Shown here piece after piece: positions 1 through 44,268 of a DNA stretch of 44,268 nucleotides. The notes beneath the pieces were generated by a model that worked only from the letters and a program-made list of their open reading frames with translations, was not told the DNA's origin and searched no databases. Numbering within the stretch: the first letter of the stretch is position 1; the number at the start of each line of letters is the position of its first letter. The stretch lies in IMG/VR virus record IMGVR_UViG_3300003322_000931, positions 1 to 44,268 of that record. One strand, 5' to 3'. The DNA is from a virus. The translations under genes and the position numbers were made by a program.

Positions 1-84
1 GTCGTTGGCACCGCGACGACGGCAACCGCCGCTGGCGTCCTGCGCCTCTTCGTGACCTACACGAACGAGAACCAATCCCAGTGA
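1..84 (+). CDS. C-terminal end of a probable major capsid protein (5' end outside window)
   Basis: The frame is open from base 1 to a TGA at 82-84 and encodes 27 residues ending VLRLFVTYTNENQSQ. The alternating hydrophobic strand before a polar tail resembles the last beta strand of HK97-fold coat proteins. No capsid gene is found elsewhere in the window although portal, scaffold, terminase and tail genes are all present, and a strong terminator follows. Capsid identity is an inference from genome order; only the tail end is seen. Confidence 0.5.
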   Translation, partial: VVGTATTATAAGVLRLFVTYTNENQSQ

Positions 85-109
85 AGGAGTTAACGCGTGG
101 CAACATGAT

Positions 110-138
110 TTTACTAGCGCTCAATTGTGCTGTAGAAT
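110..138 (+). promoter_or_regulatory. candidate promoter TTTACT-17-TAGAAT
   Basis: TTTACT (110-115) and TAGAAT (133-138) are separated by 17 bp, close to the sigma70 consensus (4/6 and 5/6). It lies in the gap between the capsid end and the glycosyltransferase gene. A transcript would start near 145, just before a hairpin and a terminator, so it may make a short RNA or supply read-through transcription of the genes from 247 on. Confidence 0.4.
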
Positions 139-140
139 CC

Positions 141-168
141 GTAACTGCTTAGTTCCCTGAGCAGTTAC
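141..168 (+). other. 9-bp stem hairpin upstream of terminator
   Basis: GTAACTGCT (141-149) pairs perfectly with AGCAGTTAC (160-168) around a 10-nt loop. It sits between the candidate promoter and the GC-rich terminator. It may protect the 3' end of the capsid mRNA or be the 5' half of a small RNA. Confidence 0.6.
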
Positions 169-171
169 ACA

Positions 172-204
172 CCGGCCGGGGCGAGAGTTCCGGCCATTTT
201 TTTT
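172..204 (+). terminator. Rho-independent terminator after the capsid gene
   Basis: GGCCGG (174-179) pairs with CCGGCC (190-195) over a 10-nt loop and is followed at 197-204 by eight T. This is a textbook intrinsic terminator. It separates the head genes from the glycan and tail genes that start at 247. Confidence 0.85.
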
Positions 205-246
205 GCGCGCGTGACGCCCGCAATAACCTTCCTTTAGGGATCAAGA

Positions 247-1866
247 ATGGCCGCCAACCCCAACGTTAGCATGACACTGAACGACCCGCAGAAGTCTGCG
301 CTTCTCGGCATCCCTCCAACGACCGCCGCTCCCCGCAAACCCTACAACCCGTACTACGAAGCCATCGAGTGCGAGCGCACTGGCCGCCTCTCGGAAGCCG
401 AACGCATTTACCTTGAACTGCTGAACGGCGACTTCGATAACACCGCGCTCCTCGCGTCGCTCGGCATGAACTACGCCGTCGCCGAGAAGAATGGCCTCGC
501 CTACGCCCTACTACAGCGTGCCTACGACGGACTTGACCGCCTCCTCGGCGACCTTAGCAAACTCGGCATCACTCCCAAGCGCGAACTGGGCTTCGACCCC
601 GCGCAGTTCATGCAAACGAAGCGCAGCGAACTCCTGAACGCGATGGGCACCTGCCACAAGCACGAGAACCGCATTGCCATCGCCCGCGATTACTTCGAGC
701 GCGCCCAGGCGCTGATCCCGCTGAACGCCGACATCCAGAACAACCTCGCCACCCTCTACATCAACGAGGGCAGGCCCGCCGACGCCAAGGTCCATCTCAT
801 GGACGCCCTCAAGGTCATGCCGGACCACCCGCAAGCGCACTGGAACCTCTCGCTCGCCCACCTCGAACTGGGCGACTACGTGAACGGCTGGCCGGAGTAC
901 GACTACGGCCTCACGGCGAGCGTGCGGCAGACCCGCAACTACACGCCCCCCAACGAACCGCCTCTCCCATTCTGGAAGGGCGAAAAAGGCGCCCGCATCG
1001 TCGTCTACGGCGAGCAAGGCATCGGCGACGAAATCCTCTTCGCCTCGATGCTGCCCGACTTGCTGCGCGACGCCGACTCCGTCGTCTTCGAGTGCCATCG
1101 CAAGCTGCACAAACTCTTCGCCAACAGCTTCCCCGGCATCGACATCTACCCGACGCGCGAAGACAACATCGTCACGTGGCCCGTCAAGCCTGACGGCACG
1201 CCGCGCTACGACTTCACGCACAAGCTCGCGCTTGGCTCGCTCGGCCGCCTCTATCGAAACTCGCTCGCCGACTTCCCCGCCACGCCATACCTCAATCCAA
1301 CTCCGCAATCCGAGACCAAGTACCGCGAGAAGCTTGCGGCGCTGGGCGACGGCCCCAAGATCGGCCTGTCGTGGATGGGAGGCCACAAGAAGACGCGCGT
1401 AGAAGTGCGCTCCATCGAACTTGAGCGGCTCCTCCCCATCATCAAGGAAGGCGCCGACAAAGGCGCTCACTTCATCTCCCTCCAGTACACCGACAACGAA
1501 GATGAAATCGCCGAATTCGAGGCCAAGCACGGCATCAAAATCCACCAGTTCCCCGACGCCGCCAAGTCGTCGGTCTATGACGACTGCGCCGGGCTCGTGG
1601 CCAACCTCGACCTCGTCATCACTGTCTGCACGAGCGTCGTCCACCTCGCGGGCGCAATGGGCGTACCTACTTGGGTAATGACGCCGTCCCGCCCTGCATG
1701 GCGCTACCGCCTCGACCTCGACTACCTGCCGTGGTACGGCCATACCACGCTGTTCCGGCAGGCCGAGGGCAGCATCGAATGGCAGCCCGTCATCGACGAA
1801 GTCGCAAGCTCGCTACGCGAGTTGATGGGGGCAACCCAGCCCGCCAAGGAGACCACCAATGGCTAA
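247..1866 (+). CDS. TPR-repeat glycosyltransferase (GT9/GT41-like), 539 aa
   Basis: The N-terminal half (about residues 35-220) is helical with TPR-type repeats. The C-terminal half (about 245-530) is a GT-B type transferase: GEQGIGDEILF at 255-265, IGLSWMGG at 372-379 and DLVITVCTSVVHLAGA at 455-470. These match the nucleotide-sugar-binding pattern of heptosyltransferase-like and O-GlcNAc-transferase-like proteins that follow TPRs. TPR domains of this class usually hold the acceptor protein, so it may glycosylate a virion protein; that is inference. It is the first of three sugar- or methyl-transfer genes lying between capsid and adaptor. AGGG lies just upstream of the ATG. The next gene overlaps its end by 8 nt. 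Confidence 0.85.
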   Translation: MAANPNVSMTLNDPQKSALLGIPPTTAAPRKPYNPYYEAIECERTGRLSEAERIYLELLNGDFDNTALLASLGMNYAVAEKNGLAYALLQRAYDGLDRLLGDLSKLGITPKRELGFDPAQFMQTKRSELLNAMGTCHKHENRIAIARDYFERAQALIPLNADIQNNLATLYINEGRPADAKVHLMDALKVMPDHPQAHWNLSLAHLELGDYVNGWPEYDYGLTASVRQTRNYTPPNEPPLPFWKGEKGARIVVYGEQGIGDEILFASMLPDLLRDADSVVFECHRKLHKLFANSFPGIDIYPTREDNIVTWPVKPDGTPRYDFTHKLALGSLGRLYRNSLADFPATPYLNPTPQSETKYREKLAALGDGPKIGLSWMGGHKKTRVEVRSIELERLLPIIKEGADKGAHFISLQYTDNEDEIAEFEAKHGIKIHQFPDAAKSSVYDDCAGLVANLDLVITVCTSVVHLAGAMGVPTWVMTPSRPAWRYRLDLDYLPWYGHTTLFRQAEGSIEWQPVIDEVASSLRELMGATQPAKETTNG

Positions 1867-2068
1867 GCTCACCACCAAGCAGCGTAACGCGCTTCCCGCA
1901 TCCGACTTTGCAGGGCCGGGGCGCTCCTACCCTGTTAACGACCGTGCTCACGCCGCCAACGCCAAGGCCCGCGCTGCGCAACAGGTAGCAAAGGGCAATC
2001 TATCCAAGTCGGCCGAAGGCCGAATTGACGCCAAGGCCAACCGTATCCTCAACAAGAAGGGAAAATGA
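1859..2068 (+). CDS. small basic phage protein, 69 aa
   Basis: Lys/Ala-rich protein beginning MAKLTTKQRNALPASDF with a GPGRSYPV segment and a helical basic C-terminus. Proteins with this opening are common beside head and tail genes of many phages, but their role is unknown to me. The ATG is preceded by GGAG at good spacing and overlaps the end of the glycosyltransferase gene by 8 nt, so it is probably translationally coupled. Confidence 0.75.
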   Translation: MAKLTTKQRNALPASDFAGPGRSYPVNDRAHAANAKARAAQQVAKGNLSKSAEGRIDAKANRILNKKGK

Positions 2069-2069
2069 T

Positions 2070-2624
2070 ATGACGCTGATCTCCGACCAGTACCGCATCC
2101 TGCAAGCGCGCCTGCACGAGGAACGCGCGGACTACGGCATCTCTTCGCAGAAGCACGTAGAGCAAATCCGCGCCATCGCCGAACAACTGAAGACCCACGA
2201 CATCCTTGACTACGGTTGCGGCAAGTGCCGCCTCGCTCGCGGCCTGCCATTCCCTATCCAGAACTACGACCCGGCCATCGATGAATACGCACGCCTGCCC
2301 GACCCCGCCGAATTCGTCGTCTGCACCGACGTCCTCGAACACATCGAACCCGATTGCCTCGACGACGTTCTCGCGCACCTCCAGTCCCTGACCCGCAAAC
2401 TGCTACTCGTGGAAGTAGCGTGCCGCCCCGCCAAGAAGTTCCTCGCGGACGGCCGCAACGCCCACCTCATCCAAGAAACTCCGAACTGGTGGATGGAACG
2501 TCTCCTTCCTCTCTTCGACATCTACCAGTTCCAGTCCACGGGCGGCGCCTTCGTTGCCCTCTTCATGGCGAAGGCCGCAAGCGCCGAAGCCACAGCAGAG
2601 TCGGAGGGCGGCCATGTGGATTAA
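2070..2624 (+). CDS. class I SAM-dependent methyltransferase, 184 aa
   Basis: ILDYGCGKCRLARG at residues 45-58 is the SAM-binding glycine loop (motif I), and VVCTDVLEHIEP (about 81-92) is the typical acidic post-II segment of methyltransferases related to UbiE/11-type folds. The protein is short for the family but holds the complete core. The substrate is unknown; lying between two glycosyltransferases, a sugar or glycosylated virion protein is the most likely target. The start chosen is the ATG at 2070, two bases after the preceding stop. Confidence 0.8.
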   Translation: MTLISDQYRILQARLHEERADYGISSQKHVEQIRAIAEQLKTHDILDYGCGKCRLARGLPFPIQNYDPAIDEYARLPDPAEFVVCTDVLEHIEPDCLDDVLAHLQSLTRKLLLVEVACRPAKKFLADGRNAHLIQETPNWWMERLLPLFDIYQFQSTGGAFVALFMAKAASAEATAESEGGHVD

Positions 2625-2874
2625 CCTGCACATCGAACTGCCCGATCGCGACGACAGCGACTACTGCCACGACCTCAATCGCGTGCTTGCGGGCCTCCAG
2701 CAAGACCCAACGTTCGTGCAGGGCGCGCACCGCAACGGCGAACGCGAGCACTTCGTCCTTGGCGCTGGGAGGGGCGCCGCCGTCGTCACCATCGAGTACG
2801 AGCCGGTCGACATCCGCGACGAACGCTGGCGCAAGGAGAACCACGCCACACGCGTGCGGGAGTCCGAACGATGA
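2614..2874 (+). CDS. hypothetical protein, 86 aa
   Basis: An acidic/basic mixed protein (MWINLHIELPDRDDSDYCHD at the start) with no family I recognise. The ATG has GGAGG six bases upstream. It overlaps the methyltransferase by 11 nt and the following glycosyltransferase by 4 nt (ATGA), so it belongs to the glycan cassette operon. A predicted alpha/beta mix with no membrane segment. Confidence 0.7.
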   Translation: MWINLHIELPDRDDSDYCHDLNRVLAGLQQDPTFVQGAHRNGEREHFVLGAGRGAAVVTIEYEPVDIRDERWRKENHATRVRESER

Positions 2875-3554
2875 CCGCCCTCAACATCTGTATCGGCTAC
2901 GACCAGCACGAAGCCGTCGCCTTCCACGTCCTCTCCCACTCGATCATGCGCCGCGCTTCCGGCCCCGTCACCATCACGCCGCTCTACCTGCCGTGGCTCG
3001 AAGCGTCCGGCGTGTACAAGCGCGAACGCGATCCCAACCAGTCGACCGACTTCACGTTTTCTCGCTTCCTGACACCGTGGCTGTCGCCCGGCCAGCGCTC
3101 CATCTTCATGGACTGCGACATGCTCTGCCTCGGCGACATCTACGAACTCGACCGGATGGCCCGCGACATGACCTGCGACGTGGCCGTCGTCAAGCACGAC
3201 TACACGCCAACTTCTACGGCCAAGTTCCTCAACCAGCCCCAGTCCTCGTACCCATGCAAGAACTGGTCCTCGCTCATGGTCTTCAACGGCCACCGCCAGC
3301 CCGTGCGCAACCTCACGCCTCGCTACGTCAACAACGCCTCCGCGATGGACCTGCACCAGTTCAAGTGGTGCGCGGACGGCGGCATCGGCGGCCTCCCCAT
3401 CGAATGGAACCACCTCGTCGGCGAATACCTGCCCAACCCCGAAGCCAAGCTCGTCCACTTCACGCTGGGCGGCCCATGGTTTCCCGAGTACGCAGACTGC
3501 GAATATGCCGATCATTGGCGGGAAGAACTTGCCCACGCGACATCCGCAGGATAA
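2871..3554 (+). CDS. GT8-like glycosyltransferase, 227 aa
   Basis: A GT-A fold enzyme: the N-terminus NICIGYDQHEAVAFHVL is the nucleotide-binding strand-helix, and MDCDMLCLGDI (80-90) is the DxD metal/nucleotide-sugar motif (D81, D83). The later segment with WCADGGIGGLP and the H near LVHFTLGGPW match GT8-type acceptor/metal residues. It probably transfers one sugar from a nucleotide donor. It starts by ATGA overlap with the previous gene. With the TPR transferase and the methyltransferase it makes a compact virion- or DNA-glycan cassette; the acceptor is not shown by the sequence. Confidence 0.8.
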   Translation: MTALNICIGYDQHEAVAFHVLSHSIMRRASGPVTITPLYLPWLEASGVYKRERDPNQSTDFTFSRFLTPWLSPGQRSIFMDCDMLCLGDIYELDRMARDMTCDVAVVKHDYTPTSTAKFLNQPQSSYPCKNWSSLMVFNGHRQPVRNLTPRYVNNASAMDLHQFKWCADGGIGGLPIEWNHLVGEYLPNPEAKLVHFTLGGPWFPEYADCEYADHWREELAHATSAG

Positions 3555-3584
3555 ACTTCACCCACCCCATCAAGGAGTTCCATC

Positions 3585-3755
3585 ATGGCCAAGAAATCAA
3601 TTCCCGGCACCGGCAGCAGCACCGGCCGCGCACCCTCCAAGCAAGTCCCCGTCGCGCCGAAACCGAATGCGACGGGCCGCTACGGCGTATCGCCGCGCGG
3701 CAGCAACGGCATGAGCAGCACGAAGGGCGGCACGAAAGGCAAGCGGGGCTGCTGA
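3585..3755 (+). CDS. small Gly/Lys/Ser-rich basic protein, 56 aa
   Basis: The 56-codon frame opens MAKKSIPGTGSS and ends GTKGKRGC, is strongly basic and low complexity, with no predicted fold. AAGGAG is nine bases before the ATG. Its TGA overlaps the ATG of the adaptor gene (TGATG). Similar small basic proteins often precede head-tail adaptor genes in podoviruses; function unknown. Confidence 0.75.
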   Translation: MAKKSIPGTGSSTGRAPSKQVPVAPKPNATGRYGVSPRGSNGMSSTKGGTKGKRGC

Positions 3756-4369
3756 TGACCATCACCTTGCAGGACGTCAGCGACCGCATTACCCGCGACT
3801 GCCTGAACCGTCCGAACTTGCAGGCCGAGGCCATCCGGGGCATCCAAGCAGCAATCCGCTACTACGAGCGCGAGCGCTGGCCATGGAACGAAACGACGGT
3901 CACGCTCACGGCGGCCGTTGCCACTTCCACCCTGACGCTGCCCACCGACTTCCTCGAACTCGACCTCCTCGAAGTCGTATCGAACGGCATCCCGTACGAG
4001 ATGACGACCGCGACGTTCGCCGACGTCCGCCGTCTCAACGCCATCAGCAGCGGCGGCATGCCCACATGGTTCGCCATCCGTGGCTACGACGTCCACGTCG
4101 CACCCCTGCCCGACAGCGCCTACCCCGTCGTTTGCCACTACCGCCGCCAGCTCCCCGAACTGTCGTCCAACGCAATGACCGCCTCCAACAAGTGGCTGTC
4201 CGCCTGCTCCGACCTGATCGTGTGGCACGCCGCCAAGCTTGTATGGTCGCAGACGCTCCGGAACACCGAGGAGTCCGTCAAGTGCGCCGCGCTCGAAAAG
4301 CTCGCCTACAGCCAGCTCGAAGAGTACCGCGCCCAGCGCGCCAGCGGGCGCCTCTCCTCCAATGGATAA
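3755..4369 (+). CDS. head-tail adaptor protein (gp6/P22 gp4-like), 204 aa
   Basis: The helix-rich start (ITLQDVSDRITRDCLN, then AIRYYERERWPWNE) followed by a beta segment TLTLPTDFLELDLLEV and a C-terminal helical part is the usual build of podovirus connector/adaptor proteins that dock below the portal ring. About 200 residues is normal length. It is immediately followed by the gp10-like protein, as in P22-like and T7-like tails. The start is the ATG in the TGATG overlap. Confidence 0.75.
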   Translation: MTITLQDVSDRITRDCLNRPNLQAEAIRGIQAAIRYYERERWPWNETTVTLTAAVATSTLTLPTDFLELDLLEVVSNGIPYEMTTATFADVRRLNAISSGGMPTWFAIRGYDVHVAPLPDSAYPVVCHYRRQLPELSSNAMTASNKWLSACSDLIVWHAAKLVWSQTLRNTEESVKCAALEKLAYSQLEEYRAQRASGRLSSNG

Positions 4370-4374
4370 ACGCC

Positions 4375-5856
4375 ATGAGCAAGATGATCCCCTTCGGCGA
4401 GTGGCTGCCCGACATGCCGCCACTCGGCAACAAGGGAGCTACCGTCGCCACCAACGTCATCGCCGACGCCAACTCGTACCTGCCATTTCCCTCGCTCGTA
4501 CCGTACTCGTCGCCGCTGGGCAGTCTCTGCAAGGGCGGCATCTACGCCATCGACACGGCAAGCAACACCTATAACTATGCGGGCGACGCGTCCGCGCTCT
4601 ACCGCCTCGTCGTCACCAGCTTCACGGCGGCGACGCGCCTCGTCGGCGGCGCCTATGCCCTCGGCCTCGACGAATACTGGGAATTCGCCCAGTGGGGCAA
4701 CACGGTCATGGCCGTCTCCGGCTACAACAACGCCACGCAGATCATCACAAGCGGTGCCGCCAACTTCGCCGACATGTCCCTCCCCCTGAAGTCCAAGCAC
4801 ATCACCGTGTTGCGCGACTTCGTCGTCATGGGCAACATCAGCGACAGCGCGGCCAACGCCTACCGTGTGCGCTGGTCCGCCATCAACAACCCGCTCGACT
4901 TTACGCCCGACCCGGCCACGCTCTCCGACTACCAAGACCTGCCTCCCGAAGGGGGCGTGATCCAGCGCATCCACGGCGGCGACGTCGCAACCGTCTTCCA
5001 GCAGCGCTCCATCTGGCGCATGCTGTTCGTCGGCGCCCCCCTCGTCTTCCAGTTCGACCGCATTCACAACGCCATCGGCCTCCTGCACCCACGCGCCAGC
5101 GTGCGCTACCAGCGCTTCGACTTCTTCCTCTCCGCCGAAGGCTTCTACATGTTCGACGGCATCGAACTCAAGCCCATCGGGCGCGGCAAGGTTGACCGCT
5201 TCTTCCTGTCCGACTTCCAGATCGCCAACGCCCACCGCGTCCACTGCGCCCTCGACACGACGCACAAGCTCGTCCTGTGGGCCTACCCCAGCAACAGCAG
5301 CATCGGCGGCAACCCGGACAAACTCCTCGCTTACTCGTGGGCCTTCGACCGCTGGACCCTCGTCACCGGCATCAACATCGAGTTGCTGCTCGAATCGATC
5401 AGCAGCGGCTACACGCTCGAATCGCTCGACGCCATCAGCCCCAGCCTCGACGCCCTCACCGTATCGCTGGACAACGAACAGTGGACGGGCGGCCAGATCA
5501 TCCTTGCTGCGTTCGACGCCACCCACCATCTCCAGCGCTTCAACGGCAGCGCGATGGCGGCGACCGTCACGACCGGCGAGTTCCAACTCTTCAAGGACAA
5601 GCGCGCCATGCTCACCGAAGTGCGGCCGTACGTCGAGGGCTTGAGCGCACAGGCAGCCATCGCCGTCATCAACCGCAACAACCTCACCGAGTCCGCAAGC
5701 GTAGGCACCGCCGACACCTACCCCAACGACACCGGCTTCATCCCCTGCCGGGACAACGCGCGCTACTTCCGCATCCGCCTCACAACGGACGCTGGCACCA
5801 ACTTCGTCCACCTCATCGGCGTCGACGTGACCGGCACCGTCGAAGGAGTCCGTTAA
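4375..5856 (+). CDS. packaged-DNA stabilisation / tail hub protein (P22 gp10-like), 493 aa
   Basis: A beta-rich protein starting FGEWLPDMPPLGNKGATVATN, where gp10-like proteins place their conserved N-terminal motif, followed by propeller-like repeats (segments such as GGVIQRIHGGDVATVF, FFLSAEGFYMFDG and LAYSWAFDRWTLV). Proteins of this kind form the hexameric hub that closes the portal channel and carries tailspikes. The start is the ATG at 4375, five bases after the adaptor stop. A longer open frame exists upstream but overlaps the adaptor. Its stop overlaps the tailspike start (TAATG). Confidence 0.8.
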   Translation: MSKMIPFGEWLPDMPPLGNKGATVATNVIADANSYLPFPSLVPYSSPLGSLCKGGIYAIDTASNTYNYAGDASALYRLVVTSFTAATRLVGGAYALGLDEYWEFAQWGNTVMAVSGYNNATQIITSGAANFADMSLPLKSKHITVLRDFVVMGNISDSAANAYRVRWSAINNPLDFTPDPATLSDYQDLPPEGGVIQRIHGGDVATVFQQRSIWRMLFVGAPLVFQFDRIHNAIGLLHPRASVRYQRFDFFLSAEGFYMFDGIELKPIGRGKVDRFFLSDFQIANAHRVHCALDTTHKLVLWAYPSNSSIGGNPDKLLAYSWAFDRWTLVTGINIELLLESISSGYTLESLDAISPSLDALTVSLDNEQWTGGQIILAAFDATHHLQRFNGSAMAATVTTGEFQLFKDKRAMLTEVRPYVEGLSAQAAIAVINRNNLTESASVGTADTYPNDTGFIPCRDNARYFRIRLTTDAGTNFVHLIGVDVTGTVEGVR

Positions 5857-8240
5857 TGGCAATCAGCGCCGGTTCCATACCCTGCCCGCCGTTCATCGAC
5901 AACGAGCGCGTTCACCGTAGGGCCATCACGGAGTGGATGATGCGGGTCTCGCCGCTCGTCACGAGTAGCACCGGCGCGAATACATTCGTCACGCAGGACT
6001 CCCTGTCGGCGGCGCTCGCCACGCTCGGAGGCGGCACCGAGCCGTTCCTTGTGGCCACGGACTTCGGCGCCAAGGGCGACACGCGCCGCATGTCCACGAC
6101 CGTGGGCATTAACCAAGGCAGCGACCAACTAACAGCCCCCAGCGCCAGCTTCACGGCGGACGACGTCGGCAAAGCCCTCACTATCCAGTGGAATGATTCC
6201 GCCGGCGCCTTCACCAGCTTCGTCCTGTCCGTGAACTCGGCCACGTCCGTACGCCTCACCACAAACTCGGCGCGCAGCCTCACCGCCGAACCCGCCATCG
6301 TTACTTGCGGCACGGACGACTACGCCGCCCTCCAAGCTGGCATCAACGCCTGCATCAGCCAGTCTGCCCGCACCCTCTACATCAAGGCTGGCTGGTACAC
6401 CACCACCAACATGCTGTCGGTCGGCGGCACCGTCAGCATCGTGGGCGACGGCTGGAAGGGCCTACGCGACGTTGGCACCTCGACGACGCGCAACTGGGCG
6501 GACAGCCCCGCTTTCGGCACCGTCCTCTTCCCCGTCTTCACGGAGTCCAGCGCCAGCGCCTGCTTCCGCGTCAGCCACCACTCCTGCCAGATTCGGAACC
6601 TCGAAATCGAAAGCAGGCAGCCGCTGCCCGGCACCAACTGGGCCGCGCAATCCGCGCCGTGGTGCATCAAGGCGTACCGCGCACCCTTCATCCAAGAAGG
6701 CGGCGACGGCCTCTACATCGAGAACGTCATGATGCGCAACCCCACGAAGGGCGTGCGATTCCATGGCGTATCGCGTGGCTGGATCAACGGCCTATATGGA
6801 CAGCCTTCCCTCTACGGTATCTACAACAGCGGCAACTATGACGTGTGGCGCGCGGAGAACGTTCACTTTTGGCCGTTCTACAGCGATGCCAGCGCCGTCA
6901 TGGCTACGCAGATCGCGCAGGGGGACGGCATCGTGCTGGGCCGTGTGGACAACCCGCAGCTCAGCAACCTCTTCTTCTTCCACATGCGCTCCGGTATCCA
7001 TCTCTTCAACAGCAACGAGGCGGACATCAACCCAACCGGGTACTGCCAGCGCGCGCAATTCACGAACGTCGGCTGCGACGACTGCGTATTCGGCCTGCTC
7101 ATCATCGACAACTGCCACGCCAGCTTCTCCAACTTCTACACGTACTGCTACAGCACGAGTGCGGGTGCGGCCATCCCCAGCACCGGCATCTACGCTATCT
7201 CCGTCAACGGGCAGGCCGCGAAGCTGCACCTCGAACTGAATAACGTCGACATCACCGGCTGCACCGGCCCCGCCATGAACTTCGACGTACCGGCCACCAT
7301 CAACATCTCCAACATGCGCTTGGAGTCCTTCAACCAAGCCAACGCTGGCCGCCAAGGCATCATCCTCAACCGCAGCTCGACCTGCAACGCCATCAACGTC
7401 GTCGACTCCAACAACCACTTCAGCACGACCCTCTACGAGGCTCTGACCAACACGGTTCTGTTCAACGTGCAGGGCAACGAGTTCAGCGGGACGTATCGCA
7501 GCACCGGCAACCGTGCCCCGTTGGCCGGAGTCGGCTTGGAGATGAGTTACTCCCCTGCCCTGTCCGCGGGCTTCGTCGTCGCCTACAACCGCGACACCAG
7601 CCAGTACGCCGACGTCAACCTGCACGGCAAGACCATCACTTTCAAGGTTGGCACGGACGGTGCCGCCGTTGCCTACTTCACGAACATCGGCGACCTGTTT
7701 GTGCCGGGCGGTCTCAACTCGCTGGCGGGCCTCTCGATCAGTGGCGGCGCCGTCGTCACGGGCAACGTCCTCGTTGGCACCAACCTGACGGTGAGTGCCG
7801 ATGCCGTCATCATGGGCGGCATCAGCGGGCGCAACGGCCTCTCAATCAGCGGCGGTGCAGTATTCAGCGGCAACGTCCTCATCGGCACGAACCTGTCCGT
7901 CAGCGCCAACTGCGTCGTCGCAGGCGGCCTCACCACCCACAGCGGGCTCTCGGTGAGCGGCGGCGCCATCATCAGCGGCAACGTGTCAATCGGCGGCACG
8001 TTGGTCGTCAACACGGATCACGCAGTGGCGGGCAACACGTCAATGGGCGGCACGCTACTCGTCACTAACGGCATCACCGGCAAGAACGGCCTCTCGATCA
8101 GTGGCGGCGTCGCCATGACCGGCGTCCTCCACATCGGTACCGTCTACGAATTCGCGGACGACGCTGCCGCTGCCACGGGCGGCCTCGCTATCGGCGACGT
8201 CTACCGCACCGGCTCCGCCCTCAAGGTCCGCGTAAGCTAA
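5856..8240 (+). CDS. tailspike with pectate-lyase-like beta-helix, 794 aa
   Basis: Residues 1-65 form a short virion-attachment head. VATDFGAKGD begins the classical pectate-lyase/right-handed beta-helix region, which runs to about residue 600 with a D-D-YAALQAGINAC segment and many N-x-x-x-I turns. The C-terminus has four copies of a GLSISGGA-type repeat and ends in GLAIGDVYRTGSALKVRVS, a closing motif seen at the end of many tail proteins. Tailspikes of this build bind and often cleave surface polysaccharide; catalytic residues cannot be assigned by eye. The start overlaps the gp10-like stop (TAATG). Confidence 0.85.
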   Translation: MAISAGSIPCPPFIDNERVHRRAITEWMMRVSPLVTSSTGANTFVTQDSLSAALATLGGGTEPFLVATDFGAKGDTRRMSTTVGINQGSDQLTAPSASFTADDVGKALTIQWNDSAGAFTSFVLSVNSATSVRLTTNSARSLTAEPAIVTCGTDDYAALQAGINACISQSARTLYIKAGWYTTTNMLSVGGTVSIVGDGWKGLRDVGTSTTRNWADSPAFGTVLFPVFTESSASACFRVSHHSCQIRNLEIESRQPLPGTNWAAQSAPWCIKAYRAPFIQEGGDGLYIENVMMRNPTKGVRFHGVSRGWINGLYGQPSLYGIYNSGNYDVWRAENVHFWPFYSDASAVMATQIAQGDGIVLGRVDNPQLSNLFFFHMRSGIHLFNSNEADINPTGYCQRAQFTNVGCDDCVFGLLIIDNCHASFSNFYTYCYSTSAGAAIPSTGIYAISVNGQAAKLHLELNNVDITGCTGPAMNFDVPATINISNMRLESFNQANAGRQGIILNRSSTCNAINVVDSNNHFSTTLYEALTNTVLFNVQGNEFSGTYRSTGNRAPLAGVGLEMSYSPALSAGFVVAYNRDTSQYADVNLHGKTITFKVGTDGAAVAYFTNIGDLFVPGGLNSLAGLSISGGAVVTGNVLVGTNLTVSADAVIMGGISGRNGLSISGGAVFSGNVLIGTNLSVSANCVVAGGLTTHSGLSVSGGAIISGNVSIGGTLVVNTDHAVAGNTSMGGTLLVTNGITGKNGLSISGGVAMTGVLHIGTVYEFADDAAAATGGLAIGDVYRTGSALKVRVS
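7728..8142 (+). repeat. four in-frame repeats in the tailspike tail domain
   Basis: Units beginning G-L-S-(I/V)-S-G-G-(A/V) start at 7728, 7836, 7944 and 8088, spaced 108, 108 and 144 bp (36, 36 and 48 residues). Each continues with a GNV-L-GTNL-like strand. The DNA is also similar, suggesting tandem duplication. Likely a trimeric triple-beta-helix stalk. Confidence 0.8.
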
Positions 8241-8253
8241 CAGGAGAATCATC

Positions 8254-9642
8254 ATGAGCAAGGTTGGATCGTGGTCCACGACCGCAGGCAACAACAACGC
8301 CACGCCGCCTGACGGCTGGCCCGAAGGGCAAGCACCCTCGACCGTCAACGATTGCGCACGCGAGATGATGGCGTCGATCCGCACCATGATCGCCACGCCC
8401 GATTGGATCGACATTGGCAGCTCTCCAAGCTACCTCAGCTCGACCGCATTCTCGCTGGGCACCGCCAACACCGTCGACTTCGTTGTCGGCCGCCGCATCA
8501 AACTCTTCGACGCCACCACGCTCTACGGCACCATCTACGGCGTCAGCGGCACGCACGTCGACGTCCGCCTCGACTCCGGCGCCATCACCGGCCAGCTCTC
8601 CAGTGTGGCGCTCGGCGTCCTCTCGCCCGCCGTCAACTCGGTGCCGGACAGCGTCATGGGCCGCCGCAACATCATCATCAACGGCCAGTTCGACGTGTGG
8701 CAGCGCGGCGGTTCCTTCAACGGCATCGGCAACGGCATTACGTACACGGCCGACCGCTTCTTCATGAACATGAACTCGGACGGCACCGTCTTGGTAAGCC
8801 GCGACTCCCGTAGCAGCAGCGCGGGCGCCGTTCCAACGCTGGCGCAAGCAGGCGTCTTCATGACGAACTCGATGCACGTCGAAGTCCAAAACACGGATAC
8901 CGTCGTCGCAGCGAATGACTACGCCGTTATCCAGCAGCGCATCGAGGGCATCATCTGGCGCCGCGTAGCCCACAAGCCGCTCTGCCTGTCGTTCTGGGCA
9001 CACACCAACAGGACCGGCATCTACTGCGTGGCCGTGCAAAACGACAACGGCAGCGCCAGCTACGTCGCCAACTACACGCTCTCTGCCGCCAACACGTGGA
9101 CCCGCTTCACCATTCCTTTCGCAGCAGCGCCAACCGACCCCTATACGTGGAACTACGGCGGCGGCACCGGCCTCATCGTTTCATGGACGCTGATGGGGGG
9201 CTCCTCGCACCAGTCGAACCCCAACGAATGGACCGCAACGAACGCCGTCTGTACCTCGTCCCAAGTCGACTTCATGGACGTAGCGGGCAACACCTTCCGC
9301 CTCGCGGGCGTCCAGCTTGAAGAAGGCATCGCCGCCACGCCGCTTGAACCCACGCCACTCCTCATGGAGTACGACATCGTCAAACGTTACTACGAGGCCG
9401 ACAACGTCACGCGCTTCTACTACAGCAACGCCGCCTTCCAAGACGACCGTGTCTCCATCCAGTTCAGCGTCCAAAAGCGCGCCGCACCCACCATGACGAT
9501 CATCCCCGGCGTCGAAAACAACGTCTTCCAAGTCGAGGCCATCAATTCCACGACAGGCAAGTTCGACATGCGAGTCATCGCGTCCAATACCGGACCTGTC
9601 TCCGAGGACGGAGCAGAATGGCGCGCGGACTCCGAACTATGA
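8254..9642 (+). CDS. tail fibre / receptor-binding protein, 462 aa
   Basis: The N-terminus (SKVGSWSTTAGNNNATPPDG, then WPEGQAPSTVNDCAREMMAS) is the common phage tail-fibre opening that anchors a trimer. Residues about 133-390 resemble carbohydrate-binding jelly-roll segments (RRNIIINGQFDVWQRG, YTADRFF, AGVQLEEG) found in side fibres and collar proteins. It follows the tailspike with AGGAG 9 bases before the ATG. Probably a second receptor-binding element; no enzyme motif is seen. Confidence 0.8.
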   Translation: MSKVGSWSTTAGNNNATPPDGWPEGQAPSTVNDCAREMMASIRTMIATPDWIDIGSSPSYLSSTAFSLGTANTVDFVVGRRIKLFDATTLYGTIYGVSGTHVDVRLDSGAITGQLSSVALGVLSPAVNSVPDSVMGRRNIIINGQFDVWQRGGSFNGIGNGITYTADRFFMNMNSDGTVLVSRDSRSSSAGAVPTLAQAGVFMTNSMHVEVQNTDTVVAANDYAVIQQRIEGIIWRRVAHKPLCLSFWAHTNRTGIYCVAVQNDNGSASYVANYTLSAANTWTRFTIPFAAAPTDPYTWNYGGGTGLIVSWTLMGGSSHQSNPNEWTATNAVCTSSQVDFMDVAGNTFRLAGVQLEEGIAATPLEPTPLLMEYDIVKRYYEADNVTRFYYSNAAFQDDRVSIQFSVQKRAAPTMTIIPGVENNVFQVEAINSTTGKFDMRVIASNTGPVSEDGAEWRADSEL

Positions 9643-10073
9643 ACGACGCGACGTTCCTGATGCGCGGCATTCCCTCGCACCTCGTTGGGCCGATGTGGCA
9701 CTACGCCGAGCCCTTCGTCAAGCGCGCCCTCGACCATACCAGCGGCGAACTCACCCACGTCGACATCCGCGAGCTATGCGAGCGGCGCGACGTCCAGCTC
9801 TGGATCGTGACGCACGGCAACCGTGCCGTAGGCGCCCTCACTACCGAGATTGTCCAGTATCCGCAACGCAAGCATTGCCGCGTCATCACCATCGGCGGCA
9901 CCGGTCTTTCCGACTGGATAGGTCTGTGCGACAATACGCTGGTCGAGTGGGCTACCTCGCAAGGCTGCGATGCCATCGAGGCCCACGTCCGCAAGGGATT
10001 CGTGCCCAAGCTCGCTGAACTTGCCTACAAGCATAAGCACAGCACAGTCGTGAAGGAGTTGAACCATGAGTAA
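9618..10073 (+). CDS. GNAT-like protein, T7 gp13-type, 151 aa
   Basis: The central part (LWIVTHGNRAVGALTTEIVQ, ITIGGTG) and the ending VRKGFVPKLAEL-YKHKHSTVVKEL match small acetyltransferase-fold proteins that sit before the ejection-protein genes of T7-like and other podoviruses. It may assist virion assembly rather than acetylate; this is family knowledge, not seen. Two starts are possible: 9618, with a GGACGGAG site just upstream, or 9639, which makes an ATGA overlap with the fibre gene. I kept 9618. Confidence 0.7.
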   Translation: MARGLRTMNDATFLMRGIPSHLVGPMWHYAEPFVKRALDHTSGELTHVDIRELCERRDVQLWIVTHGNRAVGALTTEIVQYPQRKHCRVITIGGTGLSDWIGLCDNTLVEWATSQGCDAIEAHVRKGFVPKLAELAYKHKHSTVVKELNHE

Positions 10074-10959
10074 AGGCGGAGGCGGCGGCTCGACCACGAC
10101 GGTCCAGAAAGCCGACCCATGGAGCGGGCTCCAAGGCCCCCTCCGTGATTTCTATTCGAACGCGCAAAACTGGTACAACAGCGGCGGCCCTCAGTACTTC
10201 CCCGGCGACACCGTCGCCGCACCGCGCGGCTTGCAGATAGATGCGCTTAACAAGGGCGCGGATATGGCCAGCGCCGGCCCTACCCAACTCATGAAGAACG
10301 CAGGCAGCACACTGGAAGCCACGGCGGGCGGAAAGTACCTGTCGCCCGACTCAAACCCGTACCTCGCGGGCATGTACCAAGCCGCCGCCGACCCCGTCGT
10401 CCGCAACTTCAAGGACGCGGTCACGCCCGGCATCGCCTCGCAGTTCGCCCTCGGCGGCCGACTCGGCAGCGGCGCCAACCAAGCCGCCTTCAACAACGCG
10501 ACGGCGACGCTGGGCCACACGCTCGGCGACATGGCCAACAACCTGTACGGCACCGCCTACGGCCAAGAGCGCAACCTCCAACAGCAGGCTAGCCTTGCCG
10601 CACCCGCGTTCGACCAAGCCAAGTACAACGACGTCAACAAGCTTCTCGGCATCGGCGAGTACCAGCAAAACCTCGCCCAGCAGCAGCTCGACCAAGGAAA
10701 GGCCCGCTGGGACTTCGAACAGAACAGGCCGCTCATGAACCTGCAAGCCCTCAACCAACTTTTGCAGGGCGGCAGCGTCTATGCGGGCAGCACCTCGACG
10801 GGCCGCAACTCCATGAACCGCAACCCGTTCGCTAGCGGCCTCGGCGGCGCCTTCATGACCAACGCCCTCGGCAACTCGATTGGCGGCGAGTTCGGCGGCA
10901 TGCTCGGCGGCCCGTGGGGCGCGCTGGGCGGCGCGCTGCTTGGCGGTCTCTTCGGCTAA
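10066..10959 (+). CDS. internal virion / ejection protein (gp14-like position), 297 aa
   Basis: Gly-rich start (MSKGGGGGSTTTVQKADPWS), Ala/Gln-rich helical middle (ERNLQQQASLAAPAFDQAKY), and a C-terminal Gly-rich hydrophobic stretch (GGEFGGMLGGPWGALGGALL) that could insert in a membrane. This composition is typical of proteins expelled from podovirus capsids to build the DNA-ejection channel. It overlaps the upstream gene by 8 nt, with AAGGAG before the ATG. Confidence 0.7.
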   Translation: MSKGGGGGSTTTVQKADPWSGLQGPLRDFYSNAQNWYNSGGPQYFPGDTVAAPRGLQIDALNKGADMASAGPTQLMKNAGSTLEATAGGKYLSPDSNPYLAGMYQAAADPVVRNFKDAVTPGIASQFALGGRLGSGANQAAFNNATATLGHTLGDMANNLYGTAYGQERNLQQQASLAAPAFDQAKYNDVNKLLGIGEYQQNLAQQQLDQGKARWDFEQNRPLMNLQALNQLLQGGSVYAGSTSTGRNSMNRNPFASGLGGAFMTNALGNSIGGEFGGMLGGPWGALGGALLGGLFG

Positions 10960-10977
10960 CCCGACACGGAGAACGAC

Positions 10978-12903
10978 ATGCCCTTCGATATGAACTCGCT
11001 GTTCGACAATCCCGGCTTCGTCTTCGGCGCCTCACTGCTTGCGAACGGGCGGCAGCCGGGCGCCGTGGGCAACGCCTTCGGCCTCGCACAGAAGATCAAC
11101 GAGTTCAAGGCGAACAAGGCGATCCAGCAGCAGCAACAGGCAATGATGCAGAAGCACTACGACGCTACCTCCCGCTATCAGGACGCGCTCACCAGCAACG
11201 CGAACGAGGAACTGAAGCTGCGCCGCGAACAGGGCGACATCAACGCCGACCTTACGCGCCAAAAGCTCGCCCAAGCACAGCGCCAAGCCTACATGCAGGA
11301 ACTGTTCATGCGCCAGCTCGGCCCCGCGATGGGCCTCGACCTGTCCGGCATGCCTCCAATGGCAAAGCCGGAAGCGGACAACGAAGACGGCGCACAGGGC
11401 AACAGCGCCGCCTACAACATCCCGCAGGGCGGCCAGCTCAACACCCCACCGATTGGTGGAATGCCGGGCGAGAACCCCTACATCGCGGGCGGCGCCCGCT
11501 TCGACCGTGCCCTCCCCGCGATGGGCGACAAAGGACAACCTGCCCCGGTCCAAAACTTCAACCCGGACGCCATGGACCCAGCCGGTCCGTTCGCCAAGCG
11601 CGGCGGCTTCGGCGCACCCGGCCTCGGCTCCGGCTCCCGTGCCCGTCGCCCGATGCTGCGTGCAGGCAGCGGCACGCCCCCACAGCTCCTCGACAACCTC
11701 GAACGGGTTGAGTCGAGCGGCAACCCGAACGCCGTCAACCCGCAGTCCGGCGCCATGGGCGCATACCAGTTCATGCCGCAGACCGTCCAAATGTTGAACT
11801 CGCCGCCGCACAACCTTGGCTTCAACCCGTTCAACCGGGACGAGTCCCGCGCCGCCGCCGACTACTACATCTCGCGCATCCTCGCGCCGAAGCGCGGCGG
11901 CGACCTGCAAGCCGCTCTCGCGGACTACGGCGGCTTCAAGACGAAAGACCCGACCGGCTACACGGCGCGCGTCCTCAAGGGCGTCGAGCAACCACCAGCC
12001 GCCGCCAGCGGCATCCAAGCCCCACCCATGTCGAACGCCAACGGCCTGCGCATGGCGCAGCTCGGTGCAATGGGCGCCCTGATGGGCGTACCGGGCGCCG
12101 CCTCCATGGTCCAACTGGGCCAGATGATGAAGCCCGAATCCGTGGCGGCGGGCAGCTACATGCGCGACCCACAGACCGGTGTAACACAGTTCGTCGGCGA
12201 TCCATACCGCGAGCACCAGCAGAAAAACGACGACCAACGCCTTGCGCTCGAACAGTACGCCAAGCAACTCGACGCGCAACGCCTCGGCCTCGAAGGCACC
12301 CGCGTGGGCCTCGCCGCCCGCTCCCAAGCCAACGAGGACGTCAAGACCCAGCGCACCATCGCCAAGGACGACCGAGAACTCGCCGCCGCCCGCGCCACGG
12401 ACGCCAACCACCTGAACGCCATCAATACAAACATGGATCGCATGGCCTCGGCCGCCAGCGGCCTACTGAAAGACCCCGGCCTCTCCATGAACGCGGGCTT
12501 TGCCGGTGCGCTGCACCTGAACCGCATTCCCGGCACGAAGGGCCGCGACACCGCCACGCGTATAGAGACGCTGAAGAATAAGCTGGTCGTCGATACGATG
12601 ACCGCGCTCAAGGAAGCATCGCAGACCGGCTCGACGGGCTTCGGCCAACTCTCGGAGCGCGAAGGCACCCGCCTCGAAACCATGATCGCCAACCTCGACA
12701 ACGCCCAGTCCGAAGCGTCCCTCCGAAAGCAGCTCCAAGCCATCGTACAGTTCTCGAAGGAGTCGAAGGCCGCTGCCCGCCAGCGCTACAACAGCATCTA
12801 CGGCCAGCAAGGCGGGTCGGCGGCTACGCCGTCGCCGCAACCAGCCCCACAGCAGGCAGGGCCGATGTCGCTGGACGACTACATCGCCAAGCACAAGAGG
12901 TAA
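10978..12903 (+). CDS. internal virion protein with lytic transglycosylase domain, 641 aa
   Basis: A soluble lytic transglycosylase (SLT) domain lies at about residues 238-325: ERVESSGNPNAVNP with catalytic Glu E245, GAMGAYQFMPQT at 258-269, and ALADYGGF near 313-320, where family members have the AYNxG motif. The flanks are long Gln/Ala-rich helices (QQQQQAMMQKHYD; ERDLAAAR-like helices to the C-terminus). It should be ejected with the DNA and cut peptidoglycan locally, as the SLT-bearing ejection proteins of other podoviruses do. The SLT is in the middle of the chain rather than at the N-terminus. Confidence 0.85.
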   Translation: MPFDMNSLFDNPGFVFGASLLANGRQPGAVGNAFGLAQKINEFKANKAIQQQQQAMMQKHYDATSRYQDALTSNANEELKLRREQGDINADLTRQKLAQAQRQAYMQELFMRQLGPAMGLDLSGMPPMAKPEADNEDGAQGNSAAYNIPQGGQLNTPPIGGMPGENPYIAGGARFDRALPAMGDKGQPAPVQNFNPDAMDPAGPFAKRGGFGAPGLGSGSRARRPMLRAGSGTPPQLLDNLERVESSGNPNAVNPQSGAMGAYQFMPQTVQMLNSPPHNLGFNPFNRDESRAAADYYISRILAPKRGGDLQAALADYGGFKTKDPTGYTARVLKGVEQPPAAASGIQAPPMSNANGLRMAQLGAMGALMGVPGAASMVQLGQMMKPESVAAGSYMRDPQTGVTQFVGDPYREHQQKNDDQRLALEQYAKQLDAQRLGLEGTRVGLAARSQANEDVKTQRTIAKDDRELAAARATDANHLNAINTNMDRMASAASGLLKDPGLSMNAGFAGALHLNRIPGTKGRDTATRIETLKNKLVVDTMTALKEASQTGSTGFGQLSEREGTRLETMIANLDNAQSEASLRKQLQAIVQFSKESKAAARQRYNSIYGQQGGSAATPSPQPAPQQAGPMSLDDYIAKHKR

Positions 12904-12906
12904 GCC

Positions 12907-14511
12907 ATGCCGCAAGTCAAAATGCCTACCGGCGAAATCGTCGACATGCCCGACAACCCAACGCCGGAACAGCTTGATGCGCTCTCACAAATCATGGCGC
13001 AGCATGGAACCAATTCTCCCAAGGGAGCGTCTAACCCAGCGCCAGCCGGGGGAGGGAATACGGGAAGTATCTCACGGGCAAATCCTAAACCTCCCTCCTC
13101 GCAGGCTGCACCGCATACGCCATGGGGGCCAACCGGCTCCACGCTCCGGGCGATCCAAAACTTCCTCGCCACTCCGGAAGGCGGCTTCGCCTCCCCCACG
13201 GCCAACAACCTCGCACGCGGTGTTGGGCTGGCGGCCGGAACGCTCGGCAAGGGCGTAACCGGCACCGCTGGCCTCGTGGCCGATGCGGCGGCGGCTCTCG
13301 CCGGACAGCACGACAACCTGCCGTCCCAGCAGTTCGCCAACCTCTTCCCCAAGCCGCAGGGCTTCGCCGAGAACGCCGTCGACCTCGCGGGCCAGATGGC
13401 CGTGGGCTCCAAGTTCGACCCCCTTGCGAAGCTCGCCACGCAGGGCATGGCGCAGGCAGCGCCGCAAGCGCGTGCCCCGACACCGCGCGAGATGACCATC
13501 CAAGACGCGCGCAAGGCAGGCTACGTCGTGCCCCCGTCGCAGGGCCGCGCCGGTCTTGGCGGCCGTCTCCTTGAGGGTGTAGCGGGCAGCGACCAGCTCG
13601 CGCAGGAAGCCGCACGGCGCAACCAGCTCGTCACCGACACCCTCGCGAAGCGCGCCGCTGGCCTGCCCGAGGACGCCCACCTCAACGAGCACACGCTCAA
13701 GGCCGCCATCGACTCGACCTACAAGGCGGGCTATGGGCCGCTCGAAGGCGCCGGACAGATGACCAACGGCCGCATCTACAGAAAAGCCTTGGATAAGGTT
13801 GTTAATGACTTCCAAGGGGCATCCGGCAGCTTCCCCGGCGCCTCCCACGACGATGTGCGCCAGCTCGTCGATGCCTACCGCGTCCCGACGTACGACGCGA
13901 AGGACGCCGTCGATGCCATCAAGTCGCTGCGAGAAAGCGCAACCGACAGCTTTGCTCGCGGCAACTCGCAACTGGCGCATGCGCAGCGCGGCGTCGCCAG
14001 CGCCCTCGAAAACAGCATCGAACTCAACCTCAACGCCCGTGGGCAGTCCGGGCAGGACATGCTGCAAGCCTTTCGCGATGCGCGCACCCAGCTCGCCAAG
14101 CAGTACGTTGTCCAAGGGGCCATCAAGGAAGGCACCGGCGACGTCAACGCCCTCAAGATCGCCAGCGCGCTACAGCGCGGCAAGCCGCTCACCGACGAAC
14201 TGCGCACCATCGGCCAGTTCGCCAACACGGCAGGCAAAAGTGCCGCGATGCCCACGCAACAAGGCTTTACGCCGAACGCCATCGGGCCGCTCGCTGGGCT
14301 CGCCGGGATGCTGGGCGGGATGCCTGCGGCGGCCGCCGTGGGCGGCGCTCCGATGGCGCGGTGGGGCCTGCGCAGCGCCATCCTGTCGGGCGCTGGGCAG
14401 CGTGCCCTCGTCGACCCAAAGCTGGCGCCGTCGCTGATGCAGCAGGCGTTGGCGGACCCCCGCCTCATTCGCGGCATGCCCGCCCTCGCCACGGGCCTCT
14501 ACGACCAATAA
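12907..14511 (+). CDS. probable ejection / internal virion protein, 534 aa
   Basis: Begins MPQVKMPTGEIVDMPDNPTP, a short strand followed by an helix like those that open several podovirus internal proteins. The rest is Ala-rich helical with a Gly/Ala/Met-rich hydrophobic stretch near residues 455-480 (GPLAGLAGMLGGMPAAAAVG). No enzyme motif is seen. Its position, directly after the SLT protein and before lysis genes, supports a third component of the ejection apparatus. Confidence 0.65.
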   Translation: MPQVKMPTGEIVDMPDNPTPEQLDALSQIMAQHGTNSPKGASNPAPAGGGNTGSISRANPKPPSSQAAPHTPWGPTGSTLRAIQNFLATPEGGFASPTANNLARGVGLAAGTLGKGVTGTAGLVADAAAALAGQHDNLPSQQFANLFPKPQGFAENAVDLAGQMAVGSKFDPLAKLATQGMAQAAPQARAPTPREMTIQDARKAGYVVPPSQGRAGLGGRLLEGVAGSDQLAQEAARRNQLVTDTLAKRAAGLPEDAHLNEHTLKAAIDSTYKAGYGPLEGAGQMTNGRIYRKALDKVVNDFQGASGSFPGASHDDVRQLVDAYRVPTYDAKDAVDAIKSLRESATDSFARGNSQLAHAQRGVASALENSIELNLNARGQSGQDMLQAFRDARTQLAKQYVVQGAIKEGTGDVNALKIASALQRGKPLTDELRTIGQFANTAGKSAAMPTQQGFTPNAIGPLAGLAGMLGGMPAAAAVGGAPMARWGLRSAILSGAGQRALVDPKLAPSLMQQALADPRLIRGMPALATGLYDQ

Positions 14512-14540
14512 CCAACAATACGAATCATGCGGAGGACGTC

Positions 14541-14726
14541 ATGCAGCAACCGACCAACGCAGACATCATGCGCCGCCTCGAAGAGTTGGGAGACCGCCTC
14601 GAAAAAATCGAGTCGCTCGTCGAGCGTGCCAGCGGTGCATGGCTGATGACGAAGTGGGCAGCGGGCGCCTTGCTCGGCGTCGCCGCTTTCTGGAACTACC
14701 TTCACGAATGGTGGACGACACGATGA
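14541..14726 (+). CDS. small membrane protein of lysis cassette (putative holin/antiholin), 61 aa
   Basis: An amphipathic coiled-coil-like N-terminus (MRRLEELGDRLEKIESLVER) is followed by one hydrophobic helix (about residues 38-54, WAAGALLGVAAFWNYL) and a short charged tail. One-helix proteins beside an endolysin are often holins, antiholins or spanin parts. GGAGG precedes the ATG, and its TGA overlaps the endolysin ATG (ATGA). Function inferred from context only. Confidence 0.65.
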   Translation: MQQPTNADIMRRLEELGDRLEKIESLVERASGAWLMTKWAAGALLGVAAFWNYLHEWWTTR

Positions 14727-15181
14727 AACGACACGACCTGTCGGCACGCGGTGCCGCCCTCATCAAAGGCTGGGAGGGTTGCGAACTCGATGCCTACCGC
14801 GACCAGTGCGGCGTCTGGACCATTGGCTGGGGGCACACCGGCCCCGAGGTGCACGAAGGCCTGCGCTGGGATCAGGCCACGGCGGACCAGACATTCAAGC
14901 TCGACACGCAGTGGGCCATCGACACCGTCAACGAGTGCGTGAAGGTGCCGCTGTCACAAGCTAAGTTCGACGCCCTCGTCTGCCTCGTCTACAACATCGG
15001 CCGCCCCAACTTCGTGGCGAGCACACTGCTGCGCCGCCTCAACAAGTTTGACTACAGCGGGGCGCAGGAACAGTTCCAGCTCTGGAACAAGATACGCGAC
15101 AGGGACGGCAACCTCGTGCGGAACGCGGGCCTGACGAACCGGCGCGCAGCCGAGGCGCAGATGTTCGGCGAACTCACCTAG
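14723..15181 (+). CDS. endolysin, GH24 (T4-type) lysozyme, 152 aa
   Basis: Glutamate E18 (GWEGCELDAY), D27 and T33 (GVWTIGWGHTG) are spaced 9 and 6 residues, as in the E-D-T catalytic set of T4 lysozyme. About 150 residues is the usual length. No signal peptide or SAR helix is seen, so it needs a holin to reach peptidoglycan. The alternative upstream in-frame region overlaps the small membrane gene; the ATGA start at 14723 is preferred. Confidence 0.95.
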   Translation: MKRHDLSARGAALIKGWEGCELDAYRDQCGVWTIGWGHTGPEVHEGLRWDQATADQTFKLDTQWAIDTVNECVKVPLSQAKFDALVCLVYNIGRPNFVASTLLRRLNKFDYSGAQEQFQLWNKIRDRDGNLVRNAGLTNRRAAEAQMFGELT

Positions 15182-15191
15182 GACGCACGAC

Positions 15192-15596
15192 ATGGCCTTC
15201 CTCGCTTTCCTGCCCGTCATCGGGCAACTCATCGACCGCTTGCTGCCGGACCCGGCTGCTTCGAACGCCGCCAAGGCCGAACTCGCCAAGATGGAACTGT
15301 CGGGCGAACTGGCGCAGGTGATGGCGCAGCTCGACATCAACAAGACCGAGGCCGCGTCGTCCTCGCTGTTCGTGGCGGGCTGGCGGCCGTTCGTCGGCTG
15401 GACCTGCGGCTCCGCCCTCGCCTACACCTACATCGCCCAACCCTTCCTCACGTTTGTCCTCGCCGCAGCGGGCCACTCCGTGGCCCTGCCGCCGCTGTCG
15501 CTGGCCGACTTGTTGCCCGTCCTCTTCGCGCTGCTGGGACTTGGCGGGATGCGGTCGGTCGAGATCGTGAAGGGCGCTAAACCACCAATGGGCTAG
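15192..15596 (+). CDS. three-helix holin (GTA_holin_3TM type), 134 aa
   Basis: Residues 57-71 (SSLFVAGWRPFVGWT) are the signature of the 3TM holin family of gene transfer agents and podoviruses, followed by hydrophobic helices at about 70-92 and 100-122. The N-terminal FLAFLPVIGQLIDRLL may form a third helix. It releases the endolysin by making pores in the inner membrane. AGGA precedes the ATG. Its last 20 bp overlap the end of the opposing sigma gene. Confidence 0.85.
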   Translation: MAFLAFLPVIGQLIDRLLPDPAASNAAKAELAKMELSGELAQVMAQLDINKTEAASSSLFVAGWRPFVGWTCGSALAYTYIAQPFLTFVLAAAGHSVALPPLSLADLLPVLFALLGLGGMRSVEIVKGAKPPMG

Positions 15597-16107
15597 CGTC
15601 CACTTCCCGTCGCAATATCGCCCGTATATGCCGTAATCGCCATGTCGCTACGGCGTAGGACATGTCTGACGCTTGTACAGCTTCTTGGATGGTATCACCG
15701 GCAAAAAGTCGGGCGTAAAGTTCACACATTGTTACAGAGTAGCTAAGTGAACTTATCCTATGGCAAACTTTATCGATCATGTCGCGCCGGGCCGCCCCCT
15801 CGTAGGGATCGGGTTCGACTTCCCCGGACTCGTCCTCGGTAGCACGGGGTTCGGATTCCGGCGCGGCCCTTTTGTACCGGTTGAATACGGTGCGCCCATT
15901 CCACAAGGCGATGGTCATGAGCCACGTGACGCGGCTGGCGCGGCTCGCGTCGTACTCGTCCCACTGCTCCCATACGCGCAGCAGCGTGTCCTGCGCCACG
16001 TCCTCGGCGTCATGCCATCCAAGCTGCGGATACCGGTAGAGGATGTGGCGCACCACGTAGAGCCAGTGTGCTCGAAAGAACTCGGCATAGCTGAGATCGG
16101 TGCTCAT
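15577..16107 (-). CDS. ECF-like RNA polymerase sigma factor, 176 aa
   Basis: Region sigma2 spans about residues 10-80: DAEDVAQDTLLRVWEQ (33-48) is the core-binding helix pattern, followed by RVTWLMTIALWNGRTVFNRYKR. A degenerate acidic linker (82-105) leads to a helix-turn-helix-like sigma4 (about 108-166, ending YAVATWRLRHIRAILRREV). Sigma1 and sigma3 are absent, as in ECF factors. It probably redirects host RNA polymerase to late promoters. It is last in the leftward operon and starts by ATGA overlap with the gene upstream. The longer possible start at 16167 has no ribosome site. Confidence 0.75.
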   Translation of the reverse strand: MSTDLSYAEFFRAHWLYVVRHILYRYPQLGWHDAEDVAQDTLLRVWEQWDEYDASRASRVTWLMTIALWNGRTVFNRYKRAAPESEPRATEDESGEVEPDPYEGAARRDMIDKVCHRISSLSYSVTMCELYARLFAGDTIQEAVQASDMSYAVATWRLRHIRAILRREVDASPLVV

Positions 16108-16454
16108 GACGTGCGACGGCGGCGTTCGGGCGACCCGGCATCTAGCCATGCCTGCCGCCTCTTCCACGCGCTCTCGCCGTTCTCGACTTCGGATTCCAGC
16201 AGCCGCTCGCCATTCTCCAAGCTGCTATCAATGCCACGAAAGTGGCCATCCAGCCACTTAAACCACCCCAGCAACCTCCCATCCGCCATGAGAGGGTCCA
16301 TCACCAACTTCCTACCCCGATACATCCGTGTTACCTTGCTGCCTTCTTCCTGCCAACCCTCGATGGGGCGCTCCTGCGCGAGCGCTGCCACCGGCACGGC
16401 CGGTAGCTCGCAAACAAAGCCTGCGACGGGGCATTCCAAGATGAGTGCATCCAT
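16104..16454 (-). CDS. hypothetical protein, 116 aa
   Basis: Contains a basic beta segment (KVTRMYRGRKLVMDPLMADG), a conserved-looking GWFKWLDGHFRGID, and a charged helical C-terminus. No family recognised. The start chosen is an ATG with AGGGAGG 14 bases upstream; a TTG at 16487 is possible. Translationally coupled to the sigma factor by ATGA, so it could modulate that factor, but nothing in the sequence shows this. Confidence 0.65.
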   Translation of the reverse strand: MDALILECPVAGFVCELPAVPVAALAQERPIEGWQEEGSKVTRMYRGRKLVMDPLMADGRLLGWFKWLDGHFRGIDSSLENGERLLESEVENGESAWKRRQAWLDAGSPERRRRTS

Positions 16455-16488
16455 GGCATTGTCGACTGCCTCCCTAACGTTACACAAA

Positions 16489-17670
16489 CTACCTCGGCAT
16501 CAGGAGGGGCCGCGCCACATCGTTCTGCTCAACGATCAACTCGGCCTGCACTGCCGACTGGACAGCCTCATTGAACTCTCCAATCGTCATCGTCCTCCAG
16601 AATTGGCTCTTGTAAAGGACGCGCTTCTCTATGGCCCCGGCGCGCTTGACCGCCTCCACAATCTCACGGGAGGCGTTTGTAACCTTGGATTGGCCTACCA
16701 CTCCGAATACTTGGCTGGTGTCCTCGTCGAGCAACCTCAACTGTCGCTCGGCTTCCCGTAGGTGGTCGAGGGTAATCGTGGGGAAGTCGCCGCGTGCCGC
16801 GCTGATGACCATGGCAAGCTTATGCAGATGCACTTGCTTACGGCCGACGAATCCTCGTTCCAGCGAGTTCGCGGTCATGCTGCGCAGCAGCGCGCGTTCC
16901 TCCGCGTACCACCGCTCCCCCCACTCGTAGGCTTCCTCCGTAAGCTCGTATTCACCAGCATGATTTGCGATGTTCCGCAACCTGTCAAGCAGGTTCATCT
17001 CTCTCTCACGACGTTTCTCCGTATCGCCCATATTGCGCTTCGGATAGGCGATGTCCTTCGTCGGCATCTCCCCGTAGAGGTAGATGAAGCGGCCCGCGAG
17101 ACCACCGCCGACGAGTCCCTCGGTGAAGTGCTCACTCATCCACTTGGGCGTCGTTGCCGCAATAAGGTTGATCCACGGATTGGTCATCACGTCGTTGCCG
17201 CTCGTCTTCGTCATCTTCTCGATGCTATCGAGTTTGCCGTCCCACAGGTCCGTCATCGTGTCCACCAACTCCCGGTTGGCGGGATCGAAGAAACTGCCGA
17301 ACTCGCTAATCGCGAGGGTCACTGGCGACATCTCGAAGTCGCTCCCATCCGGCAGCATCACGTCGTCCTTGTGCGTCGCCACGTACTGGACGAGCGCTTG
17401 CCACGTCACGATGCTGGGGCCGCGATGGATGCCGTCGACGCGCTTCAGCAGCCGCATGCCGATATCGATGCTGGTGGACTTGCGGACCATGCCCGGCTCG
17501 CCCACGATCAGGATGTAGAAGTTCGGCGACCACTGGAAGTGACCCATGTCGAACCAGACTTTGCGGCGCAGCACCCCGGCCACGGTTGCGACGCCAACCC
17601 AGTACAGGAGGCGTTCGGACGCTTCGCCGTCCGATCCATACTCCACGAAGTCGGCCAGCCAGTCAGCCAT
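16489..17670 (-). CDS. DUF3987-type helicase-like ATPase, 393 aa
   Basis: A Walker A variant with Arg before the Lys, VGEPGMVRKSTS (56-67), is typical of DUF3987/phage primase-helicase ATPases. ISEFGSFFDPAN (about 121-132) looks like Walker B plus sensor, and NPWINLIAATTPKWM is the beta strand with the polar sensor residue. The C-terminus has a winged-helix-like region. No primase zinc finger is visible, so it is probably a replicative helicase only. It lies one small-gene cluster downstream of the DNA polymerase. SD sequence GGAG just before the ATG. Confidence 0.7.
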   Translation of the reverse strand: MADWLADFVEYGSDGEASERLLYWVGVATVAGVLRRKVWFDMGHFQWSPNFYILIVGEPGMVRKSTSIDIGMRLLKRVDGIHRGPSIVTWQALVQYVATHKDDVMLPDGSDFEMSPVTLAISEFGSFFDPANRELVDTMTDLWDGKLDSIEKMTKTSGNDVMTNPWINLIAATTPKWMSEHFTEGLVGGGLAGRFIYLYGEMPTKDIAYPKRNMGDTEKRREREMNLLDRLRNIANHAGEYELTEEAYEWGERWYAEERALLRSMTANSLERGFVGRKQVHLHKLAMVISAARGDFPTITLDHLREAERQLRLLDEDTSQVFGVVGQSKVTNASREIVEAVKRAGAIEKRVLYKSQFWRTMTIGEFNEAVQSAVQAELIVEQNDVARPLLMPR

Positions 17671-17860
17671 GGCCCGCTCTCCTCGGATCGCCCCTCGTTA
17701 TGTCTACGAACTGCCAATGGTTGTAGGCATGCTTTGCCGACATCGCGTGGATCATGCGCCCACGCCCCATGCAGTACCAGCCCATGCCTGCACGGCGCAA
17801 CCTCGGCTTGTCGCGTTGCATCGCCAGCCTATCCCTAATGTAACGTTCCTCTTCGCTCAC
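17663..17860 (-). CDS. small protein with GWYC motif, 65 aa (paralogue of next)
   Basis: Starts at a GTG with GGAGGA five bases upstream; the frame is open further to 17899, but that part has no ribosome site. The middle, KPRLRRAGMGWYCMGRGR, matches RPRLRKAGLGWYCIACTM of the adjacent upstream minigene, so the two are tandem duplicates. It continues with HAYNHWQFVD. Arg/Gly-rich, no known family. Overlaps the helicase-like gene by 8 nt and the paralogue by 26 nt. Confidence 0.65.
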   Translation of the reverse strand: MSEEERYIRDRLAMQRDKPRLRRAGMGWYCMGRGRMIHAMSAKHAYNHWQFVDITRGDPRRAGHG

Positions 17861-17939
17861 CGTGTCCTCCCATCGTGCACGCAATGCAGTACCAGCCAAG
17901 CCCGGCCTTACGCAGTCGCGGTCTTTCCAAGATAATCAT
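17835..17939 (-). CDS. 34-residue minigene with GWYC motif (tandem paralogue)
   Basis: A 35-codon frame starting MIILERPRLRKAGLGWYC, with Cys residues C18 and C21 as a CxxC pair. The ATG lies one base after the TGA of the upstream gene and has GGTGGG seven bases before it. The shared [RK]PRLR[RK]AG[LM]GWYC segment with the downstream gene is the argument that this tiny frame is real. Function unknown; the basic arm plus CxxC could bind nucleic acid. Confidence 0.55.
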   Translation of the reverse strand: MIILERPRLRKAGLGWYCIACTMGGHGERRGTLH

Positions 17940-17940
17940 G

Positions 17941-18165
17941 TCAGCCCACCTCCGCTCCGACCACGATGTCCGAGTCCACATACAGGCCGATGCGGTCCAT
18001 ACGGCAGTCGGCCGTTATCATGCAGCCGTGCCCATCCCTACGCACAACGCGGTAGCGCAGGCCCGCCGACTCGATACGCTGGATCGCAGCGCCAATCCGC
18101 ATTCCCTCGACATCCTCGCAAGCGCTCTTGGCAAGCTCCTGCAACTCATAGAAATTCCGGCTCAT
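17941..18165 (-). CDS. hypothetical, possibly I78-type inhibitor-like fold, 74 aa
   Basis: The segment RYRVVRRDGHGCMITADCRM followed by DRIGLYVDSDIVVGAEVG resembles the DYRPDRLNVxVDxxGxIxxVxCG pattern of I78 peptidase inhibitors, with a helix before it (GMRIGAAIQRIESAGL). This is a weak fold-level similarity. Start: ATG with GAGGAG upstream, overlapping the polymerase stop as ATGA. Confidence 0.55.
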   Translation of the reverse strand: MSRNFYELQELAKSACEDVEGMRIGAAIQRIESAGLRYRVVRRDGHGCMITADCRMDRIGLYVDSDIVVGAEVG

Positions 18166-20501
18166 GTCCAGCTCCTCTTCCCTTTCTTGCACGCGCCCCA
18201 CGACTCCGTCGACGTCGACAGCCCCAACGGGATGACGAGCGGGTCGTCGTAGGGGACGACGATCTTGCGCGCGCGCTCCATCAACGGCAGGACGCGCTCC
18301 TCGTACACTGTTGGGTACGAACCGACGACGCTATCATACATCTGTAGATATATGGAAACGCTGTCGATGGCATCGAACGCCATGTGGATTTTCGACGCGA
18401 CAATCGCAATGGTGGACTGCGGCACCCACGCCAGCGCCTGCGGCAGCAGGCCGTCCACGCGGTCGAAGAACGTCATCTCATATCCAAAAGCATTTCGTAC
18501 CGTTCGAGTAGTTTCAAGAGCACGCTGCACTCGTTTATGCCAGTCCAGTATTCCGGGGTGGGCGGCGAACCAACGTCTTTGGGCCATGTCAGCTTCATGA
18601 ACCGTGCTGCCGATAGCAATGGCGCATGTTCTAGGCTTACCGCCATAGTTAGTGAGATGAACGAACCTCTTAGCGAATTGTCGTTGATCCTCTGTCGGTG
18701 CACTTGTTCCGAAAATGTCCTTGGCGTTCTCGATGTGGATATCGACACTTTGTCCTCCTATGGTCTCTCGCATCTTCGCCTTCAGGTCCGCGTCGTCCGC
18801 CTCCCACACCACGACCTGTAGGTCGGCGCGCTCAAGGTCGCAGTCGAACATCGTGTGGCCGGTCGGCGGCACGAAGATGCCACGGAAGGCGCCGCTGATG
18901 TTGAGCAGGTTGCAGCCCCGGCCGAACGGGTTCTTGCTCGACGTCAGGCGAAAGGTCTCCGTGCCGCACGGCGAGAACGACGAGCGCACGAGGCCATCCG
19001 GGTCCAGCTTGGCGCGCAGCACGTTCGTCTGCTGGGACTTCAGCGAACGCCACTCGACAACCGCGCCAAGAACGTCGGCCCTTTCAGGATGCCACGCGAT
19101 GACTTGCGCCAGATCGTCATCTCCAGTGCCACCACCATCGGTTTTGGCCTTCGCACCACGCGCCGGTTTGCGGCAACCCCATTCCTTGTAGACCAAATCC
19201 CCAATCTGCTTAGGACTCGCAAGGTTGATCGCGCGCCCAGCCGCGTCGCATACAATGATTGCCTTCTCTTGTAGCTGCTCGTCAATCTGTGCATCAAGAC
19301 GCGCTGTCCGCTCGTTATCACGAATCACTCCCCTTCGTTGCATTGGATAGACATGGTTGTGACCGTACTCGATACGGTCGGCGAACTGCCCAACGAGCCC
19401 ACGGCTCGCCAGTGCCTTGCGCTGGCCCTGCGCCACTTCCCACGTGCGCACGACGTCAAGGCAGTTGTAGAGGAACAGGCTCTCGAAGTCCTTGAGGTTG
19501 GCCCAGTCGCGCGCATCCTCCTTCCAATAGCGATACCAGTCGCAGTACATCGACGCCAAGTGGCCCAGCGTGCGAGGCGTGCCCGGAAATAGGACGGATT
19601 GCGCGATCATCGTGTCGTGCGTCAGCCGTGGAACAAAGCCCCAGTTGTCGTCGAAGTAGGCTGTGTCGTAGATGAAGTTCTGGCCCACGACGTTGACACG
19701 TGGTGACGTCAGCATAGCCTCCAAGCGGCGCAGCACCAACTCCTTCTCGTAGGCCGTCCAGTACGCACCGTATTCCTCGCAGATGAACGGAATGCACATG
19801 GCCCGCGTCGCACTCGTCGCCAAGCCCACACACACGATCTGGCCCCGTGACGTCTCGACGTCGACGGCCACGTCGCCATCAAGCATGTCGATGAACTCGA
19901 TGGCTTCAGCTATCGTGGGGCGCCATGTGAACTGCCACTCCGGTTCCGGCTTGAACCCGCCGCGCATCCTCCGCACGACGCGCTGCTTCAGGTCGTGGAC
20001 GAGGTGCCCCCGCGACGGCCACTGGCGCAGAACGCTCGCCGGGTGCAACGTGGGCACGAACGGCCTGCCGTCAGGCAGGACGAGTTCGCTACCGCGCCAC
20101 GACGTGATGCCCCACTCGCCGGCGAGCGCCCACAGCGGCGTGTTGCCGAGGCCGACGATGACGCGTGGCTGCACACGGGCGATCTCCTCGCGCAGTTCGG
20201 CCAAGCCTTCCTCGACCAACTCGTTGTAGTAGCGGCCGTTCGCGCAGGGCCATTCGTTCTTCGTGCCCACGCCCTTCTTGTCGGTGAGCCACGCGCCGAT
20301 GTCGTTCGACGGCGGCCTGTACTTGCAGACGTTGGTGACGTAGCAGTCGCGCCGATTGATGCCGACTTCGCGCAGGATCGTATCGAGCAAGCGGCCCGCA
20401 GGGCCGACGAACGGCTTGCCCTCAAGCTCCTCGGTTTCGCCCGGCGCCTCGCCCACGATCATGACGCCGCCGCTCAGCCCATGGCCCTTAACCTTAATCA
20501 C
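18162..20501 (-). CDS. UDG - 3'-5' exonuclease - family A DNA polymerase fusion, 779 aa
   Basis: Residues 13-180 are a family 4-like uracil-DNA glycosylase: GEAPG (17-21), GKPFVGPAGRLLD, TNVCKYRPP and HPASVLR (153-159). C59 and C86 could be two of the four iron-sulfur ligands; the N-terminal CxxC pair is missing. Residues about 205-370 are the proofreading exonuclease (DVETS 214-218, NFIYDTAYFD, YNCLD). The polymerase follows: motif A D555-LERA-D560, motif B R607/K611/Y619, motif C YDS with D723. Compared with E. coli Pol I, E710 is Asp, F762 is His and the H-E around the motif C Asp are Tyr-Ser. Start is a GTG with GGAAGGGAG upstream and GTGA overlap. A UDG domain on a phage PolA is, from memory, also noted in SPO1. 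Confidence 0.9.
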   Translation of the reverse strand: MIKVKGHGLSGGVMIVGEAPGETEELEGKPFVGPAGRLLDTILREVGINRRDCYVTNVCKYRPPSNDIGAWLTDKKGVGTKNEWPCANGRYYNELVEEGLAELREEIARVQPRVIVGLGNTPLWALAGEWGITSWRGSELVLPDGRPFVPTLHPASVLRQWPSRGHLVHDLKQRVVRRMRGGFKPEPEWQFTWRPTIAEAIEFIDMLDGDVAVDVETSRGQIVCVGLATSATRAMCIPFICEEYGAYWTAYEKELVLRRLEAMLTSPRVNVVGQNFIYDTAYFDDNWGFVPRLTHDTMIAQSVLFPGTPRTLGHLASMYCDWYRYWKEDARDWANLKDFESLFLYNCLDVVRTWEVAQGQRKALASRGLVGQFADRIEYGHNHVYPMQRRGVIRDNERTARLDAQIDEQLQEKAIIVCDAAGRAINLASPKQIGDLVYKEWGCRKPARGAKAKTDGGGTGDDDLAQVIAWHPERADVLGAVVEWRSLKSQQTNVLRAKLDPDGLVRSSFSPCGTETFRLTSSKNPFGRGCNLLNISGAFRGIFVPPTGHTMFDCDLERADLQVVVWEADDADLKAKMRETIGGQSVDIHIENAKDIFGTSAPTEDQRQFAKRFVHLTNYGGKPRTCAIAIGSTVHEADMAQRRWFAAHPGILDWHKRVQRALETTRTVRNAFGYEMTFFDRVDGLLPQALAWVPQSTIAIVASKIHMAFDAIDSVSIYLQMYDSVVGSYPTVYEERVLPLMERARKIVVPYDDPLVIPLGLSTSTESWGACKKGKRSWT

Positions 20502-20680
20502 GTGTCGCTCCCTTCCGGCCAGTTGTGCAGCCACACCACGAAGTCAGACAACGCCCTATGAAACAGGTCGCGCTCCGGCTCATACCACTCGTCCATCGAT
20601 TGGCCCTTGGTAGCAAGGTACTCACCCATCAACTCCTCGATGTCGCCTGCCAGTTGCTCCCGAAATTGTTGGCTGCTCAT
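20498..20680 (-). CDS. hypothetical protein, 60 aa
   Basis: A helical acidic protein (MSSQQFREQLAGDIEELMGE) with Trp pairs near the C-terminus (VVWLHNWPEG). GGAGG lies before the ATG. It overlaps both neighbours by 4 nt (ATGA upstream, GTGA into the polymerase gene), so it is tightly coupled to polymerase expression. No family recognised. Confidence 0.7.
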   Translation of the reverse strand: MSSQQFREQLAGDIEELMGEYLATKGQSMDEWYEPERDLFHRALSDFVVWLHNWPEGSDT

Positions 20681-20913
20681 TGCTGCCTCCGCTTCGGTTC
20701 ATACCGCTTCCACGGCTCAAGGTAGTGCGGCCCGCTCTCGTGGACCGCCTCGCCACCCTCGTCGACATGCCAACAGCACTGGCACCCATGGCAGATGAAC
20801 GTCGTGTATACATGGCCGTCCGTCCCAAACACATGGACGTAGCCACGTGGCCCCGTGTAGTTGCCGTCCACGTCCTCCGTGAAGTCGAGCGGCTCAAGCA
20901 CAGTCACGCTCAT
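20677..20913 (-). CDS. hypothetical Cys-cluster protein, 78 aa
   Basis: Beta-rich (YVHVFGTDGHVYTTFICHGC) with the cluster CHGCQCCWHV followed by a His in a glutamate-rich region, suggesting a small zinc site. Start at ATG 20913 with GGAGG five bases upstream. The stop overlaps the next gene by ATGA. Function unknown. Confidence 0.7.
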   Translation of the reverse strand: MSVTVLEPLDFTEDVDGNYTGPRGYVHVFGTDGHVYTTFICHGCQCCWHVDEGGEAVHESGPHYLEPWKRYEPKRRQQ

Positions 20914-20914
20914 G

Positions 20915-21037
20915 TCAGCCTCCATTGCGAATCTTGTCGCGCAGCGCGTCCTTCATCGCCGTGAGCGTGCGGAACTTCGCCCCAGCTCGAAACCCCATGT
21001 AGGCTCCGGCCACGAACACCAAAACGGTATAAATCAT
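20915..21037 (-). CDS. membrane microprotein, 40 aa
   Basis: MIYTVLVFVAGAYMGFRAGA is one hydrophobic helix, followed by a basic helical tail (KFRTLTAMKDALRDKI). Gly/Ala-rich helices with a basic inside tail resemble small inner-membrane proteins. GGGAG precedes the ATG. One base separates its stop from the next start. Topology would place the tail in the cytoplasm. Confidence 0.65.
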   Translation of the reverse strand: MIYTVLVFVAGAYMGFRAGAKFRTLTAMKDALRDKIRNGG

Positions 21038-21069
21038 TTCTTTCTCCCGTAGATGCGCCATGCGGCGCG

Positions 21070-21270
21070 TTAATCGTTGATCTCGCGCAGGGCCAATGAC
21101 AGGCGCTTGTCGTGCTGCTCTTTGTGACGCTCGATTCGTGCGCTCATTGCCGCGAGTTGCGTGATGGCTTCCCGCACGTCCGCAACGTATTGCGAGTGCG
21201 CGCCAAGGTTCGACAGTTCCACGCACACGTCTTCGAGACGGTCCGTCAGGCCCTGAATTTGCGGCATCAT
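21070..21270 (-). CDS. hypothetical coiled-coil protein, 66 aa
   Basis: Almost entirely helical with heptad-like spacing (IQGLTDRLEDVCVELSNLG; ITQLAAMSARIERHKEQHDK). GGAGGGAG precedes the double ATG start, which overlaps the upstream stop (ATGA). Probably a small dimeric protein; no family recognised. Confidence 0.65.
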   Translation of the reverse strand: MMPQIQGLTDRLEDVCVELSNLGAHSQYVADVREAITQLAAMSARIERHKEQHDKRLSLALREIND

Positions 21271-21473
21271 ATCGCTCCCTCCGGCGTCCAATTCGGGTTC
21301 CCCGTAGATAGAACCTCATCCAGAAACTTGTCCGGCCCATCAAACATAATCGACTGGAATGTAAGAATGTCCTCCTGCCCCAATCGCAGAGTGCCTACGT
21401 TCTTCCCGTTGATGAAGAACGCAACGTCGCAATGCGACGGGGTAGGGTTACGGTAATCCAGTGTTATCTTCAT
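21267..21473 (-). CDS. hypothetical protein, 68 aa
   Basis: A small beta-rich protein (MKITLDYRNPTPSHCDVAFF, INGKNVGTLRLGQEDILTFQ). Strong GGAGGGGG before the ATG. Linked to both neighbours by ATGA overlaps. Its last residues, PEGAI, and the ribosome site of the next gene are the same DNA, and the upstream gene also ends PEGAI. Confidence 0.7.
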   Translation of the reverse strand: MKITLDYRNPTPSHCDVAFFINGKNVGTLRLGQEDILTFQSIMFDGPDKFLDEVLSTGNPNWTPEGAI

Positions 21474-21883
21474 ATTGCCCCCTCCGGTTCGTAGTAGATG
21501 GCTTCAGGCGTCACGACGGCCAGCACATCAATTGTTGGATCGTCGAACTTTCTATGGGTGAGTGCACCGTTCGGCGCCCGATGCCCGGTCGTTACCTTGA
21601 CGCGCTTTCCGAACCCCATGCTCAGTCCTGCCACCATCGTCACAAGCTCGAAAGGCTGCGACTCGAACGTCGCCCTATAAACGAGGTAGCCCCTCTGCAC
21701 CAAGTCAAGTTGCACGCGCATCAGGTTCATGCTGCCAATGGTGCCCACGGCCAGTTGCGACGCGGCCGTCTTCGGGTTGTTCTCGTGCCACTTCTTGCTG
21801 TGCCATGCCCGCGAGCACGCCGCATCGCAGAACTTCTTATTGCGCCTAGCCATGGGCTTACCGCAGTGCGCACACTCATTCAT
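21470..21883 (-). CDS. zinc-finger protein with degenerate PD-(D/E)XK-like domain, 137 aa
   Basis: The N-terminus has C4-x2-C7-x11-C19-x3-C23 (CAHCGKP...FCDAACSRAW), a small zinc finger. The rest, from QLAVGTIGSMNLMRVQLDLV onward with GYLVYRATF, FELVTMV, RVKVTTG and FDDPTIDVLAVV, follows the strand order of PD-(D/E)XK endonuclease-like proteins, but the usual D and ExK positions read E and K-V-T. So it is either a divergent nuclease or a DNA-binding relic of one. Chosen start ATG 21883; an upstream TTG/ATG at 21910 is possible. Confidence 0.6.
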   Translation of the reverse strand: MNECAHCGKPMARRNKKFCDAACSRAWHSKKWHENNPKTAASQLAVGTIGSMNLMRVQLDLVQRGYLVYRATFESQPFELVTMVAGLSMGFGKRVKVTTGHRAPNGALTHRKFDDPTIDVLAVVTPEAIYYEPEGAI

Positions 21884-22109
21884 CGCACGCCTCCACACGG
21901 TGCCAAGCACCGTTCCACCACACGATGTTGTAGTAAGCCAGCAGCTTGCGAGGCGGTCGGCGGTTGCCGTGGCCGTTCATCGCCTCACTCATGTTCCCGC
22001 TGCTGATGCCCAGCGCCTTGGCACACAGACTGGGGCCACCAAACTCCCGCTGCATCGCAGTGCGCAGCCAGTCCAACACGTTTTCGATTGGCTCAAGTGT
22101 CGCCTTCAT
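21876..22109 (-). CDS. putative helix-turn-helix regulator, 77 aa
   Basis: Residues 1-55 read as a compact helical DNA-binding domain: MKATLEPIENVLDWLRTAMQ, then GGPSLCAKALGISSGNMSEA with the A-LGIS-GNMSEAMNG helix-turn-helix step typical of Cro/XRE-like proteins. A Trp-rich tail follows. GGAGG precedes the ATG. A candidate repressor for the palindromes near 32.1 kb, which is a guess. Confidence 0.65.
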   Translation of the reverse strand: MKATLEPIENVLDWLRTAMQREFGGPSLCAKALGISSGNMSEAMNGHGNRRPPRKLLAYYNIVWWNGAWHRVEACDE

Positions 22110-22257
22110 CGCCCGCCTCCAACCACGCCTCTTCCAGCTCCAGCACCAAAATCACTGCGTCCAATATGTCCAGCTTCGCCGGGTCGCTGTCGTCTACGTG
22201 CCCACGATGCAACCGCAGCACGGCAAGTGCCCCTTCTACGGCTTCGAGCCTAGTCAT
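22093..22257 (-). CDS. hypothetical helical acidic protein, 54 aa
   Basis: MTRLEAVEGALAVLRLHRGH followed by an acidic helix ending ELEEAWLEAGDEGDT. The ATG has GGAGGA upstream and overlaps the previous gene by 8 nt; it overlaps the regulator gene by 17 nt. No family recognised. Confidence 0.6.
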   Translation of the reverse strand: MTRLEAVEGALAVLRLHRGHVDDSDPAKLDILDAVILVLELEEAWLEAGDEGDT

Positions 22258-22489
22258 CGTCGTCCTCCTTCGCCACGTCGAGCGCCATCGCCCTCTCGTA
22301 GTCGGCGCACGCCGCCTTCGCCCCCATCGCGAACTGCCTCGACTCCCAGTTGCCGTTCTCGCCCTCGTAGTCCGCCACCGCCGCGCGGATCGCCTCCACA
22401 CTCACTGGCGAAACCGGGTCCAGCAACCTGTGCATGGCCCACGACTTCCCCTGCGTCCAGAAATGGCTATGCCTCCTCGGATTGCTCAT
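22250..22489 (-). CDS. hypothetical protein, 79 aa
   Basis: Begins MSNPRRHSHFWTQGKSWAMH and continues with an alpha-helical acidic part ending in four Asp. AGGAGG lies six bases before the ATG. No family recognised. Sits in the run of overlapping small genes read from the promoter at 22779. Confidence 0.65.
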   Translation of the reverse strand: MSNPRRHSHFWTQGKSWAMHRLLDPVSPVSVEAIRAAVADYEGENGNWESRQFAMGAKAACADYERAMALDVAKEDDDD

Positions 22490-22700
22490 CGCCATCCTCC
22501 TGTTCCCGCTCCAGCATGTACTCGGCCAGCGCCAGCGCAATCCCGTCCGTCCAGCCCGGCAACGGATGGATGCTGTCCGCCATCTCGGCCACGGCCTGCT
22601 CCGTCATCGCGCCGGACTTGAGCATCCGGTAATAGTGGGCGAAGGCGTGATTCCGGTTGCGCGCTCTGGCCTTCAGATAGGCCATCAGCTTCTCTACCAT
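22467..22700 (-). CDS. hypothetical helical protein, 77 aa
   Basis: First gene after the promoter at 22752-22779. It opens MVEKLMAYLKARARNRNHAF and ends in an acidic tail. AGGGAG lies nine bases before the ATG. A hairpin begins the 5' leader. Overlaps the next gene by 23 nt. Function unknown. Confidence 0.65.
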   Translation of the reverse strand: MVEKLMAYLKARARNRNHAFAHYYRMLKSGAMTEQAVAEMADSIHPLPGWTDGIALALAEYMLEREQEDGDEQSEEA

Positions 22701-22721
22701 GATTTCTCTCCCTTTCTATCG

Positions 22722-22743
22722 TCGAGGGTCGCCAAACCCTCGA
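22722..22743 (-). other. 5'-leader hairpin, 8-bp stem
   Basis: TCGAGGGT (22722-22729) pairs with ACCCTCGA (22736-22743) around 6 nt. It falls at about +2 to +23 of the transcript from the adjacent promoter and has no T-run, so it is more likely an mRNA-stabilising or regulatory hairpin than a terminator. Confidence 0.6.
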
Positions 22744-22751
22744 ATAACCTT

Positions 22752-22779
22752 ATTATAGGCTTCTATCACATACTTTCAA
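22752..22779 (-). promoter_or_regulatory. leftward promoter TTGAAA-16-TATAAT
   Basis: Read on the minus strand, TTGAAA (22779-22774) and a perfect TATAAT (22757-22752) are 16 bp apart, preceded by CC, as in the other leftward promoters here. The -35 is inside the end of the upstream coding sequence. It should drive the genes from 22700 to the sigma factor. Confidence 0.75.
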
Positions 22780-23053
22780 GGACATTCCTCAGTCCTTGTG
22801 CGGCCTCGGCCGCCTCGCGCTCCGTTGCCCGGCGCTCCACGACGTATTCGCGGTCTCCCACCACCGCCACTACGCTGTAGCGGTAGCGGCAGTCGGCGCC
22901 GGGATTGTGGTTGACGGCAACGCCGTCGATGCGGTCCGCGCGGATGGCGCGGAAATGCGGTGCGATGACTTCGATCCACATGGCATCCTCCCTCGTGTCG
23001 ACCTTGACAGGCGACTTGGGAAAGGGTATGGGCGCCGTGTTGGTCGTTGCCAT
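22766..23053 (-). CDS. hypothetical protein, 95 aa
   Basis: A mixed alpha/beta protein (IEVIAPHFRAIRADRIDGVA, YRYSVVAVVGDREYVVERRA). The ATG at 23053 has AGGAG upstream at wide spacing. The strand pattern with an amphipathic C-terminal helix suggests a small globular protein; no family recognised. Its 3' end contains the -35 box of the next promoter. Confidence 0.65.
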   Translation of the reverse strand: MATTNTAPIPFPKSPVKVDTREDAMWIEVIAPHFRAIRADRIDGVAVNHNPGADCRYRYSVVAVVGDREYVVERRATEREAAEAAQGLRNVLESM

Positions 23054-23062
23054 GGTACACCT

Positions 23063-23290
23063 TTACTCCTGGAAAAGCGTTGCCTGTCGCGGCAAGTCAT
23101 CCAGACGGCGGCGCAGCGACGGCTCCAGTCCGTTCGCGGTGGAAGTAAGGAAGGCAACAACCTTGTGCACTGCGCCGCTTTCCGTGTGCAGGAAGATGCG
23201 TTGCCAGCGGATGCTGCCGCCATCTGCCGACGACACGGGCTCGACGGTGATGTCGGTGACGTCGTGAATCGATGTCTCAGTGGTGCTCAT
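23063..23290 (-). CDS. hypothetical protein, 75 aa
   Basis: Starts MSTTETSIHDVTDITVEPVS and continues with IRWQRIFLHTESGAVHKVVA, a small beta-rich protein. GGGAGGA precedes the ATG. It is the first gene after a leader of about 320 nt from the promoter at 23619-23646. No family recognised. Confidence 0.65.
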   Translation of the reverse strand: MSTTETSIHDVTDITVEPVSSADGGSIRWQRIFLHTESGAVHKVVAFLTSTANGLEPSLRRRLDDLPRQATLFQE

Positions 23291-23612
23291 GGTGTCCTCC
23301 CAGTTCGTGTAGGGGAGGGTTCCGCTATGTCGCCGGGGAGGCGGCTTCGAGATGGATGGCGAGTCCTTCGCGCCCAAGCCGAACCGACAAGGTTGGGGCG
23401 CACCATGTGCTGACTACCCTCTGGCGCGGGTTGGGGAGAGTGCGCGGTCAGCTCGCTGCTCTGCAAATGGTGGAACCGCTGCCCCTCTGCCCTCCTGCCT
23501 TGCGGCACTCGGTCGTCCGACTGGCTTACTTGACAGTCAATCGTTCAGCCTCGAAGTGGGTGACTAGCCCACGTGGAGCGGTTCCATTGATCGTATTTCG
23601 TGTTTCTCCCGT
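23291..23612 (-). other. long untranslated leader with inverted repeats
   Basis: No convincing gene in about 320 nt downstream of a promoter. It contains a perfect 10-bp inverted repeat, TGGAACCGCT (23471-23480) and AGCGGTTCCA (23577-23586), and near its centre an 11-bp palindrome TTGACAGTCAA (23530-23540). A structured regulatory leader or operator is plausible. A short frame beginning MVRPNLVGSAW exists but has no ribosome site. Confidence 0.5.
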
Positions 23613-23618
23613 ATTCCC

Positions 23619-23646
23619 ATGTTAGCACGCTTCGGCCGGAGCGCAA
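23619..23646 (-). promoter_or_regulatory. leftward promoter TTGCGC-16-TAACAT
   Basis: Minus strand CCTTGCGC (with TTGCGC at 23646-23641), 16 bp, then TAACAT (23624-23619) preceded by GC, followed by GGGAATACGGG. It shares CCTTG, spacer length and the downstream GGGAATACG with the promoter at 28359-28386. Drives the gene at 23290. Confidence 0.65.
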
Positions 23647-23656
23647 GGCACTTCTC

Positions 23657-24109
23657 TCAGCAGCGCGTAGCGCTGTACTTGTCAATCACAGCGGGCGACA
23701 GCCGAAAGTTGTCGGCAATCGCGTACAGCTCGTCTCGCCAGCCACACGGTTCCACGCTGTCGTGCATGCGCTGCATGTAACCCAGCAGGGATATGACGAT
23801 CTTAGCCTCGGGTGGATCGCCTTCCGAATCATAGTCCGGCAATACATGAGACTGGCGCAGCCCCGCCAGCACGATCCAGTGCGAAACGCGCAGGCCCTCC
23901 ATTTCCTCGTCGTAGTAGTCGTCGTCAATGAGGCACCCCACAGGGCATCGCAGGCCGTTGTCGCCACGATAAGCGCTGGCCTTGTGGTAGGGACCACGCC
24001 ACTCGCGCACGCTGCGCTGGCCCTGCGTGAGGAGGTGCGCCGCGCACTTGTCGAAGACTTGCTGGATGGTAGGCAGCGATTCAGTGGGCTTTCTTGGAAT
24101 CCAATTCAT
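23657..24109 (-). CDS. hypothetical protein, 150 aa
   Basis: Reads MNWIPRKPTESLPTIQQVFD, then HLLTQGQRSVREWRGPYHKA and a Cys pair in RCPVGCLIDDDYYDEEMEG. A helical C-terminus with ELYAIADNF follows. Similar proteins occur in phage early regions (a DNA-module neighbour), but I cannot name a family. GGGAGA before the ATG. Confidence 0.65.
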   Translation of the reverse strand: MNWIPRKPTESLPTIQQVFDKCAAHLLTQGQRSVREWRGPYHKASAYRGDNGLRCPVGCLIDDDYYDEEMEGLRVSHWIVLAGLRQSHVLPDYDSEGDPPEAKIVISLLGYMQRMHDSVEPCGWRDELYAIADNFRLSPAVIDKYSATRC

Positions 24110-24147
24110 AGCGTTCTCCCAAGCGGGGCCGAAGCCCCGCACCTCGA

Positions 24148-24768
24148 TTAGTCGCTCATGTCGGCGCCCGTACCCGGCTGCGCAGGCTCGGCTTCGTCGC
24201 GCCGCTTGGTGCGGCCGTCCTTGTCCTTCAGGCCCTTCAGCAGGCGGTCCAGCTTTACGGCTTTGGCCGCGTTCTCGCGCGTCTCCGTCATGGTCTTGCG
24301 CGTGGCCGGATCGAACACGCCGTACAGGTTCATGCGAAAGCCATTGTTGGTCAGCTCCTTTTGCAGGATGTAGCCGATCTTCTTGCCCATCAGGTCCGGG
24401 AACACATCGACTTCCTGTTCCTCCTTGACGCGCTTGCCTTTGTCGCCGTCGATCCACACCTCGGCCTTGCCCTTGTCCGTCTTCAGGCTCTTGAGGCCGA
24501 AGAAGAACATCAGCGATTGCAGGAAGGCGTAGCCCGGCGAAGTGGTCATGGCCTTGCCGTCGCTGTCGTGCGTCCACAGCGTGAATTCGGCCGTACCTTG
24601 CCCCGGCGCGTTCGCTTCGAACACAATGCCGTGCGTGCCCTTGTTGGCGCTCGTCGTGGCATACACTTTGTCGAACTGGCCGACGTAGGCACCACTGTCC
24701 GTGATGCGGTCCGCTTGCTTGTCCGCCTGCTTTGCGGACTCTTCGTTGTACTCGTAGTTCAGTTCCAT
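24148..24768 (-). CDS. probable single-stranded DNA-binding protein of the recombination module, 206 aa
   Basis: Features of phage SSB-like proteins next to Sak4 ATPases: an opening helix, a beta-rich core (GTHGIVFEANAPGQGTAEFT, KAEVWIDGDKGKRV, KIGYILQKELTNNGFRMNLY), then a basic helix and an acidic-ended tail (GTGADMSD), as in SSBs that recruit partners by acidic tails. It lies two genes downstream of the Sak4-like ATPase. Identity is by context and overall build, with no diagnostic residue. AGGAG before the ATG at 24768. Confidence 0.6.
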   Translation of the reverse strand: MELNYEYNEESAKQADKQADRITDSGAYVGQFDKVYATTSANKGTHGIVFEANAPGQGTAEFTLWTHDSDGKAMTTSPGYAFLQSLMFFFGLKSLKTDKGKAEVWIDGDKGKRVKEEQEVDVFPDLMGKKIGYILQKELTNNGFRMNLYGVFDPATRKTMTETRENAAKAVKLDRLLKGLKDKDGRTKRRDEAEPAQPGTGADMSD

Positions 24769-24803
24769 GTTGCGATGCTCCTGTGTTGTGCCCATGCGGG
24801 CGG

Positions 24804-25004
24804 TTAGATGTCGGTGTAGTCGCCGAAATCGAAGGTATTGCGTAGTGTCGCGGTTGCCGTCGTCGACAACGAAGTTGTCGCGGTCGCGCTGACGCTATGC
24901 GGCGGCGGCCTGTGTCGCGTTGCGTCGCCGTGGCGACGTCCATGGTTGACGGCGACGTGCGGATCGGGCGCGCGCCGTTCCACTCCATTCCATGTCGGGT
25001 TCAT
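24804..25004 (-). CDS. small basic low-complexity protein, 66 aa
   Basis: Starts MNPTWNGVERRAPDPHVAVN with Thr/Ala/Ser repeats in the C-terminal half. The leader AGGAGCATCGACATG is nearly the same as that of the following SSB-like gene, suggesting shared translation control. Function unknown; codon-level support beyond the ribosome site is modest. Confidence 0.5.
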   Translation of the reverse strand: MNPTWNGVERRAPDPHVAVNHGRRHGDATRHRPPPHSVSATATTSLSTTATATLRNTFDFGDYTDI

Positions 25005-25027
25005 GTCGATGCTCCTATGTTACGTGG

Positions 25028-25099
25028 CTAGTCCTCGTTGCAGATAATCAGATAGACCAAGAGGGCGATGACAAACGCCAGAACGAACCATTCGCTCAT
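25028..25099 (-). CDS. membrane microprotein, 23 aa
   Basis: Encodes MSEWFVLAFVIALLVYLIIC plus NED: one transmembrane helix with polar ends. The ATG overlaps the ATPase gene's TGA (ATGA) and has GGGGA nine bases upstream. Too short for ordinary gene callers. Confidence 0.6.
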   Translation of the reverse strand: MSEWFVLAFVIALLVYLIICNED

Positions 25100-25740
25100 T
25101 TGATTCCCCAGTACGCCACAATGCGTTTGTCCACTTCCGCCAAGTCGTTGTCGATGAACTCCTCCTTGAACATGCCCATCGGCGTCTTCACCGTGTCCTT
25201 GCCGGTCGTCTTCGTGGCGAACACGTGCTTGCCCTCGCGCAGCGATGCGCGCAGCACCGTCGTGAAGTACGACTCGGGCGTCATCTTCTCGTTGACCATC
25301 TTACCGATGGTCTTCATCTTGGCGCTGCCGTCGTCCGTCTCCTCCAAGTGCGCGAGGATGTAGACGCGCTGGTTCGCCGCCAACTGGTTCGCCAGCCGAA
25401 GCAGCGACCATGCGTCATAGCCAATGTCGTTGAACTTGTCGTAGCCCTTCTCGTTGATGCGCCGGAAGAACTCGTCGGTCATCATGGCCTGAAAATCGTC
25501 CACGATGATAATGGGCTTCTGCGTACCGGTCATGGCCTGCTTCACTTCCGCCGCCTTGTTCAGCACCATGACGTTGCCCTTCGGATGGGCGTCGTCGCGC
25601 TTCACCCAGCCTTCGTTGTTCTCGAACGGCAGGCGCTTCTCGATGCACTGAATCAGCCGACAGTCGTCGGGGTTGAGGTTGCGCAAGCTGGTCGATTTGC
25701 CTGCGCCACTCCCCCCAAGGATAAGAACCCCTGTACTCAT
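25096..25740 (-). CDS. Sak4-like AAA ATPase (recombination), 214 aa
   Basis: Walker A GGSGAGKS at 9-16 near the N-terminus and Walker B PIIIVDDFQAM near 76-86; further sensor-like HLEETDDG. The RecA-like core without extra domains matches Sak4/AAA phage recombinases that anneal or load with an SSB and a nuclease. It sits between a Cas4-like exonuclease gene and the SSB-like gene. GGAGG precedes the ATG. Confidence 0.8.
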   Translation of the reverse strand: MSTGVLILGGSGAGKSTSLRNLNPDDCRLIQCIEKRLPFENNEGWVKRDDAHPKGNVMVLNKAAEVKQAMTGTQKPIIIVDDFQAMMTDEFFRRINEKGYDKFNDIGYDAWSLLRLANQLAANQRVYILAHLEETDDGSAKMKTIGKMVNEKMTPESYFTTVLRASLREGKHVFATKTTGKDTVKTPMGMFKEEFIDNDLAEVDKRIVAYWGIK

Positions 25741-25754
25741 TGGACCTCCATTGG

Positions 25755-25970
25755 TCAGTTGAAGAAATCGAAGTAGAACAGAACAACAAGGCCAATTGCA
25801 ATTGCCGCCACGACCGTAAGCATCATGAGCAACGCTTCCGCCGCCATCTGCGCGTCCTCCTGCCGCTCCAGTTCCTCCTGACACTGTTTGCAGGCGATGT
25901 GCAGCCTACGCCCATGCTGGCACTTGAGGACGAAGTCCTTGTCCCTGTAGGGTCCGCTGGCACGCTTCAT
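25755..25970 (-). CDS. hypothetical Cys/His protein with C-terminal membrane helix, 71 aa
   Basis: Basic N-terminus with LKCQHGRRLHIACKQCQEEL, a possible zinc site (C-x-H...C-x2-C), a glutamate-rich helix, then a transmembrane helix (ALLMMLTVVAAIAIGLVVLF) ending FDFFN. It could anchor something to the inner membrane. ATGA overlap with the gene upstream. Function unknown. Confidence 0.65.
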   Translation of the reverse strand: MKRASGPYRDKDFVLKCQHGRRLHIACKQCQEELERQEDAQMAAEALLMMLTVVAAIAIGLVVLFYFDFFN

Positions 25971-26332
25971 GCCCACCGCTCCCCGGCAGGTTGCGCCCCC
26001 GGCGAACGGGACCAGTTGCGCGTCATCGAGCGCATCCAGTCGTGCGCCGGCCTCGACCACACCTTGCCGTCCGCGCCCTCATACACGATGGTGGGCGGAT
26101 AGCGTTCCCAGTCGTCGCTATCGAAGTTGGCGTGCGCAATCACGACGTACTCCCGGCCGCTCGAATGGTGCCACCACGTGTCAACCGGAATCTTGCTGGC
26201 GTACCACGCGCGCAGGTTGCCGCGCTGCCAGTCCTTCAGTGACGCGAACGTGTTGAGCGGCTTGTCGTGCGCACCATCCTTGTCGGGGCCGCCATCATAG
26301 TTGATGATCCCCTCGTCATCCAACGGCTTCAT
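25967..26332 (-). CDS. DUF1653-like protein, 121 aa
   Basis: The stretch HHSSGREYVVIAHANF...TIVYEGADGKVWSRPAHDWMRSM follows the pattern of DUF1653 (KGN-YEVLGVA ... VVYR ... VRP-MF), small SH3-like proteins of unknown role. Flanks differ. GAGGAA before the ATG. Moderate confidence in the family, none in function. Confidence 0.65.
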   Translation of the reverse strand: MKPLDDEGIINYDGGPDKDGAHDKPLNTFASLKDWQRGNLRAWYASKIPVDTWWHHSSGREYVVIAHANFDSDDWERYPPTIVYEGADGKVWSRPAHDWMRSMTRNWSRSPGAQPAGERWA

Positions 26333-26343
26333 TTGTTCCTCGC

Positions 26344-27231
26344 TTATTTTCGCTCAAGGGGATTCCATACCACGCGCCGGTAGTTCCCCTCGATAAGACG
26401 TTCCGGGTGCGGGCTGCTGCAAAGTTTCTGGTAGTCGCAGGGGCGCATGTATTCGTTGCAGGCGCTCGGGTGCAGCGCCAAGTCCCATTCGCCGCTCTTG
26501 TATGCCGCGATCATCCGCGCAACGTCACGCAGCATCTGGTCATACCATTGCTTGAGTTGCCAGTCGCTGCGCACGATGTTCACCTCAGCGAAGCCGTAGT
26601 CGCCCTTCGCCAGTATCGAGATGCCACGCACCATCGCCTGCACTTCGCGCGTCGGGTCAAGACGCTTAACGCTATCGATGTAGCCGGTCATCTGCGTGTC
26701 CATGTCCCACTGCGAATACCACGAGTCGCCCAGGCGCTTGGTCGTCTTCTCGTCCACTACGTAGCGCACGCCTTGCGTATCCACGGCGCGCAGGTCGTAG
26801 CGGCCCGCGTACACGAGTGCTTCGTCCGTGTCCGGATGGCGCAGCGGCAGCGGAAACGAGAACTGGCACTCCACGCCGTTCGGCTCCACCGTCAGGCCGT
26901 CGTCGCCCATCGGCCAGTGCTCAAAGTAGGCGTGCATCGCGCCTTCCATCCGGTGCTGCTGCTTGACGTGGCCGTGCGGCGCAACGTAGTCGCCCCACAT
27001 CAGGTTCGCCGCCATCACACCGAGGTTCACCGCGTCACTCTGTGACGCGCCTTCGAAGAAGAACGCCGTGCGCGCCATCTCCATGCCCTTCGCAAAGCAC
27101 GCCCCAAAGTGCAGGTCGATTGCGCCGTCACCCTCGGGCGTCAGATTCTCGCAGTGCCGGTAGAACGCCCTCATCGGGCAACTGACAAATGCTTTGCGGA
27201 TCGTGTTGTCGATCACAGATGGAAACGGCAT
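26344..27231 (-). CDS. PD-(D/E)XK nuclease, Cas4/RecB-like with Fe-S cysteines, 295 aa
   Basis: Catalytic residues are D146 (AGRYDLRAV), D160-E-K162 (VVDEKTTKR) and the QxxxY motif Q180...Y184 (DTQMTGYI). A Cys near the start (FVSCPMRAFYRHC) and three near the end (ACNEYMRPCDYQKLC, spaced x6 and x5) match the iron-sulfur cluster of Cas4/AddB nucleases. It probably resects DNA ends for the Sak4-like recombinase. GGGGGAG before the ATG. Length is normal for the group. Confidence 0.85.
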   Translation of the reverse strand: MPFPSVIDNTIRKAFVSCPMRAFYRHCENLTPEGDGAIDLHFGACFAKGMEMARTAFFFEGASQSDAVNLGVMAANLMWGDYVAPHGHVKQQHRMEGAMHAYFEHWPMGDDGLTVEPNGVECQFSFPLPLRHPDTDEALVYAGRYDLRAVDTQGVRYVVDEKTTKRLGDSWYSQWDMDTQMTGYIDSVKRLDPTREVQAMVRGISILAKGDYGFAEVNIVRSDWQLKQWYDQMLRDVARMIAAYKSGEWDLALHPSACNEYMRPCDYQKLCSSPHPERLIEGNYRRVVWNPLERK

Positions 27232-27394
27232 CTTGCTCCCCCTCGTATGGCGTTTGTTGGAATGCGTAGCACGTGCGGACCCGGTAGCCCATGTCGTAAT
27301 AGGCCTTTGCTATCGGTCTCTCGCGAATGAAGAACCAGATACCGCTATGCTTGTCGAGCGCCTGCCAGCCTACAAGAACGCGGCCATCCGTCAC
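27128..27394 (-). CDS. hypothetical protein, 88 aa
   Basis: Starts at a GTG inside GTGA with AAGGAGG seven bases upstream, a very strong ribosome site. Opens VTDGRVLVGWQALDKHSGIW, a beta-rich N-terminal half; the C-terminal part overlaps the nuclease gene by 104 nt, so real length may be shorter in relatives. No family recognised. Confidence 0.6.
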   Translation of the reverse strand: MTDGRVLVGWQALDKHSGIWFFIRERPIAKAYYDMGYRVRTCYAFQQTPYEGEQDAVSICDRQHDPQSICQLPDEGVLPALRESDARG

Positions 27395-27612
27395 CCCGTT
27401 GCCTCCTTCAGCTTGGCAAGGCGCGTGTCGAACGTGTCCAGATCGATGTGCAGGAAGCACACCGAGAGGTTGACCGGCTTGACGCGGGCGCCCCCCGCCT
27501 CCGTCTTCACATACTCTTTCTTGTTCATGCGCTGGCCGGTCTTCTTGGCCCAGCCGTCGAACGCGCGCTCCGCGTTGTCCCCAGTCAGCTTGATTCGTAC
27601 GAAATTGCTCAT
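27391..27612 (-). CDS. hypothetical protein, 73 aa
   Basis: MSNFVRIKLTGDNAERAFDG then WAKKTGQRMNKKEYVKTEAG: a basic small protein with strands and a helix. GGAGG precedes the ATG. The tRNA-like element ends 24 nt before its start, so one transcript probably carries both. Confidence 0.65.
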   Translation of the reverse strand: MSNFVRIKLTGDNAERAFDGWAKKTGQRMNKKEYVKTEAGGARVKPVNLSVCFLHIDLDTFDTRLAKLKEATG

Positions 27613-27635
27613 CTTTACCCTCCTCGGCTGCAAAA

Positions 27636-27716
27636 TGGTGGAGGATACGGGAATCGAACCCGCCTACCCTCGGTTTAAATCGTGGCTGCCTCACCAGAGG
27701 CAAACGCTCGGCTCCC
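27636..27716 (-). other. tRNA-like 3' half (remnant tRNA or attachment-site candidate)
   Basis: The 3' end folds well: acceptor strand ATCCTCC, discriminator A, CCA (27646-27636), and a T arm with 5-bp stem and TTCGATT loop (27647-27663). Further 5', TGCCTC-TGGT-GAGGCA forms a D-arm-like hairpin. But the 5' acceptor strand matches only four bases (GGAG) and no anticodon stem forms around ATTTAAA. So it is not a normal full tRNA. Such 3' halves occur where phages integrate in tRNA genes, or as decayed tRNAs. Confidence 0.45.
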
Positions 27717-27987
27717 TGAGCACGGCTGCGTCATTTGATCCCCCACACTTGACCGTCCTGCCCACGCCGTACGAACGGGGGAGGCAACATTGCCGCCTGT
27801 TTCGCGCCGATAGCGCTTTATCAGGGCGGTCAAGTCTGGACCCGTTCTCGGGGGTCAAGCGGCCGGATCACGCCCCGTATTGGGCGGCGGCGCTCCGGCT
27901 GGTTCCGTTCTGCCGTATGACTAGGCGCCTACGGTTTCCTGATGGCTGACGGGTACAAACGCCTAACGCAAAACTCCCCGTCATTCT
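27717..27987. other. non-coding gap with inverted repeats
   Basis: About 270 bp without a supported gene. It holds a perfect 9-bp inverted repeat ACTTGACCG (27747-27755) and CGGTCAAGT (27827-27835), a further GGTCAAG copy near 27856, and GC-rich potential stems. It might encode a structured RNA ending in the tRNA-like element or bind a regulator. No tmRNA tag peptide frame was found. Confidence 0.45.
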
Positions 27988-28317
27988 TTACATTGGAGGC
28001 TCTACCTGCTCCAGAATCCTGCCGATCCAGTTGCTGTCCTTGTACGCGAACACGCATTTCGTTCCAACAACCTTTACTTCGCGGCTGTCCAGCGCCACCT
28101 CGTACCTGTCGAACAGGTCTTGCCCCTCCGGCGAGCGCTTTGTGGGATCGCCTCCCGTAATCGCTTCGCGCACCTTGTAAAACTCAAGGCGCACCGCGCT
28201 TGCCTTTTGCTCCGTGCCGCACTCCAGTTCGATGGTCCCGCCCAAGTCTTCCTTTATGCGGTCGAACAGGTCGAACCAGCCTCGATTGTAGCGTGAAACT
28301 TTCTTGGGGCTCGTCAT
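27988..28317 (-). CDS. hypothetical protein, 109 aa
   Basis: Basic opening MTSPKKVSRYNRGWFDLFDR, middle with IELECGTEQKASAVRLEFYK, and an acidic/basic mix at the end. Resembles small phage early proteins with no assigned function. First gene after the promoter at 28359-28386, with GGAGG eight bases before the ATG. Confidence 0.7.
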   Translation of the reverse strand: MTSPKKVSRYNRGWFDLFDRIKEDLGGTIELECGTEQKASAVRLEFYKVREAITGGDPTKRSPEGQDLFDRYEVALDSREVKVVGTKCVFAYKDSNWIGRILEQVEPPM

Positions 28318-28358
28318 TTTTAATCCTCCGTAACTCGTATTCCCCTGTCATCCCTCAT

Positions 28359-28386
28359 AGTCTAGCATCCAAATTTGCGCCGTCAA
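28359..28386 (-). promoter_or_regulatory. leftward promoter TTGACG-16-TAGACT
   Basis: Minus strand CCTTGACG, 16 bp, GC-TAGACT (28364-28359). GACAGGGGAA follows at 28349-28340, identical to the 10-mer at the same place after the promoter at 31731-31758. Drives genes from 28317 leftward, including the recombination module. Confidence 0.75.
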
Positions 28387-28413
28387 GGACATTTTCTCAT
28401 CCATTGCATTATA

Positions 28414-28443
28414 TCTGGTACATGTCTGGTACATGTCTGGTCA
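28414..28443. repeat. tandem 11-bp direct repeats
   Basis: TCTGGTACATG occurs at 28414-28424 and 28425-28435, followed by a partial third copy TCTGGTCA (28436-28443). Iteron-like spacing of exactly one helical turn. The third copy is also the outer part of the long inverted repeat. Confidence 0.8.
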
Positions 28444-28676
28444 CCCTGTGTCCGAGACCCCCCACCCACCCACACCCCCACACGGTTCCTTAAAGAAATC
28501 CTTGACTTCCCATTTGTTTCTGCTAAGCTACGCGTTGCCCCCCTTGGGGTGGGGGAGGGGGGAGGTATTGGTAAGTTTATAAAATACTTTCAATGTGACA
28601 CGCGCGTAACAACATTCGTGCCAGTGGGTGTCCGGGTGGGTGGGGGTGGGGGTCAGTGGACACACGGTGACCAGAC
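28435..28676. other. candidate replication origin / regulatory hub: inverted repeat and G-quadruplex tracts
   Basis: Left arm 28435-28453 and right arm 28658-28676 match as an inverted repeat in 18 of 19 positions. Between them are three runs able to form G-quadruplexes: minus strand 28458-28479, plus strand 28546-28565 and plus strand 28634-28652 (G3-T-G3-T-G5-T-G5). An AT-rich patch (TTTATAAAATACTTT, about 28576-28590) separates the two plus-strand tracts. No gene is supported in the 424 bp from 28318 to 28741. Origin function is inference. Confidence 0.55.
28502..28529 (+). promoter_or_regulatory. candidate rightward promoter TTGACT-16-TAAGCT
   Basis: CCTTGACT, 16 bp, GC-TAAGCT on the plus strand, the same layout as the leftward promoters. 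No plus-strand gene follows for 3 kb. A transcript would run straight into the G-rich tract at 28546, so it could make an R-loop or primer RNA, or antisense RNA to the early genes. Confidence 0.45.
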
Positions 28677-28741
28677 ACCTACCAGCCACTAACCCCAGGA
28701 AAACTTCGATACACGGTAACAGGGAAACGTAGAAACGCCTC

Positions 28742-29080
28742 TCAGTGCCGCTGTTCCTCGCCTTCGTCCTCCTCGTCGTCGGCGCCCAGCGCCGCCGCAA
28801 GGATCGTCTTCAGCATCTCCTCGCGAAAGCCCGGCATCCGATCCCGCAAGTGCGTCGTCGCCTGCATGATGAGCCCTTGCAGCAGGTCGGCGCTTCCCAT
28901 CGCAAGCAATTTGAATTCGACTTCGCCGTTCGCGTCTTCCTTGCGGCCCTTGACCGCCACGAGGATGGCGTCCACGTCGGCCGGATCGATGTCCGCCACG
29001 CGGCCTTTCAACGTGCGCACCGATGCCGTACGTTCCTCGTCGTCCGAATGCTGCACTTGCTTCAAACTGTCGTAGTTCAT
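28742..29080 (-). CDS. hypothetical acidic protein, 112 aa
   Basis: Opens MNYDSLKQVQHSDDEERTAS, then RVADIDPADVDAILVAVKGR and a helix LLQGLIMQATTHLRDRMPGF, ending in an acidic tail. AGGAG seven bases before the ATG. Last gene before the putative origin. No family recognised. Confidence 0.7.
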   Translation of the reverse strand: MNYDSLKQVQHSDDEERTASVRTLKGRVADIDPADVDAILVAVKGRKEDANGEVEFKLLAMGSADLLQGLIMQATTHLRDRMPGFREEMLKTILAAALGADDEEDEGEEQRH

Positions 29081-29114
29081 GTCTAGCTCCTGTTCGTAAA
29101 ATCCATAGAGAGGC

Positions 29115-29423
29115 TTAATTTCGGCTCGTACGGCCGTTTTTGATCATTGCGTGGACGTACGCTGCGGCCGGGTTGGTTTCAGCGCCGCCAAGCGGGTTCT
29201 GTGCGGTCGAGTACGCTTCGGCCTTCGGCTTGCGTTTCCCGCCCTGCGTCCAGTGCTCGGCCATGCGCTTGTCCAGCCGCGCCAGCACCACGATGTAGTC
29301 GCGTACCGTTTGCAGGTTCGCGCCGCTCCGCCTTTTAGTCTCGTCCACGAGCAAGTCGATGGCGAAGCCCAGCGCGCGCCGTTCCTCGTTGATAATGGCG
29401 GCGAGTTCGCGGCGGCGGCTCAT
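29115..29423 (-). CDS. hypothetical helical protein, 102 aa
   Basis: MSRRRELAAIINEERRALGF and a second helix TVRDYIVVLARLDKRMAEHW, with a basic low-complexity tail. Starts by ATGA overlap with the zinc-finger gene upstream. Helical bundle likely; function unknown. Confidence 0.65.
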   Translation of the reverse strand: MSRRRELAAIINEERRALGFAIDLLVDETKRRSGANLQTVRDYIVVLARLDKRMAEHWTQGGKRKPKAEAYSTAQNPLGGAETNPAAAYVHAMIKNGRTSRN

Positions 29424-29653
29424 AGCTCCACCCGCTTCTCGAAGTATTTCTTCCAGTCGGCCGACATCGGCAACACGACCGGTAGGCGCGGCACCTCCAC
29501 AAGATGGCCCGTGCCTTTGCAGCGCGGGCACATGCTCGACCGTAGGGACTTGCTGAACTTGGTGCCGGTGCCGGTGCAGTAGGCGCACTTGATCTTGCGT
29601 ACCAAGCCAAGCATCACGGCGCGCAGCAGTTCGTCGTTCGTCAGCGTCGTCAT
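29420..29653 (-). CDS. DnaJ-type CxxCxGxG zinc-finger protein, 77 aa
   Basis: Two motifs CAYCTGTG and CPRCKGTG bracket about 10 residues and should bind one zinc, like half of the DnaJ cysteine-rich domain. The remainder is unrelated to DnaJ (no J domain). GGAGG before the ATG. Small DnaJ-zinc proteins are found in phage and bacteria as RNA/protein binders; function here unknown. Confidence 0.75.
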   Translation of the reverse strand: MTTLTNDELLRAVMLGLVRKIKCAYCTGTGTKFSKSLRSSMCPRCKGTGHLVEVPRLPVVLPMSADWKKYFEKRVEL

Positions 29654-29892
29654 TGTTGCCTCCGCGCGGCAATATCCCCGTTGAACCGCTCCACGATTGC
29701 CTCAGCTTGCTCCTTTGGCAACGACAGGAAATCGCCGTCCGTGTCGTCTTCCCGCTCGCGGCCCACGAAGGCATTGCAGCTATGTCCGTCAGGGCCGAAC
29801 AGCAGTAGCACGAGTTCGTCCGTACCGTTGATGTCGACGCTGAGCACGTAGGCGCGTGCCGGGCTCATGCTGTTGATCTTGATGGCGTCCAT
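29650..29892 (-). CDS. hypothetical protein, 80 aa
   Basis: Beta-rich (AYVLSVDINGTDELVLLLFG, PDGHSCNAF) with an acidic loop REREDDTDGD and a helical end. ATGA overlap with the zinc-finger gene. The ribosome site AGGA is ten bases upstream. No family recognised. Confidence 0.7.
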   Translation of the reverse strand: MDAIKINSMSPARAYVLSVDINGTDELVLLLFGPDGHSCNAFVGREREDDTDGDFLSLPKEQAEAIVERFNGDIAARRQQ

Positions 29893-29896
29893 GGCA

Positions 29897-30226
29897 TTAT
29901 TCCTCGTGGTTGTTGGCGTCGTTGCGGTCGTGCAGTGCTTCCATCAGCAGCGTCCGGGTGCGCTCCGTGCGCAGGTCGCGCGACAGCATGTCCGACATAT
30001 CGTGTAGTTCTTGCATGTTGCCAGCGCGCATAGATAGGCAGTCGGCCTCCGGCTCGTTCTCCACGCTGCCGGGGCGCAGCTTGAACATGACGATGAAGCT
30101 GGTCACATCGTTGAAGTCGAGACTGTCGAAGACTTGACGCAGCAAGACTTTGTCTTGTTCGTCCGCCACGGCCTCGGCCGGATCGTCATGCTGGCTTACG
30201 CCACGGTCGTGCTCTTGAATCTTCAT
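29897..30226 (-). CDS. hypothetical acidic protein, 109 aa
   Basis: Opens MKIQEHDRGVSQHDDPAEAV, with a strand DVTSFIVMFKLRPGS and a C-terminal helix MLSRDLRTERTRTLLMEALH. GTGGAG before the ATG. No family recognised; soluble by composition. Confidence 0.7.
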   Translation of the reverse strand: MKIQEHDRGVSQHDDPAEAVADEQDKVLLRQVFDSLDFNDVTSFIVMFKLRPGSVENEPEADCLSMRAGNMQELHDMSDMLSRDLRTERTRTLLMEALHDRNDANNHEE

Positions 30227-30248
30227 ATGGTTACTCCACTAAGGGTTG

Positions 30249-30344
30249 TTACAGTTGGGAAATAAGCTTGAACAGGGCATAGCCCACAAGCAGGTCGAAC
30301 GCAAGGCTCACGGCAATGAGCGCCAGCAGTCCGTAGACCGTCAT
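30249..30344 (-). CDS. membrane microprotein, 31 aa
   Basis: MTVYGLLALIAVSLAFDLLV then GYALFKLISQL: one hydrophobic helix broken by an Asp. The ribosome site is weak (TGGATTGAAG). Belongs to the group of one-helix microproteins in this operon. Function unknown. Confidence 0.5.
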   Translation of the reverse strand: MTVYGLLALIAVSLAFDLLVGYALFKLISQL

Positions 30345-30369
30345 CTTCAATCCAGCCACTTCGGGTGCC

Positions 30370-30468
30370 TCAGCACAGTTTCTCGAACAACGCACAAAAT
30401 GTGCCCACCGTCAGGGCCAGCCAAACCACGACGGCGAGCACCGCCCACTTCACGCGCCACGGCATCAT
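30370..30468 (-). CDS. membrane microprotein, 32 aa
   Basis: MMPWRVKWAVLAVVVWLALT then VGTFCALFEKLC: basic N-terminus and one transmembrane helix, suggesting N-in topology. GAGGTG is three bases before the double ATG. The start overlaps no other gene; the upstream gene ends 7 nt away. Confidence 0.55.
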   Translation of the reverse strand: MMPWRVKWAVLAVVVWLALTVGTFCALFEKLC

Positions 30469-30475
30469 GCGCACC

Positions 30476-30727
30476 TCACGCTACCAGCCGTAGCGCCGGT
30501 TTCGGCGCCGCGATCCGGACGCGCGTCTCCGGACTGCGCAGCACTGTCTGCTTCAGGCCGTGTCCGTTGCTCAGCTCGGCCACGACCAAGCCGTCGTGGT
30601 CCACGCGCACCGCCACGACCGGCAGCCAAAGGCGCTCACAGCGCGTCGTGCCGTAGAGCGGCGTGACGAAGGCTTCCATGCGGTCGCCCACCATGACGTG
30701 CTGCATCTCGATGTCGTACGAATTCAT
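30476..30727 (-). CDS. hypothetical beta-rich protein, 83 aa
   Basis: Reads MNSYDIEMQHVMVGDRMEAF, then LWLPVVAVRVDHDGLVVAEL and TRVRIAAPKPALRLVA: alternating strands typical of a small SH3/OB-like barrel. GGGAGAG before the ATG. A hairpin at 30837-30871 separates it from the genes upstream. Confidence 0.7.
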   Translation of the reverse strand: MNSYDIEMQHVMVGDRMEAFVTPLYGTTRCERLWLPVVAVRVDHDGLVVAELSNGHGLKQTVLRSPETRVRIAAPKPALRLVA

Positions 30728-30836
30728 GATTCTCTCCCTTGCCAGCGCTTAGCCTACTCTCCCCCGGCTGCACCGGGTTAGACCAAGCCAAGCAAAAATT
30801 AGTTCCCGCGCTAACCGAAGTTTCCTTCGCGTGAGT

Positions 30837-30871
30837 GCCCAACTCGGAAGGCTGGCGCCTTCCGGCTTGGC
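30837..30871 (-). terminator. strong hairpin, possible attenuator/terminator
   Basis: CGGAAGGC (30845-30852) pairs with GCCTTCCG (30857-30864) over TGGC, extended by GCCAA/TTGGC with a bulge. Immediately after the stop of the 30873 gene. No T-run directly follows; a second small hairpin at 30816-30829 and TTTTT lie farther on. It may attenuate or process the early transcript. Confidence 0.5.
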
Positions 30872-30872
30872 A

Positions 30873-31046
30873 CTACTCGCCTGCAACGCCGCCTCGTCTA
30901 TCCACCTTTAGGCTTTCCACCGCTTCCCACACGATCCACTCCTCGGCTTCCAGATACCCTATGGCGGTTGACTCGGCGCACCCCGTTTCATCCACTACCT
31001 GCCTTACCTTTTCTTTCCTGCTTACATCAAAAGCTCCCCAGTCCAC
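30873..31046 (-). CDS. small UBA-like helical protein, 57 aa
   Basis: A GTG start with GGTGAGG five bases upstream. The segment KVRQVVDETGCAESTAIGYL then EAEEWIVWEAVESL resembles the three-helix UBA/TS-N pattern (V..L...TG....A...L......A...L). Small UBA-like proteins are common in phage early regions; binding partner unknown. Confidence 0.6.
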   Translation of the reverse strand: MDWGAFDVSRKEKVRQVVDETGCAESTAIGYLEAEEWIVWEAVESLKVDRRGGVAGE

Positions 31047-31053
31047 GATTGCC

Positions 31054-31152
31054 TCACCAAAAGTAAATCGCTACATACTCGGCAATCACGACGACAGTGC
31101 TTGCCCCGATTGCCACCGCCATCCAGTTAAACGTCGTCCTCGTGCTCATCAT
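31054..31152 (-). CDS. membrane microprotein, 32 aa
   Basis: MMSTRTTFNWMAVAIGASTV then VVIAEYVAIYFW: one hydrophobic helix after a basic start. AGGAGACG precedes the double ATG. Its stop TGA lies in the ribosome site of the next gene. Confidence 0.6.
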   Translation of the reverse strand: MMSTRTTFNWMAVAIGASTVVVIAEYVAIYFW

Positions 31153-31158
31153 CGTCTC

Positions 31159-31326
31159 CTATGCGTCCGGGTGTGGATGCTCCGCTACCTTGCGCGCCAG
31201 CCTCAGCAATTCAAGCGCTTCCTCATCCGTCAGGCCGTGATGCTCAGCCCAGCGTGCAGATGTCAGGTAATCGCACAGATATTCCAGTCGCCACCGTAGC
31301 AGCGTGTCCCTTGCGCTCTCGTTCAT
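31159..31326 (-). CDS. small hypothetical protein, 55 aa
   Basis: MNESARDTLLRWRLEYLCDY followed by LTSARWAEHHGLTDEEALEL: helical, mostly soluble. GGAGGCAATC precedes the ATG; nearly the same site (TGAGGCAATC) precedes the GTG of the UBA-like gene. No family recognised. Confidence 0.65.
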   Translation of the reverse strand: MNESARDTLLRWRLEYLCDYLTSARWAEHHGLTDEEALELLRLARKVAEHPHPDA

Positions 31327-31338
31327 GATTGCCTCCGT

Positions 31339-31437
31339 TCATTCCCAGCGCACCATCGCCTTGACGGCCGCTTTGCCCATTGCCGCGATCCCCGCCAGAT
31401 TGGCCATCAGCATGCTCACAAGAAATAGCGTGTCCAT
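31339..31437 (-). CDS. membrane microprotein, 32 aa
   Basis: MDTLFLVSMLMANLAGIAAM then GKAAVKAMVRWE: one hydrophobic helix with basic end. GGGGAG before the ATG, overlapping nothing. Second gene of the leftward operon. Confidence 0.6.
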   Translation of the reverse strand: MDTLFLVSMLMANLAGIAAMGKAAVKAMVRWE

Positions 31438-31439
31438 TT

Positions 31440-31673
31440 TCAGCTCCCCATCCTTCCCATTTCGTTGATCCGTGCTTGCGGCAACTCCACTGCATTGATG
31501 CCGCGCAAGTACTGACTGATGTGCTTGCTCGTCGTTACGCTGCACCTTGTGTCGGTCCGGAAATACGTCCCGGCGTGATACCCAGCAACCGGCGTCTCAT
31601 AGCTGAACAAGACTTCCGTTCCGTTGTCGAACTGTAACAACGTGCGGTTCGCTCCTAATTTGCGCACTTTCAT
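31440..31673 (-). CDS. small early protein (DUF8033-like), 77 aa
   Basis: MKVRKLGANRTLLQFDNGTE, then VLFSYETPVAGYHAGTYFRT and TSKHISQYLRG: this layout recurs in small proteins of unrelated phages (I believe grouped as DUF8033), function unknown. First gene of the leftward operon; GGGAGATTACC precedes the ATG. Confidence 0.7.
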   Translation of the reverse strand: MKVRKLGANRTLLQFDNGTEVLFSYETPVAGYHAGTYFRTDTRCSVTTSKHISQYLRGINAVELPQARINEMGRMGS

Positions 31674-31730
31674 GGTAATCTCCCATTTGTCCTATCGCCG
31701 TATTTCCATGTTCCCCTGTCCTACGATTCC

Positions 31731-31758
31731 AGTGTAGCCTCATTTCCACGCCGCGCAA
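31731..31758 (-). promoter_or_regulatory. main leftward early promoter TTGCGC-16-TACACT
   Basis: Minus strand CCTTGCGC, 16 bp, GC-TACACT (31736-31731), followed at 31720-31711 by GACAGGGGAA, the same 10-mer as after the promoter at 28359-28386. Start of transcription near 31724, about 50 nt before the first early gene. Confidence 0.7.
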
Positions 31759-31771
31759 GGACTATTTGCAC

Positions 31772-31948
31772 ATGAGCCTGCAACATTCCCACGAACAACG
31801 CCGCGAACAGGCCCAGCTCGGCCTATGCGCTGTTGCGTGCGTGGAGTTGTGCGCCGAAGTGGCCCTAGGTTGTGCGCTCGTGGGCATTGCGTGGTGCGCA
31901 TTGTTGGCCTTGCCGCGTGCGTGGATGCCTCTGCGGGCCAAGGAATAA
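31772..31948 (+). CDS. possible small membrane protein, 58 aa
   Basis: MSLQHSHEQRREQAQLGLCA then a Cys/Ala/Val-rich hydrophobic helix (CALVGIAWCALLALP) and a basic end. AAGG lies eleven bases upstream. It is the only frame of note on this strand between the early promoter and parS. It could be a divergent regulator or membrane peptide; coding status uncertain. Confidence 0.4.
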   Translation: MSLQHSHEQRREQAQLGLCAVACVELCAEVALGCALVGIAWCALLALPRAWMPLRAKE

Positions 31949-32035
31949 GCCTATCCAAGGGTTTAAATGGACCGTTCCATGTGTCGCGCCATCCCGCGCG
32001 TTGCGCGTCTCCTAGGGCCGCTAAATCAGTCATCA

Positions 32036-32151
32036 GGTTAGTGACCACTAACACGCTGTTTTGGGTTGTATAGACAACCTATGATGCTCCCCGTACCTCA
32101 TCCGTAACCACTACTGACGCATCGGTCAGTAAGCTAATGACTCGCGAGTCA
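32036..32151. promoter_or_regulatory. cluster of palindromes (operator region)
   Basis: Four dyads: GTTAGTG-AC-CACTAAC (32036-32051), GGTTGT-ATAG-ACAACC (32063-32078), ACTGAC-GCATCG-GTCAGT (32113-32130) and the perfect 14-mer TGACTCGCGAGTCA (32138-32151). GTCAGTAAG is repeated directly at 32125-32133 and 32148-32156. Such a set beside divergent transcription suggests several repressor or initiator sites. The protein is unknown; the HTH protein at 21876-22109 is one candidate. Confidence 0.7.
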
Positions 32152-32163
32152 GTAAGGCTCTCG

Positions 32164-32322
32164 ATGTTCCACGTGAAACAGTGCGGCGATGGTCGATGGG
32201 CAATTGCTGCGGGGCCATGGCGCTGCGAAAAGGGGGGTGCCCGGCCTTCGGGACTCCGGTGGGGGGAGTGTGAGGATGACTATCCAAGGCCCTACGCGGA
32301 ATTTTTTTGGGACAGCGTATAG
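32164..32322 (+). CDS. possible 52-aa protein starting on the parS sequence
   Basis: Frame starting MFHVKQCGDGRWAIAAGPWR and ending EFFWDSV. AAGG is seven bases upstream of the ATG. MFHVKQ is what the parS sequence encodes in this frame. The composition is plausible for a protein but there is no second line of support, and the site itself explains the conserved start. Confidence 0.3.
   Translation: MFHVKQCGDGRWAIAAGPWRCEKGGARPSGLRWGECEDDYPRPYAEFFWDSV
32165..32180. promoter_or_regulatory. parS: parS centromere sequence (ParB/Spo0J binding site)
   Basis: TGTTCCACGTGAAACA is a perfect match to the 16-bp bacterial chromosomal parS consensus bound by ParB. It lies between divergent transcription units, just after the palindrome cluster. 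No parA or parB gene is seen in the window, so the host ParB would be the binder. Confidence 0.85.
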
Positions 32323-32339
32323 CGTGTTCAATAACTCTA

Positions 32340-32375
32340 GGGGCATTGCCCCGCCGCACGCCGGCGTGCTATGCT
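32340..32375 (+). promoter_or_regulatory. rightward late promoter TTGCCC-18-TATGCT with operators
   Basis: TTGCCC (32346-32351) lies inside GGGGCATTGCCCC (32340-32352), and GCACGCCGGCGTGC (32356-32369), a perfect 14-bp palindrome, fills the space to TATGCT (32370-32375). A protein on either palindrome would block RNA polymerase. About 270 nt of leader precede the small terminase gene. The alternative is a terminator-like pair of hairpins. Confidence 0.6.
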
Positions 32376-32508
32376 CGGCCAGCGCCTCTTGCTTAACGAA
32401 CCTAGCCACCCGGCAACCGAGCCAGCCCGGCCAACATGCGTGATGGACTGTGGGGCTGGAACCGCATCTCGGCACAGGCGGACAGAAGGAGGCGCACCCG
32501 ACAAACAG

Positions 32509-32524
32509 TTGAACAGTTGTTCAA
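32509..32524. promoter_or_regulatory. 16-bp palindrome TTGAACA-GT-TGTTCAA
   Basis: Dyad of 7-bp arms with a 2-bp spacer in the leader of the terminase operon, overlapping a direct repeat of ACAGTTG. It could be a repressor site or a small-terminase (pac) recognition site. It has no T-run, so it is not a terminator. Confidence 0.5.
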
Positions 32525-32646
32525 ATCCGCAAGCGCCAGCCCCACACGTTTCGAAACCGTGCAAAGGCAGCCCGAGCGGTAGCCCGCCGAGGGGGCAGGC
32601 CCATCCAGTGTCCCGGAATTGCTGGCAGGCCACATAGGAGTGCATC

Positions 32647-33183
32647 ATGTCCAAGCGTCGAGCCCACTACTGCGTCAACATCGCCAAGCGCCTCTGCGAG
32701 TACATCGCGCTGGGCCACGGCCTCCCCAAGGCCCTTGAGTTGACGGGCGGCCTCGCCCCGTCGATCCCGATGTTCTATCGCTGGCTGGAGGAGTACCCCG
32801 AGTTCCTTGCGATGTACCGCCGCGCCCGCGAGTTCCAAGCCCACACCCATGCGGACCGCATCCTCGAAATGGCCGAACTCGCCATCGAAGACCCCAAGCG
32901 CGTCCCCGCCTACCGGTTGGCGGCGGACATCTTCAAGTGGAACGCCGAGATGCGCCACCCCGAGACCTACAGCCCGAAGGCCGCGCAGTCCGTGCCGCAC
33001 AAGCCCAAGACGCCCGAACAGGTCAAGGAAGAGATCGCGCGGCTCCAGAAAGAACTCGGTATCCCGGTCATGCCGCAGCCCGGCCTCGTCACCGCCCCAC
33101 GCCAGAACGCCGACAAGATCGACAAGCGCGGCGCCGGCGGTCCCGAGGCCCCGCCCCCAAATCTGAAAGTTATCGGGAAGTAA
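32647..33183 (+). CDS. terS: terminase small subunit, 178 aa
   Basis: The helix-turn-helix-like N-terminus (AKRLCEYIALGHGLPKALEL, SIPMFYRWLEEYPEFLAMYR) and the basic helix REFQAHTHADRILEMAELAI match small terminases that recognise phage DNA. A long Pro/Lys-rich tail contains EQVKEEIARLQKELGI. Immediately upstream of the large terminase. AGGAG before the ATG. Confidence 0.8.
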   Translation: MSKRRAHYCVNIAKRLCEYIALGHGLPKALELTGGLAPSIPMFYRWLEEYPEFLAMYRRAREFQAHTHADRILEMAELAIEDPKRVPAYRLAADIFKWNAEMRHPETYSPKAAQSVPHKPKTPEQVKEEIARLQKELGIPVMPQPGLVTAPRQNADKIDKRGAGGPEAPPPNLKVIGK

Positions 33184-33186
33184 ACG

Positions 33187-34626
33187 GTGGACAGCCACGA
33201 CATGATGCTGCGCAAGCACGCCAAGATGGCGCGGCTGGAGGAGTTGCGGCAGAACTACGGCATGATGTTCTACCAGCCGTACGCCAAGCAGCGCGAGTTC
33301 CACGCCCGTGGCGCCCAGTACCGCGAGCGGTTGCTGATGGCGGGCAATAAGCTGGGCAAGACGTTCAGCGCCGGGTTCGAGGTCGGCTACCACGTCACCG
33401 GCCTCTACCCCGAGTGGTGGACCGGCCACCGCTTCACCCGGCAGAACCGGGGCTGGGTCGGCAGCGTGACGTCGGAACTGACGCGCGACGGCGCCCAGCG
33501 TATCCTCCTCGGCAACATCGGCCGCTGGGGAACGGGCTGCATCCCCAAGGACTTGATCCTCGACATCAAGCGGGCGCGGGGCGTGCCGGACGCCGTCGAA
33601 ACCATCCTCGTGCAGCACATGTGCGGCGACGTCTCGCAAATTACGTTCAAGGCATACTCCGATGGCCGGGAGGCGTGGCAAGCGGAAGACCTTGAGTGGG
33701 TGTGGTTCGATGAGGAGCCGCCGCAGGACATCTACGTTGAAGGACTGACCCGGACCAACAACACGTGCGGCCCCGTCTTCCTGACGTTCACGCCGCTGCT
33801 CGGCATGTCGGACGTCGTGATCCGGTTCCCCCGCCCCGAAATGGGCGAGACCCACCCCGACCGCATCATCACCAACATGACCATCGACGACGTCGAGCAC
33901 TACACCGACGAACAGAAGGCGAAGATCATCGAGGGCTACCCGCCGCATGAGCGTGAGGCCCGCGCCAAGGGCATCCCGATGCTGGGCAGCGGCCGCATCT
34001 TCCCCGTCGCCGAAGACGTCATCAGCGAACCCACGCTGCCGAGCGTACCGCAGCACTGGAAGAGGGTCGCTGGGCTCGACTTCGGCTGGGACCACCCCAC
34101 GGCGGCCGTCATGCTCGTCTACGATCCCGACGCCGACTGCATCCACGTGCGCCACACCCACCGCCTCAAGGAGGCGACGCCTCTCATCCACAGCGCCGCC
34201 ATTAAGCCGTGGGGCACGACGTGGATTCCCGTGGCGTGGCCGCACGACGGCTACTCACACGACAAGGGCAGCGGCAAGGGCATCGCACAGCAGTACCGCG
34301 AACTCGACATCAAGATGCTCGACGAACATGCGCAGTACCCGGACAAGCGGGGCAACGGCGTCGAGGACGGCCTCACCGAAATGCTGCAACGGATGCAGAC
34401 GGGCCGCTTCAAGGTAGACGAGAACCTGACGCAGTGGTGGGAAGAATTTAGGATGTACCACCGCAAGGATGGCGAGGTGGTGAAGGAGCGCGACGACCTG
34501 ATGAGTGCCACACGCTACGCGATGATGATGCTACGATACGCAGTGACCGGCGACGAGGAGCCCGCGCCCATCGACCGCTACAAGCGGTATCGTGCGCGAC
34601 CGGCCGGTTCATGGATGAGCGCCTGA
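33187..34626 (+). CDS. terL: terminase large subunit, 479 aa
   Basis: ATPase: Walker A AGNKLGKT (52-59), Walker B WVWFDEE (171-177), and coupling residues around FLTFTPLLG. Nuclease: LDFGWDHP (297-304) with the first catalytic Asp and later acidic strands (ERDDLMSATRYAMMML). It pumps DNA into the prohead through the portal and cuts it. Starts at a GTG four bases after the small subunit stop; an ATG at 33202 is possible. A terminator overlaps its stop codon. Confidence 0.9.
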   Translation: MDSHDMMLRKHAKMARLEELRQNYGMMFYQPYAKQREFHARGAQYRERLLMAGNKLGKTFSAGFEVGYHVTGLYPEWWTGHRFTRQNRGWVGSVTSELTRDGAQRILLGNIGRWGTGCIPKDLILDIKRARGVPDAVETILVQHMCGDVSQITFKAYSDGREAWQAEDLEWVWFDEEPPQDIYVEGLTRTNNTCGPVFLTFTPLLGMSDVVIRFPRPEMGETHPDRIITNMTIDDVEHYTDEQKAKIIEGYPPHEREARAKGIPMLGSGRIFPVAEDVISEPTLPSVPQHWKRVAGLDFGWDHPTAAVMLVYDPDADCIHVRHTHRLKEATPLIHSAAIKPWGTTWIPVAWPHDGYSHDKGSGKGIAQQYRELDIKMLDEHAQYPDKRGNGVEDGLTEMLQRMQTGRFKVDENLTQWWEEFRMYHRKDGEVVKERDDLMSATRYAMMMLRYAVTGDEEPAPIDRYKRYRARPAGSWMSA

Positions 34627-34645
34627 GGAGGGCGTCTCTTTTTTT
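34617..34645 (+). terminator. Rho-independent terminator overlapping the terL stop
   Basis: GAGCGCC (34617-34623) pairs with GGCG-T-CTC (31-38, one bulge) and is followed by seven T (34639-34645). The stem contains the last codons and TGA of the large terminase, so the packaging genes end here and the downstream genes need partial read-through or another promoter. Confidence 0.75.
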
Positions 34646-34668
34646 GCCCGAAAACTGCCGAGGAAATT

Positions 34669-35700
34669 ATGATTCCCTACTTGCAAGACCAACCGTTTCC
34701 CAACCCCTTCATCGACGCGAGCGACGAGTTCGTGGAACGTCGCAGCGTGCCACGCACCGACCCCATCGAACAGCCTGTGTGGAGCGATGCGACGCGCGCC
34801 ACCATGAGCAAGATCATCGGCGCAGCCGCCGGCGACGTGCCCCAACTTGGTCGAGGCAAAGCTGGCACCGGCATGGTCCCAAGCTGCGTCCACCAGATAG
34901 CCCTCGACAAGATCGCCAGTCTCCAGAAATATGTTGTCGACTCGTACTCCTACATCGGGCGACTGGAGAAAATCTGTCACGCCAAGGACGAAGAAATCCA
35001 GAAGCTGCGCGAACAAGTCACCGCGCTCCAGCGCCCCGCCCCCACGAAACCTTGGTCGCCCCGCCTCGTGGATTCGGCTCGCGCCCTCAAGGAGAACGAC
35101 GCCATCTACCGCCTGTGCAGCGAATTCTCCGAGATTAACACCGTGGGGTTCTTCGAGCACGCTGAGACCGCCACGATGGTATGCGACGTCACGACGAACG
35201 ACGGCTGCTTCCACCGCGCCGGCGCCGCCTTGTCCGCTCTCGGCGACCCCATCGCCGCATGCGAACGTGAGATGCGCGACTTCCTGCGCGGCCAAGGCTA
35301 CGGCTCTACGCAACCCCGCGAGGCCGCCATGGGCCAGTGGGCGGGCCAAATCAGCTCGAACGCTGTCGACAAAGCATGGGAGGGCCGCTGGAAAACGGAA
35401 GAAGCCAATAATGCCATGCGGCAATGGGATGCCATTCCCCCTGTCTCCCACGGCCAGCCGCCCCAGTCTACCCAGCTTATCGGAGGCAGTCAAATAGGCA
35501 AAGCCAATGCCCTACGCAATCACGATAGTGGTGGGCTAATGGGCGCGTGTGATGCGCGGGCCGTTGCGCAAGCAAACATGGCTGGCTACTTCGCCCAAGT
35601 GGCGGACAACGCCTTCCTCAACGCGATCAAGGGCGTCGGCATCGACAAGATGTGGATGGACGAACTGAACGGCACCTTCCCGGACGGCTCCAAAATCTGA
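34669..35700 (+). CDS. hypothetical coiled-coil protein, 343 aa
   Basis: Predicted helical with a coiled-coil near residues 83-125 (YIGRLEKICHAKDEEIQKLR). An acidic/neutral globular C-terminus follows. Its residues include GFFEHAETATMVCDVTTNDG. No family recognised; position between terminase and a beta-helix gene suggests a virion or assembly role. GAGGAA before the ATG, just after a terminator. Confidence 0.65.
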   Translation: MIPYLQDQPFPNPFIDASDEFVERRSVPRTDPIEQPVWSDATRATMSKIIGAAAGDVPQLGRGKAGTGMVPSCVHQIALDKIASLQKYVVDSYSYIGRLEKICHAKDEEIQKLREQVTALQRPAPTKPWSPRLVDSARALKENDAIYRLCSEFSEINTVGFFEHAETATMVCDVTTNDGCFHRAGAALSALGDPIAACEREMRDFLRGQGYGSTQPREAAMGQWAGQISSNAVDKAWEGRWKTEEANNAMRQWDAIPPVSHGQPPQSTQLIGGSQIGKANALRNHDSGGLMGACDARAVAQANMAGYFAQVADNAFLNAIKGVGIDKMWMDELNGTFPDGSKI

Positions 35701-35712
35701 CGAGGAACCCGC

Positions 35713-36840
35713 ATGACCACCTACTACATCCGTACTGACGGTTCCGACAGCAACACCGGCCTCGCCAACACGTCGGGCGGCGCGTGGCTCACGCTCCAAA
35801 AAGCCGCCAATACGCTTGTAGCGGGTGACACCGTCTACGTCGCGGACGGCACCTATGCGGGCGCCATCACCGAGACCACCAGCGGCACCAGCGCCGGGGC
35901 GCGCATCACCTACCAAAGCCTCAACAAGTGGGGCGCGAAGATCACCCCGGCCAGTCTCGGCCCCAACGCCCTCTGGAGCAACAGCGGACGCTGGATCGAC
36001 ATCATCGACTTCGAGGTGGACTGCACTGGAGCGACCAGCATGCGCAACGGTATCACCATGACGGGCGGCGAGGGGCGCATCATCGGTTGCCACGTCCACC
36101 ACGTTGGCATGAACTCCGGTTGCGACAGTAACGGTGGCAGCGGCATCCTCTGCAACCAAGCTTTGAGCGCTGGGGCCAACAACTACTCGTTCCTGCGCAA
36201 CCTCGTCCACCACATCGGGGGCTCCTGCGGCTACATCAACGCGATTTATTTCCAGTCCAGCGGCCTCATACAGAACAACATCGTCCATAACAGCGTCGGC
36301 GGTATCATCTGCGGCCACGACGACCACGATTGCATCGTCTCCAACAACCTCGTCTTCCAAACCAGCGGCGTCGCCTACTACTTCGGCGGCTGCTCGGAAG
36401 CCTACAACATGGCGTGCCCGACCAGCGGCATGCGCTTCTACAACAACATCCTTTACGACAATCAAGGAGCCACCTTGGTCTCCGGCCCAATCAGCGCCGA
36501 AGACGTGGGCAACGAACTCAAGTACAACTGCTTCTTCTCCAACTCTGGCATCTTCGACATGGCTCCTGCCAGTGCGAACACCCGCTCCAACGAGCAAAAC
36601 GTCAACCCGAAATTCGTCAACTACCTGTCGGACGGCACCGGAAGCTATTCGCTCTCGTCCACCAGTGCGCTCCTTGGCGCGGGCAATGCAACCTATGCCC
36701 CGAGTGACGACTTCTACGGCAACCCTCGCTCCAACCCGCCAGCTATTGGCCCCATCGAGAACTACACCGCACCACCGGCCGGCATCAACTCGCCCGGCAC
36801 GGGCGGGTCCGTCCGCAAACGCATCTACCATCGCCGTTAA
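35713..36840 (+). CDS. right-handed beta-helix protein, 375 aa (paralogue 1)
   Basis: Begins TTYYIRTDGSDSNTGLANTS, GGAWLTLQKAANTL, VYVADGTYAG, the start of pectate-lyase/PbH1-type parallel beta-helices. Inner turns with N/D stacks follow (IIGCHVHHVG, LIQNNIVHNS, FYNNILYDN) and the C-terminus ends with NPKFVNYLSDGTGSYSLSS-T-SALLGAGN, which paralogues 2 and 3 share in part. No catalytic residues recognised, so it may bind rather than cut polysaccharide. Short for a tailspike and lies among head genes. Confidence 0.75.
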   Translation: MTTYYIRTDGSDSNTGLANTSGGAWLTLQKAANTLVAGDTVYVADGTYAGAITETTSGTSAGARITYQSLNKWGAKITPASLGPNALWSNSGRWIDIIDFEVDCTGATSMRNGITMTGGEGRIIGCHVHHVGMNSGCDSNGGSGILCNQALSAGANNYSFLRNLVHHIGGSCGYINAIYFQSSGLIQNNIVHNSVGGIICGHDDHDCIVSNNLVFQTSGVAYYFGGCSEAYNMACPTSGMRFYNNILYDNQGATLVSGPISAEDVGNELKYNCFFSNSGIFDMAPASANTRSNEQNVNPKFVNYLSDGTGSYSLSSTSALLGAGNATYAPSDDFYGNPRSNPPAIGPIENYTAPPAGINSPGTGGSVRKRIYHRR

Positions 36841-36854
36841 CCACAGGAGCCTTC

Positions 36855-37622
36855 ATGGACCTCTCCGAATACGAGCAAATCCACCCGAACATGGCCTACG
36901 AGGTAAAGCCATCAACGGTCCCTCCAACCACTATCCGTTTCTTCACGCCCAACCAGCATTGCGCATGGCGTGTGCAATCCCTCGACACCAAAGAACCCGA
37001 CACCATCGCATGGCTTGCCAAGATGCGGCCCGGCCAGACGCTGTACGACGTGGGCGCCAACATGGGCCAGTACGCCCTGATTGCTGCGGCCAAGGGCCTC
37101 TACGTCCACGCGTTCGAGCCCGAGTCGCAGAACTTCGCGCTCCTGATGCGCAACATCATGCTCAACGACTTGGGCGAACGCGTCACCGCGTGGCCGCTCT
37201 GCCTGTCCGACGAAGCCATGATCGATACCTTCCATGTCCAGTCCCTGCAAGCGGGCGGCTCCTGCTCGTCCTTCGGCCAAGAAGTCAACTTCCACCTCCA
37301 GCCCAAGAAGTACCCGGTCCACCAAGGCTCCATCGCCGTCCGCATGGACGCCTTCGCCGACCAGTACGGACGCCCCGACCACGTCAAGATCGATGTCGAC
37401 GGCCTCGAACACCTCGTCGTGGCTGGCATGGGCGAAATCCTCAAGTACGTCAGCAGCGTGCTCGTCGAACTGAACACCGCTCTCCCGGACCACCTCACCA
37501 TCTACAACACGATGGCTGGCCACGGACTCAAGCCGGATGTGGAAACCGCCGACAAGGCCCGCCGCACCGAAGGCGCGTTCAAAGGCATCGGCAACGTCAT
37601 CTTCTACAGGAACCGGCCATGA
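36855..37622 (+). CDS. FkbM-family methyltransferase, 255 aa
   Basis: SAM-binding loop YDVGANMGQYALIAA (64-78), acidic pocket FEPE (87-90) and the typical KIDVDGLE strand (178-185, where the family has IDVEGxE). FkbM enzymes O-methylate sugars or polyketides. Adjacent to the 2OG oxygenase gene (ATGA overlap) and in the head cluster, it may methylate a glycan or side chain on a virion protein; that is inference. AGGAG before the ATG. Confidence 0.85.
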   Translation: MDLSEYEQIHPNMAYEVKPSTVPPTTIRFFTPNQHCAWRVQSLDTKEPDTIAWLAKMRPGQTLYDVGANMGQYALIAAAKGLYVHAFEPESQNFALLMRNIMLNDLGERVTAWPLCLSDEAMIDTFHVQSLQAGGSCSSFGQEVNFHLQPKKYPVHQGSIAVRMDAFADQYGRPDHVKIDVDGLEHLVVAGMGEILKYVSSVLVELNTALPDHLTIYNTMAGHGLKPDVETADKARRTEGAFKGIGNVIFYRNRP

Positions 37623-38305
37623 GCCCCGACGACCTCCACGCCTACGTCATCGACCGGCTGCGCCAGCCCTCGCTCGCCAAGACGAAGCCCTTCCCTATGT
37701 TCTACGCGGAGAACGTCTTCCCCGAAGAGTTCTACTGGCAACTGCAAGTCCTGCTCGCGACCAAGAACGACTACCACGCCAACGAGGAAGGCAAGTACGC
37801 CTCGCGGACGTTCGCGGACGACCTCGGCATCTCCGACCTCGACTTCATGCTCCAACCCACCTTCATGAAGGATGTCGTCAACCTGTTCGTCCGCGAGTTC
37901 CGCGACCGTTTCCCGGAAGGCAAGGCCAAGCTGACACGCGACGTCCGCCTAATCCGCGATTCGCGCGACTATCGTATCGGTCCCCATACCGACGCGCCAT
38001 GGAAGCTCATCTCGCTCCTGTTCTACCTGCCCAAGGACGCTTCGCTCTCTCAATACGGCACGTCCGTGTTCGTGCCGCGCGATCCGGCGTTCCGCTGCGC
38101 GGGCGGTCCGCACCACAAATTTGAGCCTGACGGCCTCTCGCCGGGCTTCGACGAAGTATGGCGCGCACCCTTCATGCCGAACTCCTGCCTCGGCTTCTGG
38201 AAGACCGACCAGTCGTTCCACGGCGTCTATCCCATCCCCGAGGATGTTCGCCGCGATGTCCTTCTCTACAATGTCTACTTTGACAGCAAGTCGGCCGTGA
38301 TGTAG
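37619..38305 (+). CDS. 2-oxoglutarate/Fe(II) oxygenase-like protein, 228 aa
   Basis: H123-T-D125 (IGPHTDAPWK) is the first facial triad pair, H201 (SFHGV) the distal His and R211/R212 the 2OG-binding Arg candidate. The jelly-roll strands LISLLFYLP and DVLLYNVYF surround it. Members of this group hydroxylate Pro/Lys, peptides or sugars. Coupled to FkbM by ATGA, suggesting a two-step modification. Substrate unknown. Confidence 0.75.
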   Translation: MSPDDLHAYVIDRLRQPSLAKTKPFPMFYAENVFPEEFYWQLQVLLATKNDYHANEEGKYASRTFADDLGISDLDFMLQPTFMKDVVNLFVREFRDRFPEGKAKLTRDVRLIRDSRDYRIGPHTDAPWKLISLLFYLPKDASLSQYGTSVFVPRDPAFRCAGGPHHKFEPDGLSPGFDEVWRAPFMPNSCLGFWKTDQSFHGVYPIPEDVRRDVLLYNVYFDSKSAVM

Positions 38306-38335
38306 CTGTAGAGCGAGTTCGAATTCCTGTGTACA

Positions 38336-40486
38336 ATGTCTTCGCCGACAATACCTACAGGAATCGGACTCCCCATGGCTGGCATCGACAAAGAGAAGTT
38401 CAAGCTCAAGGCTCTCGAACGCATCCGTTCGGCCAAGCAGTTTTGGGGAACGTGGCGCCGCACGGCGCGCGACGACTACGCTTTCGTGGCGGGCAAGCAG
38501 TGGCTGACCGAGGACGAACAGCGCATGCAGGAAGAACGCCGCCCTGTCATCACCTTCAACTACAGCGAGAAGATGGTCGACGCCGTCGTCGGTGCCGAAG
38601 TCAGCAACCGCTCCGAAACCTCGTTTCGGGCTCGGACGATGCAGATGGCAGGAGCCGTCGAACTGCTCGACAACGCGGCGAAGTGGGTGCGGGACCAGTG
38701 CGACGCCGAAGACCAAGAGACCGACGCGTTCCGCGATATGCTGATTTGCGGCCTCGGCTGGACCGAGACCCGCCTCGACTACGACGAAGACCACGACGGC
38801 AAATTGCTGATTACGCGGCGCGACCCCACCGAAATGTACCCGGACCCCGCCGCTGCCGCCTGCGGCCTTACCGACCGCACCTTCAACTTCCGTGAGTACT
38901 ACGTTCCCATCGCCGAGGCGCAAGCCGAGTGGCCCGGCAAGTTCATCGCCAACAGCGCCGAAGAACTCGACCGGGGCACCGGCATTGTGCGGCCGGGCGA
39001 CCCCTACGACAACGGCACCGCCGACGACAACGAAAAAGAGTTCGAGCGCCGCAAGGACACCGTCCCCATCATCTGCTACGAGTGCGTGGAGCGCCAACCG
39101 CTATACCGCGCGGCGTTCGGCGGCCAAGTCCACCAGATGGAGCCCGCCGAATTCGACGAGGTGCGCGATCTCCTCGAAGAGGCCCAAATCCCCTACGTGA
39201 AGCAGTTCAAGCGCGTCTACTACCGAGCCTACTTCAACGCCGACACGCTCCTCGAAGTGCAACTGTCGCCCTGCCAGTCTGGCTTCCTCTACAACCCGAT
39301 CACCGGGAAGCGCGACCGCAACGACCACACGTGGTACGGCTTGACGCGCGTCATGAAAGACCCGCAGCGCTGGGCCAACAAATGGCTCAGCCAAATCCTG
39401 CACATCGTCAACTCGAACGCGAAGGGCGGCATCATGGCGGAGGTGAATGCCTTTGTCGACCCCATCAAGGCGCAGGAGGACTGGAGCAAGCCGGACAGCA
39501 TCACGCTGATGAAGGAAGGTGCGATTAGCGGCAAGCGCGTCATGGAAAAGTCCATGGCCAACTACCCGTCCGGCCTCGACAAGCTGATGCAGTTCGCGCT
39601 CGGCTCGCTGCCCATGGTCACCGGCATCAACCTTGAGGCGCTGGGCCTCGCTAACCGCGAACAGGCTGGCGTGCTGGAGTCGCAGCGCAAGCAAGCCGCC
39701 TACGGCCTGTTGTCGCCGCTGTTCAGCGCGCTGCGCCAGTACCGCAAGCAGCAAGGCCGCGTCCTCGGCCACATGATCAACGAGTACATCGCCGACAACC
39801 GCCTCATCCGCATTGGCGGCCCCGAGTCCCAGCAGTTCCTTCCTCTCGTCAAGGCCAAGGGCGTCATGGAATTCGACGTCATCGTAGACCAGTCGCCCAA
39901 CGCGCCGGACGTCAAGGAAGCAACGTGGGAAGCGCTTGTGCAGCTCGTCCCCGCCATGCTCAAGGCTGGCGTGCCGATTCCACCCGACGTCCTCGACTAC
40001 GCGCCCATCCCGACCGCGCTGTCCGCCAAATGGAAAGCCTTCGTCCAGCAGCAGCAACAGCAAGCGGGCGTCTCGCCGGAGCAAGTGCAGCAGATGCAGG
40101 AACAGCTCCAGCAGCTCGCCGAAGAGAACTCGCAGCTCAAGATGGACCACACGGCCGAGATGCAGGAACTCCAGATGAAGATGGCCGCCAAGCAGGCCGA
40201 ACTCGCCCTCAAGCAGAAGGAGATGGAAATCAAGCTCCAGATTGCGCAGGTTGAGGCCGACGCCAAGCTCCGCCTGCAAGAAGCGCAGGGCCAACAGAAG
40301 CTGGCCCAAGACCAAGAGCAACACGACCAGCAGATGGAACTCGACCGCCAAATGGGCGAACAGCAAATCGAGGCACAGCGCAACGCAGCCGAACAGGACG
40401 CGGGCTTCCAGCAGCAGAAGATCGACAACCAGCACGAGGCCGCGATGACGAAGGCGCGGCAACGCCCAACCCCAAGGAGGAAGTAA
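38336..40486 (+). CDS. portal protein (P22 gp1-like), 716 aa
   Basis: The N-terminal part with ERIRSAKQFWGTWRRTARDD, FVAGKQWLTEDEQRMQEERR and ITFNYSEKMVDAVVGAEVSN is the P22-type portal opening. A Gln-rich coiled-coil (about 570-690) forms a long C-terminal barrel helix, as in P22 portals. Twelve copies make the DNA channel. Neither start, 38336 nor the ATG at 38375 (MAGIDKEKFKL), has a good ribosome site; 38336 chosen, but 38375 is possible. The stop overlaps the scaffold ATG (TAATG). Confidence 0.9.
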   Translation: MSSPTIPTGIGLPMAGIDKEKFKLKALERIRSAKQFWGTWRRTARDDYAFVAGKQWLTEDEQRMQEERRPVITFNYSEKMVDAVVGAEVSNRSETSFRARTMQMAGAVELLDNAAKWVRDQCDAEDQETDAFRDMLICGLGWTETRLDYDEDHDGKLLITRRDPTEMYPDPAAAACGLTDRTFNFREYYVPIAEAQAEWPGKFIANSAEELDRGTGIVRPGDPYDNGTADDNEKEFERRKDTVPIICYECVERQPLYRAAFGGQVHQMEPAEFDEVRDLLEEAQIPYVKQFKRVYYRAYFNADTLLEVQLSPCQSGFLYNPITGKRDRNDHTWYGLTRVMKDPQRWANKWLSQILHIVNSNAKGGIMAEVNAFVDPIKAQEDWSKPDSITLMKEGAISGKRVMEKSMANYPSGLDKLMQFALGSLPMVTGINLEALGLANREQAGVLESQRKQAAYGLLSPLFSALRQYRKQQGRVLGHMINEYIADNRLIRIGGPESQQFLPLVKAKGVMEFDVIVDQSPNAPDVKEATWEALVQLVPAMLKAGVPIPPDVLDYAPIPTALSAKWKAFVQQQQQQAGVSPEQVQQMQEQLQQLAEENSQLKMDHTAEMQELQMKMAAKQAELALKQKEMEIKLQIAQVEADAKLRLQEAQGQQKLAQDQEQHDQQMELDRQMGEQQIEAQRNAAEQDAGFQQQKIDNQHEAAMTKARQRPTPRRK

Positions 40487-41433
40487 TGCCACCAGATCAA
40501 GCAGTCAACGTAGACGACGGCATCGCCGTCCCATCGCCGCCCGACGCAGGCGGCCTCTCGCCGGAGGAGATGAAGTTCTTCGAGACCGGCGACGCCACCA
40601 CGCTCCCCAACGCCTACATCCCGAAGACCGACCCGGCGCCGCAGGCCGCCGAGCCAGCACCGGCCGCCGTTGCCCCGCCTGAACCCGCGCCCGCGCCAAA
40701 GGTGGAGCCGCAGGCTCCGGCGCCGGACCTTGCCCGTGCCCTGGCCGAACAGCAGCAAGCCTTCCAACGCCAGATGTCCGAGATGCAGGCTCGCCTCGAC
40801 AAAGCTCTGACGCCGCCCGAAGACCCCGGCCCGGACGAATACAGTGATCCCATCGGCGCCCAGCTCCATAAGCTCAACAAACTGACGCAGGAAATGAACT
40901 CGCTGCGCGCCGACATGACCCGCCAGCAGGAACAAGCCGCACAGCAGCGCCTGTTCACCGAGTTCGTCGAATCCATCAAGGCCGACAAGGCTGCCTTCAT
41001 GAAGACGGCGCCCGACTTCAACGACGCCTATGCGCACATTCGCGCCGTTAGGACGGAGGACTTGCGCGCCGCGGGCTGTCCCGAGGCCGACATCCCCAAC
41101 GTCCTCCAGCAAGACGAGTTCCAGCTCGCCGCCGCTGCCCGCCAGCGCGGCGTTTCGCCCTCGCAGCAGATGTACGAGATGGCCAAGCGCTACGGCTACA
41201 CAGCGAAGGCGCCTGTTGCGCAGGCGGCGCAGCGCAACCCGGAAGAACATGTTGCGCGGCTTGCCAACGGCCAGTTCGCGGCTAAGACGCCACCGGCTGC
41301 GACGCCGACGCCCGACTTCTCGCTCGAAGCGCTGCGCGACGCTGGCACGTCCGACATCGACAAGATCGTCATGAACGACGGCCTCTGGAACCAGTTCATC
41401 GGGGGTTACGGCCCGGACATCTTCCCGCATTAA
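40486..41433 (+). CDS. scaffolding protein, 315 aa
   Basis: Acidic, Pro/Ala-rich N-terminus (PAPQAAEPAPAAVAPPEPAP), helical middle (AEQQQAFQRQMSEMQARLDK; NKLTQEMNSLRADMTRQQEQ) and a helical C-terminus likely to bind coat protein. Composition and position after the portal are those of P22/T7 scaffolds. TAATG start overlap. No protease motif. Confidence 0.8.
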   Translation: MPPDQAVNVDDGIAVPSPPDAGGLSPEEMKFFETGDATTLPNAYIPKTDPAPQAAEPAPAAVAPPEPAPAPKVEPQAPAPDLARALAEQQQAFQRQMSEMQARLDKALTPPEDPGPDEYSDPIGAQLHKLNKLTQEMNSLRADMTRQQEQAAQQRLFTEFVESIKADKAAFMKTAPDFNDAYAHIRAVRTEDLRAAGCPEADIPNVLQQDEFQLAAAARQRGVSPSQQMYEMAKRYGYTAKAPVAQAAQRNPEEHVARLANGQFAAKTPPAATPTPDFSLEALRDAGTSDIDKIVMNDGLWNQFIGGYGPDIFPH

Positions 41434-41442
41434 TGCACCACC

Positions 41443-43248
41443 ATGGCCACGTACTACTACGACCTGTCCCTCGGCGTTAACGGAACCGGGACCACTGCCT
41501 CGCCATACAACGTGTGGCCGGGGACAGCCGTATCCGCAGGTGACTCGCATCTCTTCAAGCGCGGCACCACGGGCGGGGCCAACTTCGCCATCTCCAGCGG
41601 CGCGAACGGCTCCATCACGCGCTACGGCGCGTGGGCCAACGCGGACGGCACCGACAACACCGCGCTCGCCCGCCCCATCATCTCGACCGGGGCGGTCATG
41701 TCCACGTTCGGCACCCGCAAGGGCCATCTACGCCTCGAAAACCTCGACATCCGCGCCCCGGCCATCACCGTCGCCAACGACGTCTCCCTCGTCTTCCTGT
41801 CGAACAGCGCCACCGTCGTCGGCTGCAACATCGACACCAACGTTGGCGGCATCGGCATCTGGCACGCCTCCAACGTCACCGTCCAGTCCTGCACCGTGCA
41901 GGCCGTGACGCACTCGAACGCCAACAACAACCAAGTCCTCATGGTCGAAGGCACCGCCATGGATGCCATCACCATCACCAACAACGTGTTCCTGCATGGC
42001 GGAGGCGGAGGCACCACGTCGCACAACTCGAACTTCGAAGGCACCGACTCCACCAACCCCATCACGAACCTCGTCGTCACCAACAACACATGGTCGACGT
42101 CCGTATCTGCCTCCTGTTCCAACCGATACGCCATCGCTTCGCGCTTCGTGTGCTGCCCCTCCGTGAGCGTGACCGGCAACACCGCGCGCTTCCACCTCGT
42201 GGGCGCATCGTTCGTCGGCGGCGGCAAAGTCTGCACCGCGTACGTCTCCTCGAACACCTATACCAACAACTACCACTTCGGCATCCAGATGACGACCGAC
42301 ATGGTGGGCGCCATCATCCAGTACAACACTTGCTCCAGCAACGGTACCACGACGGTCGACGGCGGCGCTCTCTACGCCTACGGTCGCGGCATCGAGTTGT
42401 CCGGCGCAGCCGGACAGTCTCGCTGTGCCTCGCACACCGTTCGCTTCAACACCTGCAACAACAACCTCAACTACGGAGGCCCGCTCGACAACGGCTCCGA
42501 GGGCGTTGGCATCGGCCTCGACGACGGCACCGTCAACTGCACCGTCTACGGCAACACCTGCACGAACAACGAAGGCAACGGCATCCAGCTCTACGGCGGC
42601 GGCAACAGCGCAACGTGGACCGACACCCATAACACGATCTTCGCCAACTTCTTCGACACCAATTGCACCGCGTCCATCAAGAACCGCCAGACCGGAGGCA
42701 CCTACCGCACACTCTTCTGCGCCGATATAAACCTCGCCTACACGTACGGCGGGGGCGGCACCATCATCGCCAACAACCTCCACATTGGAGGCACGTCGTG
42801 CGGCGTCGCCATGGGCAACTCGAACGGCCAATCCATCACCATCGCCAACAACATCATGCTCAACATGGCGAACAACTGCATGGACGGCCGCAGCACGCGT
42901 TCCGGCTCCCACTACATCAAGAACTGGCTGTTCCAGACCACCAACTTCCGGTTCTGCCTCGACTCCGTAGACGCCAACGGTGAGCCCACCTACCCTATCA
43001 TCCCCAGCTTCCAAGCCACCACCGATACCTACACCAGCAACCCCATGGTATCGGCAGGCTCCACGACTGCATGGATGCCAGCCTTCGGCTCGCCTTGCAT
43101 CCACGTTGCCTACTCTCTGTCCGGCGTCACCACCGACTTTCAGAACCGCTCCTTCAAGTCGCCCGGTACGGTCGGCATCTACGAGTACGTCGGCCCTGAA
43201 CCGCCACCGAGCGGCCGCTGGTTTCGCCGCGTCGTCGGCAAGACTTAA
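41443..43248 (+). CDS. right-handed beta-helix protein, 601 aa (paralogue 2)
   Basis: Starts MATYYYDLSLGVNGTGTTAS, then repeated coils with Asn ladders (VVGCNIDTNVGGIGIWHAS, TITNNVFLHGG, VVTNNTWSTS, IQYNTCSSNG, TVYGNTCTNN, IIANNLHIGG) over about residues 60-530. Ends GRWFRRVVGKT, basic like paralogue 1 (RKRIYHRR). No clear lyase residues. No strong ribosome site: probably coupled to the scaffold gene. May be a decoration protein or capsid spike. Confidence 0.75.
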   Translation: MATYYYDLSLGVNGTGTTASPYNVWPGTAVSAGDSHLFKRGTTGGANFAISSGANGSITRYGAWANADGTDNTALARPIISTGAVMSTFGTRKGHLRLENLDIRAPAITVANDVSLVFLSNSATVVGCNIDTNVGGIGIWHASNVTVQSCTVQAVTHSNANNNQVLMVEGTAMDAITITNNVFLHGGGGGTTSHNSNFEGTDSTNPITNLVVTNNTWSTSVSASCSNRYAIASRFVCCPSVSVTGNTARFHLVGASFVGGGKVCTAYVSSNTYTNNYHFGIQMTTDMVGAIIQYNTCSSNGTTTVDGGALYAYGRGIELSGAAGQSRCASHTVRFNTCNNNLNYGGPLDNGSEGVGIGLDDGTVNCTVYGNTCTNNEGNGIQLYGGGNSATWTDTHNTIFANFFDTNCTASIKNRQTGGTYRTLFCADINLAYTYGGGGTIIANNLHIGGTSCGVAMGNSNGQSITIANNIMLNMANNCMDGRSTRSGSHYIKNWLFQTTNFRFCLDSVDANGEPTYPIIPSFQATTDTYTSNPMVSAGSTTAWMPAFGSPCIHVAYSLSGVTTDFQNRSFKSPGTVGIYEYVGPEPPPSGRWFRRVVGKT

Positions 43249-43292
43249 TCCGCGTGCATACGCCCACGAGGTAATGTACACTCAGCAACGCC

Positions 43293-44268
43293 ATGACTAC
43301 CTATTACGTCTCCACAACCGGCAACGATGCCGCCAACGGTCTTACGACCGCCACGGCATGGGCCACGATCACTCGTGCGGGCAGCGCGGGCAGCGTCGTC
43401 ACGGGCGGCGACTTCGTGAACGTCCTGCCGGGCACCTACGCCAAGGTCTCCACTTTCAAAAATGGCATCAGCAAGGCCAGCCGCATCACCTACCGCAACG
43501 ACCCCGCCTACCCACCGTGGTCGGCCAAGATCAGCGGCGCCAGCGGCCTCGTATGGCAAAACCAAGGCTCCTTCATCAACATCAAGGACTTCTACATCAC
43601 GGGCGCCACCTGCACCTGCGGCATCATGACCTACGAGTGGACTACTGGACTCGGCACTGGCCAAAAGTGCAACATCTCCGGCTGCAAGATCGTGGACCTG
43701 CTCACCAACAACGTTTGCGGCTCGCAAGGCGGTATCCACTTGGCGGACGGCGCGTCATCCTGCTCAGTTACAGATTGCATCATCGGTAACATAGCGGGCG
43801 GCATCATCGGCTCCTGCAATACCACACACGGTATCTACATCTCCGGCGACGGCGATACCGTCAACAACTGCCTCGTCTACAAGTGCGCAGCCGTTGGTAT
43901 CCAGCAGTGGCACGGCGCCGACTCCAGCCGCATCGTCAACAACACCGTCTTCAACTGCGTCTACGGTATCCTCATCGGGCAGGGCGACGCGGGCGTCGAC
44001 GGCGGCTCCAAGAACAACTTCGTCGCCAACAACATCGCCTGCCACAACACCAAGGCGGGCATTCGCGGCCTCGACGGCACTGGCACCGGCTCCAACGTCT
44101 ACCGCAACAACTGCTGCTTCTCGAATGCCGTTGCCAACTTCCAGCTCACCTCAACTGATGTCAACTCGAACCCGATCACGGTCGACGCCAACTTCAAGAA
44201 CTACGTCTCAAACGGCACCGGCGACTACCGCCTCACGTCGACTTCGGCCTGTCGCAACGCGGGCGTCG
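43293..44268 (+). CDS. right-handed beta-helix protein, paralogue 3 (3' end outside window)
   Basis: Open for 325 codons to the window end. It starts TTYYVSTTGNDAANGLTTAT, close to paralogue 1, continues with ITYRNDPAYPPWSAKISGAS and Asn-rich coils (IVNNTVFNCVYGI, FVANNIACHNTKAG), and reaches DANFKNYVSNGTGDYRLTS, which matches the last fifth of paralogue 1, so perhaps 20-60 residues are missing. TACACT just upstream (43275-43280) may be a promoter -10 box. Confidence 0.75.
   Translation, partial: MTTYYVSTTGNDAANGLTTATAWATITRAGSAGSVVTGGDFVNVLPGTYAKVSTFKNGISKASRITYRNDPAYPPWSAKISGASGLVWQNQGSFINIKDFYITGATCTCGIMTYEWTTGLGTGQKCNISGCKIVDLLTNNVCGSQGGIHLADGASSCSVTDCIIGNIAGGIIGSCNTTHGIYISGDGDTVNNCLVYKCAAVGIQQWHGADSSRIVNNTVFNCVYGILIGQGDAGVDGGSKNNFVANNIACHNTKAGIRGLDGTGTGSNVYRNNCCFSNAVANFQLTSTDVNSNPITVDANFKNYVSNGTGDYRLTSTSACRNAGV

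Follow-up and report, generated by a model that had tools for sequence, protein, structure and literature searches.

An exact parS sequence in a phage genome lacking ParA and ParB: a predicted binding site for the ParB of the host

Why would a phage without partition genes carry a perfect copy of the centromere sequence bound by bacterial ParB? The question arises from one site in the window, the whole 44,268-bp stretch analysed here, which is an entire IMG/VR virus record, classed as 'linear' and devoid of end repeats. A whole-window motif search located TGTTCCACGTGAAACA at 32165..32180 on the plus strand, an exact match to the 16-bp parS consensus TGTTYCACGTGRAACA; its own complement apart, no second site with three or fewer mismatches to TGTTCCACGTGAAACA was found in the 44,268 bp. 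Under a first-order Markov model fitted to the window, TGTTCCACGTGAAACA itself is expected 1.4e-5 times on either strand, and any version of TGTTYCACGTGRAACA 2.9e-5 times. The first-pass annotation had reported the exact 16-mer, the improbability of a chance match and a location at the hub between leftward and rightward transcription, and all of these were confirmed, with no credible gene among the codon-usage gene calls in the hub and nothing coded between 31673, where a leftward gene starts, and 32647, where TerS starts. The features of the region are the following:

31440..31673, minus strand: first leftward gene at the hub edge, phrog_5643 (gene annotation)
31674..32646, no strand: 973-bp non-coding hub with divergent transcription units on either side (codon-usage gene calls)
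32111..32156, no strand: tandem pair of operator-like dyads, each of 23 bp: TACTGAC..GTCAGTA and TGACTCGCGAGTCA (repeat search)
32165..32180, plus strand: orphan parS, predicted ParB nucleation site (exact match; same hub in L003, L005 and L409; word present four times in phi29)
32227..32240, with the T-run region to 32310, plus strand: hub element GAAAAGGGGGGTGC, followed by a T-run (alignment)
32647..33183, plus strand: terminase small subunit TerS, phrog_1482 (gene annotation)
33187..34626, plus strand: terminase large subunit TerL, the anchor in the search for relatives (gene annotation, relatives search)

To the left of the hub runs a leftward early block coding for a UDG-exonuclease-PolA polymerase, an SSB, a Sak4-type annealing protein, an exonuclease and a primase, and to its right a rightward terS-terL-portal block. 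The polymerase is a single 790-aa fusion protein (18162-20534) that combines a family A DNA polymerase with a uracil-DNA glycosylase and a 3'-5' exonuclease. Within the hub, the operator-like dyads stop 8 bp before parS. The hub element that follows parS, in the form AAAAGGGGGGT, is common to the eight aligned hubs of the terminase clade described below, whether parS is present or absent (window, L002, L003, L005 and L218-L221), and together with the T-run it may be a promoter, a terminator or a pac site. The motif GTTGTATAGACAAC followed by TATGATG, a dyad beside a possible -10 box, occurs both in the window (32067-32090) and in L218 near 4157. Searches of the window hub found no match to a sigma-70 promoter and no RNA families or tRNA genes, and named phages gave no useful DNA match to the hub sequence. 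The hubs of L218 (4590-4640) and L221 (2340-2406) contain tRNA-like 3' ends (GGTTCGA..CC..CCACCA) with no tRNA gene called.

Partition and integration functions were sought with profile models that do find matches in all control genomes or in most of them. Neither the ParB_N and parB_part models nor the ParA-type AAA_31 model has a match in the record, in line with the claim of the first-pass annotation that the phage has no ParA or ParB, and the Phage_integrase model for tyrosine integrases has none either. Since the record is linear and without end repeats, a small piece may be missing and these absences are not absolute. The window thus shows neither the phage-encoded ParB nor the phage-encoded ParA of a ParABS phage-plasmid, nor the tyrosine integrase of an integrating temperate phage; what it has is an exact parS with ParA and ParB of its own absent, that is, an orphan phage parS.

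A clade whose members are 57-75% identical in TerL was collected by TerL and TerS searches, and parS lies in the non-coding gap upstream of the terminase genes in four of its nine inspectable hubs, those of the window and of the following relatives:

L003: TGTTCCACGTGGAACA at 1615, 255 bp before TerS, same non-coding hub
L005: TGTTTCACGTGAAACA at 483, 433 bp before TerS, same non-coding hub
L409: TGTTCCACGTGAAACA at 4546, in the hub, plus TGTTTCACGTGAAACA at 3342 in an intergenic gap

The three clade versions all fit the ParB consensus, with variation confined to the T/C and A/G positions, and outside parS and the AAAAGGGGGGT element the hubs are barely alignable. As about 1e-6 sites are expected per hub, the three further occurrences cannot be due to chance. 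The conservation at this locus that the first-pass annotation had proposed to look for therefore holds for L003, L005 and L409 and fails for L002, L218, L219, L220 and L221, five clade hubs that are kept with parS absent from them. This is in part the outcome named there as refuting, and it indicates a site that comes and goes rather than a fixed one. L219 and L220 are the nearest TerL relatives of the window. In the TerL tree, several forks of which are weakly supported, parS-positive phages are scattered among parS-negative sisters, a distribution that points to repeated gain or loss. Another relative, L463, carries a consensus parS within an ORF, outside any hub. No consensus parS was found in 80 distant TerL relatives from the first alignment search (0.72 Mb) or in 80 relatives from bacterial genomes (1.14 Mb), where absence from prophages is suggestive only, so parS does not characterise this terminase family as a whole. 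A search of genome contigs with the single TerL returned no match. The closest prophage relatives (TerL 50-58%) reside mainly in Alpha- and Betaproteobacteria, and at this degree of identity they tentatively suggest that the host of the window is probably an alpha- or betaproteobacterium.

The signal is not limited to this clade. The exact window word TGTTCCACGTGAAACA has at least 120 matches in IMG/VR, and a scan with TGTTNCACGTGNAACA, in which both N positions are free, likewise gave at least 120. Because the parS counts are minimum values, the excess was gauged solely by the internal control at the N positions. Among the matches listed, 114 contigs have Y/R at the free positions vs 7 with anything else, which, for classes comprising 4 and 12 of the 16 words, represents an excess per word of about 49-fold for the consensus over its near-variants. 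All 62 of the listed sites outside ORFs are of the consensus type and none of the other, and coding constraint as the source of the Y/R excess is ruled out by this non-coding subset. In ORFs longer than 150 aa the listed matches include 39 consensus vs 5 other sites, in unrelated proteins, and the non-coding sites among them number 64 observed vs 18 expected (3.5x). A reversed-word control gave 1 match and was judged unfair because its core is GTGCAC; its place was taken by the internal control and by TGTTCCAGCTGAAACA, which keeps the arms around a CAGCTG core and occurs 58 times in the full collection. Among the matches listed, parS-bearing records of at least 30 kb mostly lack ParB_N (46/50) and AAA_31 (49/50), and ParB_N is also absent from 27/27 control records. 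Tyrosine integrase is absent in 49 of 51 parS-bearing records, and none of the 27 control records exceeds the cut-off; an integrase depletion specific to parS-bearing records was accordingly dismissed.

The closest precedent is Bacillus phage phi29 (L547, Salasmaviridae), with four exact copies of TGTTTCACGTGGAACA, the complement of the window word, at 10445, 15903, 17243 and 18760, in a genome where 4e-5 consensus sites are expected by chance. They lie within genes or at their ends, away from the main promoter hub, and the stop codon of the packaging ATPase gene 16 is immediately followed by the third copy. Two sites each are present in B103, Goe1 and BSP11 and three in Chedec 11, Goe1 being also among the matches of the IMG/VR scan. 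A parB_part profile search found no ParB in phi29 or Goe1. The parS sequence is said to have been discussed by Meijer et al. in 2005. In a passage of PMC9437464 that cites Meijer 2005, the host Spo0J, the ParB of Bacillus, is described as carrying the phi29 genome into spores, an entrapment for which phi29 requires it. The window resembles phi29, a virulent phage, in bearing the same exact chromosomal-type word in the absence of ParA and ParB. The two differ in that phi29 has a spore-forming host and several sites across a 19-kb protein-primed genome, whereas in the window a single site lies in a divergent hub, and this phage has a P22-type terminase and prophage relatives in Proteobacteria; moreover, host ParB use is stated for phi29 in that passage, while for the window it is predicted from sequence.

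The site is present, it is maintained by selection, and the phage lacks ParA and ParB. With high confidence, TGTTCCACGTGAAACA would be an orphan parS that is bound by the host ParB and kept by selection, specific binding being predicted from the identity of the sequence. The proposal of the first-pass annotation that the phage borrows the ParB of its host gains support from the hubs of the relatives, the IMG/VR statistics and phi29, a precedent that the annotation does not name. The uses it suggested, namely nucleoid placement, an unintegrated episome, ParB titration and silencing, are reasonable candidates. Many viruses with parS but no partition genes probably draw likewise on the segregation machinery of their hosts, as shown for phi29. 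Going by the known biology of ParB, the host protein would bind the hub parS after infection, close into a CTP-bound clamp and slide across the neighbouring hub and operons, and phage DNA would then be presented to host ParA and SMC like an origin region. In this manner it might be given a place on the nucleoid and be distributed between the daughter cells, so that in slow hosts lysis could be put off or a carrier state arise; the window sequence bears no sign of a stable carrier state. Provided that ParB binds, the chance that the benefit consists in such positioning or partition falls just short of even.

The site might also serve something other than partition, or not be a ParB site at all. 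A transcription switch, with parS-loaded ParB clamps covering the divergent hub promoters and repressing early or late genes for as long as ParB is not diluted by phage copies, would agree with the hub location of parS in all four parS-positive clade members, with the dyads adjoining it in the window and with the repression by Pseudomonas aeruginosa ParB of promoters next to parS3/parS4 (PMC5521831). Nevertheless, among the matches listed most viral sites are found within called ORFs or between tandem genes, just 5 of the 64 non-coding ones occupying divergent gaps; the phi29 sites likewise avoid its main promoter hub, and the window hub gave no sigma-70 match. This free placement in phages at large favours a use independent of promoters. 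The switch is a serious rival, if an unlikely one. Titration, by which replicated phage copies would soak up ParB, free SMC and halt host segregation to the profit of the phage, has a similarly small probability. One site multiplied by many phage copies would exceed the few chromosomal sites, and incompatibility through parS is known for SGI1 and IncC (PMC10954446); a sponge should however appear as clusters of sites, yet most of the 50 parS-bearing records have one, and early in infection a single site would take up little ParB. If ParB binds, a benefit other than positioning or partition, silencing and titration is improbable.

That a non-ParB regulator of phage or host uses the palindrome as its operator, the resemblance to parS being incidental, finds some backing in the different palindromes of the L218 (GTCTTATATAAGAC) and L221 (ATTGTGCACAAT) hubs. 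This is very unlikely, since unrelated phages have the exact consensus in common, down to the Y/R positions at which variation is tolerated. A chance match or host contamination is scarcely credible: although a 16-mer of similar composition, the TGTTCCAGCTGAAACA control, does recur in the collection as a whole, chance is contradicted by hub conservation and by the internal excess among the matches listed. Contamination is opposed by the genes adjoining parS in viral records, which include terminases and portals, and by the positions of the sites, mostly away from contig ends.

Binding by the host ParB, the preferred reading, has partial parallels in other systems. One chromosomal parS together with parAB stabilises an unstable plasmid (PMC7022226, PMC4368675), and alpha- and betaproteobacterial examples bear the same chromosomal parS consensus as the window (PMC7022226). 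SGI1 rides on the ParABS of its helper plasmid by means of parS mimics (PMC10954446); like the phage as read here, it is a mobile element with parS-type sites served by the ParB of another replicon, but the ParB exploited is that of a plasmid (IncC) and not a chromosomal one. The plasmid-prophages P1 and N15, mycobacteriophages and Mic1 are also phage genomes bearing parS, although these have ParA/ParB genes and sites of their own (PMC7156551) and the window encodes neither protein. Alphaproteobacterial phages with CtrA boxes, for which lytic deferment has been proposed, similarly carry sites for a host cell-cycle protein in large intergenic regions (PMC9437464); the host protein differs, CtrA being a transcription factor.

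No description of orphan parS in phages at large was found in the openly licensed literature searched. Orphan phage parS is already known from phi29, and what is new is probably the breadth of the pattern and its extension to likely proteobacterial phages. Whether host ParB use through an orphan parS is a general strategy, repeatedly gained and lost, of phages without integrase or ParABS in non-sporulating hosts, providing either a switch that senses CTP and the cell cycle or a ParB-borne carrier state in which phage DNA is positioned and inherited as a chromosome would be, is evenly balanced. If so, viruses without partition genes would keep a host centromere sequence and, outside sporulation, contact between phage and host would commonly run through chromosome segregation proteins. 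Orphan parS could then account for the persistence of integrase-less phages as pseudolysogens, and it offers a sequence signal for finding them.

Two further observations concern other records with parS. In the related contigs L235 (4801-5323) and L237 (6481-6669), three perfect parS copies lie in a repeat-rich gap, the first starting directly behind the stop codon of the TerS ORF, and the L235 gap also holds two copies with one mismatch. In the parS-bearing virus record G027 (L112), the TerL frame contains six in-frame TGA codons, which suggests that its host reads TGA as Trp.
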